From assembly GCF_022919835.1 (NCBI RefSeq), contig NZ_CP095074.1, positions 558,001-622,000 of the forward strand: DNA of 64,000 bases, in the 5' to 3' direction. This document shows, piece by piece, positions 1-64,000 of this stretch. Origin of the DNA: Halobacillus shinanisalinarum. GTDB lineage: Bacteria; Bacillota; Bacilli; Bacillales; Halobacillaceae. Both the position numbers and the translations under genes were made by a program. Position 1 is the first letter of the stretch. Every line of letters begins with the position of its first letter. Below the pieces are notes generated by a model. The model searched no databases. It was not told the origin of the DNA and saw only the letters and a list, made by a program, of their open reading frames with translations.

Positions 1-880
1 CATACATCCCGATTGAGAAGAAGACAATCGCCCAAGGAGCTCCTTTTACAACCGTTGCCGTCTCAACTGCAGCGCTTCTTCTCGCCATGAGAAGGAAGAA
101 GATCGCTACAATTCCTGCAATAATGGATACCGGAATCCCTAAAGGTTCACTGGCAAAATAACCAACAAGTAATACAGCAAGCACACCCCAGGATAAACGG
201 AACATTTTATGGTCCTGAATCGCCTGTGTTGGTTCCTTAAGTTGGCTTAAATCATAATTCTCTGGAATGCTCTTCCTAAAGAACAAATAAAGCACGAGGA
301 TACTCGCCCCTATCGAAAAGAGGTTCGGGATGATCATCCGTGTCGCATACTCAATAAATCCAATGCCAAAGAAATCTGCCGATACGATATTCACTAAGTT
401 ACTCACAACAAAGGGCAACGAGGCCGTATCTGCGATAAAACCACTTGCCATAATAAACGGCAAAATCATGGCTTCTTTAAAGTTTAAATTTCTTACCATC
501 GCTAGAACGATTGGAGTAAGAATGAGTGCAGCCCCATCATTGGCGAAAAGAGCCGCAACAATAGCTCCTAGAAGAATGACATACACAAACATCTTTTTCC
601 CGTTTCCCTTGGCTACCCTCGCCATATGAAGGGCGGCCCACTCGAAAAATCCAATTTCATCAAGTATAAGTGAAATAATAATAATCGCTACAAAGGTTAA
701 GGTGGCATTCCAAACGATATCCGTTACCGCCAATACATCTTGGAAATCAACTACACCAAACAGTAAGGCTAGGATGGCTCCCCCACATGCGGACCAGCCA
801 ATTCCTAAGTTTTTGGGCTGCCAAATCACTAACACCAGTGTAAGTAAAAAAATAATCGTTGCTATAATCGCTAAATTCAA
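1..880 (-). CDS. arsB: ArsB arsenite efflux pump (3' end outside window)
   Basis: Membrane permease that exports arsenite or antimonite. Reading leftward from 880 the translation starts [20 protein letters not shown] and runs through [10 protein letters not shown], then [20 protein letters not shown] and [20 protein letters not shown], which are signature stretches of the S. aureus/Bacillus-type ArsB (about 430 residues). Only about 293 codons are inside the window. The start is a TTG at 880-878, chosen because GGGG lies at 887-890 at good spacing and no ATG fits. It begins 13 bases after the arsR stop, so the pair is an arsR-arsB operon. Assignment is by remembered family sequence; very likely correct. 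Confidence 0.93.
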
Positions 881-893
881 ATGAATCCCCCTA

Positions 894-1247
894 CTAATCG
901 CATTGGATACGTAGACCAGCTTCCTCCAATGCACGTAATTTCTCTTTCTGATCAGGTATTTGTTCTAAAACTTGTTGAATGATTGGGTATGTCGGATGAG
1001 AAGTGTTTAATGAGTAAAAGATCCATTGTCCTTTCCGTTGTTCTTTTACAAGTCCCGCATCCCGAAGCTTCCTCAAGTGCTGACTGATGGAAGGCTGGCT
1101 CATTTGCAAGACCTCTACAAATTCGCAGACACAACATTCTCCATCCTTTACTAACCCCATAATTGTTAAGCGCGTTTTATCGCCTAATAGCTTCAATGTT
1201 TGAGCAGCATTTTCTAATTCAATCATTGTTTTTTCCATGAACATCAC
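894..1247 (-). CDS. arsR: ArsR-family arsenic-responsive repressor
   Basis: ArsR/SmtB winged-helix repressor of about 117 residues. The helix that binds As(III) carries ECCVCEFVE with Cys38, Cys39 and Cys41, the CxCxx-type thiolate site of ArsR. The recognition helix reads [13 protein letters not shown]. The first residues (MMFMEKTM) contain several possible starts; ATG at 1247 or 1238 is closest to a GAGGTGAT ribosome site. It precedes arsB in the same direction and presumably represses the arsRB operon, with release by arsenite. Confidence 0.93.
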
Positions 1248-1258
1248 CTCGCACGATT

Positions 1259-1288
1259 AGTATATTAGCATATACTTATATTTGCAAC
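1259..1288 (-). promoter_or_regulatory. Candidate arsRB promoter/operator
   Basis: An AT-rich imperfect dyad (TATATTAGCATATACTTATA on the + strand) lies immediately upstream of the leftward arsR. On the minus strand TTGTTG and TAATAT are separated by 17 bases and could be the -35 and -10. Position and symmetry suit an ArsR operator but the match is loose. Confidence 0.35.
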
Positions 1289-1335
1289 AATTAATTACTC
1301 TTATTATTTAGCTAATCTTCCACACCTTATTTAAT

Positions 1336-1351
1336 ATCAAATTTTTTTGAT
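1336..1351. promoter_or_regulatory. ArsR-type operator ATCAA-N6-TTGAT (copy 1)
   Basis: Perfect 5-bp inverted repeat ATCAA/TTGAT with a 6-base spacer, about 95 bases upstream of the second arsR. The same motif recurs at 1399-1414 and 1768-1783, always near that gene, which supports function as its operator set. Confidence 0.7.
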
Positions 1352-1398
1352 TTAATACTTGCTTTCGAGAATATAATCCATTACACTCTAATTATTAC

Positions 1399-1414
1399 AT
1401 CAAAATAAATTGAT
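1399..1414. promoter_or_regulatory. ArsR-type operator ATCAA-N6-TTGAT (copy 2)
   Basis: ATCAA AATAAA TTGAT directly upstream of the AAAGGAGG ribosome site of the second arsR; it would place the repressor across the promoter or leader and allow autoregulation. Confidence 0.75.
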
Positions 1415-1430
1415 TAAAGGAGGATTCGAA

Positions 1431-1751
1431 ATGACCAAACACATACAATTAACCGATGTATCCTTACAGAGCACGTTTAGTAAATATGAAAAGAAATTTA
1501 AAGCCCTTGCTGATCAAAGAAGGCTCCACATCTTACACGAAATCACAGAGAATGGTGAAGTATGTGTTTGTGACCTATCGGAAAAGTTACAGCTGCCTCA
1601 ATCGAAGTTATCATACCATCTAAAGATATTGATGGATGCCCAAGTTATTGAAAAAGAAACACGTGGTACTTGGAGTTACTATACATTAAATCATTCCGAG
1701 ATCAATCATCTACTATCCGAAGAGCTTTGTTGCCTATTTCGTCGAGATTAA
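1431..1751 (+). CDS. ArsR-family repressor (AseR-like)
   Basis: Second, divergent ArsR/SmtB repressor (106 residues) with the metal motif EVCVCDLSEKL in the third helix, recognition helix LPQSKLSYHLKIL and a C-terminal Cys pair (LCCLFRRD). The start ATG at 1431 is set by AAAGGAGG at 1416-1423; an upstream in-frame TTG at 1410 lies inside the operator and is less likely. It is transcribed away from arsRB and toward arsI. The flanking ATCAA-N6-TTGAT sites suggest that it controls itself and arsI. The inducer is probably As(III)/Sb(III), inferred from the CxC motif and the arsI neighbour. Confidence 0.9.
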   Translation: MTKHIQLTDVSLQSTFSKYEKKFKALADQRRLHILHEITENGEVCVCDLSEKLQLPQSKLSYHLKILMDAQVIEKETRGTWSYYTLNHSEINHLLSEELCCLFRRD

Positions 1752-1767
1752 TTTTTTTATCTTATAA

Positions 1768-1783
1768 ATCAAAAAAAATTGAT
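1768..1783. promoter_or_regulatory. ArsR-type operator ATCAA-N6-TTGAT (copy 3)
   Basis: ATCAA AAAAAA TTGAT between the second arsR and the arsI start, just before the GGAGGAG ribosome site. A separate operator here suggests an internal, independently repressed arsI promoter. Confidence 0.7.
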
Positions 1784-1800
1784 TAAATGGAGGAGATTAA

Positions 1801-1859
1801 ATGAACGTACACGTTGGGTTAAATGTAGTTGACCTTGAAAAGTCTATTGAGTTTTATAC
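1801..1859 (+). pseudogene. arsI: arsI 5' fragment, cut by IS66
   Basis: ATG at 1801 after GGAGGAG opens MNVHVGLNVVDLEKSIEFYT, the first beta strand and metal-ligand His of a vicinal-oxygen-chelate dioxygenase. The frame is ended by the left end of the IS66 element at 1860. It resumes at 4252 in FYTKVFGE..., so the ancestral protein can be rebuilt exactly (124 residues). ArsI is the non-heme iron C-As lyase that demethylates trivalent organoarsenicals. Confidence 0.9.
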
Positions 1860-1915
1860 GTAAGCGCAAAATAACCCCCACCTATGAATAGATGAGGGCT
1901 TGTTCTATTATGGAA

Positions 1916-3496
1916 TTACTTCTTTGGAACTTGACAGATTTCGGGTAACGATGAGGACCAGGGAAGAACCTTTTCCCAAGCCTCTGAATCGTCAAGATCC
2001 ATCTGAGGAAGTTGTTCGAATAAATACGTAAGATAGTAGAGAGGGTTCAAGCCGTTGGCTTTCGCCGTTTCTACAACACTATAAATGATGGCGCTTGATT
2101 CAGCCCCTTTCAGGCTATTTGAAAACAGCCAGTTCTTGCGGCCGATCACGAATGGTTTGATGAATCGTTCAGCTCGATTGTTATCGATATCTACCTGTCC
2201 ACCTTGCAGGTAGACGACCAGTTGATCCCATTGATTCAAACAGTATGTGATGGCTTCCCCTAACTTGCTCTTCGGCAGAACTTTGGCTTTATGATTCTTC
2301 AGCCACTCCAAAAAGTCCTCCAATATCGGTTTACTGTTCTCTTTCCGATACTCCAGGCGTTCTTCGTCTGTCCACGTTTTGCTTTTCTTCTCGATATCAT
2401 ACAATCGCTGAATCTTCTGAAGCGCCTCCCTGGCGACACTATTTACCAATGTCGAAGAAGATGGGGCTGCTTTCAGAGCTTCGTCGAATTTTCGGCGGGT
2501 GTGAGCCCAACAGCCCATCAGCTTTACGCCGTCCACTTTATGATAGCCTCCATACCCGTCGGTTTGGAGGAAGCCGGAAAACGATGTAAGGAATCGCTTC
2601 GCGTGCTTACCAGCTCGCGTACGCTGATAATCATACAGAACGATGGGCGGTCCGTTGCGACCGGTACAGTACAGCCACATATAGGACTTAGACTCAGCTG
2701 CCTTTCCATCTTCCCGCAACACCTGAAGAGGTGTCTCATCCGCATGCACCGATGAATGCTTCACCATGGCTTGATGAAGCTGGTCAAACAAAGGCTTCAA
2801 CCAGTGGTGCGCTGCGTGGATCATCCAGTTGGCGATGGTGGCTCTGGATAAAGGGATTCCCATACGTTCCAACTGCTTTTCCTGACGATAGAGAGGCAAC
2901 GCCTCGACATATTTCTGACTCATGAAAAATGCCAAACTTGAAGGGGATGCGAGACTTTTCGGAAGAACAGGGTTTGGCATAGGAGCTGTGTGAATAGGGG
3001 TTTCTACCCCGTGTTGTTCACATTGCCGGCAACTGTATACATGGCGCACGTGTTTTTTCACTTTCACCTGCGCGGGAATCACAATTAATTCACGACGCTC
3101 TTCCGTACTCATTTGATGAATGTCATGACCACATGACGAACAAGCCTGATCCTCGAGGTGGTATTCCACCGTTTCTGTAGGAAGGCTTTTCATCATCTCA
3201 TCACGCTGCCCTTTTCGTTTTTTCCGTTTATATTCAATCGTTTCGATGGTCGGCTCCTCTTCCTTCGAATTGGAAGTGACTTCTGCCTCATCGAAAAGGG
3301 AAATCTGATCAGGGTTCATCTTTTCACTCGAAGCACCGAAACGCTTCTGCTGGCTCAATTTGAATTGTTCTTCATACCATTCTACCTTGGCTGCCAGTTT
3401 GGCGTTTTCATCTTCGAGTGATAGACAACGTTTTTCCAGTGATTCCATTGTCTTTGGGATCTTCGTCTTTGTGTCCATAAAAAAAGGATTCGACAT
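1916..3496 (-). CDS. tnpC: IS66 transposase TnpC
   Basis: DDE transposase of the element, 526 residues from the ATG at 3496 (an upstream ATG at 3589 lies within tnpB). An N-terminal coiled coil (LEKRCLSLEDENAKLAAKVE) is followed by a zinc finger with CSSCGHD and CRQCEQHG. The catalytic domain shows HADETPLQVL, LQTDGYGGYHKV and NNRAERFIKPFVIGRKNW, holding the conserved acidic residues. The C-terminal YYLTYLFEQLP is typical of IS66. It begins about 20 bases after the tnpB stop with GAAGGAA upstream. Confidence 0.95.
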   Translation of the reverse strand: MSNPFFMDTKTKIPKTMESLEKRCLSLEDENAKLAAKVEWYEEQFKLSQQKRFGASSEKMNPDQISLFDEAEVTSNSKEEEPTIETIEYKRKKRKGQRDEMMKSLPTETVEYHLEDQACSSCGHDIHQMSTEERRELIVIPAQVKVKKHVRHVYSCRQCEQHGVETPIHTAPMPNPVLPKSLASPSSLAFFMSQKYVEALPLYRQEKQLERMGIPLSRATIANWMIHAAHHWLKPLFDQLHQAMVKHSSVHADETPLQVLREDGKAAESKSYMWLYCTGRNGPPIVLYDYQRTRAGKHAKRFLTSFSGFLQTDGYGGYHKVDGVKLMGCWAHTRRKFDEALKAAPSSSTLVNSVAREALQKIQRLYDIEKKSKTWTDEERLEYRKENSKPILEDFLEWLKNHKAKVLPKSKLGEAITYCLNQWDQLVVYLQGGQVDIDNNRAERFIKPFVIGRKNWLFSNSLKGAESSAIIYSVVETAKANGLNPLYYLTYLFEQLPQMDLDDSEAWEKVLPWSSSLPEICQVPKK

Positions 3497-3516
3497 AAAT
3501 AGACGAATTCCTTCTT

Positions 3517-3873
3517 TTAAATCAATGTTCTTGCGTGAACAGCCCGATGGGCTCCTCGCTGGTGAAGAGGCAGCCCGTCCATCAGCCACCGGAATTGACG
3601 GCGACTGACAGGCATGACGGAAGCGTCATCGTCTGAAGGCCAATGAAACGTTCCTTTTTCCAGGCGACGATAATGAAGCCAGAATCCGTTGTGATCCCAC
3701 TGGAGAATTTTCACTTTATCCCGTTTTCGGTTACAGAAGACAAACAGACAGGGAGAAAAGGGATCCAACTCGAACGCTTCCTGGACTAGGATCGACAAAC
3801 CGTCAATCGACTTTCGCAAGTCTGTACTGCCCTGGGCGAGGTAAACCTTCTCCACGTGCGCCACGTTCAACAT
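3517..3873 (-). CDS. tnpB: IS66 accessory protein TnpB
   Basis: The 118-residue IS66 Orf2 protein. It has the family core VYLAQGSTDLRKSIDGL, LFVFCNRKRDKVKILQWDHNGFWLHYRRLEKG and a basic tail. Its ATG overlaps the tnpA stop (ATGTTGA), indicating translational coupling. TnpB is needed for transposition of IS66 elements; its biochemical role is not settled. Confidence 0.95.
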   Translation of the reverse strand: MLNVAHVEKVYLAQGSTDLRKSIDGLSILVQEAFELDPFSPCLFVFCNRKRDKVKILQWDHNGFWLHYRRLEKGTFHWPSDDDASVMPVSRRQFRWLMDGLPLHQRGAHRAVHARTLI

Positions 3874-4169
3874 ACAGCCTGGACTACTTTCAACACTTTG
3901 GCCAAGTGTTCCGGACAGACATCTTCGGATGTTTCAATCGTCGCTTTTCCGATGGAAATATGTACAGATGGTTGCGAAGACTCTTCTTCAACTTCTACAG
4001 CCACCCAGGAAGGCGCCGGCTCAGCTGATACTTGAATCTTCCTTTTCCAATAGCGAAAGGTATGAATATTTATATGATGGTTGTTACACCATTCTTTGGC
4101 CGTCTGACCGGATTCATGGAAATGAATCAGCCGATCTTCCCAAAGAGCTTGTTTATCCGTTTGGCTCAT
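3867..4169 (-). CDS. tnpA: IS66 accessory protein TnpA
   Basis: IS66 Orf1, 100 residues from the ATG at 4169 preceded by TAGGAGG. The N-terminal part (WEDRLIHFHESGQTAKEWCN ... TFRYWKRKI) is a helix-turn-helix of the type seen in IS66 TnpA. The more upstream ATG at 4214 is read from the inverted repeat side and lacks a ribosome site. Confidence 0.92.
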   Translation of the reverse strand: MSQTDKQALWEDRLIHFHESGQTAKEWCNNHHINIHTFRYWKRKIQVSAEPAPSWVAVEVEEESSQPSVHISIGKATIETSEDVCPEHLAKVLKVVQAVC

Positions 4170-4251
4170 CAGCAATCCTCCTAAGAAATTCTGACTGTAG
4201 TATCTCACAGCCATGAGGAGGATTAGAAGGTGGGCATTATTTTCCGCTTAC

Positions 4252-4575
4252 TTTTATACGAAGGTTTTCGGTGAAACCCCCGTAAAAGTAAAGGAAGATT
4301 ACGCTAAGTACATGCCTGAAGCTTTGCAACTAAACTTTACGCTGAATGTAAGATCTGAAGTGTCTGGAAATCAGGTAGGCCATTTTGGAATACAGGTGGA
4401 GAAACAAGAAGATATCGATCATCATAAACAGCGTCTAGAAAAATTAGGTTTTTTCACGCATGATGAAATGAACACCAATTGTTGTTACGCTCTTCAAGAT
4501 AAGTTCTGGATTACCGATCCTGACGGTAACGAGTGGGAATTTTTCTATACGAAACAAGACGCTGAAAAAAAATAA
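4252..4575 (+). pseudogene. arsI: arsI 3' fragment (C-As lyase remainder)
   Basis: Remainder of the ArsI glyoxalase/dioxygenase fold after the IS66 insertion, with no start or ribosome site of its own. In reconstructed numbering the metal ligands His4 (in the 5' fragment), His61 (GHFGIQV) and Glu113 (NEWEFF) are present. So is the vicinal Cys94-Cys95 pair (NTNCCYAL) that binds organoarsenical thiols in characterised ArsI proteins. The gene was therefore functional before insertion. A readthrough product from 4213 would lack the first strand and is unlikely to fold. Confidence 0.9.
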
Positions 4576-4611
4576 AACCGAGCAGGTATGCTGCAATTAG
4601 GAGGGAAGACG

Positions 4612-4785
4612 ATGGAAAATATCTATGCGATAACTAAAAGGATTGAAGACAATAAGCAGCAATTGAATGAAGTTAACCTTAATGGTTGGAAATTAGAAGC
4701 AACCCCTAAGAAGAAACTGAAACTGCCAATGAATCTTTGGAAAAATGAAAACACCAACTCTGTGTGTTGTGCCACGTGTTGTTAA
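4612..4785 (+). CDS. Small Cys-rich protein of the ars unit
   Basis: A 57-residue soluble, basic protein starting MENIYAITKRIEDN with ATG at 4612 and GGAGGG seven bases upstream. It ends in SVCCATCC, two Cys pairs separated by two residues, a plausible As(III) or Cu(I) clamp resembling the paired cysteines of ArsD. It follows arsI by 36 bases and precedes a strong terminator, so it was the last gene of the arsR-arsI transcript. I do not recognise a named family; metal binding is inference. Confidence 0.7.
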   Translation: MENIYAITKRIEDNKQQLNEVNLNGWKLEATPKKKLKLPMNLWKNENTNSVCCATCC

Positions 4786-4795
4786 GTTTATTAAT

Positions 4796-4826
4796 AACTC
4801 CCCAAATTTAGGATGTTTGGGGAGTT
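4796..4826 (+). terminator. Rho-independent terminator of arsR-arsI unit
   Basis: Perfect 11-bp stem AACTCCCCAAA / TTTGGGGAGTT with a 9-base loop, ten bases after the small Cys-rich gene, followed by an AT-rich tail. Confidence 0.85.
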
Positions 4827-4896
4827 TAATAAATTTTACCCGTTTGGCTCTACCGGGATTGTAATTATACCGTGGTAATTCAAATTAAATACCTTT

Positions 4897-5020
4897 CTAT
4901 TTAAGCTTATCCTTAATAGCATAAATCGTATTACGAGAAAGACCTGTCTTTCTATGAATATTCATCACAGATTCTTTTTGATTAAGCAATCTTACAACTT
5001 CATCATAAATGATTTTATCC
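4897..5020 (-). pseudogene. C-terminal HTH remnant of a recombinase/resolvase
   Basis: Minus-strand frame ending at the TAG 4899-4897 reads DKIIYDEVVRLLNQKES, then IHRKTGLSRNTIYAIKDKLK, a resolvase-type helix-turn-helix with the typical LSRNTIY recognition helix. The upstream catalytic domain is missing: the frame passes directly into aldehyde dehydrogenase sequence at about 5021. It marks a rearrangement joint rather than a gene. Confidence 0.65.
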
Positions 5021-5557
5021 GTTACCAACGTTAAGCTTTTCAACTTCGGCGGTCATTCGTCTAACAAGTTCGTCGTAAATACTTGATTGAGCATAAACGC
5101 GGTTAGCTGCAATACAGGTCTGGCCACTATTTCTAAACTTAGCCGCCATTAACAATTTCGACGGTTTGATCGAGATCTGCATCATCACATACAATTACTG
5201 GTGCATGCCCGCCAAGTTCAAGGGAAAGTTTCATGACTTGCTCAGCACCCTGCTTCATTAACAGCTTACCGACAGGCGTTGAACCGGTGAATGTCAATTT
5301 ACGAACACGCATATCGGACATAACCGTTTCTGAGAATTTTTCTGGATTTCCATTCACGACATTGAAAACACCTTTTGGAATGCCTGCCTCTTCGGCTAAT
5401 TCTGCTAGTCTCATACACGTGAGGGGTGTTTCTTCAGGTGGCTTTACGATAAACGTACAACCTGCAGCTAAAGCTGGCCCAAGCTTTCTTGTAATCATAG
5501 TTGCTGGAAAGTTCCATGGTGTAATTGCCGCAACAACGCCGACGGGTTGTTTAATCA
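5021..5557 (-). pseudogene. Inverted middle segment of an aldehyde dehydrogenase gene
   Basis: Minus-strand frame beginning [19 protein letters not shown] and containing [36 protein letters not shown] and, after a one-base shift near 5143-5148, KFRNSGQTCIAANRVYAQ with the catalytic Cys. This is the cofactor and active-site part of a GabD-like succinate-semialdehyde dehydrogenase. It stops at LNVGNG, and the residues that should follow ([12 protein letters not shown]) are on the opposite strand at 5558. The N-terminal part of roughly 130 residues is absent. Non-functional. Confidence 0.88.
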
Positions 5558-6098
5558 TTAGAAGATGGTATTGATGTCGGTCCTTTAATCAATAATGAAG
5601 GTTTTGAAAAAGCAGGACGCCATAATACGGTGGTTTTCCCTTTTTCCAGGAACGATCCGTCCGTAAATTGTGGAGGATGCCCAGAAAAAAGAAGCGAGGG
5701 TAACCACTGGTGGTGAAGGCCAAGCAGATACAGATAAAGGTACTTACTTTTATAAGCCAACTATACTAGCTGATGCCAATTATGACATGGTTATTATGAA
5801 TGAGGAGACTTTTGGGCCGATTCTTCCCATTGCAAAATATGACCATGATGATGAAGCAGTAAAAGCAGCCAACGATACCCCGTTTGGTCTTGCAGCTTAT
5901 TTCTTTACACAAAACGTATCAAGGGGCACCCGTATCTCAGAGGGACTTGAATACGGAATTATTGGATGGAATGATGGCATTCCATCGGCAGCCCAAGCAC
6001 CATTTGGCGGTATGAAGCAAAGTGGTTTGGGTCGCGAAGGCGGGCAAGAAGGCATCGAAGAATATTTAGAAGTGAAATATGTATCGCTTAGTATTTAA
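5558..6098 (+). pseudogene. C-terminal part of the same aldehyde dehydrogenase
   Basis: Plus-strand continuation of the gene: [20 protein letters not shown], then about 46 unrelated bases (near 5611-5656) that shift the frame, then [18 protein letters not shown] through [31 protein letters not shown] and [17 protein letters not shown] to the stop at 6098. Together with the inverted segment it is a single former gene, broken by inversion, insertion, a frameshift and loss of its 5' end. Confidence 0.9.
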
Positions 6099-6103
6099 TG
6101 AAG

Positions 6104-6137
6104 AAGAGCATTTGTCTTTTATTAGGCAAATGCTCTT
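6104..6137 (+). terminator. Terminator after the dehydrogenase remnant
   Basis: Stem AAGAGCATTTG / CAAATGCTCTT (11 bp) followed by TCTATTT, a few bases after the stop codon at 6098. Confidence 0.75.
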
Positions 6138-6296
6138 TCTATTTATTACTAGAGGTCTTCTTTAATGCCCCAACCTTAAAATCTCACTCAACAGAGGGGT
6201 AACGTCAGGAAAATGGGAATCTGGCTTAACAGAATCTCTTAACCTAGTATATCTTTTTTCTCCCCGGCTAAGATGTTATTAAAGGGAGTGAAAAAG

Positions 6297-7016
6297 ATGA
6301 GTATGAAAAAATTATATTATCTAATGATACCCGTATCAATATTTATTTCCTTCTTTTTAATATCCAGTGAATTAACTAGTGCAGCAAAGCCAATTGAAAT
6401 ATTGGAGATTACTGAAAAAGCTGAAGAAGCAGATATAGAAATAGCGTCCTGGTCCATGGCCATAAAGGAATCAATCGTAGCATTTGATAGTATAGAAAGT
6501 GTTCGAAATAGGGTGAAAGAAATAAAGTCCCGTGAACAAGGCTTTGAATGGTCCGAGGAACAATTTAAAGGAAACCATTATAAAATGGTTGGTGTCAAAG
6601 ATAAGGGAGCTAATGTAGATCAACAAATATCGATCATCTATTACCCCATGAAAGGAAATTATAAATTAAGTGTTAATTATAATATCGATGGGGAGAAATG
6701 GAGCATTGATGTTTGGGAGCAAGTCTATAATCTTTATAAATCAAAAATGGATAAACATAAGGTATTTTATACAGTAGAAGGTCACAACAATAGTATAAAA
6801 AAAGAAGCTCAAAACCTTATACGGTCTATGTCTGGGAAGACTGTCGATGGTATATATGAGGATAATTTTGTTTCTATTTCCGCCTATTCATCCAAGTGGG
6901 ATGTTAAAGTTCCGTTAGGAGATAAACAAGCCATGAATATGCAAGTTGCTAATCGAGACAGGGGCGCACATACAGAAGTAACAATTGGTTCCCCTATTAT
7001 AATTACAGAATATTGA
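6297..7016 (+). CDS. ywmB: YwmB-family secreted/membrane-anchored protein
   Basis: A 239-residue protein with a signal anchor (KKLYYLMIPVSIFISFFLI) and the C-terminal signature of B. subtilis YwmB: VSISAYSSKWDVKVP, MNMQVANRDRG and HTEVTIGSPIIITEY. The ATG at 6297 is preferred because AGGGAG lies eight bases upstream; ATG at 6273 has no ribosome site. YwmB has a TATA-box-binding-like fold; its role is unknown, and in B. subtilis the gene lies near murAA and spoIID. A second diverged YwmB relative is at 49568. The gene stands alone between two terminators. Confidence 0.85.
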   Translation: MSMKKLYYLMIPVSIFISFFLISSELTSAAKPIEILEITEKAEEADIEIASWSMAIKESIVAFDSIESVRNRVKEIKSREQGFEWSEEQFKGNHYKMVGVKDKGANVDQQISIIYYPMKGNYKLSVNYNIDGEKWSIDVWEQVYNLYKSKMDKHKVFYTVEGHNNSIKKEAQNLIRSMSGKTVDGIYEDNFVSISAYSSKWDVKVPLGDKQAMNMQVANRDRGAHTEVTIGSPIIITEY

Positions 7017-7075
7017 TGCCCTAGGTATAATCAGCAAGTTTTGCATTTCAGCACAAGAAAACATTTACAAACTAA

Positions 7076-7110
7076 AACACAGGCAGTTAACAATTATGAC
7101 TGCCTGTGTT
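7076..7110. terminator. Terminator after ywmB-like gene
   Basis: Stem AACACAGGCAGT / ACTGCCTGTGTT (12 bp) followed by TTTATTT on the + strand. Confidence 0.8.
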
Positions 7111-7130
7111 TTTATTTACTTTCTATACGC

Positions 7131-7240
7131 CTAGTTTTCACACTCATCGGCACATTTACGACCTGCTTCAGTAAATTGTTTACAATGATCATAGTCAAAC
7201 TTGGCACACTCTTTCATCACAGCAAAAGGATCACTTACGC
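7131..7240 (-). pseudogene. C-terminal fragment of a Csp/DUF326-type copper-binding protein
   Basis: Minus-strand frame reading [20 protein letters not shown] then FTEAGRKCADECEN and TAG at 7131-7133. The Cys spacing (ECAKF, DHCKQ, KCADEC) matches the last helices of the four-helix-bundle copper storage proteins, such as the intact one at 25830. Only about 36 residues remain and the frame runs back into the end of the ResC gene, so it is a truncated leftover. Confidence 0.6.
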
Positions 7241-8416
7241 GTAGGAATGCAAACCAGATATGATTAAGTTTACAGCAAGTAAGTTAAACATAATGATGGC
7301 AAACCCTCCTACAGCAAGCCATGCTGATTTCGTTCCATGCCATCCTCTTGAAAGTCTGAGGTGCAGGAAAGCAGCATAGAAAAAGAAGGTAATTAAAGCC
7401 CACACTTCTTTAGGATCCCATCCCCAGAAACGGCTCCAAGCTTCTTGGGCCCATATCATCGCAAAAATCAACGCACCTAGGGTAAAAATAGGGAACCCAA
7501 TCGCCACTGCCCGATAAGAGATTTCATCAACAAGTTCTGGGTTCACTTTCTTCAATAGAGGCTGGATTGCTGCCCCAATGCGCTTTCTTAAGATTAAACG
7601 TATCAGCCAATAAAGAACAAGGCCCCCAAGGAAGGACCAGAGGATCGTATTGAATTTAACAGCTGCATCCACACCACGCATCCACTCTGGCACATTAAAA
7701 AGTGGAGTCATATTATCAGTAAGTAACTCGCCGTCTGTTGGCCCAGCTATAGCTGGCATTTGGTAAGTAATCTCCACAGTTTGTCCTTCAACAGGAGCTT
7801 CGAATGTGGCTTCGTAATTCATCGCATTGAAGGTTGAAGAGATGATGATAAACGCTAAAGCTGCAGCTAGCATGTAAATCACGCTCTCTAGCCAAAAGGT
7901 ATGCTTAGATCCTTTACTTTGGTCCGTTTGGCGGATTAGAAAGATCAACCCTGCCACAAAACTAATCGATAAAATAGCTTCCCCAAGTGATGCCGTTGTT
8001 ACATGGATATAAAGCCAATGGGACTGCAATGATGGAACAAGTGGGGATATTTCACTTGAAAACATACTAGCAAAAACAATAATTAGCAGGGCTATAGGCA
8101 GTGCAAACAGTCCTAGAATGTTGATACGGTAAATAAAATACATAACAATAAACGCCAGGACAAGCATCATGCCAAAAAATGTTGTAAATTCATATAAATT
8201 ACTAACAGGAACGTGATTACTCGCAACCCACCTTGTAAAGAAGTAACCGACTTGACTAAGGAACCCTATAATAGTCAAGGCTATGCCAATGTTGCCCGCC
8301 TTCCCCGCACTCTTCCTTTTCTTATCACGAATCGTTCCTCCGAAGAAAAATGTAGCAATTAAATAAATAATAAATGCAGCATAAAGCAAGTTACTGCTTA
8401 TTGTAGTCAACTCCAT
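7235..8416 (-). CDS. resC: CcsA/ResC-type cytochrome c biogenesis heme protein
   Basis: Polytopic membrane protein of 393 residues with the tryptophan-rich heme-handling motif [17 protein letters not shown] in its last third, the hallmark of CcsA/ResC in System II cytochrome c maturation. It delivers heme to apocytochrome on the outer face together with ResB. No resB is beside it; the left neighbour is a fragment and the right is cadA. AAGGAGG precedes the ATG at 8416. Its presence beside a full System I cluster at 28-37.6 kb is unusual. Confidence 0.9.
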
Positions 8417-8462
8417 TGTATATCCTCCTTACCTGTTACTAATTCGGACTTGTTATAGAAAG

Positions 8463-8489
8463 GCCGGTCATTTTGATAAAATGACCGGC
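8463..8489 (-). terminator. Terminator of cadC-cadA
   Basis: Stem GCCGGTCATTTT / AAAATGACCGGC (12 bp, 3-base loop) downstream of the leftward cadA, with CTTTCT after it on that strand. Confidence 0.75.
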
Positions 8490-8510
8490 TTTCAGATATT
8501 TTGTTCTGCA

Positions 8511-10643
8511 TTATTTCTTTGTTTTAAGGAGCCTTAACCCATTCAAGGTGACTAAAAGTGTTGCTCCCATATCTGCCAGAATAGCAATCCATAAAGTTAG
8601 CCATCCCGGAATGATTAGCAATAAGGCCACAGCCTTTACAATTAGTGAGAAACTAATGTTTTGTTTGATGATTTGCAGTGCCTTTCGGCTTAACTTGACG
8701 GTAAACGGTAGTTTATCCAGGTCATCAGCCATAAGAGCAATATCTGCTGTCTCAAGAGCCGTATCAGTTCCAGCCCCTCCCATGGCAATGCCTAAGTCGG
8801 CTGTAGCTAGTGCGGGCGCATCATTAACGCCATCACCAATCATGGCCACCTTATGCTGTTCCTTTAATTGCTTAATCGCATTCAGCTTATCTTCAGGAAG
8901 CAGCTCTGCTTTTACCTTGCTTATGCCAAGTTGTTTTCCAATCGCCAGAGCCGTATTTTCGTTATCTCCGGTAAGCATGATGGTTTCTTTGATCCCGAGT
9001 TTATGCAGTTTCTGAATAATTTCCTGACTACTTCCCCGAACCGGATCAGCTACAGCAATGAGTAAGAGAATCTTTTCCTTCGTTCCAAGGCCCATTACGG
9101 TTTTGCCTTGTTTTTGTAGCGTTTCAATCTGAGATGATACCTCACTATCTAGACCCGATGGTAACAATTCGTTAAAGAGTTTCGGACTGCCGACATAGTA
9201 GGTCGCGTCGTTGAGTTTGGCTTGCACACCTTTCCCGGTTAAAGAGTGAAATTCATCGATCGACCAAGAATTTATATCTAATTGCTCATCTTCGGCTTTT
9301 TGAACGATGGCTGCGGCTAACGGGTGTTGGGAGCCTTTTTCAATGGCCGCCGCAACGCCCAGAAGATCACGGTTTTTTTCTTCTTCTAAATAAACCAGAT
9401 CGGTTACTTCTGGAACCCCTTTGGTCAACGTACCAGTTTTGTCAAAGGCAATCGCAGATAGTGCACCTGCTTCTTCAAGATACACACCGCCTTTAATGAG
9501 CACGCCATTTCGGGCAGAATTCCCAATTGCAGTGACGATTGATACGGGGGTTGAAATCACCAATGCACAAGGACAACCGACAACTAAAACCGCAAGCCCG
9601 GTATAAATCCATTCGCTCCATCCCCAGTTAAGGAAAAGAGGAGGGATAATGGCAATCAATAAGGCTATGACGATGACCGCCGGCGTATAATATTTTGCAA
9701 AACGATCGACAAAGGCTTGAGAAGGCGCACGTTCAGCTTGGGCTTCTTCAACCATATGAATAATTTTAGCAATGGTCGTGTCTTCCACCCGTTTCGTGAC
9801 AAGGACTTCCAACAACCCTTCTTCGTTTAAGGTCCCGGCAAAGACTTCGTCATCCTTTGATTTGGAAACCGGAATCGATTCACCAGTGATAGCTGCCTGA
9901 TTGATGGTTGATGCTCCTTTGACAACCAAACCGTCCATGGCCAACTTTTGTCCGGGTTTGACGATCATAATGTCGTCAATATGAATATCATCGACGGATA
10001 TAGTCATTTCTTCATTCCCTCGGCGAATGAGAGCTTCTTTGGGTGCGATGTCCATTAGGTCACGAATGGAGTTACGAGCTTTATCCATGGAATAAGACTC
10101 AAGTGCTTCACTGATCGCAAACAGCAATACGACAATCGCACCTTCACTCCATTCCCCAATCACAGCAGCACCAATGATTGCTACAGTCATCAAAGTGTTC
10201 ATATCAAATCTGAAACGTACTAAATTGCGAAGTCCTTTGATAAATAAACTATAACCCCCGATTACCATAGCTGAACCGTATAAGAGAATGGGTACCACAT
10301 TTTCTTCCGTATTAAGACTCAGCAACCATCCTACTAGCACCAACACACTTGCCAAGGCAATTTGAATCATCGCTTTATTTTTCCAAAATGGAACCTTCTC
10401 GTCATCGACTTGTTCATTTTCATGATAAATTTTGTATCCCTCAAAGGATCCTGCCTTTTCTACCTCTTCCAAGGAGGCCTCTCCGTAAACAGCGATTTTG
10501 GAAGCACCAAAATTCACTTTGGCATCTTGTACGCCCGGCAAATCTTTGACATTCTGCTCAAACTGAGCAGCGCAATCTGCTCAGGTAAAACCCTGAACAC
10601 GGAAATTCGTTTTTGGTTCTGCCATTTGTAAACTGTCAGCCAT
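8511..10643 (-). CDS. cadA: CadA Cd/Zn/Pb P1B-ATPase, candidate selenoprotein (in-frame UGA at codon 21)
   Basis: P1B-type ATPase that exports Cd(II), Zn(II) or Pb(II). From the ATG at 10643, which overlaps the cadC stop by 8 bases, the frame has 710 codons: an N-terminal heavy-metal-associated domain, then membrane helices with CPC (about 357-359), the DKTGTLTKG phosphorylation site (about 401) and [10 protein letters not shown]. Codon 21 (10583-10581) is TGA, exactly where the first Cys of GFTCADC belongs, giving GFT-UGA-ADC. The bases after it form CTGCTCA-GTT-TGAGCAG at bacterial selenocysteine-element distance. Either the product has selenocysteine at this metal site, or the domain is lost to a nonsense mutation and translation restarts at TTG codon 35. 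All core motifs are intact. Confidence 0.9.
10554..10583 (-). promoter_or_regulatory. Candidate bacterial SECIS element in cadA
   Basis: On the mRNA, UGA (10583-10581) is followed after 10 bases by a perfect 7-bp stem CUGCUCA/UGAGCAG with a GUU loop (10570-10554). The loop starts 17 bases after the UGA and with a G, matching the published bacterial SECIS rules. A competing stem that includes the UGA itself (CTGAGCAG/CTGCTCAG) is also possible. The redoxin at 39915 has the same geometry. Confidence 0.6.
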
Positions 10644-11007
10644 TTGAAACCACTTCTTCCTGTTGATGCTCTAAAACGGTTGGAATTAAAGATCCAAGAT
10701 GTTTATTTTTTAACGAGTAAAAAACCAACTTCCCTTCTTTTCGGTAACCTGCAATACCTAGATTTCGCAGTAGACGAAGATGGTGAGAAGCCGTAGCCAG
10801 AGAAGAACCTATAATGTTGGCAACGTCACACACACATAACTCTTCCTCTTGTGTCAGGGCAAAGGCAATTTTGATTCTCGTTGGGTCACCAAGAGCTTTA
10901 AATATCGTCACTGTGGATTCAAAATCTATTTCATCCAATTGGCTTTGCACACGTTTGACCTTTTTCTCATCAAAGCAAAATATTTCGCAGCGATCACTAG
11001 AACTCAT
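10636..11007 (-). CDS. cadC: CadC cadmium/lead/zinc-responsive repressor
   Basis: ArsR-family repressor of 123 residues. All four thiolates of the Cd/Pb site of plasmid pI258 CadC are at identical positions: Cys7 and Cys11 in the N-terminal arm (SDRCEIFCFDE) and Cys58, Cys60 in ELCVCDVANI. Recognition helix region is SSLATASHHLRLLRNLG. It is the first gene of the cadC-cadA operon and should repress it from the palindrome at 11021-11040. Confidence 0.95.
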   Translation of the reverse strand: MSSSDRCEIFCFDEKKVKRVQSQLDEIDFESTVTIFKALGDPTRIKIAFALTQEEELCVCDVANIIGSSLATASHHLRLLRNLGIAGYRKEGKLVFYSLKNKHLGSLIPTVLEHQQEEVVSNG

Positions 11008-11020
11008 TTTTCCACCCCTT

Positions 11021-11072
11021 AATCAAATAATCATTTGATTATTATAATATGCGATACAACGCTTTTTATCAA
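11021..11072 (-). promoter_or_regulatory. cadCA promoter and CadC operator
   Basis: The operator is the near-perfect palindrome AATCAAATAATCATTTGATT (11021-11040), agreeing with the TCAAATA-type CadC site. Immediately upstream on the minus strand are TTGATA (-35, 11072-11067) and TATTAT (-10, 11049-11044), separated by exactly 17 bases. The operator therefore covers the transcription start region. Confidence 0.8.
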
Positions 11073-11145
11073 CTGCTTCAGCTTGTTAATATCACTTTGT
11101 TTTCGTTTAGGTTTTGTGAAGAAATTAAAAACCTCCAGTTCCCAA

Positions 11146-12003
11146 TTATTTAACTGAAGGTTTTATCTCAACAAATGTCATGAGGCTGTTATGTTGCTTT
11201 TGCATTAACTCTTTAATTTTTTCGCTTACCTGAGTCATTTCCTTTATTGGTAAATCTGATTGAAGAGTAACAGCAACATCTATAATAACTTTATTTCCTG
11301 AGACTCTCGCTTTCACATCATTGACCTTCACTATTTCTTGAACATCTGAAATCGATTCTTTGTATTGGCGTATCTTTTCTGGATCGATCCCATCAGTTAA
11401 AATTAAGGCGGTTTCTTTAAAGATTCCCCATGCTGCCCAAAGAATGATTAAGCCTATGATTGTTCCTGTGACTGGGTCAAGCCATGATAAACCGAATTGA
11501 GCGCCCGCGATACCAACGACTGTTCCAAAACTTACGATCGAATCCGATAAATTATCTTTTGCTATCGCTCTTAATCCTTGACTATCGACTTTCGAGGCAA
11601 TGGTTTTGTTCACAAAATAGATCAAAATCATGAACAGACCACTCCCGAGTCCAACCCATATTGCAAGAGGATCCGGTGTAACAAAATCTTGATTTAAAAT
11701 TGCACGAACGGTATCAGCTAAAATTTGTATCCCTATTGTAGCAATGACAAAGGCAGCGACTAATGAGGTTATGTTTTCTGCTCTTCTATGGCCGTATGGG
11801 TGGTTCTCATCTTGGTCTTTTTTTGCAATCCTAAGTCCAATAATTAAGGCAACCGATGTAATAATATCCGTAAAATTATTAAACCCATCGGCCATTAATG
11901 CCACGGAATTAACCTGCCAAGCAACGATGATTTTTACGAGCGAAACAAGTAAATAGGCAAAAGTACTAATCCATGCTCCATTTTTAGCACTTAATGACCC
12001 CAT
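11146..12003 (-). CDS. CDF cation exporter, manganese type (MneP-like)
   Basis: Cation diffusion facilitator of 285 residues with six membrane helices and a cytoplasmic metal-binding domain. The transport-site motifs are NxxxD in helix 2 (Asn42 to Asp46, GFNNFTD) and DxxxD in helix 5 (KDNLSDS), the pattern of manganese-exporting CDFs rather than the HxxxD of zinc pumps. HPYGHRRAEN is the family loop motif. GGGAGGTGATG precedes the ATG at 12003. It is monocistronic, flanked by a terminator upstream and the cadCA promoter downstream. Metal specificity is inferred from motifs only. Confidence 0.85.
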   Translation of the reverse strand: MGSLSAKNGAWISTFAYLLVSLVKIIVAWQVNSVALMADGFNNFTDIITSVALIIGLRIAKKDQDENHPYGHRRAENITSLVAAFVIATIGIQILADTVRAILNQDFVTPDPLAIWVGLGSGLFMILIYFVNKTIASKVDSQGLRAIAKDNLSDSIVSFGTVVGIAGAQFGLSWLDPVTGTIIGLIILWAAWGIFKETALILTDGIDPEKIRQYKESISDVQEIVKVNDVKARVSGNKVIIDVAVTLQSDLPIKEMTQVSEKIKELMQKQHNSLMTFVEIKPSVK

Positions 12004-12115
12004 TTCATCACCTCCCTTACCACATTATTTCCAACTTATCCTTTAGTAAAACGTTCGTTTGAGTGTATCTAACTAAGATGCAAGAAATACTATACAGTAT
12101 TTAAATGGCCGTAAA

Positions 12116-12151
12116 AAAAGGAACAACCTATTAGCCATGGGTGTTCCTTTT
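12116..12151. terminator. Rho-independent terminator
   Basis: Stem AAAAGGAACA / TGTTCCTTTT with a 16-base loop and T-rich flank, between the CDF gene and the small protein at 12239; usable by the leftward YnfA unit. Confidence 0.65.
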
Positions 12152-12238
12152 ATACCTCTCCAATAAAGCTCTCCTTAAAGGATTAATTAAAATATGTGCG
12201 ATTAAAGGAGTAACCTACTCCCTTTGAGATGGCATTTG

Positions 12239-12472
12239 TCAGCCACCTTCTATACAAGTATCCGTTGAACTTCCAACAATAGCATTGAGTTCTTGAAGAA
12301 GAGGAGTCAATGTATCGGTTTCAACCAATGTTTCTATAGCTTTTTCAGCTAGTGGAATCTTGTGTCTCTTAAAGACATCGACTGTATTTCCCCAAACTTC
12401 AACGATAGCTTTAGGTGACATATTTGATTGTATGATACTTTGATAACCCCCTTTTTTATTGGCGTGGTGCAA
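12239..12472 (-). CDS. Small DUF542/ScdA-N-like protein
   Basis: About 60-77 residues. The core [23 protein letters not shown] resembles the short N-terminal domain of ScdA/RIC iron-sulfur repair proteins (IV..P.T..VF..) and ends in [10 protein letters not shown] with one Cys. It overlaps the end of the ynfA-like gene by 17 bases if a TTG at 12472 is used; ATG at 12421 would give only the core domain, so the start is uncertain. Probably co-transcribed with ynfA. Function unknown. Confidence 0.65.
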
Positions 12473-12782
12473 ACAACATTACTGACACTCCAACTAAGCA
12501 TATACCTGCACCTACCCAGTCATAAAAATCAGGCGTTTTTTTATCAATGCCCCATCCCCAAAGGACAGATAATATAATAAAAACTCCTCCGTAGGCCGCA
12601 TAAACTCTCCCAAAAGAAGGGAAAGTTTGAAAGGTAGCTATAACACCATACATAGCTAAGGATAATCCGCCTAACACCCCCCAATAAAAAGGTTTTCCTT
12701 CCCTCAACCAAAGCCAAATCAGATATCCGCCACCAATTTCAGCTAGCCCGGCCAGAAGAAAAAGTAAAATAACCATAGTCAC
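12456..12782 (-). CDS. ynfA: YnfA-family small membrane protein (UPF0060)
   Basis: A 108-residue, four-helix membrane protein. [37 protein letters not shown] and [19 protein letters not shown] are characteristic of UPF0060/YnfA, small-multidrug-resistance-like proteins of uncertain substrate. GGGAGTACGTGACT precedes the start. It lies between metal pumps and the thiol oxidase pair, and such genes are common in metal-resistance islands. Confidence 0.88.
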
Positions 12783-12843
12783 GTACTCCCTTATATATCA
12801 ATACATTTCACTTTAAACATTTGCCTTCCTTATGGATGGTCTT

Positions 12844-13281
12844 TTATACGTTTTTCTTTCTCCCTGCAAACAGAAATATAGTAATGAGACTGAATGCGAG
12901 TAATGCTAGGAAAGGAATAGTTATAAAACCAAACCAATTTATATATTCAGAGCTACAAGCGACCCCTTGAGTACACGGCTTGATTTCGGCAAATCCAGGT
13001 ACCTTCTGCTCCATGTAATGAAAAATAGAAACAAACCCTCCAATAATGGATAAAGGTAACACATATTTAATAACTTTACGATCATTGAAAAACGTGGCAA
13101 TGCCAAGGATGATACTCATTGGATACATAAAAATCCTTTGAATCCAACAGAGTTCACAAGGAACGTATCCCCGGATTTCACTGAAGTAGAGGCTGCCAAG
13201 AGTGGCAAGGACAGAGACAAGCCAAGCGATGTAAAGAGCATAAGACGAACGTTTTTTACGATTTCCTACGGCTTTATCCAT
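12844..13281 (-). CDS. bdbC: BdbC/DsbB-type quinone-linked thiol oxidase
   Basis: Membrane protein of 145 residues with four helices. The first external loop has YVPCELCWIQRIFMYP (CxxC) and the second has PCTQGVAC, the two Cys pairs of DsbB/BdbC that pass electrons from the partner thiol oxidase to menaquinone. The start overlaps the bdbD stop by 8 bases, so the two are translationally coupled. BdbC keeps BdbD oxidised. Confidence 0.93.
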   Translation of the reverse strand: MDKAVGNRKKRSSYALYIAWLVSVLATLGSLYFSEIRGYVPCELCWIQRIFMYPMSIILGIATFFNDRKVIKYVLPLSIIGGFVSIFHYMEQKVPGFAEIKPCTQGVACSSEYINWFGFITIPFLALLAFSLITIFLFAGRKKNV

Positions 13282-13969
13282 TCTTGTTCTCCAGTTTCTG
13301 GTTAATTAAGTTAGAAATGGCCTCGTAATCAAACGGGTTTTCTACAATCTGACCTTCGATCATGATAGTAGGGGTTTGTTGGATACCATATTCGTTAACT
13401 AGGTTCATGTCGTTTTGGACTTCTTGAGCAATCGCACCAGAGTGAAGATCCTTTTTCATTTGAGCCAGATCAATCGAAGGCACACTTTCTTTGGCTATTT
13501 CAAGAACTTTACCCTCAGTCACCCATTTCTGATCATGATTTTGACTAGGCTGAGCTTCAAAAAGGTTTTTATGGAATTCCCAAAAAGCTTCCGGATTTCG
13601 TTTATACACAGCCTCTCCAGCTTTAGCAGCTAATTCAGATTCTTCTCCATGAAACAAAGTATTAATGTAAGTTAAATTAACTTTTCCTGTATCAATGAAT
13701 TCCCTTTTTAATTGCGGATAGACACGCTCGTTCCATGCCTTACAGGAAGGGCACTTGTAGTCACCGAATTCAATGATTTGTACAGGTGCATCGTCTTCAC
13801 CTATAGTAGGGTGGTTCTTTATCGAAGGGGACTCACTTGTCGTATTATTATCGCTTTCTACTGCACTTTTGCTTTGACTATTTAATACAACAAGTGCTGT
13901 AATCAACCCTATAACGACCAGAGTAACCACCACAATCACGGGCATCGGATTCTTTCTCTTATTAGTCAT
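13274..13969 (-). CDS. bdbD: BdbD/DsbA-type extracellular thiol-disulfide oxidase
   Basis: A 231-residue protein with one N-terminal membrane anchor (VIVVVTLVVIGLITALVVL) and an outside thioredoxin fold with an inserted helical domain. The active site is FGDYKCPSCKAWN (CPSC) and the cis-proline loop is QQTPTIMIEG. It introduces disulfides into exported proteins with BdbC. In this setting the substrates may include Cys-rich secreted copper proteins (inference). Confidence 0.93.
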   Translation of the reverse strand: MTNKRKNPMPVIVVVTLVVIGLITALVVLNSQSKSAVESDNNTTSESPSIKNHPTIGEDDAPVQIIEFGDYKCPSCKAWNERVYPQLKREFIDTGKVNLTYINTLFHGEESELAAKAGEAVYKRNPEAFWEFHKNLFEAQPSQNHDQKWVTEGKVLEIAKESVPSIDLAQMKKDLHSGAIAQEVQNDMNLVNEYGIQQTPTIMIEGQIVENPFDYEAISNLINQKLENKNG

Positions 13970-14086
13970 ATTTCATCACTCCTTAATAAATTAGTTTTAT
14001 AACGGTAAGGGACGTTTAATTTAGAATCCTTTTCACGAAAAAATAGCTGGGGATTATCCTGATTATAACTCTGCCTTCTCATCAGA

Positions 14087-14191
14087 TCATTTTCTCTTAT
14101 TTCGCATTAGGAGAATAGTTAAGAAAATAATAAAGATGACAGCAACACCTACCGCCATGAGAATAACAGACCAAAAAAATGGATCCATCAT
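14087..14191 (-). CDS. Short single-span membrane peptide
   Basis: 34 residues, MMDPFFWSVILMAVGVAVIF then a short hydrophobic stretch and the basic tail LLMRNKRK. AAAAGGAGT lies eight bases before the ATG pair at 14191/14188. It follows copD in the same direction and resembles the small helper subunits such as CcoQ or CcmD that accompany heme or copper membrane proteins; no family is recognised. Confidence 0.6.
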   Translation of the reverse strand: MMDPFFWSVILMAVGVAVIFIIFLTILLMRNKRK

Positions 14192-14270
14192 AAAAAGACT
14201 CCTTTTTCTTTCACATAATCTAGTTAGGGACATGTATGGTTAAATTCCTTATATCATCAGACCAAATGCT

Positions 14271-15419
14271 TTATTGAATTGCCATCATTAAAGCAAAATA
14301 GAATGATAAAACCATAAGTAACGTAGCACTTGAGGCCATAGCAACCGAGGAACGTTTTACGGCTGCTATAATTGTCATAGCCATAAATAAAACGCCCAAG
14401 ATACATAGGAGGTAACTCATAAATCCAAATGAGAAACTTACGTTAAAAACTTCCTGCATCTCCGCACTTTGAATAGTATTGACCAGGTTGCTTTGCGTGA
14501 ACGTTGTGTATAGAGGTGAAGCCCCATAAGACTTGATCAAACTATAGATTTGATGAGGAGGCCATGACTGCCCCATGAATGCGGTAAGTCCAAAGATGGT
14601 TAACGCATAGATACTTTCTAATCGCGCCCACTTTAAGGGGTTAAAAGATGCATCATTATTCCTTTTTCGAAAAATAATTCCGTTAATTATCGCGAATAAT
14701 ACTAAGGAAATCATGAATAAATGCTTAAAAAGCAGAGCCTGTCCATAATTAACGATTAAACTATTCTGGTACTCTTGAAAAATTGAGGCGTTAGGATTGT
14801 CGTATGAATTAATATCAATACTCATCGTAAAATATCCTGCCACGGATACAATAATTAAACAAACTACTGCAACAGGGGTAAACCATTTAAGGAAACGCAA
14901 CCAGTTATCCTTTGTCTTGGAAAACCAGCTGGCCACAAAAAGAATGCCTATCCAAACCGTAACAGCCAAAAAGTGAAATGTATGAGCCAGAAAACCTTGC
15001 CATTCTGTAATGGTTGCTGCATGACTAGATCTTGTGTAGCCCAAAAGCATCAGCATGGTTAATAATAGAGCTAAAGCGAGTAGGACAGGATTGCCTTTGA
15101 AATTCTTTGTTATGATTACTCGAATGAGGATAACTGATATAAGGGTAATAAACACCCAGGATTGACCTACTTCAAAGGTTAATAATACATTTTTAAAAAT
15201 GAACCACATATCCCGATCTTCCGAAAAGATGGAGGTCGTTCGGATAACTGGAAATAAAGCAGCTATAGGGATAATTCCTGTGGCTACATAAAATAACTTT
15301 TTAGGTATTAGAATTTGAGGTCTGTAACCTTCTGGGACAAGGAGAAGAACGAGTGCCCCGATTAACATAGAAAAACAAATATATAGTAAGATTTCAGATA
15401 ACGTTAATACAATTATCAT
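14271..15419 (-). CDS. copD: CopD-family copper resistance/import membrane protein
   Basis: Polytopic membrane protein of about 382 residues. HTFHFLAVTVWIGILFVASW carries the His and Trp-Ile-Gly pattern of the CopD domain, with further helices ending MVLSFYFALMMAIQ. ATG at 15419 has GGGTGTG upstream and begins MIIVLTLSEILLYICFSM; a GTG at 15431 is possible. It directly follows copC (2-14 bases), like the CopC-CopD fusion YcnJ of B. subtilis split in two. CopD-type proteins move copper across the membrane in partnership with CopC. Confidence 0.9.
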   Translation of the reverse strand: MIIVLTLSEILLYICFSMLIGALVLLLVPEGYRPQILIPKKLFYVATGIIPIAALFPVIRTTSIFSEDRDMWFIFKNVLLTFEVGQSWVFITLISVILIRVIITKNFKGNPVLLALALLLTMLMLLGYTRSSHAATITEWQGFLAHTFHFLAVTVWIGILFVASWFSKTKDNWLRFLKWFTPVAVVCLIIVSVAGYFTMSIDINSYDNPNASIFQEYQNSLIVNYGQALLFKHLFMISLVLFAIINGIIFRKRNNDASFNPLKWARLESIYALTIFGLTAFMGQSWPPHQIYSLIKSYGASPLYTTFTQSNLVNTIQSAEMQEVFNVSFSFGFMSYLLCILGVLFMAMTIIAAVKRSSVAMASSATLLMVLSFYFALMMAIQ

Positions 15420-15433
15420 GATTGAACACACCC

Positions 15434-16051
15434 TTATTGTCTTTTCTTACTAAATAACATCCAGAACAATAATAAGGCCCCGGCAATGAGTATAACTATA
15501 ATCATTCCATACATGAATGGAGATGGATTGGATTCATTTTCACTCTTAACCTGCTGTGAAGCTTTTTTTTCATCTGTCTCTTGTTGTTGGGAGGTTGAAT
15601 TACCCGGGTTTTCAGTTTCTGGATTTGCCTTATCTGTTTGGCCTGAGTTGCCTGGATTATTTGTGTCTGGTGATCCCTCATGAGTCGTCGATGCCGTAAA
15701 GCTATATTGTTTTTCAATTAAATGGCCATCGGCTCCAAGAATCTTCCACTTTACCTGGTATGTACCTGATGCAAGGCTTTCTTTAAAACTAGCTTGCAAA
15801 ACATTACCTTTGACGGTAACTGAGGTTGGCTCAATTTTTTCTCCCTTTTGATTCAGAACATACAGAGTACTTCCTTTTTCAATTTTCGTGTTAAAAGATA
15901 ATTCAATGTGTTCTACCGGCTTTTCTAGAGTTGCTCCTTCTTTTGGTGTTGAATTTTCTAATACAGAGTGTGCTTCTGCGGACTTCATTGGAATCATACT
16001 TACGATCAATGCTAATACCATAAACAAAGCTGAGACTTTTTTGTTCATCAA
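15434..16051 (-). CDS. copC: CopC-domain copper-binding exported protein
   Basis: 205 residues: signal peptide (MVLALIVSMIPMKSAEA), a CopC beta-sandwich starting at the mature N-terminus AHSVLENSTPKEGA whose His is the first copper ligand, DGHLIEKQYSFTA near its end, then a low-complexity Asn/Gln/Glu-rich linker (about 135-175) and a C-terminal membrane anchor followed by KKRQ. It therefore displays the copper site outside the membrane next to CopD. Confidence 0.92.
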   Translation of the reverse strand: MMNKKVSALFMVLALIVSMIPMKSAEAHSVLENSTPKEGATLEKPVEHIELSFNTKIEKGSTLYVLNQKGEKIEPTSVTVKGNVLQASFKESLASGTYQVKWKILGADGHLIEKQYSFTASTTHEGSPDTNNPGNSGQTDKANPETENPGNSTSQQQETDEKKASQQVKSENESNPSPFMYGMIIVILIAGALLLFWMLFSKKRQ

Positions 16052-16253
16052 ACCTTCCTTTCTGCAATCATTGGTTTTTTAAAGAATTTTCAAGCTTATA
16101 ACAGCACCCATTACACTCAGAATATCACCTCATAACAAGAAAGGCTTTTAAATCTATTAATTGTTTGAAAGTGTTCAAAAACGAGGGAAGAGTCACTTCA
16201 CATCACACAAATAAGCCCCCAAAGCTGTAGCGATGGAGGCAAGCCATACAATT

Positions 16254-17201
16254 TTAATGATCATGTTGGTCAGTGTGCTTTTCATGTTCGCTTTTACATA
16301 AAAGAGAATCCTCATGAGGGTGTTCACTAGTTTCCATTTGGACCGTTACATGGCCTATATCTTTATCCTTTAGTTGGGATTCAACATTTCTTAATAGTTC
16401 CTGACACTCTTGGACTGTTAAATTTTCCGTAACCACAGCATGACAGGAGAGAGCATTTTGCCCACTTGTAATACTCCATACGTGTAAATCGTGGATGCCT
16501 AAAATCTCAGGAATCGCTTCTATCGTGTCTGTGATATCTTGAACGTTTACGTTTTTAGGTGTCCCTTCCATTAAGACGTGAACAGAATCCTTGGCTACAC
16601 GCCAACCACTAATTAATACAAGGACAGCTACAATGACACTTGCAAGAGGGTCGGCCCATCCCCACCCTAAGAACATGATAAGCAGGGCAGCAATAACAGC
16701 CCCCACAGATCCTAATAAATCACCTAAAACATGTAGAAAAGCAGCTCGTAAGTTTATATTTTCCTTGGTATCCCCTTTACGCATCAAAATCCAAGCAACA
16801 ACGAGGTTTACAACAAGACCGATAATACCTATCGTTAGCATTCCAACAGAAGCTACTTCAGGGATATCCGTAAAGCGCTGAAAAGCTTCATAAAAAATGT
16901 ACAACGCAATTAATATGAGTGTAACTCCATTGAAGAGGGCAGCTAGGATTTCAAACCGTTTATATCCATAAGTCTTGCTATAGTTGGCCACCTTTTCTCC
17001 CAATATAAAGGCTATAAGACCAACCCCTAACGAAACGGAGTCACTCAGCATATGTCCCGCATCAGCTAAGAGAGCAAGACTGTTGGTTAAGAATCCCCCA
17101 ATGGCTTCCACAATCATATACAGAGTGATAATGATAAAACTAATCGTTAAGGCTTTTTTGTTTGCACCATGCGAATGATCGTGTCCGTGGTCATGTCCCA
17201 A
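16254..17201 (-). CDS. czcD: CzcD-type zinc/cobalt/cadmium CDF exporter
   Basis: CDF pump of 315 residues with His-rich ends (HDHGHDHSHG at the start, KHTDQHDH at the stop). HxxxD motifs in helix 2 (DAGHMLSDS) and helix 5 (HVLGDLLGS) form the zinc transport site. The cytoplasmic domain includes GIHDLHVWSITSG and LSCHAVV. It lies directly downstream of the czrA-type repressor, the usual czrA-czcD arrangement in Firmicutes. Exports Zn(II), probably also Cd(II) and Co(II). Confidence 0.94.
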   Translation of the reverse strand: MGHDHGHDHSHGANKKALTISFIIITLYMIVEAIGGFLTNSLALLADAGHMLSDSVSLGVGLIAFILGEKVANYSKTYGYKRFEILAALFNGVTLILIALYIFYEAFQRFTDIPEVASVGMLTIGIIGLVVNLVVAWILMRKGDTKENINLRAAFLHVLGDLLGSVGAVIAALLIMFLGWGWADPLASVIVAVLVLISGWRVAKDSVHVLMEGTPKNVNVQDITDTIEAIPEILGIHDLHVWSITSGQNALSCHAVVTENLTVQECQELLRNVESQLKDKDIGHVTVQMETSEHPHEDSLLCKSEHEKHTDQHDH

Positions 17202-17250
17202 TTGTCATTCCTCCTAATTTTATTTGTCATTCATATTCATTTAATGTTTC

Positions 17251-17580
17251 TTAACAGTGACTGGCGTGCTTAATGGTTTGGTTTAGCATATTCATAACGT
17301 GTTCATCATCATGGGAATAATACAAACTCTTGCCGTCTCTACGGGACTTTACTAAGCGTAGGTTTTTGAGAAACGTGAGTTGGTGCGAGACGGTTGACTG
17401 TCTAAGGTTCAGATGTTCGGCTACTTCATTTACGGCGTATTCGTTTTGAAAAAGCAAATGAAGGATGCGAATTCGTGTAGGATGGCACAGGGCTTTAAAT
17501 GTTTGTGAAACAATAAATAAGGTTTCTTCATCAAGTTCATTAGGCTGATCCATATCACCCTTTTCTTTTGATTCCTCCAT
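17251..17580 (-). CDS. czrA: CzrA-type zinc-sensing ArsR repressor
   Basis: ArsR-family repressor of 109 residues without the CxC of ArsR. The last helix carries the Zn/Co site Asp92, His94, His105 and His108 (DDEHVMN ... IKHASH), matching CzrA. Recognition helix region is [16 protein letters not shown]. The ATG at 17580 with GAGGTGAT upstream is preferred over a GTG at 17589. It leads the czrA-czcD unit and should be relieved by zinc. Confidence 0.93.
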
Positions 17581-17654
17581 GTATATCACCTCAATTTTCT
17601 TGATTTACTTACTTGGAACATTCGTTAGCTCCCCTTTATTATAGTTCCCTTCAT

Positions 17655-17684
17655 CATATGTATATATTCACATATGATCATATT
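17655..17684. promoter_or_regulatory. Candidate CzrA operator
   Basis: A run of repeated CATATG hexamers (17655-17660 and 17671-17676, with TATATATT between and ATCATATT after) lies about 75 bases upstream of czrA. It resembles the ATATGNN-type dyads bound by CzrA and could serve the leftward czrA-czcD and the rightward ZIP gene. Confidence 0.4.
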
Positions 17685-17780
17685 ACAAGCATGATAAATG
17701 TTCGTCAAACATATACCAGTTATAAGGAAGGATAGGCTTGACCTTCACTCGAAATGCCAGATTAATGATGGAGAGATTGA

Positions 17781-18500
17781 ATGGGACCTGCATGGATTAT
17801 AGGAGCTATTGCTTCTGGAGCTGGATTAGGGATTGGTGGAATTTTCGCTTGGATGATGAAAGGCGTTCAACAAAGCTTTATTTATTCATTGTGTACAGGC
17901 TTAATCATGGGTTTATTGTTTTTTGAAATGATTCCTGAAAGTCTACGGCTAGGGGGATGGATCATCCTTCTAGTGGGAGTCATGACAGGGATTGCACTAT
18001 TTCGCCTTATCCATCGCTTAATAGATAAGGTTACGATTATTACCCGAAGTCCTCAAAAAGACATCTTTGTTCGAACCGGGATTCTTTTAACCCTAAGTAT
18101 ATCCGTTCATAATATTCCAACGGGAATTGTCCTTGGTGCAATGGAGGACACTGATATGGGAAACGTTATACTACTAACTCTTTTTTTACATAACATTCCC
18201 GAAGGGATTATTATATTTACCCCTTTATTTCTAGCTGGGTTTGGAATGGGAACCTGGATGATATGTACCGTGATCGTTTCTTTTCCTATCGCAATGGGTT
18301 CTCTATTTGGCCACTTTATCGGAATGGACTTCCCTTACTTACTAGCATTCGTTGTAAATATAACGATTTCCGTTATTTTCATGGTTGCCATACAAGAGAT
18401 TTTTAAGGAATCCGTTAAACAGTCCTCCATGTTATACAGTTTAATTGTAGGTATGGTGGGTTTGGCTGTTATATACTTATTTACGTTAACACTGAGCTAA
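17781..18500 (+). CDS. ZIP-family metal transporter (1)
   Basis: 239 residues with eight predicted helices and two copies of the ZIP metal motif, VHNIPTGIVLG in helix 4 and LHNIPEGIIIF in helix 5, in which His, Asn and Glu bind the ion. Family members move Zn(II), Mn(II) or Fe(II) toward the cytoplasm. GGAGAG is upstream of the ATG at 17781. Divergent from czrA, which may control it. A second, longer ZIP protein is at 21288. Confidence 0.85.
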   Translation: MGPAWIIGAIASGAGLGIGGIFAWMMKGVQQSFIYSLCTGLIMGLLFFEMIPESLRLGGWIILLVGVMTGIALFRLIHRLIDKVTIITRSPQKDIFVRTGILLTLSISVHNIPTGIVLGAMEDTDMGNVILLTLFLHNIPEGIIIFTPLFLAGFGMGTWMICTVIVSFPIAMGSLFGHFIGMDFPYLLAFVVNITISVIFMVAIQEIFKESVKQSSMLYSLIVGMVGLAVIYLFTLTLS

Positions 18501-18537
18501 GTCCAAATTCTTTATGTCCAACATTTTTCGGGTTGCG

Positions 18538-18733
18538 ATAACACTCCATCAATAATACAAATGGGTCGGTTAAAGAAATAAAAGCCTTATTAAAAAAAAT
18601 TCACTTTTGTAAAAGTCAACAAACACAAGGACTGTTTTCTCTGGTTGTAGTCCAATTGAACACTTTGGGTGAAAAAGAAGAGAAAGAAGAAATATCTGTA
18701 ACAGTTAGAATTACTGGGGAGGCCACTAATTGA
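18538..18733 (+). pseudogene. Possible gene fragment of unknown origin
   Basis: One + frame reads HSINNTNGSVKEIKALLKKI then HFCKSQQTQGLFSLVVVQLN, a charged stretch and VTVRITGEATN before TGA. The amino acid usage looks coding, but there is no start codon or ribosome site and the frame begins after TAA, so it may be the tail of a truncated gene. Family not recognised. Confidence 0.35.
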
Positions 18734-18853
18734 TTATTCCTACCTTTTGATAAGATAATCTTTTCACCATTAACCCCTGTAAAAAATAAAGAACATGTGT
18801 TGGAAGTATCCATATAATAATGTTAAAACGCCCATAGTAGGAGTGAGGAAAAA

Positions 18854-19078
18854 TTGTATTATCAACACCCGCATTATTACCCTTATTACACAGGACGAAC
18901 TGAAATGAATATGCCGATGATGGAAATGGACAAAATGGAACAAATGAAACAAATGATGATGGAACATATGCAGACAACCAGACAAATAAAAGAAAAGGTA
19001 GATAGGATTGATGAACGGTTAAAGAGAATGGAAGAAATGATGACAGTGGCCAAAAAAGTGCAAACCAATGATTGGTAA
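18854..19078 (+). CDS. Small Met-rich coiled-coil protein
   Basis: 74 residues from a TTG at 18854 with GGAGTGAGG upstream. The N-terminus is Tyr/His-rich (YYQHPHYYPYYTGRTE), followed by MNMPMMEMDKMEQMKQMMME and a long amphipathic helix ending RIDERLKRMEEMM. Twelve or so Met residues suggest copper contact (inference). A closely related sequence is fused to a CcdA remnant at 41672. Family name unknown. Confidence 0.7.
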   Translation: MYYQHPHYYPYYTGRTEMNMPMMEMDKMEQMKQMMMEHMQTTRQIKEKVDRIDERLKRMEEMMTVAKKVQTNDW

Positions 19079-19091
19079 TTTGCACTTTTTT
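19052..19091 (+). terminator. Terminator overlapping the end of the Met-rich gene
   Basis: Stem AAAAAAGTGCAAA / TTTGCACTTTTTT (13 bp) that includes the last codons of the preceding gene, followed by more T residues. Confidence 0.85.
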
Positions 19092-19376
19092 AAGTTCTTC
19101 ATCTATAAAGTAATTCCTACCTCGAGAGACCTTACACCTCTTTATTCAATAATGTGATTGAGAATCTAGATTAAAAAAGAATAGAAGGACGGAATCTATA
19201 TAACAATCAGATTATCAGGGAAATTGACTAATTGAAATTGATTCCACCCTTCTCATAAGGTCATCATATCAGACGTACGTTTCTAAGGAGAGAACATTGA
19301 TCCATTGGAAAATATAACACGGGGGTCATTATAAATATTGAAGATATTACTTCGTTTATATTATAAACAGTCCAGA

Positions 19377-19961
19377 TTACTCGGCTGATATTTCGCTTTC
19401 TGTGACCCATTTATGATTTTTAACTTTTTCACCGGTGACCGTCGAAATGTAATCGACCATATACACAGTCGTTTGTTTGGCCGATTCAATTTTGGCAGTA
19501 ACACCTCTCATTCCTTCCATATGTGATGCATCTAATGTAATCTCTGTTCCGGGTTCCAAAGGCTCTTCACTAGCATTTTTTATTTCTTCATGTATGACCC
19601 ATTTATGATTTGTCACTCTTTCACCGCCAGTTGAGGGTATATAGGAGACAACATAAGCTGTAGTATTGTAGGCACCAGTAATGGTAGCTTCTGCACCCTC
19701 CATCCCTTTCATGTGATCTGTTGTAAGGATAACCTGGTCTCCAACTTCAAACTTTGGATTTTCTGCAACTGCTAAATCTTCCGGAATTTCTCCTGAGCCT
19801 GAATGCTCCATATCCATACTTTCATCAGAACCTGAACCCATTTCCTTATTTTCCTCATTATCGGCTGAGTTACTTTCCCCATTATCACTAGCACACGCAG
19901 CTAATGTAAATACGGAAACGAGTAATAAAACTGCAATCATTATTAATTTTTTCCTTTTCAT
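19377..19961 (-). CDS. ydhK: YdhK-family lipoprotein (DUF1541)
   Basis: 194-residue lipoprotein: signal peptide with lipobox LAAC (Cys23), an acidic Asn/Glu/Ser and Met/His linker (SMDMEHSGSGE), and two tandem repeats of the DUF1541 domain, each with DHMKGMEGA or SHMEGMRGV followed by YVVSYI/YMVDYI and TNHKWV/KNHKWV. The HM..M and NHKW motifs may bind copper. A CsoR-like site lies at 19998-20014, so copper induction is likely. Confidence 0.88.
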   Translation of the reverse strand: MKRKKLIMIAVLLLVSVFTLAACASDNGESNSADNEENKEMGSGSDESMDMEHSGSGEIPEDLAVAENPKFEVGDQVILTTDHMKGMEGAEATITGAYNTTAYVVSYIPSTGGERVTNHKWVIHEEIKNASEEPLEPGTEITLDASHMEGMRGVTAKIESAKQTTVYMVDYISTVTGEKVKNHKWVTESEISAE

Positions 19962-19997
19962 GTTAATCCTCCTTCAAAATTTTGACTTAATTATATA

Positions 19998-20014
19998 ATA
20001 CCCCCCTGCAGTAT
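19998..20014. promoter_or_regulatory. CsoR-like operator upstream of ydhK
   Basis: ATAC-N9-GTAT (ATACCCCCCTGCAGTAT), the same 17-base dyad spacing as the site in front of csoR at 58813. It lies 37 bases upstream of the ydhK start. Confidence 0.6.
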
Positions 20015-20192
20015 AAAGGTCAATTGTTTAATCTGTAGGGTGTACACCTGGGGATATCCTGCTAACAACATTGCTAATCAATGTTTATGCGTTTGTAGAA
20101 CGACTGTTATCTTTCCCACATTAATTAAGAACCAATTCTCTTTCTTTCTCATATGGTAATAGGCAGATGACGTTATTTTGGGGGAGATATCC

Positions 20193-20717
20193 ATGACTCT
20201 ACCGGCTACAGACCTCGGGCTGATGGCTGAACATCTGTCAACCCACGAAGGGATGCTTAATAAACTTAAATATTACCATACTGAAGTAACAAATACTGAA
20301 TTAAAGCAAATCATTGATCTTCAAATCGAGGTAATGCGTACTCACGTTAAAGTGATGTTAATGCTGATCAATCCGTACCAAAACGAATATGTTGAAGTTC
20401 CACCTCTCGAATTCTATACAGGGAATCAGTATCGTCGAGAAGAAGCATGGGGAAGGAATACATTAAACAATAAATCGATCGCTTTAGAAGCACGGGCCGG
20501 AGCAAAATCTATGGCAGATAACAACTTTGTCTCTGCTTTAATGATGAAAGACCCTAATGTTCGACACGCACACATTGAGATGGCACTGCAACAAGCTGCA
20601 TTTCAGGAAAGATATGGTGAACTTATCAAAAGAATGGGTTGGGCATTTGTACCGCATGTATCCGTTCAGGATCAAATCAATACGTACCAGCATTTTCAGC
20701 ATATATTAAATAAGTAA
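20193..20717 (+). CDS. CotF-like spore coat protein
   Basis: 174-residue protein from the ATG at 20193 (GGGGGAGAT upstream). LGLMAEHLSTHEGMLNKLKY and VRHAHIEMALQQAAFQERYG suggest a ferritin-like helical bundle of the CotF/coat-protein group found in spore formers. A broken relative (VDVGLMANHLDAHKSIIKRL) is at 55079-55438. It is monocistronic with its own terminator. Identification is at the family level only. Confidence 0.7.
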   Translation: MTLPATDLGLMAEHLSTHEGMLNKLKYYHTEVTNTELKQIIDLQIEVMRTHVKVMLMLINPYQNEYVEVPPLEFYTGNQYRREEAWGRNTLNNKSIALEARAGAKSMADNNFVSALMMKDPNVRHAHIEMALQQAAFQERYGELIKRMGWAFVPHVSVQDQINTYQHFQHILNK

Positions 20718-20748
20718 AAGCCAGTTCCTTTTCACAGGTACTGGCTTT
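20717..20748 (+). terminator. Terminator of the coat protein gene
   Basis: Stem AAAGCCAGT / ACTGGCTTT directly at the stop codon, followed by an AT-rich tail. Confidence 0.7.
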
Positions 20749-20895
20749 ATAATTTACTCAGTATTATTGCTTACTTCACATTCATTACCCCTTGTCTGAG
20801 AATAATGAGTGGGCCAGGTGTAGTGCTATTGAAACCAAGCGCATCAATTCCACAGTGTCCATGAACCTCACTTACTTGTAAAATAAAGGGGAGAT

Positions 20896-20967
20896 ATGCT
20901 GGTCGATGCAACATTGTTTAAAGAGGGTACGGAAACGATTCAAAAATTGAAGGATAAATGGGAAATA
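20896..20967 (+). pseudogene. Truncated 5' gene fragment
   Basis: AGGGGAGAT is followed by ATG and MLVDATLFKEGTETIQKLKD, a convincing gene start that loses sense after about 24 codons where it meets the 3' end of the resolvase remnant. Parent gene not recognised. Confidence 0.4.
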
Positions 20968-20984
20968 TTAACTTTATGCTATGG

Positions 20985-21191
20985 TTATCTTCTCTTATTT
21001 CCTTCTTTCAATTTTCTGTACAAGGTTGACCTTGACACATTTGTAGTTTCACAAATTTTCTTTACGGTCATATTCCCTTCTTTATAAAGCTTTAGGCATA
21101 GTCGTACCTTAATGTTTCGAATATATTTTTTTACCCGCCCCCGATATTTACCCCCTTTTTTGGCAAGTCCTATTCCTTTACGTTGACGCAT
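20985..21191 (-). pseudogene. Serine recombinase/resolvase remnant (C-terminal third)
   Basis: 68 residues: RQRKGIGLAKKGGKYRGRVK is the hinge region of Tn3-type resolvases, and VKKICETTNVSRSTLYRKL is the C-terminal DNA-binding helix-turn-helix. The catalytic N-terminal 120 or so residues with the active Ser are missing, so it is a relic of a transposon. Confidence 0.8.
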
Positions 21192-21253
21192 AGAACATAC
21201 GGGTACCGATTTAACTTTTCATGGATACTTAATTCTCTGACATTTACTTTTTT

Positions 21254-21284
21254 GAGTCTACTCTGGTCTTTCCCGAGTAGATTC
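21254..21284 (-). terminator. Terminator of ZIP gene 2
   Basis: Stem GAGTCTACTC / GAGTAGATTC with a loop of 11, followed on the minus strand by AAAAAAGTAAATG and preceding the ZIP stop. Confidence 0.6.
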
Positions 21285-21287
21285 TGT

Positions 21288-22103
21288 TTATCCAAGTGCT
21301 ACATCTAAAATCATCATTACTGTAAAACCTATCATTAAGGTCATCGATGCTAAATCCTTATTTCCCTCTTCTTGAGAGCCTGGTATGACCTCTTCAGCTA
21401 CGACAAAAATCATGGCACCAGCAGCGAAGCTTAGGGCATAGGGTAAAAGAGGCTCGATTAATGTAACGGCCATTACCCCTATAACGGCAGAAATAGGCTC
21501 AACCATCCCTGAAAACTGTCCGTACATAAAACTCTTCCTTCGGGACATCCCATCCCTTCGAAGGGGCATCGAAACCGCAACCCCTTCAGGAAAGTTTTGA
21601 ATACCAATGCCGATTCCCAAAGCAATAGCCCCTGCTAAGGAAGCTGAAGGGAATCCAGCTGCGATAGCCCCAAATGCAACCCCCACGGCAAGCCCCTCAG
21701 GTATGTTGTGTAACGTGATCGCTAGCACTAATAAAGTACTTCGCCTTTTTTTATTCGGATGAATCCCCTCTGCTTCTCCGACAGGTGAAGTAGGATGAAG
21801 GTGCGGAAGGATTTTATCAATTCCCCATAGAAAAAATCCTCCTAATAAAAATCCCACTGCTGCGGGAATCCAGGCAGGTATGCCGTCAGCCTCAGCCATA
21901 TCAAGGGCTGGGGAAAGAAGGGACCAAAAACTTGCGGCGATCATGACTCCCCCAGCGAAACCCAGCATCCCATCTAACAGTTTTTGGTTCAGTGTTTTAG
22001 TGGTAAATACTAGGGCAGCGCCAAGTGCTGTCATACCCCATGTAAAGCATGTGGCGATTAAAGCCTGAGCTATTGGATGTTGGTCTAGAAAGAAATCAAT
22101 CAT
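21288..22103 (-). CDS. ZIP-family metal transporter (2), GufA/ZupT type
   Basis: 271-residue ZIP protein. Helix 4 has [17 protein letters not shown] and helix 5 has [18 protein letters not shown], the paired HNxPEG/NFPEG metal site of bacterial ZupT/GufA. A His-containing cytosolic loop ([12 protein letters not shown]) joins helices 3 and 4. It likely imports Zn(II) or a related divalent ion. Together with the first ZIP and CzcD it gives both import and export routes. Confidence 0.88.
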
Positions 22104-22484
22104 ATTTAATATTCCCCCTATTTAAAGATCCCTCAATAACGGAGAGCATTTTAATTTCCTAATATCTTATTCACTAGGTCTAAAAAGTTTCTTTAGGTAA
22201 ACATTTTAAGTTATAGGAAAATTAAAGTCAATTATTGCAGGAGGAATAATTGCACTAGACTACGTGATTGATTTGGAGATCCAAAACCGTTGAATGAAAA
22301 GCTAACTCTAACAGTTTCGAACTAATGGGGATTTTTCCTTTACACGTTCTTGGAGTAGTCCCAAATAGCGTAGATACTGCATTCTAAGAACTCCGCATGA
22401 ATATGAAACATATAAAATAAGTACGACATGAACACTAACTATCGCTTTTAAATGAAATCATTACAAAAGAAAGGTGGAGATATT
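22104..22484. other. Non-coding interval
   Basis: 380 bases between divergent genes. AT-rich, with no open frame, hairpin or repeat that I can support; it must hold the promoters of the ZIP gene and the cell-wall-binding-repeat gene. Confidence 0.6.
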
Positions 22485-23538
22485 ATGGGTTCGACTTTTG
22501 ATACGGTCGATACAACAAGAATATACGAAGAAGATCCATATGTCTTTTCTACAAAGGTTTCACAGCTAGTATACCCGAGTAAAAATGTATTCTGGCGTCC
22601 TCCAACCGTTATCTTGGTGCCTGCAAATATTTTTCATTTCAGTTATATCGGGGCGCCCCTGATTGATCATCCCATCGGTGCCTCTTTTTTGCTCACCCAA
22701 AAAAGAAAGATTAATAAAAGAAACATTAGGCGAAATCATTAGGCTTGCTCCAACAGGTGAAGGTGTTCCAGCACAGGTGATTTTAGTTGGTCCTATTAGT
22801 GAAAATGTAGAAAATGAACTAAAAAAACATGGCTTTTCGACTTTGCGTCTTGGCTCGGAGAATGTTTTCCAAACAGCCGCTGAAGTTGCTAAGTTTCGGC
22901 TGGTTACCATTCCTCCGGAAGGAGAACTTGGGAAACAACACCTCATCGTTGCCTCTGCTGATGATGGGGAAGAAGCTTTGCCTGCCTTGTACTATACTGC
23001 TCACACTAGAATACCGATTATTTTTGTCTATAGAAATTCTGTACCTAAGGAAACGCGGCGAATATTGAGGCGATTTTCAGATCGTAATATCACATTGTTT
23101 GGATCAGAAAAATCCATTAGTACATCTGTAGAAAAAGAAATTAAATCAATTGTAGAAGATGTGGACCACCTTGAGGCTAATACTCCGTATGATCTCAGTG
23201 TGAAGTTTGCAGTGAGGTCGTCGTCTGAAAGTCAAATAGGCTGGAGTCGAAAGAAAAGAGGTGGGCACGCCTTTTCTTTCGGTACGACCTCATCATGGCG
23301 GAAAGTCGTTGCCGGCTCATTACTCGGCCACATTGGTAAACACACCCCACTTTTACTCGTTAGACGTTCCAAAGTTCCAAAGATCGTGGATAAATATTTA
23401 TTAAAACTCAATCCTGTTTTGAGGGAACCGCCAAGACCACCTTTTATGCATGGATTTATCCTTGGGGACTTCGATGACATATCTGATCTCACTCAAGTGA
23501 AACTGGAAGAACGTTTGATTAAGGAGGCGGGGAATTAG
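22485..23538 (+). pseudogene. Cell-wall-binding-repeat-like protein, one-base frameshift
   Basis: ATG at 22485 (AAAGGTGGAG upstream) opens MGSTFDTVDTTRIYEEDPYV, continuing to HPIGASFLLTQK. An A6 run at 22699-22704 shifts the frame; removing one A gives QKERLIKETLGEIIRLAP and the frame stays open to 23538 (about 350 residues). The remainder has ENVFQTAAEVAKFR, RNITLFGSEKSIS and SWRKVVAGSLLGHIGKHTPL, which recall cell wall binding repeat 2 domains. No signal peptide is seen. The single homopolymer error may be an artefact, so the gene may be intact. Confidence 0.6.
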
Positions 23539-24058
23539 ACTTTTACTGTGTCGTTGCGACTCAAGTCAAATCTTTCTATCGGTATTGGAACTTAAGAAGA
23601 ACTTAAGAAAGCCATTTGTCGGCTTGCACCTGCACGAGGATGGCAATTTTGAGCGCATGTTGGCAATGTACATAGTGCCTGTGCGCTTTTTCTGTTTCTA
23701 CACAATTGTTTCTTTTACTGCCTCCCCTAGTCATGCAAGCTTCCCTCTAAACGCGGGGGAGGGCAAAACGATAGGGACCGACCGGGATTTAGATCAAACT
23801 GGTTTTTCCTTGCAGATCTATCTTATAGATATCATTATACAATCGAACATCAAACCTCGTACCCTGTTACATGTAGACAGATTGGAACTTGGAACATATT
23901 CAGATTAAACACTCCCTGTTGTTGCAACAAAAGCTGATGATCTCCCAGACGTCTCTGACGCAGCGTACTTCAACACTGTACAAACAGCTAGATAGTGAGA
24001 TACGGGTTTAGGATTCTCTTTTTTTTCCATCCAAATCATACGATAACGATGTCCTCTC
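23539..24058. other. Interval without a supported gene
   Basis: 520 bases. A 107-codon + frame at 23585 has no ribosome site and unlikely composition. The right part contains KADDLPDVSDAAYFNTVQTA before a stop, possibly a short gene tail. No hairpin or repeat stands out. Confidence 0.5.
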
Positions 24059-25602
24059 TCAATTGAAAAATGGCACTACGAAAAATAGTCCTGCTGCTAA
24101 TGATGCGGCTATGAGGTTATATGGTGTCATCGCTCGAACATATTTCATATGGTCAGCCCCTGCAGCACCGGCGGACATTGCAGTCATTCCTGACACTGGT
24201 GAGGTAACATCACCGAACGTACCTCCAGATAGAACTGCAGCTACTGCCAGAGGGATACTACCACCTGTAGCCACAGCAAGTGGAATAGCAATAGGCATCA
24301 TTAAGGCCCATGCCCCCCAAGAAGAACCAATAAAATAAGTTACAGCTCCGGATACAATGAACACTATCACCGGCACCCATACAGGCGTAAGTGTTCCACC
24401 TAAGGTGGTTTGAATCAGATCCGTCAACCCGAGGTCCTGTGATACGTCCGATATAGGCCATGCAACTGCTAATATAACAATGGTTGTCATTAACTTATTG
24501 CCGCCTTTAATAAACTTGTCAGTCATTTCTTTCAATTTAATCCCCTGAATTAGATATAATGCAGCCGTAAACATCACTGTGATGAATAACGCTAGGAACA
24601 TGGACCTTGAAGGATTAGCCGCGGTGAATATTTCAATAATACTTTGACTTTCAGTCTCCTTTTGACCACTCCACCATATTAAATAAAAGCTTAAGGGGAT
24701 TAATACAACAATTGGAAGTAGTAGGTTAAACAATCTGGGGTTTATAGATGGTTCACCTACACCCATATCCATTTGTTCCATATCTCCTTTTGAAGTAACC
24801 CCATTTGGTCTTTGGAAGTGTCCGCCTTATCCGTGTTTCCAATCTCTTTGGACATTTCCATAGAATGGGCGGTTGATAAAGAAGGTTTACCTTGATTTCT
24901 TAACTTAGTACAATCTCCTTTTGATGATTGGATCATTTGTTTCATTTTCCCAAAATTCCATCCGACAATCACGGAAAGTAGTGCCACGGCAACCGAGGTA
25001 AAGCTAAAGAACTGGAATGGTATACTGGCTAAAAAAAGCTGAAATCCTGAACCCTCAACCCCAGCTGCATCCATGCCTTTTCCTATTACTCCTAGGATGT
25101 AACCGATATAAGTTGTAGCAACAGGAATTAACACAATGACAGGACTAGCAGAATTATTTAACATATACGCTAAACGTTCCCTAGAAACCGAGAATTTTTT
25201 TGCCAAGGGTTTCATAATAGATCCTGTTGCTACTACACGAAATCCACAGTCAATGAAGGTTATAGGTAGTAAAAGCCAAGAAACAATTAAAGTCTTTTTT
25301 GCATTATTAATGTAATTTTCCATGAAACGTGCAAAAGCCTGGACACCCCCAGAAAGTTGGATAAGAGCCACCAAACCACTGAACACAAATAAAAAAAGAA
25401 GTATATCGAGGTTACCTGGATCAGACAGAACCCCCACAATATATTCTACGGTTTGAGAAATAGAGCCAAGGAAGGAACCAGTTATTATAAAGCTACCTAC
25501 CCATAAACCTATCAACAAGGATGGAATCACTTGTTTTGTCCAGGTTGCTAATGCAATAGCAATAATAGAAGGAACGATAGAAAGCCATAATGAGTAATCC
25601 AT
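24059..25602 (-). pseudogene. nhaC: NhaC-family Na+/H+ antiporter, one-base frameshift
   Basis: Two overlapping minus frames make one NhaC-type carrier of about 520 residues. The first begins at ATG 25602 (MDYSLWLSIVPSIIAIALAT) with LLPITFIDCGFRVVATGSIM and NNSASPVIVLIPVATTYIGY. The second continues GVGEPSINPRLFNLLLPIVV and has WGAWALMMPIAIPLA, LSGGTFGDVTSPVSGMTAMS and DHMKYVRAMTPYN. They join if the C4 run at 24799-24802 (G4 on the coding strand) had one more base. NhaC proteins exchange Na+ or organic ions for H+. Real inactivation or a sequence error cannot be told apart here. Confidence 0.8.
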
Positions 25603-25781
25603 AATTGTTTCACCTCGCAACTTATGATTCTGTGCTCACTAGCACAACTTTCCAATTTATCTATGCCCTTATTAAAATTGACTATACCTCCCCTTGGTTT
25701 GCCAATCTCGTCAATCTTTTCGTCATTGACTGGAGTTTCACTTTATACTCTATAATTATAAAAACTTTTTAATGAACACCT

Positions 25782-25815
25782 GTAGAGTGTCGGGAATTGT
25801 TTCCCGAAACTCTAC
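25782..25815 (-). terminator. Hairpin downstream of the Csp gene
   Basis: Stem GTAGAGTGTCGGGA / TCCCGAAACTCTAC, nearly perfect over 14 bp. It lacks a clear T run on the minus strand, so it may be a terminator or an mRNA-stabilising hairpin. Confidence 0.5.
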
Positions 25816-25829
25816 TTAGCAGTTAAAAA

Positions 25830-26174
25830 TCAACCAGCCATTTTACGGCATTCTTCTGCACATTGCCGGCAGATTTTTGCGCATTCTTGGCAATGCGTGT
25901 CTTTTAACTGCTCACATTCTTCTGCACATTGCTCACAAATCGTTGCACATAGGCCGCACAATTGGGGTGAAAATGCACTGTTACGCGACATATACTGTAC
26001 TGATTGATTACAAATCTCAGCGCAGTCATTTAATGTTTGAATACATTTAACCCTTGTTTGTACATCAGGTTCTTGCAAGCAAGCTGTCAGACATTCTTCA
26101 CATGCTCTTAGGCATTGAAAACAAGCTTCAATACATGTATCCATGTTTGACGGTGATGTTGATAATACTCCCAT
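25830..26174 (-). CDS. Csp-type four-helix-bundle copper storage protein (DUF326)
   Basis: 114 residues with about 19 Cys in helical CxxC-like spacing: CIEACFQCLRACEECLTACL, LCGLCATICEQCAEECEQL and CQECAKICRQCAEEC. These line the core of a four-helix bundle that binds many Cu(I) ions, as in Methylosinus Csp3 and B. subtilis YhjQ. No signal peptide, so a cytosolic store. AAGGAGG precedes the ATG at 26174. A truncated homologue lies at 7131. Confidence 0.92.
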   Translation of the reverse strand: MGVLSTSPSNMDTCIEACFQCLRACEECLTACLQEPDVQTRVKCIQTLNDCAEICNQSVQYMSRNSAFSPQLCGLCATICEQCAEECEQLKDTHCQECAKICRQCAEECRKMAG

Positions 26175-26615
26175 TTTAATACCTCCTTATCCCTAATACT
26201 TTAACCATTCTCCACATATCAATACTGAATCAATCGGCTGAATTATCTGCACTAAATCTGCAAAATTATCAATTATATTGTTAGTGAGAAACAATGAAGG
26301 AGGTCAGACATCAGTAGAAGTGTTTAGCCACCCTTACATTAAACACTCGTTCTAATAATAAAGACATCCCCCTAAATAGTGAAAGTAGCGCTAGAAAACC
26401 GACAATCCAATATATCTCCGAAAGATGATCTCTCGTTTAAGGAGTTCAACTCCTCTGTAGATAACCAGTCAGTATAATGGGTATGGGAAGGTAATTAAGT
26501 TATATGTATAGAATTAAACCGAGTAGGGGTATTTTTCAACCATCTAATAGGGATTTTCTATAAGGGGGAAATATGTTTCAAGTAGTTAACTTTATATAGG
26601 GGAGGAGGTGTGAGC
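26175..26615. other. Interval with a possible membrane-protein remnant
   Basis: About 440 bases. On the minus strand near 26310-26435 a frame reads YWIVGFLALLSLFRGMSLLL then ERVFNVRVAKHFY and stop, resembling the tail of a membrane protein, without start or ribosome site. The rest is AT-rich spacer. Confidence 0.35.
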
Positions 26616-26855
26616 ATGGACTTCTTAGTACAGAATGCCTTATCCATCCTAATCACACTTACCACAATAATTTTCGCTTTAACAATCCTTAAATTTACAA
26701 GGGCAGCTCGAAGTCTTGCAAAACTTATGATCTCCTATGGAGTAATCCTTTTTATCCTCGTGTTTATAATGGATGTTACGTCAGAGTATGTTAAGTTAGG
26801 AGTTGTTCCTATAGTGACAGGGGGGATAATATTACTAGCGCTAATTTATGAATAA
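26616..26855 (+). CDS. Small three-span membrane protein, unknown
   Basis: 79 residues starting MDFLVQNALSILITLTTIIF, a short basic loop (KFTRAARSLAKL), then two more hydrophobic spans ending TGGIILLALIYE. GGGGAGGAGG precedes the ATG at 26616 by eight bases (GTG at 26610 also possible). No Cys, His or Met clusters; family not recognised. Isolated gene. Confidence 0.65.
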   Translation: MDFLVQNALSILITLTTIIFALTILKFTRAARSLAKLMISYGVILFILVFIMDVTSEYVKLGVVPIVTGGIILLALIYE

Positions 26856-27124
26856 AGGGATGTATTATAAATACTAATCCAAGTCAAAAAGTTGATGAAT
26901 GTGTATTGTGAAAGACTTAGAAAAACAATATTTTTTTGTCTGCGGTCCATTGCTTCTATTTTATCTATTCAGTGGTTATCGCCTTCCAACCTTCAGTTAC
27001 ATCCCACATCCTAAAAATAAGTGGAATTCTTGTTATTTTCTCCAATAATTTTATAATTCTATTGATGAAACAACTTATACATAGGTTAACGATTCTTGTC
27101 AAATAAAGCTTTGTTATGAAAACT

Positions 27125-27724
27125 TTATTTCCCCCTATTTGTCACCCTTTGCAGAAACCTTATTATTAAATAAACAGTTGCCAAAACAAGTAGGATGTTA
27201 TTGACTATATTAAACTCTTTACCATAGTAATCCGGATTCCAGTATGAAATTGGGCTTCGTACAATTAAATCACTCAAAGGATATAAAATGGGTGTAGCAT
27301 CCGTTGCATGGGTTAATAGATCTGTAAGGATATGTCCTAACCATCCCAATAAAAAAGCCTTAAGTGGAGAAAGCTTAAAACCCATTCTCCAATATACCAG
27401 ACCTGAAAGAATGGTCCAAACGAGCAAGGAATGTCCAGTAAATCGTAAAATCTCTACAATGGGATGCTGAAACATTTCTAAAATAAAGTCATGTAATTGA
27501 GTCAAAGCCATGTTTGAACTATCTGAAGGAAATCCAAACATTGGCATCTTAAATAGATCTAGCAATAAAGAAAGGGTTAGTATTTCCTTCTGTACCCCTA
27601 AATACAGAAACATCACAAAATAGATAATATCTGGTGCAATTGAACCTATGACAAACCACTTAACCAGTTGCCGTTTTTTTCGAAAGATAAAATATGTCCA
27701 GAAGCCATGGTGTATTGTATTCAT
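27125..27724 (-). CDS. Membrane protein with metal-dependent-hydrolase-like (YbcI/DUF457) features
   Basis: 199 residues, about five helices. MNTIHHGFWTYFIFRKKRQL with early His, FVIGSIAPDIIYFVMF and LLGWLGHILTDLLTHATDAT give the HH...PD...GHxxTDxxTH pattern of membrane-bound zinc hydrolase-like proteins. The His/Asp set suggests a metal site facing one side of the membrane. Substrate unknown. It follows the ccm/cop operon end but is separated by about 150 bases. Confidence 0.65.
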   Translation of the reverse strand: MNTIHHGFWTYFIFRKKRQLVKWFVIGSIAPDIIYFVMFLYLGVQKEILTLSLLLDLFKMPMFGFPSDSSNMALTQLHDFILEMFQHPIVEILRFTGHSLLVWTILSGLVYWRMGFKLSPLKAFLLGWLGHILTDLLTHATDATPILYPLSDLIVRSPISYWNPDYYGKEFNIVNNILLVLATVYLIIRFLQRVTNRGK

Positions 27725-27873
27725 AAAGCACCCCCTATCGATTTATTATTTGGTACAAATACAAACCCCTGTATCATGGAAGAAACTTAGATCGGTTGTT
27801 ATGTTCAGTAATTTATTTGAGGAGTATTATTTAACCAAACAAGTTTCTCCACTACAGTTCAAATATCTTTTAG

Positions 27874-29811
27874 TCAAATGGAAGTATTTTCGCTTTGATT
27901 ACGTACTTCTCCAGGCACCACAATCGTGTATGGTAACCGAACCTCTTTCCCATTTTCCATCAGAACTTTCACTTTCATATTAATCGTTCCAGCACCATGT
28001 AGTAAATTTCCGGTCAATTTATATATTCCTTTCCCAACTTGAAACGCATTATTTTCAACTTGCCATGTAGGTGGCATACTCAGTTCGACTTTCACATTTC
28101 TAATTTTAGGGTTTTCTTTGAATTCTAACGTAATGGTATTTAACCCCATCTCTAGCGGAGTAATTTCAACATTCAAATCCAAATTATTTGGTGCTTCTGG
28201 TGTTTCCCTATAAACTCCTTGTTCAGCTGCACTAGGGTTAGCCGCAACTAAAGATGCCGCAAAAAAGAAAATGATGAGCCCATATACTGCTTCTATTCTA
28301 ACTCTTTTGAAAAAGGAAAACGTAAATTTGGAACTAAGCTGCTTAACCGTTTTTCGTTGGACATATCCTATTATGATTAATAAAAAGAACAGTACGGTCT
28401 TCATTAGTAAAGACCTACCCCATTCGCTTTCTAACAGACTTTCTAATGAAGTAGAGGGCAAAAACTCGACCGTCATCCATATACCTGTAAATAGGATGAC
28501 ACTAACACTTATCATGGCCCAGTTAGAAAAAGAGGGACCGACTCTTTGTAGCCATTCCTTTTTCTCATGATGTTTCGGTTTGGCAATGAGTGAAAAAAGC
28601 CCCCCCATCCAAATGGCGACAGCAATAACATGAAAAGCAGTCATGATCATAGTAAAATAACCACCGTAACGTGGGTAAGAGGCATGACCGATGATAAAGG
28701 GCCATAATATTAAGGCCATACCAAATAATAATAAACGTATCTTTTTTATCCACATACCTAGGGTGAGAAGCACCACTTGTAAAATAGGGATCCATGTGAA
28801 CTTTAACAATAAAAATTCTTTTATTGCTAATTCAGGAAGATCTAATCTATGATGAATAATTAGTAAAGTCATTCCTACTAGGCTGACTAGATAAAATAGA
28901 AGCTGTGTGCTCTTCTGCGGAGTTTCTTCGACCCTGTTTTTTAAGAGAATGGAATAAAACCACGATATTCCGAACAAGATTGTTAACCCAATAAATGTTA
29001 ACCAATAGGCTAATTGCTTAAGTCCAAAGGAGAAACTTAGAGTCTTCCAATCAAAATTACCCGTATTTGCTTGAACGGGTGTCATCGAAGAAAACTTGTC
29101 AACTGCAAAATAAAACACATCTTGTGTGTTATTTAGAACGGTCTGCATGTCTTGATTAGCCGGTGAGGCACTCCAAGTTATTTGATAAGTCCCAGGAGAA
29201 AGCTTGTTTGAAATTGGAACAGTTATGTGCCTTGGGTTATCTGAATCGACCTGTGGTTTTTTCGTTCCAACGGGCTGATAATGATGATTAAAAATGCCAA
29301 TGGCTCTTACCTCAACTGGTTGATTGAACCATAATTCTATTTGTCCCAGGGGCCCTTTGTGTATTTCTCCATCAGAAACATTTGATTTAACTAGTTTTAA
29401 TTCCTCAGATTCAGACTTTGCTGCATTACTAATCGAAAATCTAAACTCCTCCTCAATGATAAACCCATCTTGAGCAATTACGTTAATTTTCACTGTGAAT
29501 TCTCCAGGTGCTAATTCTTTATCTAATGTTGTGATAACATGCCCCGCATCTTTAGGATCTCGTTCAGTCTTTAAAATAGGGACTTCTTTACCCTTTGAAT
29601 TGATCACCTTGATAGAACCCTCGTGAGTAACGACGGGATCTTGAAACCAAACCTCAATCGTTGAGGGTGGTTCCTCCAAAACTTTACCCCCTTTAGGGAA
29701 CGTTTCTTCTAGTGAAGAATGGGCCCCTGCAGGTGAGGCATAAGCAAATAACAAAAAGAAGAACAAAATAAAGTAAGACAATATGCTTGTCCGTAAGGTA
29801 AATCTATTCAT
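27874..29811 (-). CDS. CopC-CopC-CopD fusion (YcnJ-like)
   Basis: 645-residue protein: signal peptide (LSYFILFFFLLFAYASPAGA), a first CopC domain beginning AHSSLEETFPKGGKVL, a second, more diverged CopC-like domain (ELKLVKSNVSDGEIHKGPLG ... YQITWSASPA), eight or so membrane helices of CopD type (HASYPRYGGYFTMIMTAFHV, then IAVAIWMGGLFSL), and an outside C-terminal beta domain (about 555-645). The B. subtilis relative YcnJ has one CopC. It is the last gene of the ccm operon, joining copper acquisition to cytochrome assembly. Confidence 0.88.
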   Translation of the reverse strand: MNRFTLRTSILSYFILFFFLLFAYASPAGAHSSLEETFPKGGKVLEEPPSTIEVWFQDPVVTHEGSIKVINSKGKEVPILKTERDPKDAGHVITTLDKELAPGEFTVKINVIAQDGFIIEEEFRFSISNAAKSESEELKLVKSNVSDGEIHKGPLGQIELWFNQPVEVRAIGIFNHHYQPVGTKKPQVDSDNPRHITVPISNKLSPGTYQITWSASPANQDMQTVLNNTQDVFYFAVDKFSSMTPVQANTGNFDWKTLSFSFGLKQLAYWLTFIGLTILFGISWFYSILLKNRVEETPQKSTQLLFYLVSLVGMTLLIIHHRLDLPELAIKEFLLLKFTWIPILQVVLLTLGMWIKKIRLLLFGMALILWPFIIGHASYPRYGGYFTMIMTAFHVIAVAIWMGGLFSLIAKPKHHEKKEWLQRVGPSFSNWAMISVSVILFTGIWMTVEFLPSTSLESLLESEWGRSLLMKTVLFFLLIIIGYVQRKTVKQLSSKFTFSFFKRVRIEAVYGLIIFFFAASLVAANPSAAEQGVYRETPEAPNNLDLNVEITPLEMGLNTITLEFKENPKIRNVKVELSMPPTWQVENNAFQVGKGIYKLTGNLLHGAGTINMKVKVLMENGKEVRLPYTIVVPGEVRNQSENTSI

Positions 29812-29846
29812 AGTAATCTACAGCTGCCTTTCTAGCTCTTTTCTAA

Positions 29847-30590
29847 TTACTTTTGATAAAGAAAAAAGAGATTTAATGCAATTATAATAAGTGAAAATCC
29901 AAAAAATAGGTGAAGTGATTTCCTCGTGGAATGCTTCCTTAAAAAGGTATCCACTTTAAAACCGTAACCCATTATACTGAATATCCAAACAGGCACAAAA
30001 GATGTAAAAGCAAATAAAAAAGAAATGAACAAACTATTGGCTACAGATTCATTAGCTAACCATGGAGTGTATAGTCGTAAAAGGTTGATGACACCATGAT
30101 CCATAAAAAGAGAGAGTATGAAACCTATTAATCCTCCCTTTAAAAATGGACCGTTCCCTATTTTTACTTTTTTCTTTTTTGCTGTTTTGTGGAAACTTTT
30201 AATAATAATAGGTGTTAGAAGGGATATCCCTAATAGCAAAAAAACTGGGACACTTAAAGGCCTTATATTCTCAAAAAAAGAAGTGACCCACGTACTCTCT
30301 GACCATAAAATAAGGCTTACTGCCAAGTAAACACTTACCAATTTACCCGTAAAGAAACCAATAACCGTTTTCCACCAATTAATCCGGTGAACCATTTCGC
30401 TAGAGATATAAGTAACAGCACCTAAGTGAGCAGCAATCTGACTAGGATAGGTACTTGCTATAGCTCCTAACAATACAGCACCTAGAAACGGTTCCCCCTC
30501 ATAACCATTATGGGAGTTATATAACTCCCATAGTGGATCTGTTAAAAAATTAAACAGTTCAACAAGTTGATTAAATAAGCTTATATTCAT
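29847..30590 (-). CDS. CcdA/DsbD-like membrane protein lacking both cysteines
   Basis: 247 residues, six or more helices, of the thiol-disulfide electron carrier fold. Compared with the intact relative at 50393, the first motif APCQ is replaced by ASTYPSQIAAH and the second, FCPT, by LFMDHGVINL, so both redox Cys are missing. It therefore cannot carry electrons in the usual way. It sits between resA and the CopC-CopD fusion in the ccm operon and may have been reused for copper or heme handling (inference). Confidence 0.7.
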   Translation of the reverse strand: MNISLFNQLVELFNFLTDPLWELYNSHNGYEGEPFLGAVLLGAIASTYPSQIAAHLGAVTYISSEMVHRINWWKTVIGFFTGKLVSVYLAVSLILWSESTWVTSFFENIRPLSVPVFLLLGISLLTPIIIKSFHKTAKKKKVKIGNGPFLKGGLIGFILSLFMDHGVINLLRLYTPWLANESVANSLFISFLFAFTSFVPVWIFSIMGYGFKVDTFLRKHSTRKSLHLFFGFSLIIIALNLFFLYQK

Positions 30591-30608
30591 GAATATCCCT
30601 CAAATGAT

Positions 30609-31130
30609 TTATTTCAACGGTGTCTTTCTATACTTGTTTACTGTTTCAACCACAAATTCCGTCGTCATGGGCCCAACATGATGGTAACGGATCACTCCTT
30701 TCTCATCGATGAAAAAGGTTTCGGGTTGCCCTCTGACCCCATACGGCTTCGCCATAGAGTCGTTATAATCTAGCAGATAAGTTGACGTAGAATTAAACTC
30801 TTCAATATGTTCTTGGACGCTTACCTTCGGTTCTGCACGATCGAGGAACAACAATTTTGCCTGATCTCCGTACTGTTCCTCAAAATCTTGCAGTTCCGGT
30901 GCTTCCTCTCTACAAGGTGGACACCAGGATGCAAAAAAATTCAAAACGACAAACTGCCCTTGATAATCCGATAAGCTAACCATATTTCCATCCATATCTT
31001 CCAGAGTAAAATCAGGTGCAGGGTCCCCTATCTCAGCCGCAGTTGAGTTCTGACCTAAATTAATTGCTACATAAGTAAACCCCGCTAAAATGGCGATAAG
31101 AGAAGTGATCCGTATAATCTTCCTAAGCAT
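30609..31130 (-). CDS. resA: ResA/CcmG-type thioredoxin-like apocytochrome reductase
   Basis: 173 residues with an N-terminal membrane anchor and an outside TlpA-like thioredoxin fold: PAPDFTLEDMDGNMVSLSDY, active site FFASWCPPCREEAPEL (CPPC) and cis-Pro loop RGQPETFFIDEKG. It reduces the CxxCH disulfide of apocytochrome c before heme attachment. In System I clusters this position is CcmG; by sequence it resembles ResA equally. Confidence 0.92.
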   Translation of the reverse strand: MLRKIIRITSLIAILAGFTYVAINLGQNSTAAEIGDPAPDFTLEDMDGNMVSLSDYQGQFVVLNFFASWCPPCREEAPELQDFEEQYGDQAKLLFLDRAEPKVSVQEHIEEFNSTSTYLLDYNDSMAKPYGVRGQPETFFIDEKGVIRYHHVGPMTTEFVVETVNKYRKTPLK

Positions 31131-31156
31131 TTTCCCTCCCCTTTCTTAAAAATTTT

Positions 31157-31270
31157 TCACTGTAACTCGTCTAACTTACGTGAAACTTTCTTTTGTTGGC
31201 TGTATAGTCGACCCATATAGAATAAAATACCAATCCATAGAATGAATACACCTACAAACAAATAAGTCAT
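31157..31270 (-). CDS. ccmD: CcmD-like small heme-export subunit
   Basis: 37 residues: MTYLFVGVFILWIGILFYMG, one membrane span followed by a basic cytoplasmic tail (RLYSQQKKVSRKLDEL). AAAGGA is upstream of the ATG at 31270. Location between ccmC and the CcmG-type gene and the single-span plus charged tail design match CcmD, which holds CcmE to CcmABC. Too short for clear homology, so position carries weight. Confidence 0.75.
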   Translation of the reverse strand: MTYLFVGVFILWIGILFYMGRLYSQQKKVSRKLDELQ

Positions 31271-31292
31271 AGTTATACCGTCCTTTTCCAGG

Positions 31293-31970
31293 TTATTTTT
31301 TTAGTTCTTTTATTTTTTCTCGTTGGTCTTCAAGTACATAGCGATAAAGCAGTAAGGTTACGAAGAGAAACAAAAACGCAAAGATACTAAAGAATAATGT
31401 TTGAGCCATTTCTGGTGGCATGTGTACGCCTTGTTTATCAATGACCTTTGGATGGATGGTTCTCCACCACTTCACCGAAAAATAAACTAATGGTACATCA
31501 ATAAACCCTATGATTCCAAAAATAGCTGAAAACTTACGATAGCGTTCTTCTCCTTGAACAGAGGTTCGAATCATCAAGTAAGCAACATAAATAAACCACA
31601 TGATTAAAGATGTAACCAACCGTGGATCATCCCATACCCACCAGGCGTTCCAAACGGGTCGTGCCCAAAGGGAGCCAGAGATGAGTACAAATGTTGTAAA
31701 AACAACCCCAATTTCTGCCGATGATAACGCTAAGTAATCCCACTTCTTATTTTTTGTATATAAGTACATAAGACCAGCTGCAAATACAATCCCAAACGCA
31801 GCAAAGGCGACAAAGGCGCTTGGAACATGGAAATACATAATCCGTTGGATATGCCCCATAAATTTCTCTGTCGGAGCATAGTAAAACGCCATATATATTT
31901 GGATAACCATTAAAATTCCTGCTACTACAGTTAAAGATAACTTCATTTGATTTACATATTTTTTTATCAT
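31293..31970 (-). CDS. ccmC: CcmC heme exporter subunit
   Basis: 225 residues from ATG 31970, which follows the ccmB stop by one base; an upstream start at 32012 lies within ccmB. Six membrane helices. The heme-handling tryptophan motif AWWVWDDPRLVTSLIMW is at about 109-125, flanked by external His residues (MYFHVP, His48; RTIHPKVI). CcmC loads heme onto CcmE. Confidence 0.93.
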   Translation of the reverse strand: MIKKYVNQMKLSLTVVAGILMVIQIYMAFYYAPTEKFMGHIQRIMYFHVPSAFVAFAAFGIVFAAGLMYLYTKNKKWDYLALSSAEIGVVFTTFVLISGSLWARPVWNAWWVWDDPRLVTSLIMWFIYVAYLMIRTSVQGEERYRKFSAIFGIIGFIDVPLVYFSVKWWRTIHPKVIDKQGVHMPPEMAQTLFFSIFAFLFLFVTLLLYRYVLEDQREKIKELKK

Positions 31971-31971
31971 C

Positions 31972-32649
31972 CTAAACCTCCAGCAATAGATCAAATAAGA
32001 ATAAAGGGACAATGGTGAAAATAAGATTATACCCGATTAATAACAAAATCCATAAGTCTTCTCCCATACCAAGTGTCGGGTATAGTGCCATTTCCGTTAA
32101 CTGGATTATTGCTAAAAATAAAGGTACAGCTAATGGAAAAATCATAATCGGCACAAGCAACTCAGTGACACTGCTTGATTGTGCTAGAGTAGTGAAAAAA
32201 ACACCTATTGCTACGAAACCCCAGCTTCCTAATAGAAGTGTAGCTATCAACAATCCAATGGAGTCGGGGTATGGTTGCTTTAAAAATAAAAAGAAAATGG
32301 GTACAGAAGTCATGATTACAATAAAAACGAGCAGATAATTTCCTATTAGCTTCCCTAAGAATAGCGCCCCTTTGTCCATGGGAGACACCAACAGACCTGT
32401 AATAGCTCCGTTTTCTCTTTCTGCTGACCCATACTTGCTAAAACCAAGCATAGCTGATAGCAATACAGGCAACCATAAAACACCTGGGGAAACCATTTGA
32501 ATGGCCTGTGTTTTAGCATCGAATACAATCTGAAGAAATACCTGAAATAATAATGCAAAAACAACCATTGATAGCAAAAGCGACTTACTTCTAAATTCAA
32601 TCCGTAAATCACGAGTTATTATTAAAGAAACTTGTCTAAGAAATATCAT
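31972..32649 (-). CDS. ccmB: CcmB ABC-transporter membrane subunit
   Basis: 225 residues with six helices. SLIITRDLRIEFRSKSLLLS, LSAMLGFSKYGSAERENGAI and LLVSPMDKGALFLGKLIGNY match CcmB. It partners CcmA to release holo-CcmE from CcmC. Its start overlaps the ccmA stop by 14 bases with AAGGAG upstream. Confidence 0.93.
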   Translation of the reverse strand: MIFLRQVSLIITRDLRIEFRSKSLLLSMVVFALLFQVFLQIVFDAKTQAIQMVSPGVLWLPVLLSAMLGFSKYGSAERENGAITGLLVSPMDKGALFLGKLIGNYLLVFIVIMTSVPIFFLFLKQPYPDSIGLLIATLLLGSWGFVAIGVFFTTLAQSSSVTELLVPIMIFPLAVPLFLAIIQLTEMALYPTLGMGEDLWILLLIGYNLIFTIVPLFLFDLLLEV

Positions 32650-33337
32650 GTTGATTCTCCTTAAACAAGGTGTTATATAGATTTGAGAAACGAAGATAGC
32701 CTTCCCTAGTACACTTCTCCTCTAATACAATACTGCCCTTATGCATAAGAAGCGCCCGGTCACACAGTTTCCACGCATGCTCAGTATCATGGCTAACCAA
32801 AACATAGCTCATACCCTTTTTGTGCATTTGCTGTAAAAGGTCCTCAAGTATCTTTTTTGAAGCCAAATCAAGTCCATCAAAGGGTTCGTCTAAAAGAAAG
32901 TATGTCGGATAGTGAACGAGGGCCCTTGCTATAGATAACCGTTGTTTCATACCTTTAGAGTAGGAACTTACGAGTTCATGTTGAACTTGTGATAGTTCTA
33001 CCTGCTCCAAAACTTGAGCAATTCCATCTTTGTCAACCTTCCCGTACAACTTCTGGTAAAATTGCAGGTTTTCATACCCGGTTAGCCCATCATATAGAAA
33101 TGTTTCCGGAAACACTATCCCTAGCGATTCCTTCCATTGTCTTATCGAAATACCGACAGGGTATTTTATATTACCCGAACTGGGCTTGACCAAGGTAGAC
33201 AGCACTTTAAGTAAGGAGGATTTACCTGCCCCATTGGCCCCTATTAACGCGATAGACTCCCCTTGTCTCCAATGAAGGTTGATTGATCGTAGCACGTTTT
33301 TTTCGTTCATTAATAAATTGACATTTTTTAATTCCAT
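32636..33337 (-). CDS. ccmA: CcmA ABC-transporter ATPase
   Basis: 233-residue ATPase with Walker A GANGAGKSSLLKVL, signature SYSKGMKQRLSIARAL, Walker B YFLLDEPFDGLD and switch His LVSHDTEH. Energises the CcmABCD complex. The ATG overlaps the previous stop (TAATG), showing tight coupling. Confidence 0.93.
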   Translation of the reverse strand: MELKNVNLLMNEKNVLRSINLHWRQGESIALIGANGAGKSSLLKVLSTLVKPSSGNIKYPVGISIRQWKESLGIVFPETFLYDGLTGYENLQFYQKLYGKVDKDGIAQVLEQVELSQVQHELVSSYSKGMKQRLSIARALVHYPTYFLLDEPFDGLDLASKKILEDLLQQMHKKGMSYVLVSHDTEHAWKLCDRALLMHKGSIVLEEKCTREGYLRFSNLYNTLFKENQHDIS

Positions 33338-34296
33338 TATCCCTGGGACCCCTTGTTCAATTCCATTGTCACTCGAACAAGATGTTCCCTTGTTTTTTCC
33401 TTTGTCTTTTCGTACGTTCCCTCTGTTATTAGGTTGGACTGGTAATCTCTTTCCAACTGAATGATTTCTTCAAACAGCATTTCCTTTTCATCCACAAGCC
33501 ATGATCGTTTGACTTTTCTATGATCCCCAGTTGTTTTTAGTAAGTCTCGCTTTAATCCTAGTAAGGCGGCTGCAAGTGCGACAATAATAATGACAATAGT
33601 AAAAGCCGCCTTTCCATAGCCAAAACCGTCATTTCCGATAATTTTCAATCCGTCTTCCGTATATTTTGCTCCTGGTTTATTTGCATTGTTCTGTTCCCCC
33701 TCTTCTGAAGGTGACTGTGTAGATGTATTCAATAATCGGAAGGAAAGCGTCCATGGTTCACCTGGGTGAACATCTACATGAGTGAAACGCCGGAATTCTT
33801 TACCGTTCATTTCAAATAGTTCAGACTGTGGCAGCAGTTCGCTTGCTGTAAATGATAAAACGCCCGTTTGAATAGCAACCTGAACCTTCTCTGTTACATA
33901 GGATTGTTCAATTGCAAATTGGGAAGAGCTATTGAACATGGGCATCTTATAAAAAACAACGAGTTGTTTTTCTTTTCCACCATCAAGACCGGTCTTATCA
34001 ATGATTCCTTTTGCTGTTTTCTCGATATTTTCCTCTGTTAATCCTTCTCCAAGCTGTAAATCAGCATAATCTTCTGGAAGATAAATGGGTAGTTTTTCTT
34101 CTTTTTGCTTCCCGTTATTCTTAAAACTCATACTTTGAACAACTTGGATGGTGTTTTCATCGACTGGGAAGACGACCATGGTCTGATTAGTTATCCGAAC
34201 AGGATACTTACTATCTGCAAACGCTTGGGATGGATAAATCATAAAAGAAAATATAGCCATGATGACAAGGATATAGGGAAATTGTCTAACTTTCAT
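33337..34296 (-). CDS. Exported membrane-anchored protein of the ccm operon, unknown
   Basis: 319 residues: signal peptide (YILVIMAIFSFMIYPSQAFA), an outside beta-rich domain of about 190 residues, a Ser/Glu/Asn-rich linker, one membrane span (AAFTIVIIIVALAAALLGLK) and a cytosolic helical tail (EEIIQLERDYQSNLITEGTY) of the short oligomerisation kind seen in CcmI-like proteins. Starts and stops overlap both neighbours, so it belongs to the System I operon. It may act in apocytochrome capture (inference). Confidence 0.75.
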   Translation of the reverse strand: MKVRQFPYILVIMAIFSFMIYPSQAFADSKYPVRITNQTMVVFPVDENTIQVVQSMSFKNNGKQKEEKLPIYLPEDYADLQLGEGLTEENIEKTAKGIIDKTGLDGGKEKQLVVFYKMPMFNSSSQFAIEQSYVTEKVQVAIQTGVLSFTASELLPQSELFEMNGKEFRRFTHVDVHPGEPWTLSFRLLNTSTQSPSEEGEQNNANKPGAKYTEDGLKIIGNDGFGYGKAAFTIVIIIVALAAALLGLKRDLLKTTGDHRKVKRSWLVDEKEMLFEEIIQLERDYQSNLITEGTYEKTKEKTREHLVRVTMELNKGSQG

Positions 34297-34639
34297 AACG
34301 GCCCTCCGTCTTGGGTTCCAACCCGTTTTTCTTTAAACGAATTCTTATTTGATGATCTACCTCTGCTTGCGTTTGTTCTAATCTGCTTTCCGTTGGTTGA
34401 ACAAACTTTGTAGCTTTAGCGGTTAATTCACTTTTCGATTTGTTAAAATCAGATTCAGACAGCTTCCCCATCTGAAAGTCATATTCTAAATCAGCCAACT
34501 GAGAAAAAATATATTCTTTCTCCTGGTCGTCACTTCCTTGATCCCTGAAGATCTGGTTTTCAGACCTTTTGGATAAAAAAGGAGAAAGAATAATCATTAA
34601 TATGACTACTCCTAATATGATAATAATCGTTGTTGGCAT
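34286..34639 (-). CDS. CcmI-like small membrane protein
   Basis: 117 residues: one N-terminal span (TTIIIILGVVILMIILSPFL), then a charged helical domain containing KEYIFSQLADLEYDFQMGKL and SESDFNKSKSEL. This is the helical hairpin found at the start of CcmI/CycH proteins. GAGGGGAGAG precedes the ATG. Probably the membrane half of a split CcmI. Confidence 0.75.
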   Translation of the reverse strand: MPTTIIIILGVVILMIILSPFLSKRSENQIFRDQGSDDQEKEYIFSQLADLEYDFQMGKLSESDFNKSKSELTAKATKFVQPTESRLEQTQAEVDHQIRIRLKKNGLEPKTEGRYES

Positions 34640-34655
34640 TCGTACTCTCCCCTTC

Positions 34656-35152
34656 TTATAACCAGTTCTTTAATTCTTCCTGAACCTTTAATTCATCCTC
34701 TTTTGTAAATGCTTGGGAACGACTTTCTTCTTCTGAATCATTGGGTTTCTTTTTCACCCACCGATAAATAAGGATTGCAACAAGTACACCACCCAATACC
34801 ATAACTATTCCCGGAAGAAGCCAGGGGATTAGATGGAGCCCTTCTGCAGCTGGGGCAGCTAAGATACGTTCACCGTATTTTTGAACCAAATGATCGATAA
34901 CTTGTCCCTTGTTCATGCCCTGTTCAAGCAAGCCCTGAATTTCCCCCGAACTTCGTAAGCACTAGATCGCTGGCAGTAATCAGCCGTCCGCGAGTCTGTA
35001 CAACCCGGTGGATGGATTTCTTTTGCTACGTTCAATACCTCACTTCTTGTCACAGACAATTTATCCTCAAGTGCAAGACCCTGCCGTGGAAAAATGGTTA
35101 TAAACAAGATCGTGGTTAAATATAGATAGAACCTTTTAAGTTTTACTGCCAT
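34656..35152 (-). pseudogene. ccmH: CcmH-like thiol protein, one-base frameshift
   Basis: Two overlapping frames form one CcmH-type protein of about 165 residues. The first has a signal peptide and VAKEIHPPGCTDSRTADYCQ with Cys51 and Cys60. The second has LLEQGMNKGQVIDHLVQKYG then ERILAAPA, a membrane span and a charged tail, the CcmH C-terminal hallmark. They join as YEVRG-EIQGLLEQG if the C5 run at 34943-34947 (G5 on the coding strand) had one more base. The Cys spacing C-x8-C differs from the usual LRCxxC. Loss would affect apocytochrome reduction; a sequence error is equally possible. Confidence 0.75.
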
Positions 35153-37133
35153 TTTGTATCGACTCCATTTTCAACCGAGGGATTTCTCTTACTCTACGGG
35201 ATCTTTCTGGCCATAACGCGATTAAGGAACCAAGAATTAATAGGTATCCCCCAAACCATGTCCAAGAAATAAGAGGGAAAATCTTTACTTGAATAATGGC
35301 TTTCCCACTTTCTTCTACCCAACCATTTAGAACGACATAGAGGTCTTCCTTTAAGGTGCTGACGACCGAAACTTCAGTTGCCGGTTGGTTTCCATTCGTG
35401 TAGTACTCTTTACTAGGACGGATCACACCCATTTCTTTACCACCTTTCTCAACAAGAAACTCTGCATATACGATTCGCTTTAAATCCGTTGTTGTTTCTC
35501 CTAGCCCTCGATACTCCAGAGTGTACTTGCCAACGTCCATTTTTTCTCCTGTATTAAGACCCCGTTGTAAATCTACAGAAAAAGCACTAGCTCCTGTTAG
35601 TCCAATGACAATAAAAACAATCGAAAGGTGCGCAATATAGCCACCATATCTTCTTCTGTTTTTTACAAATAACATAAGAAAAGAACGGATAAGGCCTTCC
35701 CCAGTTGCTTTCATCCTTGCTTGGACAGCGTTAGAAAACTCAAGTATGATCGTCATCATTACAAATAAAGCACTACTAATCGATAAAACAGCCATCCAGT
35801 TATTAATACCTATAGCTATTAATCCGACCGCTATGATGAATGCAATGACAAGGGGCACCCCTAGATTATACTTCAATGCCTTTAAACTGGATCGCTTCCA
35901 AGCTAGAACAGGGCCGATACCCATGGCTAGAATTAACGCAATAAATATCGGAACATTCACACGGTTGAAGTAGGGGGCGCCAACCATCACTTTTGAACCT
36001 GTGACCACTTCCGAAAGTACCGGATAGACCGTACCCAAAAACACAGTAAAGGCTGATACGACGAGTAAAAGATTGTTCAACAAGAAACCGCTTTCCCTTG
36101 AAACGGGGGACTCAAATTGGCCATCTGCTTTTAATAAGGACCAACGTGATGAAGTCAAGGCTAGTGAACCAACTAATAATACGCCAATAAATCCTAAGAA
36201 GTAGGCTCCAATCGGACCGTTCGCAAAAGCATGAATCGACCAAAGCAGACCACTACGCGTTAGAAAGGTTCCAAATATAGTAAGAAGGAACGTCGTAGTC
36301 ACAAGCGATATATTCCATCTTTTCATCATTCCTTTTCTTTCCTGAATCATCGCTGAGTGAAGAAAAGCTGTGCCTGTCAACCAAGGTAGTAAGGAAGCGT
36401 TTTCTACAGGATCCCAGGCCCAGAACCCTCCCCATCCTAATTCAACGTAAGCCCACTGAGAACCATAAATAATTCCGATACTTAAAAATAACCACGAGAC
36501 TAATGTCCAACGTCTAGTTACTTTTAGCCAAGTAGCATCAACTTTCTTCAACATTAAAGCTGCCATGCCATAAGCAAACGGAATAGCAAACCCGATATAC
36601 CCCAAATAAAGCGTAACCGGATGTACGGCCATTCCCGGATTTTGTAGCAGTGGATTTAATCCATTTCCTTCACTTACTTCCTCGGGATTTAAGGCAAATG
36701 GGAATTCAATCGTATTGAGGATAAGAAGAAAAAACAAATTGATGACCAACAAGAAAATGGATACCCACGGTAAGTATTGATCGCTTTCTCTATGTTTGGA
36801 CCATGTGACTAGTGCGGTATAAATGCTGAGGATCCATAACCAAAGTAATAGGGAACCAGCATTCCCTCCCCAAAATGCAGAAATTTTGTAAAAGAGCGCC
36901 ATGTCTGTACTTGAGTAATGAGCAACATACTCATAGTCAAAATTTCCGATAATTAATAAGTAAATCAGAGATCCAGATGCAAGCGTTGTGAGTCCTGCTA
37001 GTATCAGTACGGAATGTTTCGCACTCCGTAGCCACTTTCCACTACCGGTTCGTATCGCTATTAAATGCGAAATCAAACCGTAAGAAACAATTATCAGTGC
37101 AAATATAAGGGCCCAGTGGCCTATTTCTCCCAT
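35136..37133 (-). CDS. ccmF: CcmF heme lyase core subunit
   Basis: 665 residues, about 14 helices. The heme motif GWGGFWAWDPVENASLLPWL is present, with NPGMAVHPVTLYLGYIGFAI, and HSAMIQERKGMMKRWN and FLTRSGLLWSIHAFA following. The large C-terminal outside domain precedes the last span. CcmF takes heme from CcmE and joins it to apocytochrome c with CcmH/I. Overlaps ccmE by 13 bases and ccmH by 17. Confidence 0.95.
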   Translation of the reverse strand: MGEIGHWALIFALIIVSYGLISHLIAIRTGSGKWLRSAKHSVLILAGLTTLASGSLIYLLIIGNFDYEYVAHYSSTDMALFYKISAFWGGNAGSLLLWLWILSIYTALVTWSKHRESDQYLPWVSIFLLVINLFFLLILNTIEFPFALNPEEVSEGNGLNPLLQNPGMAVHPVTLYLGYIGFAIPFAYGMAALMLKKVDATWLKVTRRWTLVSWLFLSIGIIYGSQWAYVELGWGGFWAWDPVENASLLPWLTGTAFLHSAMIQERKGMMKRWNISLVTTTFLLTIFGTFLTRSGLLWSIHAFANGPIGAYFLGFIGVLLVGSLALTSSRWSLLKADGQFESPVSRESGFLLNNLLLVVSAFTVFLGTVYPVLSEVVTGSKVMVGAPYFNRVNVPIFIALILAMGIGPVLAWKRSSLKALKYNLGVPLVIAFIIAVGLIAIGINNWMAVLSISSALFVMMTIILEFSNAVQARMKATGEGLIRSFLMLFVKNRRRYGGYIAHLSIVFIVIGLTGASAFSVDLQRGLNTGEKMDVGKYTLEYRGLGETTTDLKRIVYAEFLVEKGGKEMGVIRPSKEYYTNGNQPATEVSVVSTLKEDLYVVLNGWVEESGKAIIQVKIFPLISWTWFGGYLLILGSLIALWPERSRRVREIPRLKMESIQNGSKT

Positions 37134-37597
37134 TCCTCGTAACCACCTTTTTGTGTTTTTTCTGATTCAGGATGACTAGGTGGAGGTTCTTGCCCTTCTT
37201 TCTCCATCGCTTCATATTTCGAAGGACATTTCACTAACAATTCGGAAGCAACTAATGTACCATCTTCTGTTAGCTCACCTTCTACAATGGCCTCCCAGCC
37301 ATCATTTAACGTGTCGGGTTTAACTCCTTCATACTTGATAGGGACGCGATAAGTGCCCCCATTTTCCCCACGTAACTCAAATGTTAGCAAGATCTTATCT
37401 GCATCAAATTGAACCGACTCGCCGACAATCTTTCCGCTAACCTTGATAGGCTTTCCAATTGCCTGTTCTTGCTTGGCCTTCAGCTCGTCCACTGTCATAT
37501 AAAATGTAGCAGCATTTCCGATGCTGGTATAAATCAGCGTCCCTATTACACCAAAGAAAAGACTTGCCACGAGAATTAATTTCCATCGTCTTTTCAT
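37121..37597 (-). CDS. ccmE: CcmE heme chaperone, CxxxY type
   Basis: 158 residues: membrane anchor, an OB-fold (MTVDELKAKQ, KPIKVSGKIVGESVQFD, DGTLVASELLVKCPSKYEA) and an acidic flexible tail. In most bacteria heme is bound through His in HxxxY; here the motif is Cys124-Pro-Ser-Lys-Tyr128, the CxxxY variant described for archaeal and some sulfate-reducer CcmE. First gene of the operon, with GAGGTGG upstream of the ATG. Confidence 0.93.
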   Translation of the reverse strand: MKRRWKLILVASLFFGVIGTLIYTSIGNAATFYMTVDELKAKQEQAIGKPIKVSGKIVGESVQFDADKILLTFELRGENGGTYRVPIKYEGVKPDTLNDGWEAIVEGELTEDGTLVASELLVKCPSKYEAMEKEGQEPPPSHPESEKTQKGGYEEWEK

Positions 37598-37710
37598 ATA
37601 ACCACCTCGTCCTCTTCGTTTTTGTTTCCTTTTTCCTGCATGGACAAAATCCCTATTTGGAAAACCAAATAAATATTCCCTTTGAGCTTTACCCTTATTG
37701 GATTATAGTC

Positions 37711-37734
37711 AAAAAATATGTATATTTTATGAGG
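37711..37734 (-). promoter_or_regulatory. 11-bp direct-repeat motif upstream of ccmE operon
   Basis: On the + strand TATG (37718-37721) and TATG (37729-37732) are exactly 11 bases apart, preceded by A-rich sequence and followed by AGG. Read in the direction of transcription this is CCTCAT-AAAATAT-ACATATTTTTT. It matches the motif at 40624, 41189, 45085 and 53885. Confidence 0.55.
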
Positions 37735-37786
37735 AAAGCCAAACATTTTCATACCAAAAAGATTAACGGATATAATTGGCTTGAAT

Positions 37787-37830
37787 AACACAAAACCCAG
37801 CGCCTTCATAAAGCTGCTGGGTTTTGTGTT
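37787..37830. terminator. Strong hairpin between ccmE and the SHOCT fragment
   Basis: Perfect 15-bp stem AACACAAAACCCAGC / GCTGGGTTTTGTGTT with a 14-base loop; T-rich on the + side, A-rich on the other, so it may work in both directions. Confidence 0.8.
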
Positions 37831-37831
37831 T

Positions 37832-37968
37832 CTATTCTTCTAAGACTGCTTTTGTTCGGAGATACTCATCCATTGTGATCTCACCGTTTGCTAGACGAAT
37901 TTTTAATTGATCAATGGGAGTTAAATTTGAAGACCTTGCGCTTCTTTCTTTTTTAGATTCTTTTGAGG
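37832..37968 (-). pseudogene. SHOCT-domain fragment
   Basis: Minus frame SSNLTPIDQLKIRLANGEIT then MDEYLRTKAVLEE and stop at 37832. This is a short C-terminal oligomerisation (SHOCT) domain. The frame begins after a TGA and has no start codon, so only the tail of a gene remains. An intact SHOCT protein is at 45229. Confidence 0.6.
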
Positions 37969-38050
37969 AACCATCCCACGCTATCTCTCACCTTAATTTA
38001 TTTCACATTATCATGTACCTTTGAAAACCATCCAATACCTAAAAGAAGGG

Positions 38051-38892
38051 CTACCGTTCAACAGGCACGCCGACCATACTGCCCCACTCTGTCCATGAAC
38101 CATCGTAATTACGGACATTTCTATAGCCGAGTAATTCGTGCAACACGAACCATGTATGTGCAGACCGTTCTCCAATACGACAATAAGTGATGACTTCTTT
38201 ATCAGGGGTTACACCTTTATCAGCATAGATATCTCTCAATTCCTCCGTTGATTTGAAAGTACCATCATCGTTTGTTGCCGTCTTCCAAGGAATGTTAACC
38301 GCACCAGGAATATGGCCACCGCGTTGTGCGGTTTCCGTCATACCCGGGGAGCGATGATCTCACCTGTAAACTCTTGAGGGCTTCGAACGTCGATAAATGC
38401 TGTTGCACTCTTGAGTGCACCAACTACGTCTGGACGTAGCGCGCGAATGGACGGATGAACCTCTTTTGGTAACGGATAGTTAACTCCTTCAACACTGAAA
38501 TTTTCCTCTGTATAGGAGCGTCCTTCCTTTTCCCATTTTACGCGCCCACCATTAATAAGCTTCACCTTTTCGTGACCAAACATCTTCAACTGCCAATAAG
38601 CAAACGCAGCGAACCAGTTATTGTTGTCCCCGTATAGCACAATGAGTGTGTCAGGTGTAATACCCGACTGCTCGAGCAATTCCTTCATTTGGTCTTGATC
38701 TAAAATGTCACGGCGAATCTGATCGTTCAACTGTGTCGACCAATTCCAGGCAATCGCCCCTTCGATGTGGCCGGACTCATAAGCCCTATTGTTTACATCT
38801 ACTTCAACAAGCTGTACATTTGAATCACTTTTGTGATCATCCGCCCACTGCGTTGAAACAAGAGTTTCGTTACATCTCTCCATACGTCTCAT
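38051..38892 (-). pseudogene. Thiosulfate/mercaptopyruvate sulfurtransferase, one-base frameshift
   Basis: Two-domain rhodanese of about 280 residues split into two frames. The first frame: [59 protein letters not shown]. The second: [20 protein letters not shown] and the active-site loop [15 protein letters not shown] with catalytic Cys. The family sequence [14 protein letters not shown] would be restored by one extra C in the CCCCGGG stretch at 38343-38349. Transfers sulfane sulfur to thiol or cyanide acceptors. Likely functional if the indel is a sequence error. Confidence 0.82.
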
Positions 38893-39120
38893 TCCTTTCT
38901 TTTCTCCAGATTATTCAACTATATGATGACATCACCACTAAAGGGGTATGAATGTCCAGAAAGTTATCCTATTAACTTTCTATTCATAGACTGACAAAAA
39001 AATTTGGTGAAAGTGTGAAGACTCCTAATTTTATATAAAGATAGTGAAATGGATTAACCTTTTCATGGCTTTAAACCCCTATTCAATCACACTGATATAC
39101 AATCATTTCTTTCACGTTTT

Positions 39121-39924
39121 TCAATTCGTCTTAACAGAGGCTTGCTTTCCTTTAGACATGCTAAGGTCACGGACCCACTTCCAAAGGAACTGTCCTAAAC
39201 ATATGATAGCTAAACTAATGAACAAAGCGCTATGGATGTTCAGGTGGATGATGACCTGAGAAGTCAAAGCGATAGAAGATCCAAAGTAGATCTGTTTCTT
39301 TACATCCTTTGGGGATGTCTTTGGATCAGTGATCATGTTAAATGTAAAAACAAATAATCCGGCCCACATAAAAGAGCTAAAACTTGCATTCAAAGCATCA
39401 GTCCAAATTATGTGGCGTATCCACTGGATTCCCACAAAGCTAAAAAAGAACGATAATACGAGTGGTAAACGGTGGACCTTATGAACCAAATACAGTCCTC
39501 CTAAAGACATCACAGCAAGAATCCAAAGATAGAATCCCCATTGGACAGGGTCTGTGGAGGTTGTAAGTGGAAACAGAACGACAATCATCGAAATTCCGAT
39601 GTTGGAAGGGTTAAAAATATGACTCTCCCGGTACCGAAGCAAATGTTTGAAGCCGATGGCCACAAGCGAAGCCATTATAAACGGAATAACCGTATCCGCC
39701 CGTAACACCAAAACGATACCAAGACTGGTGATTACCGCACTGTGCGGCCACATGACCGTTCCATTTTTCAAATATACAAAAAACCATTCCAACAAGATAC
39801 ATACAGTTAGCGTCACAACCATTTGTATAACTGTGAATTGAAGTTGCAATAACATTTTTCCGGTTAACGCATACGTACCAAGGAGCATAATCTGCATGAT
39901 ACGCGGGTCTCGAATCACTCCCAT
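39121..39924 (-). CDS. RnfD/NqrB-like membrane redox protein
   Basis: 267 residues with about eight helices. GFKHLLRYRESHIFNPSNIG and FVFTFNMITDPKTSPKDVKK are the paired motifs of the NqrB/RnfD/RnfE family; the Asp-Pro-Lys-Thr-Ser-Pro motif is near the flavin attachment region in that family. No other rnf or nqr gene is nearby. Its ATG overlaps the stop of the UGA-containing redoxin by 10 bases, so the two are co-translated. It could supply electrons to the redoxin across the membrane (inference). Confidence 0.75.
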   Translation of the reverse strand: MGVIRDPRIMQIMLLGTYALTGKMLLQLQFTVIQMVVTLTVCILLEWFFVYLKNGTVMWPHSAVITSLGIVLVLRADTVIPFIMASLVAIGFKHLLRYRESHIFNPSNIGISMIVVLFPLTTSTDPVQWGFYLWILAVMSLGGLYLVHKVHRLPLVLSFFFSFVGIQWIRHIIWTDALNASFSSFMWAGLFVFTFNMITDPKTSPKDVKKQIYFGSSIALTSQVIIHLNIHSALFISLAIICLGQFLWKWVRDLSMSKGKQASVKTN

Positions 39925-40514
39925 ACCTTTTGTAACTCCTCATTAACCGATTCGATAGGGACATACATTTCTTGTGGAGAAATTTCATACCAACGTACAA
40001 TCCCTTCCTGATCGATGACAAAAATCGAGTGGGTATCTACCGGACCCATGTCCATCCCACCAGGCACATCCGTCACACCATATGGTTTCCCTACCCTCTG
40101 GTTCGGATCATACAATATAGGGACTTGAATGTTATACTTTTGTACAACCTGTTTAGACATCCTAAGGGGATCTGTAGTGATGGCTAGGATTTTCGTATTG
40201 TGCTTCGCATATTCTTCAACTTTTTCATTCAGCCCAACGAGCTGATCCACACAGGCTTGTCAGCCATTTCCTTCATAAAAGTATATGACCACGTTTTTTC
40301 CTTTGTAATCTGCTAAGGAGATGGGTCCCTGGGTAGATTCCAAAGTAAAATTAGGGGCTTTGGTTCCTACCGGAACCCCGGCTTCATTGGTATTAGTGAT
40401 TTGTTTCCCCTGGATGAATCCTAAAACTGTTAGAATCAATACTAAGCCGACAATACCGGATAACCAGAGCGTCCAGCTTTTCCCTTGTCCTTTTTGATTT
40501 TTATTGTGCTTCAT
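39915..40514 (-). CDS. Membrane-anchored redoxin/peroxiredoxin, candidate selenoprotein (UGA at codon 85)
   Basis: 199 codons with one in-frame UGA. N-terminal anchor (LWLSGIVGLVLILTVLGFI), then the AhpC/TSA fold: GTKAPNFTLESTQGPISLAD, NVVIYFYEGNG, UGA at 40262-40260, QAC, then VDQLVGLNEK and ILAITTDPLRMSKQVVQ, VPILYDPNQRVGKPYGV and HSIFVIDQEGIVRWYEI. The UGA is at the peroxidatic Cys, leaving U-x-x-C as in the known selenoperoxiredoxin PrxU. The downstream half has no ATG of its own and no frame change. A stem with a GUU loop follows the UGA. If simply a nonsense codon, the protein would lack its active site. Confidence 0.88.
40229..40262 (-). promoter_or_regulatory. Candidate bacterial SECIS element in the redoxin gene
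   Basis: UGA (40262-40260) is followed after 14 bases by UCAGCUC-GUU-GGGCUGA (40245-40229): seven pairs (one G-U) and a three-base loop starting with G, 21 bases after the UGA. Same stem length and identical loop as the cadA element. Confidence 0.6.
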
Positions 40515-40828
40515 AACCTGCCTTCCTTTCTAATGAATGTTGTCTATTGGTTTGTAATCCGATAACCCAACAACTATTTTACTCCCTGTGAAAACTTACA
40601 ATTGGAGCACTATGATTTAAACAAAAAAATGTGTAGATTTTGTGAGGTTGATGTAATTCCATGAGTTATTCCTAGATATAAAAGAGGTGATCGAACACAC
40701 ATAAATCTTATTTCTACAGATGAATCACTACGTTTAGCAAAGTGTATAGAAGGCTTATCAGAACGAAAAGGCGAGCAGGCTATGCCTCCTCGCCTATCGC
40801 CTAATCCGTGTTGATCCCATACAGCCAT
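40515..40828. other. Interval upstream of the redoxin gene
   Basis: Contains the direct-repeat motif at 40624-40647. A + frame from 40630 reads MCRFCEVDVIP, a TGA, then VIPRYKRGDRTHINLISTDE and further coding-like sequence to 40820; it has no ribosome site and overlaps the regulatory motif, so I do not call it a gene. Confidence 0.45.
40624..40647 (-). promoter_or_regulatory. 11-bp direct-repeat motif upstream of the redoxin-rnfD unit
   Basis: + strand TGTG (40630-40633) and TGTG (40641-40644), 11 bases apart, followed by AGG; GATTTTGTGAGG is shared exactly with the site at 45085. It lies about 110 bases upstream of the redoxin ATG. Confidence 0.55.
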
Positions 40829-41143
40829 TTACGATACTTCTGTATTCGTCTTTTTTTCTTGCCCTTCTTTTATTCCGACTACATTTTTTGTGGGGGATTC
40901 TTTCGATGACTGGGTTTCTTTCATGTCTTTGATTTCCTTCATCAATTTTTGGTTTTCTTCCATCAATTCGGCCATTTTGATTTGGAGAGATTGAACATCC
41001 TGGGGAGAAGTTTTTGGCTGAATTTCCGCGCTTTTTGTTTCCTTACCTTTTTCGCCCCTGTCTTTGTTACCGCTAAACATCCCTTTCATACAGAACATCA
41101 TCATCAACGGACAAGCTAACAGGATAAGTAACTCCCAACTCAT
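40829..41143 (-). CDS. Small Cys/Met-rich membrane protein with coiled coil (DUF2933-like start)
   Basis: 104 residues: a short membrane span with metal-type residues (LILLACPLMMMFCMKGMFSG), then a charged linker and a coiled coil (SLQIKMAELMEENQKLMKEI). The CPLMMMFCMKGMF segment resembles DUF2933 proteins, which occur with copper efflux genes. GGGGGTG precedes the ATG. A copy of the direct-repeat motif is 46 bases upstream. Confidence 0.7.
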   Translation of the reverse strand: MSWELLILLACPLMMMFCMKGMFSGNKDRGEKGKETKSAEIQPKTSPQDVQSLQIKMAELMEENQKLMKEIKDMKETQSSKESPTKNVVGIKEGQEKKTNTEVS

Positions 41144-41188
41144 CTGTCTTACACCCCCTTTTAATTTAGGTGTTTTTAGTATAGGCCA

Positions 41189-41212
41189 TAAATGTGGGAA
41201 AAGTTTGAGGAA
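41189..41212 (-). promoter_or_regulatory. 11-bp direct-repeat motif (weaker copy)
   Basis: + strand TGTG (41195-41198) and TTTG (41206-41209) 11 bases apart, followed by AGG, upstream of the gene starting at 41143. Matches the 40624 copy at about 15 of 24 positions. Confidence 0.45.
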
Positions 41213-41244
41213 ATCAGATATAATGATTTAATTTATAAAAGATT

Positions 41245-41340
41245 AAAACCACCAATTCCATCACAGACCTGGTAATTCTCCAAATGTCCCTTCCCTTTAG
41301 CCAGTCGAATCTTCAACAGGTCCAATGGGATAACTGATCA
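41245..41340 (-). pseudogene. Degenerate SHOCT-domain remnant
   Basis: Minus frame IPLDLLKIRLAKGKGHLENY QV resembles the fragment at 37832 (LKIRLANGEITMDEY) but lacks the conserved Glu-Ile-Thr/Ser core and any start. Probably vestigial. Confidence 0.4.
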
Positions 41341-41439
41341 TGTTTAATTTCATTTTAATTGATCATAAAATCTTGTTTATAGGATTTTGACTTTGTCCTA
41401 TATATCTTGTAAGGGGGTATTACCAAAAATGGAATGGCG

Positions 41440-41671
41440 ATGGAAACAATCGGGCAATTAGCGGAGTTTCAATTTTAATTTGCATTAATGGTTACTTTTT
41501 TGACTGGCATTTTGACGAGTTTTAATCCGTGTATGCTCGAATATGGCAACTAGTATAACGGCATTTAAAGAACATAAAAAAGAAAAACCCTTTTCCCATT
41601 ATACTGACCTGACCTTTATGCTTTCTATTACCTTAACGATACTTGGTGTGATTAGCAGTTTTTTTGGGGAG
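41440..41671 (+). pseudogene. CcdA-type thiol-disulfide carrier remnant
   Basis: METIGQLAEFQF, TAA, FALMVTFLTGILTSFNPCML, a one-base shift, then MATSITAFKEHKKEKPFSHY and LSITLTILGVISSFFGE. This is the first half of a CcdA-like membrane protein with its NPCML Cys motif, carrying a stop and a frameshift and lacking the second Cys half. It runs directly into the Met-rich helix at 41672. Confidence 0.75.
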
Positions 41672-41797
41672 ATGGATAAAATGGAACAAATGAAACAAAT
41701 GATGATGGAGCATATGAAGACAACCAAACAAATTGAACAAAAACTGGATATGATAGATAAACGTCTAAAGAGAATGGAAGGAATGATGAAGCTTTAG
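41672..41797 (+). CDS. Met-rich coiled-coil segment, paralogue of the 18854 gene
   Basis: 41 residues MDKMEQMKQMMMEHMKTTKQ then a helix ending DKRLKRMEGMMKL, close to residues 25-67 of the protein at 18854, also at DNA level. There is no properly spaced ribosome site (GGGGAG abuts the ATG) and it is fused in frame to the CcdA remnant. It may be a leftover of a CcdA-coiled-coil fusion. Confidence 0.45.
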   Translation: MDKMEQMKQMMMEHMKTTKQIEQKLDMIDKRLKRMEGMMKL

Positions 41798-41972
41798 TCA
41801 TGTGGCTATCGTAATTCTTGCTCGTTAATCCACATTAATAAACCTTTTGTTGAGAAACTTCCAAAATGTTAGGACTCTACAGGAGTAAGCAAAACAACCT
41901 GTTCTCCATCTAAATTGCTTACCCTCCTTCAGTTGACCATTACTACATAATATCTTTTTATTGTAATTAATA

Positions 41973-42014
41973 AAAAACGAGCAATGGCTATATAACTATC
42001 CACTGCTCGTTTTT
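41973..42014. terminator. Terminator downstream of lgt
   Basis: Stem AAAAACGAGCAATGG / CCACTGCTCGTTTTT with one mismatch, between converging units. Confidence 0.7.
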
Positions 42015-42063
42015 CTAGATCCTCACTATCTGTCTAATGACATCAGGAATGTTTTGCTATTTG

Positions 42064-42890
42064 TCACCCTTGTACTCCGTAATAAAGAAGTAAGGAAAAA
42101 ACCATAATGGATATCACAAATAATCCAGTTTTGATATATTCACTTTTTTTAATTGGATTATCCTTATCGACTGATTCACTTCCCTTACGGTATCTGATAA
42201 GGAAAATGGCAACAGTAATACCTATTAAACTCATGATATGACTTACACTAAAAGGACCAATAACCATAGGGTTTATTCTAGCAAATTCCACGATACCACG
42301 AATAGTCATATATCCAATCAGATAATGCAAGAAGACCTGACCATTATAGGAAGTCACTTTCAATCGTAACCATAAATAACCGAACAGGAGGTAGTCTAAT
42401 AAAAACTCATACGCTTGAGCGGGATGCAACAGTTCCCCATTATCTCCATCCCCCAAGGAAGAGTACTAGAAATTGGACCGCCAAATACATCACACCCAAT
42501 CCTACTTATACCTTGCGCCAAAATTAACGATGGTGCAACGAGATCCAGTGTTCTCCAGATTGGCAACTTATGACGCTTTAATAATAAATAACCGACCAAT
42601 AATCCACCTATAATCCCACCGTGAATGGATAGTCCGCCATTTTGGATAAAAAATACTTGTATAGGGTTGACCAAATAATATGAAGGATTATACACGACTA
42701 TATAAACAGTCCGTGCTCCTATGATGCCACCTATTAATGAATACAGAACAATGTCCGTTAGTAAGTTGTGATTTAAATTTCTTCGTTTGGCTTCCCTTAT
42801 AAATAATAAAAGGCCTACCAACGCACCAAGGGCTATCATCAAACCAAAAAAGTGGATCGTAATAGGACCAAAACTAAATAGGGGTTTCAT
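42064..42890 (-). pseudogene. lgt: Prolipoprotein diacylglyceryl transferase Lgt, one-base frameshift
   Basis: Lgt paralogue of about 275 residues in two frames. The first: MKPLFSFGPITIHFFGLMIA, IIGARTVYIVVYNPSYYLVN, FIQNGGLSIHGGIIGGLLVG, SRIGCDVFGGPISSTLPWG. The second: DGDNGELLHPAQAYEFLLDY and TIRGIVEFARINP. They join if one base is removed from the C5 run at 42450-42454. Lgt adds the diacylglyceryl group to lipobox Cys. The first frame continues out of register as MEIMGNCCIPLK, confirming the shift. A second lgt in a metal region may serve local lipoproteins. Confidence 0.83.
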
Positions 42891-43022
42891 CTGAAATTCC
42901 TCTTTTCATAAATGTTTTACATGTTAATTTTTAACCACTCAGATAAGGAGCCACATCTATTGTTACTAGGTTTTCTCGCTAGGTCCTGCCTTTTTAAATA
43001 CAGTAATCAAATAACCTAAATG

Positions 43023-43957
43023 TCACTCTACTACCACATTTGGATACTCATCAACTTGCGCATCCTTCGCTCTCTCCAATCTCGCCCATTTAAAAAATAC
43101 ATAGGCTATCACGGTACCATAGGAAAACTCCTGAACGACCTTCATAATGATTCCCCCTAGTCGCTGATCCTGTAGGTCGGTAAACCATGGGAAAAGTTGG
43201 GGTGCTTCAGATATGGAAGGATATATCACATCACCCCAAAAATAATTAAAGCACAGGCTGGTGTAATTAATATTCCGTTCGCAAACATATAACCAATCTT
43301 CTTTATATAGGACATTTCATTAATCTTATCTTCCGGTGCAAACACCTGAATCCACATTAAAAAAGCAGATGCAGTTAAGACTAGATGCAAGATTTCCAAT
43401 AAAATAAATTGGCCCGAAAAATATTCGTATACTGAGGGTATATGGTAAAAGGACCAAAGTACGTTAAATAACAGTAAATTAAACAAAGGAGATTTTAAAA
43501 TACGTAAGAACCTTGGTTTAGATAACTTTTCATCCAAAAGTTGATAAAATTCCTGTGGCATGCCTAATAAAATGAGAGGAGGCATGACGATATACATAAA
43601 AGACTGCTGGAGCATATGCGCACTAAATAAAAGATTATTGGATAAGATAGCAAGAGGGCCTGCTAGTGAAATATAAATGGTTAATAAACCCAGGAGAAAA
43701 CATATTTTTTTCTTAAGATTACGCTCTCCTAAACGTGTATTTGATATTTTACGCATTGTTCGAAGATAAACAATGTAGACCACTATTAAGGAAACAAGTA
43801 AGATTGGATTCAATATCTCAAACCATGTGTACTGTTGAAATAAATTTTCGTCTCCATTTGCCCTTACTTCTGGGTTGTGAGCAAATGTTTGAATCGGTAA
43901 AAAGGCAAATAAAAATAGTATTAAGCCTAATATTTTAAGATGATTTTTTACTTTCAT
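43023..43957 (-). pseudogene. ctaG: CtaG-type cytochrome oxidase assembly factor, one-base frameshift
   Basis: Membrane protein of about 310 residues in two frames. The first: signal/first span, YTWFEILNPILLVSLIVVYI, FSAHMLQQSFMYIVMPPLIL, LFNVLWSFYHIPSVYEYF, ANGILITPACALIIFG. The second: YPSISEAPQLFPWFTDLQDQ, RLGGIIMKVVQEFSYGTVIA and a charged tail. LxPLxDQRLGG-like and HMxQ motifs are those of caa3_CtaG, needed for copper insertion into caa3 oxidase. One extra base in the C4 run at 43234-43237 would join the frames (IIFGGDVIYPS). Confidence 0.83.
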
Positions 43958-44104
43958 GTTTGTAACCCCCTTGTTTTGACTTTTTCTAACTTACACATTG
44001 TTAATATGGAAAAATCTATGTAAAAACATAAGCTTAGTTTGCTTCTCCCTATCTGTGAGACAGAGGTTGCCACTACACCCCTTTTATGTGGAAGGTTATT
44101 GATG

Positions 44105-44701
44105 TCATTGTGTGTTGTTTGAACATTCTATAGCTAAAAAAAGCCCTCTATATAGAGAATCGACTCTTGAAATCGATACATTCATACTTTTTAATAACCC
44201 TAAAGTATCTCGATTTAAGTGACATCCATCACACATCCGTAGCCATATAGGAGTTAATCCATCTTGCATTCTCCCTAGTAGGGGATGATCCATCCTTACA
44301 TGTTCAAAAAGGAATAAGCTCGCTTCCGGTTTACTGACCCTCTGGATTTCTTTGATAGCCTGTACAGGGTCTGGAATCGTACAAAACACAAGCGTGGCTA
44401 CTACGGAGTCAAATGTATTATCGTCAAATGGAAGTTTTTCCGCCTGGACTGAGTAGGTTTGAATTCTCACTTGGGATTGTTTGATACGTTTAAGTGATTG
44501 TTTCCTCATCAAAGGGTTGGGTTCGATTGCATCTACCCGTGCTGCCTTCTTATAGTGAGGAAAATTCACACCTGTACCTGAGCCGATTTCTAGTACTCTC
44601 CCCGTTGCTTCGTTTACGAGTGTTTTTCTAACCTTTTTGAACATGGCCTGTTCCAAAGGGGTCATTGCTATATCATAAATCCGCGAAAACCATTTTCCCA
44701 T
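44105..44701 (-). CDS. Class I SAM-dependent methyltransferase
   Basis: 198 residues. Motif I is GRVLEIGSGTGVNFPHY, the acidic loop is VDAIEPNP, and FDSVVATLVFCTIPDPVQAI plus FLFEHVRM complete the Rossmann-fold methyltransferase. The late motif DGCHLNRDT is typical of the METTL7/thiol-methyltransferase-like branch. Possible substrates are small thiols, arsenic species or lipids; not determinable. AGAGGTGAATC precedes the ATG. Confidence 0.8.
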   Translation of the reverse strand: MGKWFSRIYDIAMTPLEQAMFKKVRKTLVNEATGRVLEIGSGTGVNFPHYKKAARVDAIEPNPLMRKQSLKRIKQSQVRIQTYSVQAEKLPFDDNTFDSVVATLVFCTIPDPVQAIKEIQRVSKPEASLFLFEHVRMDHPLLGRMQDGLTPIWLRMCDGCHLNRDTLGLLKSMNVSISRVDSLYRGLFLAIECSNNTQ

Positions 44702-44736
44702 TTCGATTCACCTCTGTATATCACCTTTAGATTAAA

Positions 44737-44763
44737 ATAAGGCCTCACAGAATGAGGCCTTAT
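44737..44763 (-). terminator. Terminator of the Met-rich secreted protein gene
   Basis: Perfect 11-bp stem ATAAGGCCTCA / TGAGGCCTTAT with a 5-base loop, downstream of the leftward gene at 44787. Confidence 0.75.
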
Positions 44764-44786
44764 CCTAAATAGGGGGGGTTAAAAAC

Positions 44787-45044
44787 TCACTTACTTCCTT
44801 TGCCATCTTCCTGGGATTCCATAAAATTACCGCAGGTCCTCATCATCTTTTGTCCCTCTGGTGAATTCATGGCTTCCATCATTTGGGACATGTTTCCATT
44901 TTCCATCATGTTCATCATTCCGTTCCCGTTCATCATGCTGCCCGTTCTGTCACTTTCTGATTCTTCAGCTAATACACCTTGTCCTACAACCAATACCGCC
45001 GCCAAGGAAAGCGACAAAACAAAAGGTACTCTTTTTAGTTTCAT
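44787..45044 (-). CDS. Secreted Met-rich protein
   Basis: 85 residues: signal peptide (VPFVLSLSLAAVLVVGQGVLA) then about 60 residues with some 14 Met (TGSMMNGNGMMNMMENGNMS, MMEAMNSPEGQKMMRTC) and one Cys. Met clusters outside the cell commonly bind Cu(I). AAGGAGG is upstream. The direct-repeat motif lies at 45085-45108, with the conserved AGG about 60 bases from the start. Confidence 0.8.
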   Translation of the reverse strand: MKLKRVPFVLSLSLAAVLVVGQGVLAEESESDRTGSMMNGNGMMNMMENGNMSQMMEAMNSPEGQKMMRTCGNFMESQEDGKGSK

Positions 45045-45084
45045 GGTTTTTCCTCCTTTCTTTCTCTACAGTTTTAGTGTAAAC

Positions 45085-45108
45085 AAAGATTTTGTTGATT
45101 TTGTGAGG
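45085..45108 (-). promoter_or_regulatory. 11-bp direct-repeat motif upstream of the Met-rich gene
   Basis: + strand TTTG (45091-45094) and TGTG (45102-45105) 11 bases apart, followed by AGG; 20 of 24 positions match the 40624 copy, including GATTTTGTGAGG. Confidence 0.55.
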
Positions 45109-45228
45109 ATTAATAAATAGTTCCACATTTTATTTAAACCCGATTTCTACCTTAATGTTACTTAGGATGGAATGGTACAATAAAGGGTGAACTTATACAC
45201 ATTTGTCATACTTGTGAATGCATATAAA

Positions 45229-45423
45229 CTATCTTTCTAATGTGTTCTTTCTCTCCTCATATTCTTGTTCACTAATCTCACCTTTTGCATATCTTTCCTT
45301 GAGAATTTGCAGTGATGGATCTTCTTTTCTTTCAAATGATTTGGTTATTAATTGAATAATCCCATAAATAATGAATCCTATAATAATGATCCATATAATC
45401 ATACCAATTGGGCCCATCATCAT
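45229..45423 (-). CDS. Small membrane protein with SHOCT domain
   Basis: 64 residues: MMMGPIGMIIWIIIIGFIIY membrane span followed by SLQILKERYAKGEISEQEYE, a complete SHOCT motif (LKxRYAxGEIxxxEYExxK). Similar proteins are common beside copper genes in Bacilli; exact role unknown. Confidence 0.85.
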   Translation of the reverse strand: MMMGPIGMIIWIIIIGFIIYGIIQLITKSFERKEDPSLQILKERYAKGEISEQEYEERKNTLER

Positions 45424-45448
45424 ATACCTTCACTCCATTTAAGTTAAA

Positions 45449-45655
45449 TTATTTATCCTTTCTTTTCTTTAGAAACAAGATATATATAATCCCTATAATT
45501 AAAATCGGTATGCCCATCCACAGACAAAGCTGTATGAACGTTTTCAGATAGGTCTCTATCGATTCAGTCCCCCACATCACTGTGGAGGAAACGGTTAGAC
45601 AAATCAAACCTATTAAAATCAGCAGCGCTGCTATTAACCATTCTATTTTTTTCAT
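45449..45655 (-). CDS. Two-span membrane protein downstream of the sensor kinase
   Basis: 68 residues with two hydrophobic helices (WLIAALLILIGLICLTVSST and LWMGIPILIIGIIYILFL) and a basic C-terminus KKRKDK. Its ATG overlaps the kinase stop by four bases, so it is the third gene of the two-component operon and may modulate the sensor. Family not recognised. Confidence 0.7.
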   Translation of the reverse strand: MKKIEWLIAALLILIGLICLTVSSTVMWGTESIETYLKTFIQLCLWMGIPILIIGIIYILFLKKRKDK

Positions 45656-47040
45656 GTTGCCTCCTTACCAGCTACTGGGAAACGTAGCTCAAATCTCGTT
45701 CCTATACCCACCTGGCTACTCACTGAGATCTCCCCATGCTGGAGTTCAACCAAATTCTTTACAATAGCCAATCCTAAACCTGTCCCCCCCAGATCTCGCG
45801 ACCTAGACTTTTCGACACGGTGGAAACGTTCAAAAATGAGGGGAAGTTCTCCCTCTGGAATTCCAACACCCGTATCCTCAATAATCACATGTACATGATC
45901 TTCTTCATGCCAAACATCAACATGAATGGATCCTTTTTTCGTATACCGAAGGGCATTAGCTAACAGATTGGTGAAGATTTGTTCCATACGGATGCCATCA
46001 GCCTCTATATCAGGGACACCATTGTCTATTTGACCTTTTAATGTTAATCCTTTTTTCTCTATTTCTATTTTAACTTTTAAAAAGGAGGTTTCTAAAACCT
46101 CTGCAAGGTTGAGGTTCGACATTTGAAGTTCTATTTTCCCTTCTTCCATTTTTGACAATTCAAACAAGTCATTGATTAGCCTAACCATCCGATCTGTTTC
46201 ATTTTCAATAATGTTAAGATACTGCAACCTTTCCTGCTCCGTTTGATAAAGACCTTGCTTCAACACCTGGGAATATCCCTTTAGATACGATATGGGGGTG
46301 CGTAATTCATGTGATACGTTGGCAAAAAATTCTCTTCGATTACTTCGATATCGATTTGTTTCAAATGCAAGATCATTAATCGCTCTCCCTAATGAACCTA
46401 ATTCATCGCCAGAAGAAATATCCACCCTTGTATCCAAATTCCCTTTTGAAATTTCCCGAGTCGCTTGTTCCATTTCCAATAATGGGTCTGACATTTTTTT
46501 GGATAGTACAAATGTAAATCCAAGGGCTAAAAATAGCGCACCTACAGCCGACAATATGAGCAAATCTCTAATTTTACCAACAGGTTCTTGAATATCGTTT
46601 ATGGGAGCCAAGACAAAGAAAACGCCCTTAAACGTATTCGATTGAATAATGGGATGACCAGACCCTAAGTAACTATTCTCTCTATTCGAATTATCAAATC
46701 TTTTTTGGAGGGGCTTCCCTCCTGATAATTGTTTGATGTCTTCCTTAGATAGAGTGGGATTCTGGACACCAGAGTTAACGATGACTTTTCCATCTGGATC
46801 TATAATTAAAATTTCTTTATTCGTTAAATCAGCAAGTGTTTTAAACATACTGGTAAAATCCTCGTCTTCAAGCGAAGTGATTGTAAGTGCAAACTTATGA
46901 GAAAGGTCTTCGATATCTTCTTGAACTTGACTATAATAAAAATTGGTGAATATTTGGTTGGCAACATATCCTAATGGCAGTAACACAATTAGAAACAATG
47001 CCATAATGGTCCCGCCAAGTTTTAGAACAACTTTATTCAT
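45652..47040 (-). CDS. Membrane sensor histidine kinase
   Basis: 462 residues: two membrane spans (about 8-32 and 159-179) around an outside sensor of about 125 residues, HAMP linker (SDPLLEMEQATREISKGNLD), phosphoacceptor His244 in FFANVSHELRTPISYLKGYS, and ATPase boxes NLLANALRYT, VIIEDTGVGIPEG and GGTGLGLAIVKNL. The sensor lacks Cys or His clusters, so the signal is unclear. It follows the response regulator gene by one base. The neighbouring copper and envelope genes suggest a copper or envelope-stress system. Confidence 0.92.
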   Translation of the reverse strand: MNKVVLKLGGTIMALFLIVLLPLGYVANQIFTNFYYSQVQEDIEDLSHKFALTITSLEDEDFTSMFKTLADLTNKEILIIDPDGKVIVNSGVQNPTLSKEDIKQLSGGKPLQKRFDNSNRENSYLGSGHPIIQSNTFKGVFFVLAPINDIQEPVGKIRDLLILSAVGALFLALGFTFVLSKKMSDPLLEMEQATREISKGNLDTRVDISSGDELGSLGRAINDLAFETNRYRSNRREFFANVSHELRTPISYLKGYSQVLKQGLYQTEQERLQYLNIIENETDRMVRLINDLFELSKMEEGKIELQMSNLNLAEVLETSFLKVKIEIEKKGLTLKGQIDNGVPDIEADGIRMEQIFTNLLANALRYTKKGSIHVDVWHEEDHVHVIIEDTGVGIPEGELPLIFERFHRVEKSRSRDLGGTGLGLAIVKNLVELQHGEISVSSQVGIGTRFELRFPVAGKEAT

Positions 47041-47041
47041 C

Positions 47042-47740
47042 TTACTTCCAATCCTCTGAAATATTAAATTTGTAACCTACACCCCAAACCGTCTTTATAG
47101 GATTATATGATAGTCCTATCTTTCGTAGCTTTTCCCTTATATTTTTCACATGTGTATCGATGGCTCGTAAATCGCGAAATTCACCTGGAGACCAAATGCT
47201 GTCTAATAAAATTTCTCGAGTAAACACTCGCTTCTGTTGGCTAGCGATTAAATAAAGAATATCAAACTCTTTTGGAGTTAGCTCAACTGGAGATTCCAAA
47301 ACCTTAACTTCCCTACTCTCCTCATTAATTGATAAATTTTCAAAATGTAAGAAAGTATCATTTGTTTCCTCATTGATTTTCTGGCGGCGAAGTAAGGCTT
47401 TGACTCGAGCAACTAATTCCTCAGAAGCAAAGGGCTTAACCAAGTAGTCGTCCGCACCAAGATTTAGACCGTGTACTCGATCCTTAATATCATTTCGAGC
47501 CGTCAACATTAGAATAGGCATTTGTTTAGTTTGGCGTATGGTTAAACAAACTTCCCACCCATTAATATCTGGAAGCATGATATCCAAAACCATTAAATCG
47601 TAAGGGCTTTGCTGAGCCATTTGTATGGCTTCGTTACCATCTTTGGCTTCATCAATTTGATATTTCTCTTTAGACAAATAGATCTTAACTAAATTCCTCA
47701 TGTTCCATTCATCATCAACAACAAGGATTCTATAATCCAC
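47042..47740 (-). CDS. OmpR-family response regulator
   Basis: 232 residues from a GTG at 47740 with GAGGGG upstream; ORFs starting further upstream add sequence unrelated to the family. Receiver domain with Asp9, Asp10, phosphoacceptor Asp53 (LMVLDIMLPDINGWEV) and Lys (DYLVKPF); DNA-binding winged helix with ELTPKEFDILYLI and RAIDTHVKNIREKLRKIG. OmpR-family regulators bind direct repeats spaced about 10-11 bp, so it is a candidate for the motif in front of five operons here. Confidence 0.93.
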   Translation of the reverse strand: MDYRILVVDDEWNMRNLVKIYLSKEKYQIDEAKDGNEAIQMAQQSPYDLMVLDIMLPDINGWEVCLTIRQTKQMPILMLTARNDIKDRVHGLNLGADDYLVKPFASEELVARVKALLRRQKINEETNDTFLHFENLSINEESREVKVLESPVELTPKEFDILYLIASQQKRVFTREILLDSIWSPGEFRDLRAIDTHVKNIREKLRKIGLSYNPIKTVWGVGYKFNISEDWK

Positions 47741-47842
47741 TCTACACCCCTCATTTGTTTTTAAAGGCCATATTAAATTTAAATATTTTAACATGCCTTT
47801 TGATTTTCTCTCAATTGTAACAACAATACCTAGATTCTCCAC

Positions 47843-48287
47843 TTACGAGGCATTTAGATCATCTGTGCACCCCAATAATATATTGTCTCTTCACTAGCGT
47901 CCTCTTCTTTACTATGAACAAGAACTTGAAGTGGTATTAGGATTAAGCCGCAATTAACGATAAGATGCACATCTCTTCATTAATATCTTTTATATTCCCC
48001 AGTCTAGTTGATTTATATAGAACATTTACTATTGTACACAAAATTTTTGAGGAATTTATGTGGCTGGTTCAACAAACGCTAACAAATTGAAAGTTACACA
48101 GGAGAACGGAGAGGGGATATATGGTTGAAATAGTTATAAATTAATGAATAAGGAAAAGTACAAATCACTAATTGGTGATTTGTACTTTTCGAATTCTCCT
48201 ATCTATTTACTTCCTTAATTGCACTCAATCAAGTACATTAACGTCAAATGAGCAATACTATGATTGTCGGTTCTGTTATATCAATTA
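47843..48287. other. Non-coding interval with terminator
   Basis: About 440 bases with no supportable frame except the hairpin at 48154-48189. It holds the two-component operon promoter at its left edge. Confidence 0.5.
48154..48189. terminator. Terminator downstream of the multicopper oxidase gene
   Basis: Perfect 15-bp stem AAAAGTACAAATCAC / GTGATTTGTACTTTT with a 6-base loop. Confidence 0.75.
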
Positions 48288-49394
48288 TTATTCAGTAACT
48301 TCAATGATGGTGAACATACCGCCTGTTTCACCATTAGCATTCATGGTGTGGTGAGGTTTGTGACAATGGATCGGCCATTTGCCAAGGTTTTCAGCAGTGA
48401 ACTCAACATCCCATGTTTCCCCTGGTGCAATATTGATAGTATTTTTTTCAAGTTGGGCTGCTTTGCTAATACGATTGCCATCCGCCGCAACGACTTTAAA
48501 ATCATCACCGTGCATATGCATAGGGTGAGAATTGCCACTTAGGTTTGTAAATCGAATACGAACGGTCTCACCTTTTGTAACCTTGATCGATTCCGTTGAA
48601 GGGTAAGATTTGCCGTTAATCGTAAACATGTTCGGCTCCATTCCCATAGGATTAATCTCATAGACCCCTGATTTGTTTCCATCCGCCTTCATACTGTCAT
48701 CGTCATGATTCTCGTCGCTGTTTTCTTGCTCCATATTCATGCCATTCCCCGTGTTCATATCCATAGATCCATGACCACCTGCACCTTTTAGAGTCCATTC
48801 CTGCAACATCATGACAATATCTCTATCTACTTGTTGATTTTGTTTTTTAGGTTGAATGACAAAAGATCCTGCCAAGCCCATTAACTCCTGTTTAGACACA
48901 TTTGTATGCGAATGGTACATGTACGTGCCTGATTGTTCCAACTTAAATTTATAAGTGTAAGATTCACCTGGTTCAATTTTCGGAGAATCCTGTACCATTG
49001 GCACACCATCCATATCATTTGGAACCTCAAGTCCATGCCAATGTATAGATGTTGCTTCAGGTAGATTGTTGTTAACGGTGATCTCTACTGTGTCGCCTTC
49101 TTTGGCCACCAGTGTTGGCCCAGGACTGCTACCATTGTAACCCCAAGCTTTTACCTTATAGCCATCGATGAATTTTTGAGTCACAGGTTCGGCCGTTAAC
49201 TCATACTTCCTGACCCCATTTACCTTTTCCCCACTCATTGTTTCCAGGCCAGGTGATTCAATATCTGCGTATTTGGCTGGGGGCTTATCTGAAGAATCAT
49301 TTTGAGCCTCAGACGGAATAGCCCATTGGTTAAAGGCAAATATAGCACCTAATACTATTGTCATTGTTAGGATAGTGACCCATTTCTTATTCAT
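48288..49394 (-). CDS. Multicopper oxidase (laccase/CueO-like)
   Basis: 368 residues with an N-terminal signal sequence. Copper ligands are visible in all four motifs: SIHWHGLEV, YMYHSHTN, HPMHMHGDDF and IHCHKPHHTM, the last holding the type 1 Cys, His and axial Met. It is shorter than CotA or CueO (about 500), which points to a compact type with a Met/His-rich insert (GHGSMDMNTGNGMNMEQENS). It would oxidise Cu(I) to the less toxic Cu(II) outside the membrane. Confidence 0.92.
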   Translation of the reverse strand: MNKKWVTILTMTIVLGAIFAFNQWAIPSEAQNDSSDKPPAKYADIESPGLETMSGEKVNGVRKYELTAEPVTQKFIDGYKVKAWGYNGSSPGPTLVAKEGDTVEITVNNNLPEATSIHWHGLEVPNDMDGVPMVQDSPKIEPGESYTYKFKLEQSGTYMYHSHTNVSKQELMGLAGSFVIQPKKQNQQVDRDIVMMLQEWTLKGAGGHGSMDMNTGNGMNMEQENSDENHDDDSMKADGNKSGVYEINPMGMEPNMFTINGKSYPSTESIKVTKGETVRIRFTNLSGNSHPMHMHGDDFKVVAADGNRISKAAQLEKNTINIAPGETWDVEFTAENLGKWPIHCHKPHHTMNANGETGGMFTIIEVTE

Positions 49395-49567
49395 ACTTTC
49401 AACTCCCTTTAATGATTATTCTCCTAGTATTCTATCAAGTATTTGTCGAGAAATTATGCAATTCCTAATATAACGTCCATATATAGATACTCCCTATCAA
49501 TCTAGTTTTCAATGTATAAATCCGCCTTTTTCTGTTCATCCTTGTTGATAGAAATGGGGGAAGAGAC

Positions 49568-50338
49568 ATGAGAAATCGATGGTTTATAATAAACAGGAAG
49601 TCAGCAATTTTAGGGCTTTTTTTAGCCGTTGTACTTTATTTTGCCTTTACTATAACTCCAACTTTTTCTTCAAGTAATGACCCGTCAAACCTAATCAACT
49701 CTGTAGAGAAAATGGGCGGATTTACTGAGTATAAGATTGCTCACGGAAGTAAGGTACCTCATTCCATCAATAAAGAAGCCTTTATGTCAATGGGAGAGGA
49801 GTTACAGAAATCATTTTCTATCACGTTCTCTGAAGTAAGCCATCCCGGCAACCACCAGGTGATGGAGTTTATTGGGGAAAAGCCTTTGTCCAAAACGAGT
49901 AAACTTCAGATGAAATGGGTTGGAACACCAAAAGGGGAAGATTCCAAATCCTATGAGGCCTTTCTTTTAATAAAAGTAACGGGGAGTGATGGAAATAAGG
50001 AGGCATTTCTAACGGACTGGGAGTTGATTAAGAATCGGCTACAGGAAGCTGGCATTACACCATCACTTAACTTCACCCTTCAGAAAGAGCTGAGTCAGGT
50101 CATGAATCAGGACAAACAAGCGAATTATTTGGAAAAGATTTTTAAGGAGTTAGATGGAACAGTTAGAAGTAATTATAAAGATGACAGCCAAATGATATTT
50201 GAAGGTTATTCAGACCGCCTATCCAATGGAATTATGAGCGAAGGTCAAATGATGAACTTGCAAATGTCTATTAAATCGGATCAAAAAACAAACAAAACGA
50301 TTGTGGAAATCGGTTCCCCACTGCTCATCCTTTATTAA
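49568..50338 (+). CDS. Second YwmB-family protein
   Basis: 256 residues: anchor (SAILGLFLAVVLYFAFTITP), then a domain ending MNLQMSIKSDQKTNKTIVEI GSPLLILY, comparable with the C-terminus of the YwmB at 6297 and of B. subtilis YwmB. The remainder is diverged. GGGGGAAGAG precedes the ATG. Located between the multicopper oxidase and a CcdA-like gene. Confidence 0.7.
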   Translation: MRNRWFIINRKSAILGLFLAVVLYFAFTITPTFSSSNDPSNLINSVEKMGGFTEYKIAHGSKVPHSINKEAFMSMGEELQKSFSITFSEVSHPGNHQVMEFIGEKPLSKTSKLQMKWVGTPKGEDSKSYEAFLLIKVTGSDGNKEAFLTDWELIKNRLQEAGITPSLNFTLQKELSQVMNQDKQANYLEKIFKELDGTVRSNYKDDSQMIFEGYSDRLSNGIMSEGQMMNLQMSIKSDQKTNKTIVEIGSPLLILY

Positions 50339-50360
50339 ATCGATTAGCATTAAAAAAAAA

Positions 50361-50382
50361 CGCCCCAGTTAGAACTAGGGCG
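50361..50382 (-). terminator. Terminator of the CcdA-like gene
   Basis: CGCCC / GGGCG hairpin followed on the minus strand by nine T residues; it also closes the convergent + strand gene ending at 50338. Confidence 0.7.
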
Positions 50383-50392
50383 ACAAATACTT

Positions 50393-51130
50393 TTACCAAT
50401 AAGTTAAGGTATCCAATAGACCGATGATAATCAAAATCCACCCAGCTATTCGCTGAACAACGGAACCGATTTTTCGACCTTGTTTCATAAACTTTCCACC
50501 CAATTCAAAATACCAAATGATGAAGATGGAAAGTAATAGTGGTACAGATGTTCCAATCGCAAAGACTGATGGTAAAACTACTCCATAAGAAGTGGATAAA
50601 ACTACAGGCATTAGGGTCATAAAAAACAAAATAAACATGGTCGGGCAAAAAGCTAAAGTAAAACTTACTCCCATTAAAAAGCTTCCGATCTTACTGTCCT
50701 TCATATATCGCTCTGGGATTTTTCCGAAATTAACACTCCAACGCATCTTAAAAAAACCTGCCATGAAAAGCCCTATTAAAATCAAAATCGGTCCGATTAG
50801 TTTTCTTATCACAGGGATAAATAATGTGAAGTTTGCCTGAAACTCCTTTCCAAGTAGCCAAACCACGAGCCCGAGTCCAGAGAACACCACAAGCTTTCCT
50901 AATACAAAAAGAGATACATGCATCCAAGGAACATTTTTTTGCAATGAACGGTTACCATATATCGTAATAGCACCTATATTTCCAGTAAACTGACAAGGAG
51001 CTACGGCACCAACTAAACCAAGGAGAAAAGCCGATAAGAGAGGAATGCCTTCCCATTGATTGGCTAAATTAAAAAAGGGTTGGCTAAAAAAGTTGCTGAT
51101 ATTACTGAAGATTTGGTACATGAGCTCCAC
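50393..51130 (-). CDS. ccdA: CcdA/DsbD-type thiol-disulfide electron carrier
   Basis: 245 residues, six helices. The two redox Cys are in AVAPCQFTGNIGAI and TLAFCPTMFILFF, each next to Pro as in CcdA and DsbD. It moves reducing power from cytosolic thioredoxin to outside thiol proteins such as ResA or CcmG. The paralogue at 29847 has lost both Cys. GGTGGAG precedes the ATG. Confidence 0.88.
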   Translation of the reverse strand: MELMYQIFSNISNFFSQPFFNLANQWEGIPLLSAFLLGLVGAVAPCQFTGNIGAITIYGNRSLQKNVPWMHVSLFVLGKLVVFSGLGLVVWLLGKEFQANFTLFIPVIRKLIGPILILIGLFMAGFFKMRWSVNFGKIPERYMKDSKIGSFLMGVSFTLAFCPTMFILFFMTLMPVVLSTSYGVVLPSVFAIGTSVPLLLSIFIIWYFELGGKFMKQGRKIGSVVQRIAGWILIIIGLLDTLTYW

Positions 51131-51183
51131 CCCATAAACAAAATATAATACAAAGAAAAAGAGATGTGACTTTCGTTTTTACG

Positions 51184-52365
51184 CTAAGTATTCCGAAGGT
51201 GTCTATAGAATAGTCCAACGATACTTAAAACGATACTTAAAACGATACTTATGGCAACAAATAATAGTTTCGGGAGATTAGGGCCAATGGCTAAGCCTGC
51301 TTCTACGTTTTTTGGAGCTGTTGAGGTCTGCACATCCATTGATTTTTCTTTTTTGACCTTATCTAACTGAAATGAAGTTAGTACGGTCCCGTCCTGGTTA
51401 ACAATTTCTAAAGTTCCATCCTTTTTGATTTTTTTACTCACTTTCTCATTTACGCGTTGAGTAAAAAGTAACCTTTTAGATGCTTTATACTCTTTCCCAT
51501 CTACTGTAAATGTAGCTCCTTTTGAAATACTCTCTGTTTTAAAGTGTTCAAAACCATAGTTTAATAGCTTAATAGTATCGTTATAAGCGTCCGCCTGCGA
51601 ATCACTGTTTAAGGTAATGAGGATGACACTTAACCCCTCTTTTTCAGCTGTGGTTGCCAAAGTAAATCCTGATTGATCTACATAACCTGTCTTTCCTCCC
51701 GTAATCCATTCATAACCTTTCTGTCTCATTAATTTATGGTGGGTATAAAGCGTCGTATCCCAACTTTCTCCGTTCCACTTTAATTCTTCGGTTCCGAATA
51801 TTTTCCTAAAAACCTCATTTTTCATGGCATACTGGGTTATTTTAGTTAAATCCTTAGCCGTTGTTACATGGTTAGGATGAAAGAGGCCATGCGGATTTTC
51901 AAAGTTGGTATTCGCCACACCAATCACATTTTTCAAGTATTGATTCAAATCTGCAGAAAAACGTTCCACACTTCCACTTAAGTGTTCCGCAATGGCTACA
52001 CCCGCATCATTTCCGGAGTTAACCAATAATCCCTGAATCAGCTTTTTCAAAGAGACTTGTTCTCCCTCTTCTAAATAGACCCTTGTACCTACCGTGTTTC
52101 TTGCCTTCTGACTGACCGTTACAACATCCTCTAGATTACCGGTTTCTATCGCATAGATAGCTGCTGCAATTTTGGTTAAACTAGCCGGATACATTTTTTG
52201 ATTTGCATTTTTATCATAAAGTACGGTTCCCGTTTTTGAATCAATCATGATGGCAGCCTCACTACCTATCATCGGCGGGGAAGTATCGGATTGAGCAAGA
52301 GCTTCAGTAGTAATTAAGGTATTTACTGCTAGAATAGTTGTTATAAACCATATCATTTTTTTCAT
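51184..52365 (-). CDS. dacF: DacF-like D-Ala-D-Ala carboxypeptidase (PBP)
   Basis: 393 residues: signal peptide, peptidase S11 domain with SxxK at Ser62-Lys65 (PASLTKIAAA), SGN at 117-119 (LLVNSGNDAG), KTG at 225-227 (TGGKTGYVDQ), a PBP5-type C-terminal beta domain and a final membrane helix. A 12-base tandem repeat encodes LSIV units in that helix. It removes the terminal D-Ala from peptidoglycan peptides. It begins four bases after the murE stop, so the two genes are an operon. Confidence 0.9.
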   Translation of the reverse strand: MKKMIWFITTILAVNTLITTEALAQSDTSPPMIGSEAAIMIDSKTGTVLYDKNANQKMYPASLTKIAAAIYAIETGNLEDVVTVSQKARNTVGTRVYLEEGEQVSLKKLIQGLLVNSGNDAGVAIAEHLSGSVERFSADLNQYLKNVIGVANTNFENPHGLFHPNHVTTAKDLTKITQYAMKNEVFRKIFGTEELKWNGESWDTTLYTHHKLMRQKGYEWITGGKTGYVDQSGFTLATTAEKEGLSVILITLNSDSQADAYNDTIKLLNYGFEHFKTESISKGATFTVDGKEYKASKRLLFTQRVNEKVSKKIKKDGTLEIVNQDGTVLTSFQLDKVKKEKSMDVQTSTAPKNVEAGLAIGPNLPKLLFVAISIVLSIVLSIVGLFYRHLRNT

Positions 52366-52369
52366 TTTT

Positions 52370-53836
52370 CTACTCCAATAACCGTTTTTTCATATTGTTT
52401 AGGTACATGATTGTATCTTTATCAGATTCAGCTGGCAGATCATAATTTTGTTGATACTTTTCATGTCCCTTCCCAGTAATAACAATCCAATCCCCTGATT
52501 CACTCTGATCCAATGCCTGTTTTATGGCCAAAGTTCGATCCGAAACGACTGCCCCCTTCTCATTCCCAAAGGTATCACTTAGGGATTTGAGCGTTTCGAT
52601 CATTTCTTTGTGAGAAACAGTGTTTAAGTCATCTACCGTTAGAATATAGTGATCACTTAATTCTGAAGTGATGGACAGCATTTCTCGTCTCTTTGTTGGG
52701 TCCCTGTCCCCTCTAAATCCAAAAACATGGAGGACTCTTTTAGCACCACAGAGCCTTGCTGTACGTAAGCAGTGAAAAATAGCATCTGGTGTGTGTGCAT
52801 AGTCAACTACAACAGTAGTACCATTATCTTGTTGGAAAACTTCAAACCGACCATCCACTCCTGTAAATTCATAGATGGCCTTAAGAATACGTTCCTTAGC
52901 TATCTTTAAATGTTTAGCTGTTGCATAGGCCATTGCAACATTGTACATGTTATGAACCCCAGATAAAGGAGAACAGATATGGATCAATTCGTTATTATCT
53001 TTAACTGTTATTGTAGAATTTTCCAAATTGAAATTAAGCAATCTTAAATCACTATCTTCAGATTCATCGATAGTATACGGTCTCTTTCCTTTGTCCTGTA
53101 ACCTTGCAGATAGCTTTTCACCCCAAAAACTATCTGTATTTACGATGGCTTGTCCATGCGCCTTTAACTTATCGAATAACAAAGATTTTGCACGAAAATA
53201 CTCCTCCATGGAGGCATGATAGTCGAGATGATCATGGTAAAGGTTAGTAAATAAACAATAATCAAACTTCAATCCTTCTACACGATGTTGCGTTAATCCA
53301 TGTGATGAAACCTCCATAATAATGACTTCATCTCTACTCTTGGAAAGAAGTTCATGTAAAACAAGAGAATTGGGCGTGGTATTCACACACTGAGTGACTT
53401 CCCCATTGATCACATTTTGAATGGTTCCAATCATCGAACAAGATACGCCACTTTCTTCTAATATGTGTTTCAATAAATAGCTTGTAGTTGTTTTCCCATT
53501 CGTACCGGTAACCCCAATCAACAACTTGTCTTTGGAGGGAGAACCATAAAATTTATTAGCTATAACCCCTAAAGCCTTTCTACTATTTTCCACCCTTATA
53601 TAGGGTATGGATGAATTAGAAATAGCCTCTTCTCCTACTACAGCGCAAGCTCCTCTTTGAATAGCTTGTTCAATAAATGAATGACCATCTGCATTAAAGC
53701 CCTTTATAGCTACAAATACGAAATCCTTTTCAACATCCATTGAGCTATCAGCAATTCCTTGAATGGTTATATCTTTTCTCATACTCTTGTCTTCAATTTC
53801 TGTTTCAAATTCCTCTATCAGATGTTCTAATTTCAT
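52370..53836 (-). CDS. murE: MurE-like UDP-MurNAc-tripeptide synthetase, divergent
   Basis: 488 residues with Mur ligase motifs: P-loop IGVTGTNGKTTTSYLLK, EVSSHGLTQHRV, FTNLYHDHLDYHASMEEY (carbamylated-Lys region FRAKSLL), VVVDYAHTPD and FGFRGDRDPTKR. At the amino-acid-selecting position, where diaminopimelate-type MurE has DNPR, this protein has ILTVDDLNTVSH, so the Arg that holds diaminopimelate is absent. It may add a different residue or serve another process. The direct-repeat motif lies about 50 bases upstream. Confidence 0.88.
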   Translation of the reverse strand: MKLEHLIEEFETEIEDKSMRKDITIQGIADSSMDVEKDFVFVAIKGFNADGHSFIEQAIQRGACAVVGEEAISNSSIPYIRVENSRKALGVIANKFYGSPSKDKLLIGVTGTNGKTTTSYLLKHILEESGVSCSMIGTIQNVINGEVTQCVNTTPNSLVLHELLSKSRDEVIIMEVSSHGLTQHRVEGLKFDYCLFTNLYHDHLDYHASMEEYFRAKSLLFDKLKAHGQAIVNTDSFWGEKLSARLQDKGKRPYTIDESEDSDLRLLNFNLENSTITVKDNNELIHICSPLSGVHNMYNVAMAYATAKHLKIAKERILKAIYEFTGVDGRFEVFQQDNGTTVVVDYAHTPDAIFHCLRTARLCGAKRVLHVFGFRGDRDPTKRREMLSITSELSDHYILTVDDLNTVSHKEMIETLKSLSDTFGNEKGAVVSDRTLAIKQALDQSESGDWIVITGKGHEKYQQNYDLPAESDKDTIMYLNNMKKRLLE

Positions 53837-53884
53837 TGGTTATACTCCTCTTAAAAACAATGTAACCCTCCTTTGAATTTAAAT

Positions 53885-53908
53885 CTTTTTTGTGCAGAAA
53901 CTGTGTAG
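53885..53908 (-). promoter_or_regulatory. 11-bp direct-repeat motif upstream of murE-dacF
   Basis: + strand TGTG (53891-53894) and TGTG (53902-53905), 11 bases apart; TGTGCAGAAACTGTGTAG compares with TGTGTAGATTTTGTGAGG at 40630. Confidence 0.45.
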
Positions 53909-54049
53909 TTTCATTACATGTCATAAACACTTAATATTGTTAATCATTTGTAACAAATATAACTGTCATGGGACTTGCCCCCTAGAATATTTTGCGCTGA
54001 AACATACATATAGTTAAACATACTGGACAAGCAGAAAGGGGAACCAACA

Positions 54050-54943
54050 TTGGTCACACCGTTATACTTGATACTTGTAACCATTCTCTTGCTCTCGGGC
54101 ATAGCTGTTGGTAAGACTGTTTATTACAAAAAGAAAGTGACTTGTATGACCGGCATGATGATTGCGATGACCCTTGGAATGAGCGTCGGTCTAATGATGG
54201 GGTTAATTTTGGGGATTCTATTTTCAGGTAATTTATTTTTATCAACGGTATTGGGGATGCTTGCTGGGATGGTTGTTGGATTCTTAGCTGGTGTACCCAT
54301 CAGTATTATGGCGGTACTTGATGGGTTACTGTCCGGTCTCATGGGGGGAATGATGGGTGCAATGCTGGGTGAAATGATTGCGCCAGAGTATCGTGATGCC
54401 ATCGTAAAAATTATGTTTACGTTGTTTCTCGCGACTATGGTACTCCTTCTCTATATGATCCAAAAAGAAGTAAAGAGAAGTGAGACACCCTTGTTTAGGA
54501 ATCCACTTTTAACGGTGGCTCTTTTGGGATTAATCTTTGTTGCATTTAATCAATTAGGTCCCATTTTCCCTCAAACAATATCTGGCCAACAAGGTCATTC
54601 AGAACATAACGAAGAGGGAAATAACTTACGCATTAAAGCTGATGAGTTCACCTTTTCACCTAATAAGACGAAAATACAGGTTGGGGAGAGAGTAACATTA
54701 TCATTGGAGAATAATGGTGAGATACAACACGACTTGGAAATTATAAATCTTACTGTAGAGGAAGCTGAGAAAAATAAAACCCATGATCATGGTGAGGAGA
54801 ATGATAACATTCATGTACATGCTGCGCCTGGAGAAGAAAAAAGTGTCTCCTTTGTTCCTGTTGAAAGTGGCACATATCGTTTTATTTGTACGCTGCCAGG
54901 ACATCAAGAATCAGGAATGTTTGGAACGATTAAGGTCTCCTAA
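54050..54943 (+). CDS. Membrane protein with C-terminal cupredoxin domain
   Basis: 297 residues from a TTG at 54050 (AAAGGGGA upstream). The first 165 residues hold five helices rich in Gly and Met (IAMTLGMSVGLMMGLILGIL, GLMGGMMGAMLGEMI). An outside cupredoxin domain follows: LRIKADEFTFSPNKTKIQVG, His in IQHDLEII, a His-rich loop (HDHGEENDNIHVHAAPGEE) and the type 1 copper loop FICTLPGHQESGM with Cys, His and Met. Likely a membrane-tethered electron or copper carrier working with the multicopper oxidase. It is a fusion I do not recognise by name. Confidence 0.8.
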   Translation: MVTPLYLILVTILLLSGIAVGKTVYYKKKVTCMTGMMIAMTLGMSVGLMMGLILGILFSGNLFLSTVLGMLAGMVVGFLAGVPISIMAVLDGLLSGLMGGMMGAMLGEMIAPEYRDAIVKIMFTLFLATMVLLLYMIQKEVKRSETPLFRNPLLTVALLGLIFVAFNQLGPIFPQTISGQQGHSEHNEEGNNLRIKADEFTFSPNKTKIQVGERVTLSLENNGEIQHDLEIINLTVEEAEKNKTHDHGEENDNIHVHAAPGEEKSVSFVPVESGTYRFICTLPGHQESGMFGTIKVS

Positions 54944-55029
54944 GAAGCCAGATATTCATTGCAAGAGACGGAACAATATAGTACTGGCTGGATAACTACC
55001 TCAATCTAAAATCTTAAAAAATAATTAAA

Positions 55030-55065
55030 TAGCTTGCTTCCCTTTTCTTAAGGTATAGCAAGCTA
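55030..55065. terminator. Terminator between convergent genes
   Basis: Stem TAGCTTGCT / AGCAAGCTA with CATTTTT following on the + strand, between the cupredoxin gene and the coat remnant. Confidence 0.65.
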
Positions 55066-55078
55066 CATTTTTACAACC

Positions 55079-55438
55079 CTATTGTTGAAAGTAATGTTGG
55101 TCCCCATACTGGTGATTCTTCATTGCACCAATGTGCGGGGTATTTTTCAAGGGACTCATTGAATTGGTTTGCTCTAGGTTTGTTGCTTGTGGAGGATTTA
55201 ACCAGCCTAATTGTTCGGCAAGCATTTCATATTGGTTACCAATATGTGACTGCTGCATAGCCATTCCACTATGAAGTTGTTTCACCTACTGGTTTTTCAT
55301 AATGCCAATTTGCTGTTCTAAAGTATGAATAAGTTGTTGGTTCTTTGCATTATTCAAATAAAGTTCTAATCTTTTTATGATGCTTTTATGAGCATCAAGG
55401 TGATTAGCCATAAGTCCTACATCAACGGTGTTCAGCAC
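55079..55438 (-). pseudogene. Spore-coat-like protein gene with an amber stop
   Basis: GTG at 55438 with AGGAG upstream opens VLNTVDVGLMANHLDAHKSI and continues as a helical protein to IGIMKNQ, then TAG at 55288-55286, then in the same frame VKQLHSGMAMQQSHIGNQYE and AEQLGWLNPPQATN to 55079. The start resembles the coat protein at 20193 (LGLMAEHLSTHEGML). One nonsense codon divides an otherwise open 119-codon frame. Confidence 0.65.
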
Positions 55439-55820
55439 TCAATACCACTCCTAATATTTTTTTCCCTATTGTTCCTAATTTATACAAAAATCCGAGAACT
55501 CCTGTAGTCTCCTCATTAGAAATTAAATTTGTTAAAGAGAATAAAAAAGCAGGAATTACGTTCCAACTTTTAAATCGTAACAATTACAATTACCACTATT
55601 TAAAGCTGAAAGCTAAAATTTCACTATATACAATTGGAGTATTAACTTATAGGATCCATTTATGTCCATTATGGAGAGGAGGATAAGCATAATCAAGGAC
55701 TACAAAAAGCTTTTAATTAAACATTCTGGAGATAATGTAGAATAAATAATATAGTTAAGGCCCTTAGATACATTATTGTAGCTAAAGGCCTTTTTAATTT
55801 AAAAGAGTTATGGTCTCAGG
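55439..55820. other. Non-coding interval
   Basis: About 380 bases, AT-rich. Contains a hairpin at 55757-55795 (AAGGCCCTTAGATA / TAGCTAAAGGCCTT, imperfect) that probably terminates csoR-copA-copZ. No supported gene; a 24-codon frame at 55673 with no clear signal is ignored. Confidence 0.55.
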
Positions 55821-56024
55821 TTAGGAAACAACATCATAGCCTTGTTCTTCAATTGCTTCTTTCATTTGATCATCACTGACATCGCCCTCATAAGAGACAT
55901 CCACTTTACCTGTAGAAAGATCAACATTTACATCTTGAACACCGTTTAATTCCTGAAGCGCTGCTTTTACTGAGGACTCACAATGACCACAAGTCATTCC
56001 TTTTACGTTTAATGTTGTTTGCAT
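55821..56024 (-). CDS. copZ: CopZ copper chaperone
   Basis: 67-residue heavy-metal-associated domain: MQTTLNVKGMTCGHCESSVK with the MxCxxC Cu(I) site and TGKVDVSYEG. ATG at 56024 with GAAGGGA upstream is preferred to 56042. It hands Cu(I) to the N-terminal domains of CopA, which precedes it in the operon. Confidence 0.95.
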   Translation of the reverse strand: MQTTLNVKGMTCGHCESSVKAALQELNGVQDVNVDLSTGKVDVSYEGDVSDDQMKEAIEEQGYDVVS

Positions 56025-56046
56025 CGTACATCTTCCCTTCATAAAT

Positions 56047-58452
56047 TTATATTTTCGCTCGTTTCAAACGCAGCGAATTACTAACGACACTGACGGAACT
56101 GAACGCCATCGCTGCACCAGCCACCCAAGGAGCCAACAACCCTATTGCGGCAATTGGAATACCAGCAGAGTTGTAAGCAAGCGCCCAGAACAAGTTCTGG
56201 CGAATATTTTTCATCGTTTTCCGACTGAGGATGATCGCCTTACTGAGATGTTCAAGGTCACCGCCGATCAGTGTAATATCTGCCGTTTCAATGGCAACGT
56301 CTGTACCAGTTCCTATGGCGATACCGATATCAGCCGTTGCTAAGGCAGGAGCGTCATTAATTCCATCTCCGACCATGGCTACTTTTTGTCCCTGTTGCTG
56401 AAGTTCTTTAACCTTCTCCGCCTTTTCTTCGGGTAGCACTTCCGCAAAAACGCCATCAATACCCACCTGTTCAGCAATGGCCCGTGCCGTTCGCTCATTA
56501 TCGCCGGTAATCATAAACACATCGATTCCAAGTGATTTCAGATCACGGATTCCTTGCTTAGACGTTTCCTTTACCGTATCAGCAACGGCAACATAACCTT
56601 TGATCGTACCATCTACGGCAATGAGCATGGCCGTTTTGCCCTCTTCCTCAAGTTGAGATAACTTCTCTTCATGCTCCTCAAAGCTGATATCTTCACGATT
56701 CATCAGCTTTCTAGTTCCAACGAATACTTGCTTTTGGTCTATTTTGGCTTGAATCCCGTGTCCAGGTATAGCCTCAAATTGATCAGCTTCTTTTATCTCT
56801 ACATCTTTTTCTACCCCATATTCCACGATAGCTTCTGCCAAGGGGTGTTCCGATGCCTTTTCTGCTGTAACCAGGTCAGCTAATAACTCACTTTCATCAT
56901 TTCCAAACGCAACAAAATCTGTAACTTCAGGTTTTCCTTTTGTAACCGTACCCGTTTTATCCAGTAGAACGGCGTCTAATTGCTGTGTCCCTTCTAGATA
57001 TTCACCCCCTTTAAAGAGGATTCCTTGCTCGGCTCCTTTACCGGTACCAACCATAATGGATGTCGGTGTGGCAAGACCGAGTGCACAGGGGCATGCAATC
57101 ACTAGTACTGCAATCGCAGCTTCAAGTGCTACTGGTAGTTCACCAGGAGAAACAAACAAGTACCAAGCTAAAAATGTAATCGCTGCGATACCAACAACAA
57201 TCGGTACAAATATACCGGAAATCACATCAGCTGTTCGTTGGATGGGTGCTTTTGAACCTTGAGCTTCCTCAACAATTTTTACAATGCCAGAAAGTGCGGT
57301 GTCTTTCCCGACTTTCTCCGCCTTCATTTGTAATGTACCGTTTTTATTAATCGTTGAACCAATAACGGTATCTCCCTCATATTTCTCTATCGGTAAAGAT
57401 TCACCGGTAATCATGGATTCATCAATCGAGGATTGACCTTTCGTTACGCTTCCATCAACAGGAATCTTCTCTCCCGGTTTAACTAGTAACACGTCACCAA
57501 CCTGTACTTGTTCAACGGGTACCTTTTCCTCTTTCCCATCACGAAGGACAGTCGCTTCTTTTGCCTGTAAATTAAGAAGTTTCGTAAGTGCAGCCGTGGT
57601 TCGGCCTTTGGCAAGGGCCTCAAATAATTTCCCTACCAATATCAGTGTGATTAGCACTGCACTCGTTTCAAAATACAACTCCGGCATTACATCGGGATTT
57701 AGTTGCCAACGGATGGCCTCGACCACACTGTAAAAGTAAGCCGCAGACGTCCCGAGTGCTACAAGTACGTCCATGTTCGCACTTTTGTTACTCAAAGCAC
57801 GATAAGCCCCGAGGTAAAACGGTGCTCCAATATAGAACTGGACTGGTGTTGCGAGTAAAAATTGAAACCATGGGTTCATCAGTAGTTCAGGAACCGGTAT
57901 GCCAAGATCCCACGGCAAGTGAGCTACCATTGTGTACAATAATGGTAGTGAAAGGATCACCGAAATCCATAGATGCCTTTTCTTCTTTTTAATTTCCTCT
58001 TCTTTATGATCCTTTTGCTCCTCTCGATCCTTTTTAACAACAGCTTCATAACCGAGTTTCTTCACTTTTTCAGTAATATCATCAAGGGAAACGAAACCTG
58101 GATCATATTCAACAACGCCAGCTTCCGTCGCTAGATTCACGTTGGCCATTTCAATTCCGGCCATCCTACTTAGGCCTTTTTGAATACGTGTGGAACATGC
58201 CGCACACGTCATCCCATGAATATCGAGTTCAACTTTCTCCTTTTGGACACCGTATCCAAGCTTTTCAATTTTTTCGACGAGATCATTAGGCTGAACCTGA
58301 TCCTCGTTATAGTTAATTTGAGCATTTTCCATGGCCAGGTTCACATTGGCCTCAACGCCATCCATTTTATTCAATACTTTTTCAATACGCGTGGCACAGG
58401 CAGAGCACGTCATGCCTGTAATTCCAACATTGACATTCTTTTGTTCACTCAT
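56047..58452 (-). CDS. copA: CopA Cu(I)-exporting P1B-ATPase
   Basis: 801 residues from ATG 58452. Two N-terminal metal domains with [13 protein letters not shown] and [13 protein letters not shown], a Lys/Glu-rich linker, eight helices with the CPC motif ([13 protein letters not shown]), TGES actuator loop, DKTGTVTKG phosphorylation site and [10 protein letters not shown]. Exports Cu(I). Middle gene of csoR-copA-copZ. Confidence 0.96.
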
Positions 58453-58467
58453 CGATTTCATGCCCCC

Positions 58468-58785
58468 TTATTTGGAGAACTGCTGAACAACTTTCATGAG
58501 TTCATCAATAGCCTCTTCGCCTTCTCCTTTTTCTATCGCATCTGCAACACAGTGATGTGTATGCCGCTCTAATAATGAGTAGCCTACTTTATTTATTGCT
58601 TTATTTATCGCCGAAATTTGCACAAGGATATCCACGCAATAACGGTCATTTTCCACCATCTTTTGAATCCCTCTTACTTGGCCTTCAATTCGCTTCAATC
58701 GATTTAACACGGCCTGCTTCTCATCATCTGTTCTAGGAGTTACTGGTTGTTTTCCACTATTTTCAGGCAAAACATTCTCTTCCAT
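58468..58785 (-). CDS. csoR: CsoR copper-sensing repressor
   Basis: 105-residue four-helix repressor with the Cu(I) ligands Cys50 (DRYCVDIL), His75 and Cys79 (ERHTHHC), in the same spacing as B. subtilis CsoR. LNRLKRIEGQVRGIQKMV is the DNA-facing helix region. First gene of the copper operon; its operator is at 58813. Confidence 0.96.
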   Translation of the reverse strand: MEENVLPENSGKQPVTPRTDDEKQAVLNRLKRIEGQVRGIQKMVENDRYCVDILVQISAINKAINKVGYSLLERHTHHCVADAIEKGEGEEAIDELMKVVQQFSK

Positions 58786-58812
58786 TATTTATGACGCCTC
58801 CTTTTTTACAAT

Positions 58813-58829
58813 ATACCCTATACAGGTAT
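58813..58829. promoter_or_regulatory. CsoR operator
   Basis: ATAC-N9-GTAT dyad (ATACCCTATACAGGTAT) 28 bases upstream of csoR. Matching 17-base dyads occur at 58884 and 19998. Confidence 0.75.
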
Positions 58830-58883
58830 TATAAGTCAATAGATATTTACCTTAATAATTAAAGGCACTATATGTTTATATAA

Positions 58884-58900
58884 ATACTGATACTGGGTAT
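58884..58900. promoter_or_regulatory. CsoR-like operator upstream of the DUF4396 gene
   Basis: ATACTGATACTGGGTAT, the same ATAC-N9-GTAT spacing, 34 bases before the + strand gene at 58934, making copper control of both divergent units likely. Confidence 0.6.
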
Positions 58901-58933
58901 ATATTATACAAATAATTAATGAGAGGTGATCTA

Positions 58934-59590
58934 ATGTTAACCCTTATTTCGTGGGTTGCGCTAGGAATAGGTTTTTTATGTTCCATAATCATCATAGTCG
59001 ATGTTTTAAAACATCCTCAGCTGATGAAAATTATGAATTTTGTTTGGCCAATCAATGGGTTATTCTTTGGACCGTTTGCCGTATGGACTTATTTTAAATG
59101 GGGCCGGTTAAAAGCCAAAAATTTAGATATAGAAGATAACAGAGGAAGACCAGCAAAAGTTTTTACATCTACCAGTCACTGTTCTTCTGGTTGTACATTA
59201 GGTGATGCGGTAGGCGTTCCGATTGTCGCTTTAACAGCTTTTACCATAGCGGGATCCACATTGTTTGCCCACTATGCGGTTGAATTTATTTTAGCCTATG
59301 TATTTGGTATTATTTTTCAATTTTATGCCATTTATCCGATGAATAAAGATCAAGGCGCTATGGAATCTATTAAAGCTGCCATTAAAGCTGATTCTTTAGC
59401 CTTGATTGCTTTTGAAGTGGGTATGTTTGGGTGGATGGCGATTGTGCATTATGTATTGTTTACCACTCCCCCAAAACCAATTGAGCCAACGTATTGGTTT
59501 ATGATGCAAATTGCTTTAGTTTTAGGCTTCCTGACCAGCTATCCTGCCAATTGGTGGCTAGTGAGGAGAGGTATTAAAGAAGAAATGTAG
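58934..59590 (+). CDS. DUF4396 membrane protein
   Basis: 218 residues from ATG 58934 (GAGAGGTGAT upstream). First span, then a loop with FTSTSHCSSGCTLGDAVGVP, a His/Cys metal-type motif, further helices with LFAHYAVEFILAYVFGIIFQ and FEVGMFGWMAIVHYVLF, and TSYPANWWLVRRGIKEEM at the end. These are DUF4396 features. The Cys/His loop, the position beside csoR and the CsoR-like site suggest copper handling. Confidence 0.88.
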   Translation: MLTLISWVALGIGFLCSIIIIVDVLKHPQLMKIMNFVWPINGLFFGPFAVWTYFKWGRLKAKNLDIEDNRGRPAKVFTSTSHCSSGCTLGDAVGVPIVALTAFTIAGSTLFAHYAVEFILAYVFGIIFQFYAIYPMNKDQGAMESIKAAIKADSLALIAFEVGMFGWMAIVHYVLFTTPPKPIEPTYWFMMQIALVLGFLTSYPANWWLVRRGIKEEM

Positions 59591-60103
59591 CGATTCACTA
59601 GAAGAAAAAGTATTGTTGTATATTATTTATGAAGTAAGATGATAAATACACTACAAGGGGGGCTCATTAATAATGAAATGTAATTGAAATGCATGATATG
59701 TGGAGGCCCGTAACCGTTGTTTCTCTTCCCGTTCTTCATATGGCAACAGGAGCTATTATAAACCCGTTGCTAAAAAACCTGGTTTTAGGGAAATTTTAGG
59801 CTCTAGATTAGAAAGGAAATAAACCCTTAACTATCACCAAGACAGCCATTCCAAAAAAACCACAAGAAAATCAAAAAAGTTCATAAAAAAAGTGATCCAA
59901 TTGTCCTCCACTCACGATAGCAAAGTAAGAAAACAAATAGAACACAACCTGAAGCTAGAGAAGAAAAAGTGATAGCCGCGAATGAACAAGATGTCATTAA
60001 ATGTTTGATCATTATGGAGTTGGAGAAAAAAGCATACCAAGCTTTCCGGAAGGATGTTAACGGAGGGAACACCTCTCTAAATAAACAAGAAAAGGTGATG
60101 GGC
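59591..60103. other. Interval with short frames of unclear status
   Basis: Contains the UGA-interrupted small frame at 59673-59822 (see separate entry). Right of it an open frame after TAG at about 59920 reads EKVIAANEQDVIKCLIIMEL into the sortase start; probably the tail of a lost gene. Confidence 0.4.
59673..59822 (+). other. 49-codon frame with two in-frame UGA codons
   Basis: AAGGGGGGC precedes ATG AAA TGT AAT TGA AAT GCA TGA TAT GTG, and the frame then stays open as EARNRCFSSRSSYGNRSYYK to LGSRLERK and TAA at 59820. The UGAs are at codons 5 and 8, next to Cys3. It could be a decayed Cys-rich peptide gene, chance, or a second kind of UGA-decoded gene. No convincing stem follows. Confidence 0.3.
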
Positions 60104-61096
60104 ATGAAATGGAGAACGTATTTTATCATTGTAGGCTTAGCGGCCCTCCTGCTTGCAGGGTACAACTCAAATGTGTGGGCAAATTTTGGCTCCTCCTATG
60201 ATTCAACCCCAGAGCAGGCAACCAAGGAAGAGGACTCAGGAAATGAGTCTTCTGATCTCTCACTAAAATCAGAAGAATTTACAGTCGTTGATAAATCGGG
60301 GGACATCAAAGAGATGGACTTCGAAAGCGAAAGACCAGATATGAGCAACGGAATCGTCCCTACCAATGTGAAGGTCCCAAGTATCGGTATCGACGCACCC
60401 GTGAATGAAGTAGGGGTACTTGAAAACGGACAAATGGGTGTACCGAAAAATAATGCAGTGGCAGGCTGGTTCGAGCCAGGGACGAAACCAGGCAACACAG
60501 GAAACGCCGTCCTCGCCGGACATGTTGACAACCGATCAGGCCCAGCTGTATTCTACTACTTAAAAAATCTACAAAAAGGCGACGAAATCATCGTCACAAA
60601 CGAAGAAGGCAAAGAGCTGACCTACGTGGTTCAGAAGTTGGAAAGCTATCCAGCCGACGAAGCGCCTATTAAAGAGATCTTCGGAAAAACAGACAAGAAA
60701 AGGCTTAACCTAATCACCTGTACCGGGGTCTTTGACGATGAAAAGAGAACCTATCTGGACCGACTCGTCGTTTATTCTGAGTTGAAAACATCACTTGACG
60801 AAGAAAAAGATGTAGAAGAACCACAAGAAGATACAGATTATGATATTAAAGCACCGACCAGTGTCAAAGTAAATGGAACCTTCGTTACATGGCACGCTGT
60901 ACGTGTAGACGGTGTCGCAGGTTACCGCGTATACCGCAGTGAAAACGGAGAAGACTTCGAAAAAGTCGCAAGTATCTCCGAACACGAACGCAAAACATAT
61001 ACCGATCCTAAAGCATCCAAATACACTTACTATGTAACAACGGTATATTTGGATGGAACCGAATCCGTCCCATCCAAACCTGGCAAATCCGAATAA
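60104..61096 (+). CDS. Class F-type sortase with C-terminal fibronectin-III-like domain
   Basis: About 330 residues: signal anchor (YFIIVGLAALLLAGYNSNVW), an acidic Ser/Glu linker, then the sortase barrel NVKVPSIGIDAPVNEVGVLE, catalytic His in VLAGHVDNRSG, Cys in LNLITCTGVFD and Arg in KRTYLDRLVVYS. A further domain of about 90 residues starts KAPTSVKVNGTFVTWHAVRV and has VAGYRVYRSENG, a fibronectin III pattern. Class F sortases act on surface proteins; no LPxTG substrate is seen here. ATG 60104 is preferred with AAAGGTG upstream. Confidence 0.85.
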   Translation: MKWRTYFIIVGLAALLLAGYNSNVWANFGSSYDSTPEQATKEEDSGNESSDLSLKSEEFTVVDKSGDIKEMDFESERPDMSNGIVPTNVKVPSIGIDAPVNEVGVLENGQMGVPKNNAVAGWFEPGTKPGNTGNAVLAGHVDNRSGPAVFYYLKNLQKGDEIIVTNEEGKELTYVVQKLESYPADEAPIKEIFGKTDKKRLNLITCTGVFDDEKRTYLDRLVVYSELKTSLDEEKDVEEPQEDTDYDIKAPTSVKVNGTFVTWHAVRVDGVAGYRVYRSENGEDFEKVASISEHERKTYTDPKASKYTYYVTTVYLDGTESVPSKPGKSE

Positions 61097-61145
61097 AAGG
61101 CCACCTATACCTAAAAACATGAATATTATTATTTAACAGTAACCT

Positions 61146-61184
61146 CCACCACAGGACATCTATAATCTGGATGTCCTGTGGTGG
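61146..61184. terminator. Long perfect hairpin between sortase and spoIIP
   Basis: 15-bp perfect stem CCACCACAGGACATC / GATGTCCTGTGGTGG, loop of nine, between converging genes. T tail is weak, so termination is probable but not certain. Confidence 0.6.
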
Positions 61185-61261
61185 TTACATGATTGCAGAA
61201 TTAGAGCAAATGTTTTTATTCAGGATCCCGGTCCGGGGTATTGTTCATTTTACTGGCAACA

Positions 61262-62410
61262 TTAATTCGCATTTACCTTCTCTGCATCACCTCGATAATA
61301 GGTGGAAAAAACCTCTGCAAAAGCTTCAATCGAATTATAAAGTTCGTTCAAGTTATTCTCAACGCCGCCAAATTCTAAAAGCATGGCACGGTTCGTTAGA
61401 TCTTGGTTGTAGACCCCGTTCCCTTCTAATTTCGTTTTGACAAAAACTCCTCGGCTAATTCCGGGATATTTTTGTTCAAGTGCCGCATTAATCTCCTTAG
61501 CAACTTCTAAATTTTGTTCGAACTTTTCATTTTCTTTACCGACTATGAAAAAGAGTCGTGCATAGTCTTTTCCATTTATCGTCGTTGTGGTAATACTTCT
61601 AGGCTGAGAATCTCGATGGATATCAATTAAATATGATAAATTATCGTTTTGTGCAAGAGCTTCTTGAACAAGCCCTCTTGAAAATTCGTATGAATGAGTA
61701 TAATCCAAATTCCTCTCTTTTAAACCTTTCGTTACGTTGGTTTTATCATGTTTGACCCCTATTCCTCGGCCTTCTAACTCTTCTTTCAATTTAGTTCCCA
61801 CTGCTATGACATTGACTTTTTCATTTGTGCTAGATGCATTAGGGTGCTCACTTTTGATTAAAGGTTTATAAGCCTCCCAGCTGTGTGACTGATAGATATA
61901 AACTGACTTTTTAGATATTTCTTCGTTTTTTTGAGGCGTCCCCTCCTCTTCAGCTAAGTCTAGCTGGCTTTGGTTGACCTCTTGGTTCTGTAATTGTTCT
62001 TCAGTTGGTGGAAGGGATTCCACCGGAAGAGTACTTAAATCAGTTCCTTTACCAGCTATGGCAATTTCAGTGTGATAACGTTCAAGCCCTGGGATCTCTC
62101 TTCCTAACAAACTACGGATATCCCCAACATCCACGTTTGTAGCCATTTCCATCCAGTCAAACTGTTTCGTTACCTTGTCAGAATAATGCACCCTTAAGGG
62201 TGTCATCTCCTGGGCCATGATAAAAAGTGCCGCCTCTTCAGGCGCTGCCTTTGAAATGGAATAAATAAAAGGAGAAACAAAATATTCCTTTAATCCAGTA
62301 CTTGTGATAAGCGTAACGATTAGGTAGAGAATAACAATCATAGGCAAAGTATATTTGATAATTAGTCGCATAGATTTTGAAATGAAAGAAGTAGGGCGTT
62401 GTTTATGCAT
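61262..62410 (-). CDS. spoIIP: SpoIIP-like peptidoglycan amidase/endopeptidase
   Basis: 382 residues: short cytosolic start, membrane span (YTLPMIVILYLIVTLITSTG), a variable outside region with an acidic Gln/Glu linker, and the catalytic domain with IYQSHSWEAYKP, LIDIHRDSQPRSIT and RAMLLEFGGVENNL, whose His and Glu bind zinc. SpoIIP degrades septal peptidoglycan during engulfment with SpoIID and SpoIIM, neither of which is here, so this may be a paralogue. AGGAGAG precedes the ATG. Confidence 0.92.
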   Translation of the reverse strand: MHKQRPTSFISKSMRLIIKYTLPMIVILYLIVTLITSTGLKEYFVSPFIYSISKAAPEEAALFIMAQEMTPLRVHYSDKVTKQFDWMEMATNVDVGDIRSLLGREIPGLERYHTEIAIAGKGTDLSTLPVESLPPTEEQLQNQEVNQSQLDLAEEEGTPQKNEEISKKSVYIYQSHSWEAYKPLIKSEHPNASSTNEKVNVIAVGTKLKEELEGRGIGVKHDKTNVTKGLKERNLDYTHSYEFSRGLVQEALAQNDNLSYLIDIHRDSQPRSITTTTINGKDYARLFFIVGKENEKFEQNLEVAKEINAALEQKYPGISRGVFVKTKLEGNGVYNQDLTNRAMLLEFGGVENNLNELYNSIEAFAEVFSTYYRGDAEKVNAN

Positions 62411-62629
62411 TTATATCTCTCCTAAACTAACAATTTAATAGTCTAGTCTATGCGCTTCTACTAACATATATTAATCAAATTATCCTTGTATCTACATCCC
62501 TTTAACTGTTGGAATCTATTCGGTTTATATTTATCAGACATATATTATCTTTATCAAATATATTTGTTTCTTTCATTCTATAGTGATAGCAGTCCTATTA
62601 TTGACGGGAGCATATATAACAACATCATA

Positions 62630-62667
62630 GAAAACAGGTCGGAGTGTCTATGCTCCGACTTGTTTTC
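62630..62667 (-). terminator. Terminator of copB
   Basis: Stem GAAAACAGGTCGGAG / CTCCGACTTGTTTTC (15 bp, one G-U) with an 8-base loop, 34 bases downstream of the leftward copB. Confidence 0.75.
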
Positions 62668-62700
62668 TAATAAATAGTGGCTATTTATTTGGTTAGTCAC

Positions 62701-64000
62701 CTATGCTTTGAGTAACTTGGCATTGATGGCTACAACAATGGTACTCAAGCTCATAAGAATAGCTCCAACTGCTGGACTTAAAATAATCCCAATAGGTGCA
62801 AGGATACCTGCTGCTAATGGAATGGCTACGATATTATATCCTGCTGCCCACCATAAATTTTGAACCATCTTCTTATACGTGTTCTTAGATAATTCTACAA
62901 TCGATACAATATCTTTTGGGTTACTCTTAACGAGTACGATGTCTGCAGTCTCCACAGCCACATCCGTACCACTGCCAATAGCTATTCCTACATCAGCTGT
63001 TGCTAAAGCAGGTGCATCGTTAACCCCATCCCCTGTCATCGCTACCTTTCTTCCATCTGATTGCACCTTTTTCACCTGATCTGCTTTATGGTCAGGCAAT
63101 ACTTCAGCATACACTTCATCCATATCCAACTGTTTTGCGACCCAATCGGCCACTTTCTGGTTGTCTCCTGTCAGCATAATGGAATGGATGCCTTTTTCCT
63201 TAAGTGCAGATATGGCTTCTTTCGCTGAATCCCGAACCATATCAGCTAAAGCAACCATGCCGGCTAATTGACCATCGAGGACAACAAATACAACGGTTTT
63301 CCCTTCTTCAGAAAGATTTTCAAAAGGTGATGTATCATAGGAAATATTTTCATCTTTCATATATCCTGGGCTGACTACTTTTACATTTTTTCCAGCGACA
63401 TCACCTTGCAAACCTTTTCCTGTCATCGATTCAAAGTTTTCTACAGCATCTAGGGAAACATCTTCATTCTCAGCTTTTTGGATAATACCTCTTGCTAAGG
63501 GATGCTCAGAATTCTGTTCAGCACTTGCCGCCCAATAAATCACGTCATTGGCCTCATACCCTTGTGCAGGGATCACATCTGTAACGCCAAACTCGCCTTT
63601 GGTGAGTGTTCCTGTTTTATCAAAAATGACAGCATCTAAATTACGTGCATTCTCAAATTGGGTGCGATTCCGGATTAAAAGACCTTTTTTTGCTGAAATG
63701 GCCGTTGAAACAGCAACAACTAATGGTGCTGCCAGACCTAAGGCATGCGGACATGTAATGACCATGACCGTCACCATTCTTTCGACAGCTACATCAATAG
63801 TTGATCCGATAGCGATCCAAATAATAAAAGTAGTAATCCCTGCCGCTAATGCTAAATAGAACAGCCATTTTGCAGCCCGGTTGGCTAGGTCCTGAGCACG
63901 AGATTTCGAACTCTGTGCTTCCTTTACTAAGTTAATGACTTGAGAAAGGTACGTGTCATCTCCCGTATTTTTCACTTGAATCGTGAGACTTCCTTCTTTG
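62701..64000 (-). CDS. copB: CopB-type copper P1B-ATPase (5' end outside window)
   Basis: 433 codons visible; the N-terminus lies beyond 64000. The membrane metal motif is CPH (VMVITCPHALGLAAPLVVA) rather than CPC, which defines the P1B-3/CopB group exporting Cu(II) or Cu(I). [13 protein letters not shown] is the phosphorylation site; SEQNSEHPLARGI, LTGDNQKVA and [16 protein letters not shown] are intact. No Cys-type CopZ domain is seen in this part; CopB proteins usually carry a His-rich N-terminus. Confidence 0.95.
   Translation of the reverse strand, partial: KEGSLTIQVKNTGDDTYLSQVINLVKEAQSSKSRAQDLANRAAKWLFYLALAAGITTFIIWIAIGSTIDVAVERMVTVMVITCPHALGLAAPLVVAVSTAISAKKGLLIRNRTQFENARNLDAVIFDKTGTLTKGEFGVTDVIPAQGYEANDVIYWAASAEQNSEHPLARGIIQKAENEDVSLDAVENFESMTGKGLQGDVAGKNVKVVSPGYMKDENISYDTSPFENLSEEGKTVVFVVLDGQLAGMVALADMVRDSAKEAISALKEKGIHSIMLTGDNQKVADWVAKQLDMDEVYAEVLPDHKADQVKKVQSDGRKVAMTGDGVNDAPALATADVGIAIGSGTDVAVETADIVLVKSNPKDIVSIVELSKNTYKKMVQNLWWAAGYNIVAIPLAAGILAPIGIILSPAVGAILMSLSTIVVAINAKLLKA

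Follow-up and report, generated by a model that had tools for sequence, protein, structure and literature searches.

The question raised by this locus is whether an in-frame UGA within a redoxin gene of the salt-loving Halobacillus shinanisalinarum is decoded as selenocysteine (Sec) or marks a broken gene. The gene is located in a stretch of 64,000 bp (in the following termed the window), which spans positions 558001-622000 in a genome of 4.887 Mb on a single contig. An earlier note on this DNA had placed the gene correctly at 39915..40514 and left the strand unstated, which is the minus strand. The gene starts with ATG at 40514, comprises 199 codons plus a natural stop codon (39917..39915), and carries one UGA at codon 85 (40260..40262, minus strand). 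Translation confirmed the described context FYEGNG-UGA-QAC without a change of frame, and besides UGA 85 the gene contains no other stop or frame shift. With UGA written as U, the open reading frame translates to 199 residues including U85, and the product obtained Pfam scores of 102.4 bits for AhpC-TSA and 78.4 bits for Redoxin. The claim that an internal start is absent downstream of the UGA had to be corrected, as a possible GTG at codon 89 opens a 111-aa ORF (40250..39915). Residues ~13-35 (40410..40478, minus strand) form a putative membrane anchor according to the sequence, and an AlphaFold2 model has a helix at residues 13-43, with a block pLDDT of only ~48-72. Because a Lys/Arg-rich start precedes this anchor, the redox domain is predicted to reside outside the membrane, and the protein is probably tethered by a single N-terminal helix.

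To compare the gene with its Cys orthologues, as suggested in the earlier note, we inspected codon 85 in the 12 homologous sequences covering this site. UGA was present in three of them, i.e., in the window, in the sister genome G024 (90% redoxin identity to the window gene) and in Aquibacillus salsiterrae (L024, 63% identity). The other nine, from Virgibacillus oceani, a Metabacillus plasmid, and the sequences P0002-P0006, P0008, and P0014, have Cys exactly at this position. Two metagenome pieces, P0010 (84 aa, ending with GNG) and P0007 (111 aa, starting with VDQL), each derive from a 13,463-base contig, which was taken to be one and the same, and this contig appears to carry a further UGA copy of the redoxin gene. 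Of the 14 relatives that the protein database listed for the C-terminal part, ten are pieces beginning after the Sec site, a number to be read with the length limit of this search (~61-194 aa), which favours pieces, and with contig ends, which may explain some of them. Between the window and G024, 42 of the 199 redoxin codons differ, all of them outside the 28-codon segment (-13 to +14) that surrounds the UGA. The dN/dS ratio was 0.214 for the part preceding the UGA and 0.149 for the part following it, and the latter is thus under purifying selection. A decaying gene, which the earlier note had named as a refutation, is not what these data indicate: the UGA is kept in the sister genome, the frame is otherwise intact, and selection continues past the UGA.

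The earlier note had referred to a second UGA gene in the window, which we took to be that of a P-type ATPase of the heavy-metal (Cd/Zn) type with an N-terminal HMA domain (8511..10643, minus strand). Its UGA is codon 21 (10581..10583, minus strand) in the context GFT-U-ADC, where it takes the place of the first Cys in the CxxC motif of the HMA domain. The protein reached 624.8 bits with TIGR01525 (cut-off 346.25), and Cation-transporting ATPase (TIGR01525, UxxC) is a selenoprotein family listed in Table 1 of PMC13188914; with respect to model and motif we saw no essential difference between the window ATPase and this E1-E2 family. The dN/dS ratio after the UGA was 0.131 in the comparison with G024 and 0.147 in that with the plasmid copy, whereas the stretch in front of it, with 20 codons, is too short for judging selection. 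From 50 match rows, 11 loci (L096-L106, ≥57% identity) were inspected for the UGA position, and the remaining rows (48-51% identity) were assigned to other ATPases. The plasmid copy of G024 was seen via L135, and a partial G024 copy (C2:116908) was left out. On the Halobacillus amylolyticus plasmid NZ_CP095076.1, the ATPase coding sequence is already annotated straight through the UGA (WP_305853294.1). An ATPase copy of G024, the closest relative in the set, has the coordinates of the one on this plasmid, and the genus was accordingly taken as Halobacillus.

Both UGA codons are followed by a hairpin of the same form, a 7-bp stem with a GUU loop, in accordance with the earlier description of equal stem length and loop. 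In the redoxin gene (40229..40245, minus strand), the stem UCAGCUC-GUU-GGGCUGA was present as described, with 21 nt between UGA and loop, so that the loop begins at base 22 past the UGA. In the ATPase gene (10554..10570, minus strand), the stem is CUGCUCA-GUU-UGAGCAG with a spacing of 17 nt and the loop at +18. The form was defined from these two genes, and selD, which itself contains a UGA, was left out of the definition and serves as an independent case; its hairpin has the same form, with 8 bp, a GUU loop and the loop at +34. Hairpins with a GUU loop at +14 to +38 and a stem of 7 bp or more occurred behind nine of 12,147 background codons (from the 46 window ORFs of ≥150 aa) and behind none of 63 Cys codons. 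When all TGAs of the window in six frames with open flanks were considered (20 open codons before, 60 after), two of 30 had a GUU hairpin of at least 6 bp, namely those of the redoxin and the ATPase gene. The redoxin hairpin is thus more than chance would give. In a looser control, which counted any hairpin with G in loop bases 1-2 and at least equal stability, 1.7% (redoxin), 1.2%, and 0.6% of 4,000 sampled codons and two of 63 Cys codons qualified. Stability alone therefore gives a weaker signal than the GUU form.

The bacterial SECIS model given in PMC13188914 has a loop of 3-9 nt whose first two bases include G, an upper stem of 4-16 bp, a spacing of 16-37 nt, and a minimum free energy of at most -7.5 kcal/mol. 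The redoxin hairpin agrees with this model in stem (7 bp), loop (GUU), and spacing (21 nt) as well as in energy, which is -7.7 kcal/mol for the isolated hairpin; the 45-nt fold reached -9.5 kcal/mol. In A. salsiterrae the hairpin is weaker, with 6 bp, a 5-nt loop still holding GUU and -6.4 kcal/mol alone (-10.6 kcal/mol for the 45-nt fold). The Cys redoxin gene of V. oceani keeps a 6-bp stem at the same place without GUU, and protein constraint may therefore explain part of the stem. Neither of the two UGA ATPase genes of the sister genus g6 that were scanned (L101, L103) has the 7-bp/GUU hairpin, their best hairpins reaching -2.1 and -5.4 kcal/mol; L102 is identical to L101 over 60 bases from the UGA. 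An Rfam scan of the window gave no match above the gathering scores.

The genome search for the Sec machinery that the earlier note had called for gave whole genes for tRNA-Sec, SelA, and SelD, and a selB gene that is split in this assembly. The tRNA-Sec scored 62.5 bits, which is above the cut-off, and was also called by ARAGORN (anticodon tca). SelA (578.8 bits) is encoded in one frame, and SelD (419.5 bits; L017:9081, genome C1 about 2294080) has its own UGA at GG-U-GCK. The three genes are grouped within ~6.2 kb. The selB gene scored above the cut-off but is found in two overlapping frames in the sole available assembly (L017:5666-7566), with the break among G-runs, and Sec insertion in this very strain is not certain for this reason. 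In all three relatives considered (G024, V. oceani, A. salsiterrae), selB is present in one frame with tRNA-Sec inside its 1.5-kb flank. In G024, a frame break was seen near the C-terminal end of selA (L133). Within the window, a rhodanese gene (38892..38051, minus strand) is split by a frame change at ~38340 and an lgt gene (42890..42064, minus strand), which is whole in V. oceani (L023), is split at ~42400; both were named by eye. Since these genes are split as well, lgt is whole in V. oceani, and the selB break sits among G-runs, an assembly error is plausible for selB, and poor consensus at base runs is a fair, though not proven, explanation of its break.

In raw counts that are uncorrected for kinship, selA was present in nine of 44 family genomes. 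The UGA ATPase was found in five of the 44 (G000, G024, G039, G042, G043), all of them among the nine with selA, and the UGA redoxin in G000 and G024, both selA-positive. Close ATPase orthologues lacking the UGA occurred in G027, which has selA, and in G001, G026, G030, G035, and G038, which do not.

The Sec machinery, the Sec/Cys exchange at codon 85, the selection after the UGA, and the hairpin common to three UGA genes strongly support the reading that the gene encodes a selenoprotein, a membrane-tethered Prx-like UxxC redoxin with Sec at codon 85, and we consider this very likely. Explanations that exclude it are, taken together, unlikely. One of them, in which the gene is dying, its halves are relics, and the UGA stems from a nonsense mutation or from an error in sequencing, might appeal to the frame breaks in the rhodanese and lgt genes, but these are frame changes and not in-frame TGAs. 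The UGA is moreover common to G024, Aquibacillus and seemingly the metagenome contig, the remaining frame is undamaged and constrained past the UGA, homologues have Cys at this very codon, and the hairpin is present. We therefore regard such an origin as highly improbable, in agreement with the earlier opinion that a chance nonsense mutation is unlikely. Least probable is the synthesis of two separate polypeptides, the second from GTG codon 89. Although the GTG-started ORF exists and P0007 was given the corresponding start by a metagenome gene caller, such a split would separate Cys88 and the first strands from the remainder of one domain, and the Cys homologues are continuous. A gene built for Sec in a strain that is unable to insert it, with a truly broken selB and an 84-aa stub as product, would account for the two selB frames in the one available assembly. 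The position of the break among G-runs, the splitting of other window genes, the uninterrupted selB of the three relatives, the whole selA, selD, and tRNA-Sec genes, and the UGA genes without decay argue against it, and it is quite unlikely.

Insertion of Sec at codon 85 is thus our preferred reading of the sequence data, and it leaves the question of what type of redoxin is formed. In the earlier note, U85 was assigned to the peroxidatic position. An alignment with the peroxiredoxin structure 2ywn does not support this assignment, and we rejected it: of the PxxxTxxC motif, Glu81 aligns with Pro, U85 with Thr, and Cys88 (40251..40253, minus strand), the second residue of UxxC, with the peroxidatic Cys. 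His162 aligns with the Arg of 2ywn. The Pro, Thr, and Arg at these places are active-site residues of peroxiredoxins. Peroxiredoxins carry an active-site Arg before a TFxID-like strand, a place taken in the redoxin by His162, and the motif PxxxT/SxxC(U) ending with the peroxidatic residue is likewise absent. In alignment A1, E81, position 85 (U written as C), C88, and His162 are invariant (10/10). The NCBIfam PrxU profile scored 56.2 bits on the redoxin, far below its cut-off of 270, and no NCBIfam model reached its cut-off.

In PMC13188914 and PMC1088965, selenium peroxiredoxins are listed with TxxU, whereas UxxC marks separate "Prx-like" and "redoxin" selenoprotein families. Table 1 of PMC13188914 contains a Prx-like thiol:disulfide oxidoreductase (PF00578, UxxC) and a Redoxin family protein (PF08534, UxxC). 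The window protein combines such a domain with UxxC and therefore appears to be a Prx-like UxxC redoxin and not a PrxU. It resembles the published UxxC proteins, to which we likened it by domain and motif, in the AhpC-TSA/Redoxin domain, UxxC, and the existence of Cys homologues, and differs from them in its membrane anchor, a conserved GGMDMGPV-x-TH segment, and an RnfD-like partner gene. With PrxU-type selenium peroxiredoxins it shares the general peroxiredoxin fold, but its Sec is at the Thr place and the Pro and Arg places differ. That it is nevertheless a true selenium peroxidase with a peroxidatic Sec, a view concerning its activity and compatible with Sec insertion, is unlikely in light of these residues, the low PrxU score, and the TxxU of the Se-peroxiredoxins described in both sources.

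The N-terminal anchor is also found in ResA/CcmG-type thiol-disulfide oxidoreductases, whose CxxC aligns with U85-x-x-C88 (ResA 4nmu). A ResA-like paralogue in the window (31130..30609) with the motif WCPPC has 27% identity to the redoxin and places its CxxC against the same residues. ResA/TlpA oxidoreductases have a Trp before CxxC and a cis-Pro near the active site. In contrast to this type, the redoxin has Gly84 in place of the Trp and an 11-residue insertion before the FVID strand. BLASTP paired the invariant Pro151 with a Pro of the paralogue, a pairing next to that insertion and in a region (149-159) where the model is weak. The pLDDT of this loop is below 50 in the AlphaFold model, and metal-site geometry is therefore not claimed.

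According to the proposed mechanism, the ribosome would place selenocysteine at codon 85 by means of tRNA-Sec, SelA, SelD, SelB, and the downstream 7-bp/GUU hairpin. Sec85-x-x-Cys88 would then constitute a selenol/thiol redox centre, in which Sec85 might attack a disulfide (or peroxide), Cys88 might resolve the resulting selenenylsulfide, and a partner might re-reduce the Sec85/Cys88 pair. Thiol-disulfide exchange is probably the main activity of the redoxin.

The end of the redoxin gene overlaps with a gene for an RnfD/NqrB-like membrane protein (39121..39924, minus strand; Pfam NQR2_RnfD_RnfE, 39.9 bits). A stand-alone gene of this type directly follows the redoxin gene in all five loci considered (window, G024, V. 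oceani, A. salsiterrae, Metabacillus plasmid). The redoxin may be linked to the adjoining membrane protein. The surroundings in the window include CtaG, CcmE, CcmF, and the CcmG/ResA-like WCPPC paralogue and, as judged by eye, metal ATPases and ArsR-type regulators. Also by eye, the redoxin gene of A. salsiterrae is located immediately behind a CtaG-like gene and that of V. oceani near mercury-type genes. An IS66-type transposase-like set near the window start (4214..1916, minus strand; by eye) suggests a mobile region. Redoxin and RnfD/NqrB-like protein might form a two-gene, selenium-dependent membrane module in which the membrane protein passes electrons to an outer Sec-x-x-Cys centre or takes them from it. 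The invariant Met154-x-Met156 and His162 would help to handle a metal such as copper, either in the assembly of cytochrome oxidase or for metal detoxification, but we regard the correctness of this proposal as doubtful.

The redoxin is rare. In samples that lack some known carriers (G024 was not among the matches), it was detected in one of 397 order genomes (E 1e-30) and one of 398 class genomes (E 1e-35), in each case as the window's own gene. Of 27 rows of family-genome matches, 25 had 28-35% identity; we considered these to be paralogues and excluded them. A scan of viral contigs gave no redoxin relative, and a plasmid scan gave one record, the Metabacillus Cys copy. In 2006, three selenoproteins were counted in Bacillales according to PMC1794560. 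Judged by titles, literature on Halobacillus and selenocysteine contained nothing related, and that on selenoproteins of Bacillaceae or halophiles consisted of E. coli work. The main text of the deep-Sep paper (PMC12013277) has no word starting with "bacill" or "redoxin". An anchored redoxin with an RnfD-like partner did not appear in a search of open-access literature that addressed Rnf only marginally, and this is weak evidence of absence. The selenoprotein families on record already include UxxC redoxins and UxxC metal ATPases; this member, its anchor, and its RnfD-like partner are new here.

Genes of this type can be broken in two at the UGA by gene callers, and the redoxin family may well be under-counted. 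The genome contains at least three UGA genes (redoxin, ATPase, selD) with one hairpin form, which makes SECIS recognition testable in Bacillales. Two of the three lie within the 64-kb window, where genes for metal resistance and cytochrome assembly are abundant, a hint that Sec genes may be carried along with regions of this kind. If the proposed membrane module were true, it would be an example of Sec at work outside the membrane in an aerobic Gram-positive bacterium.
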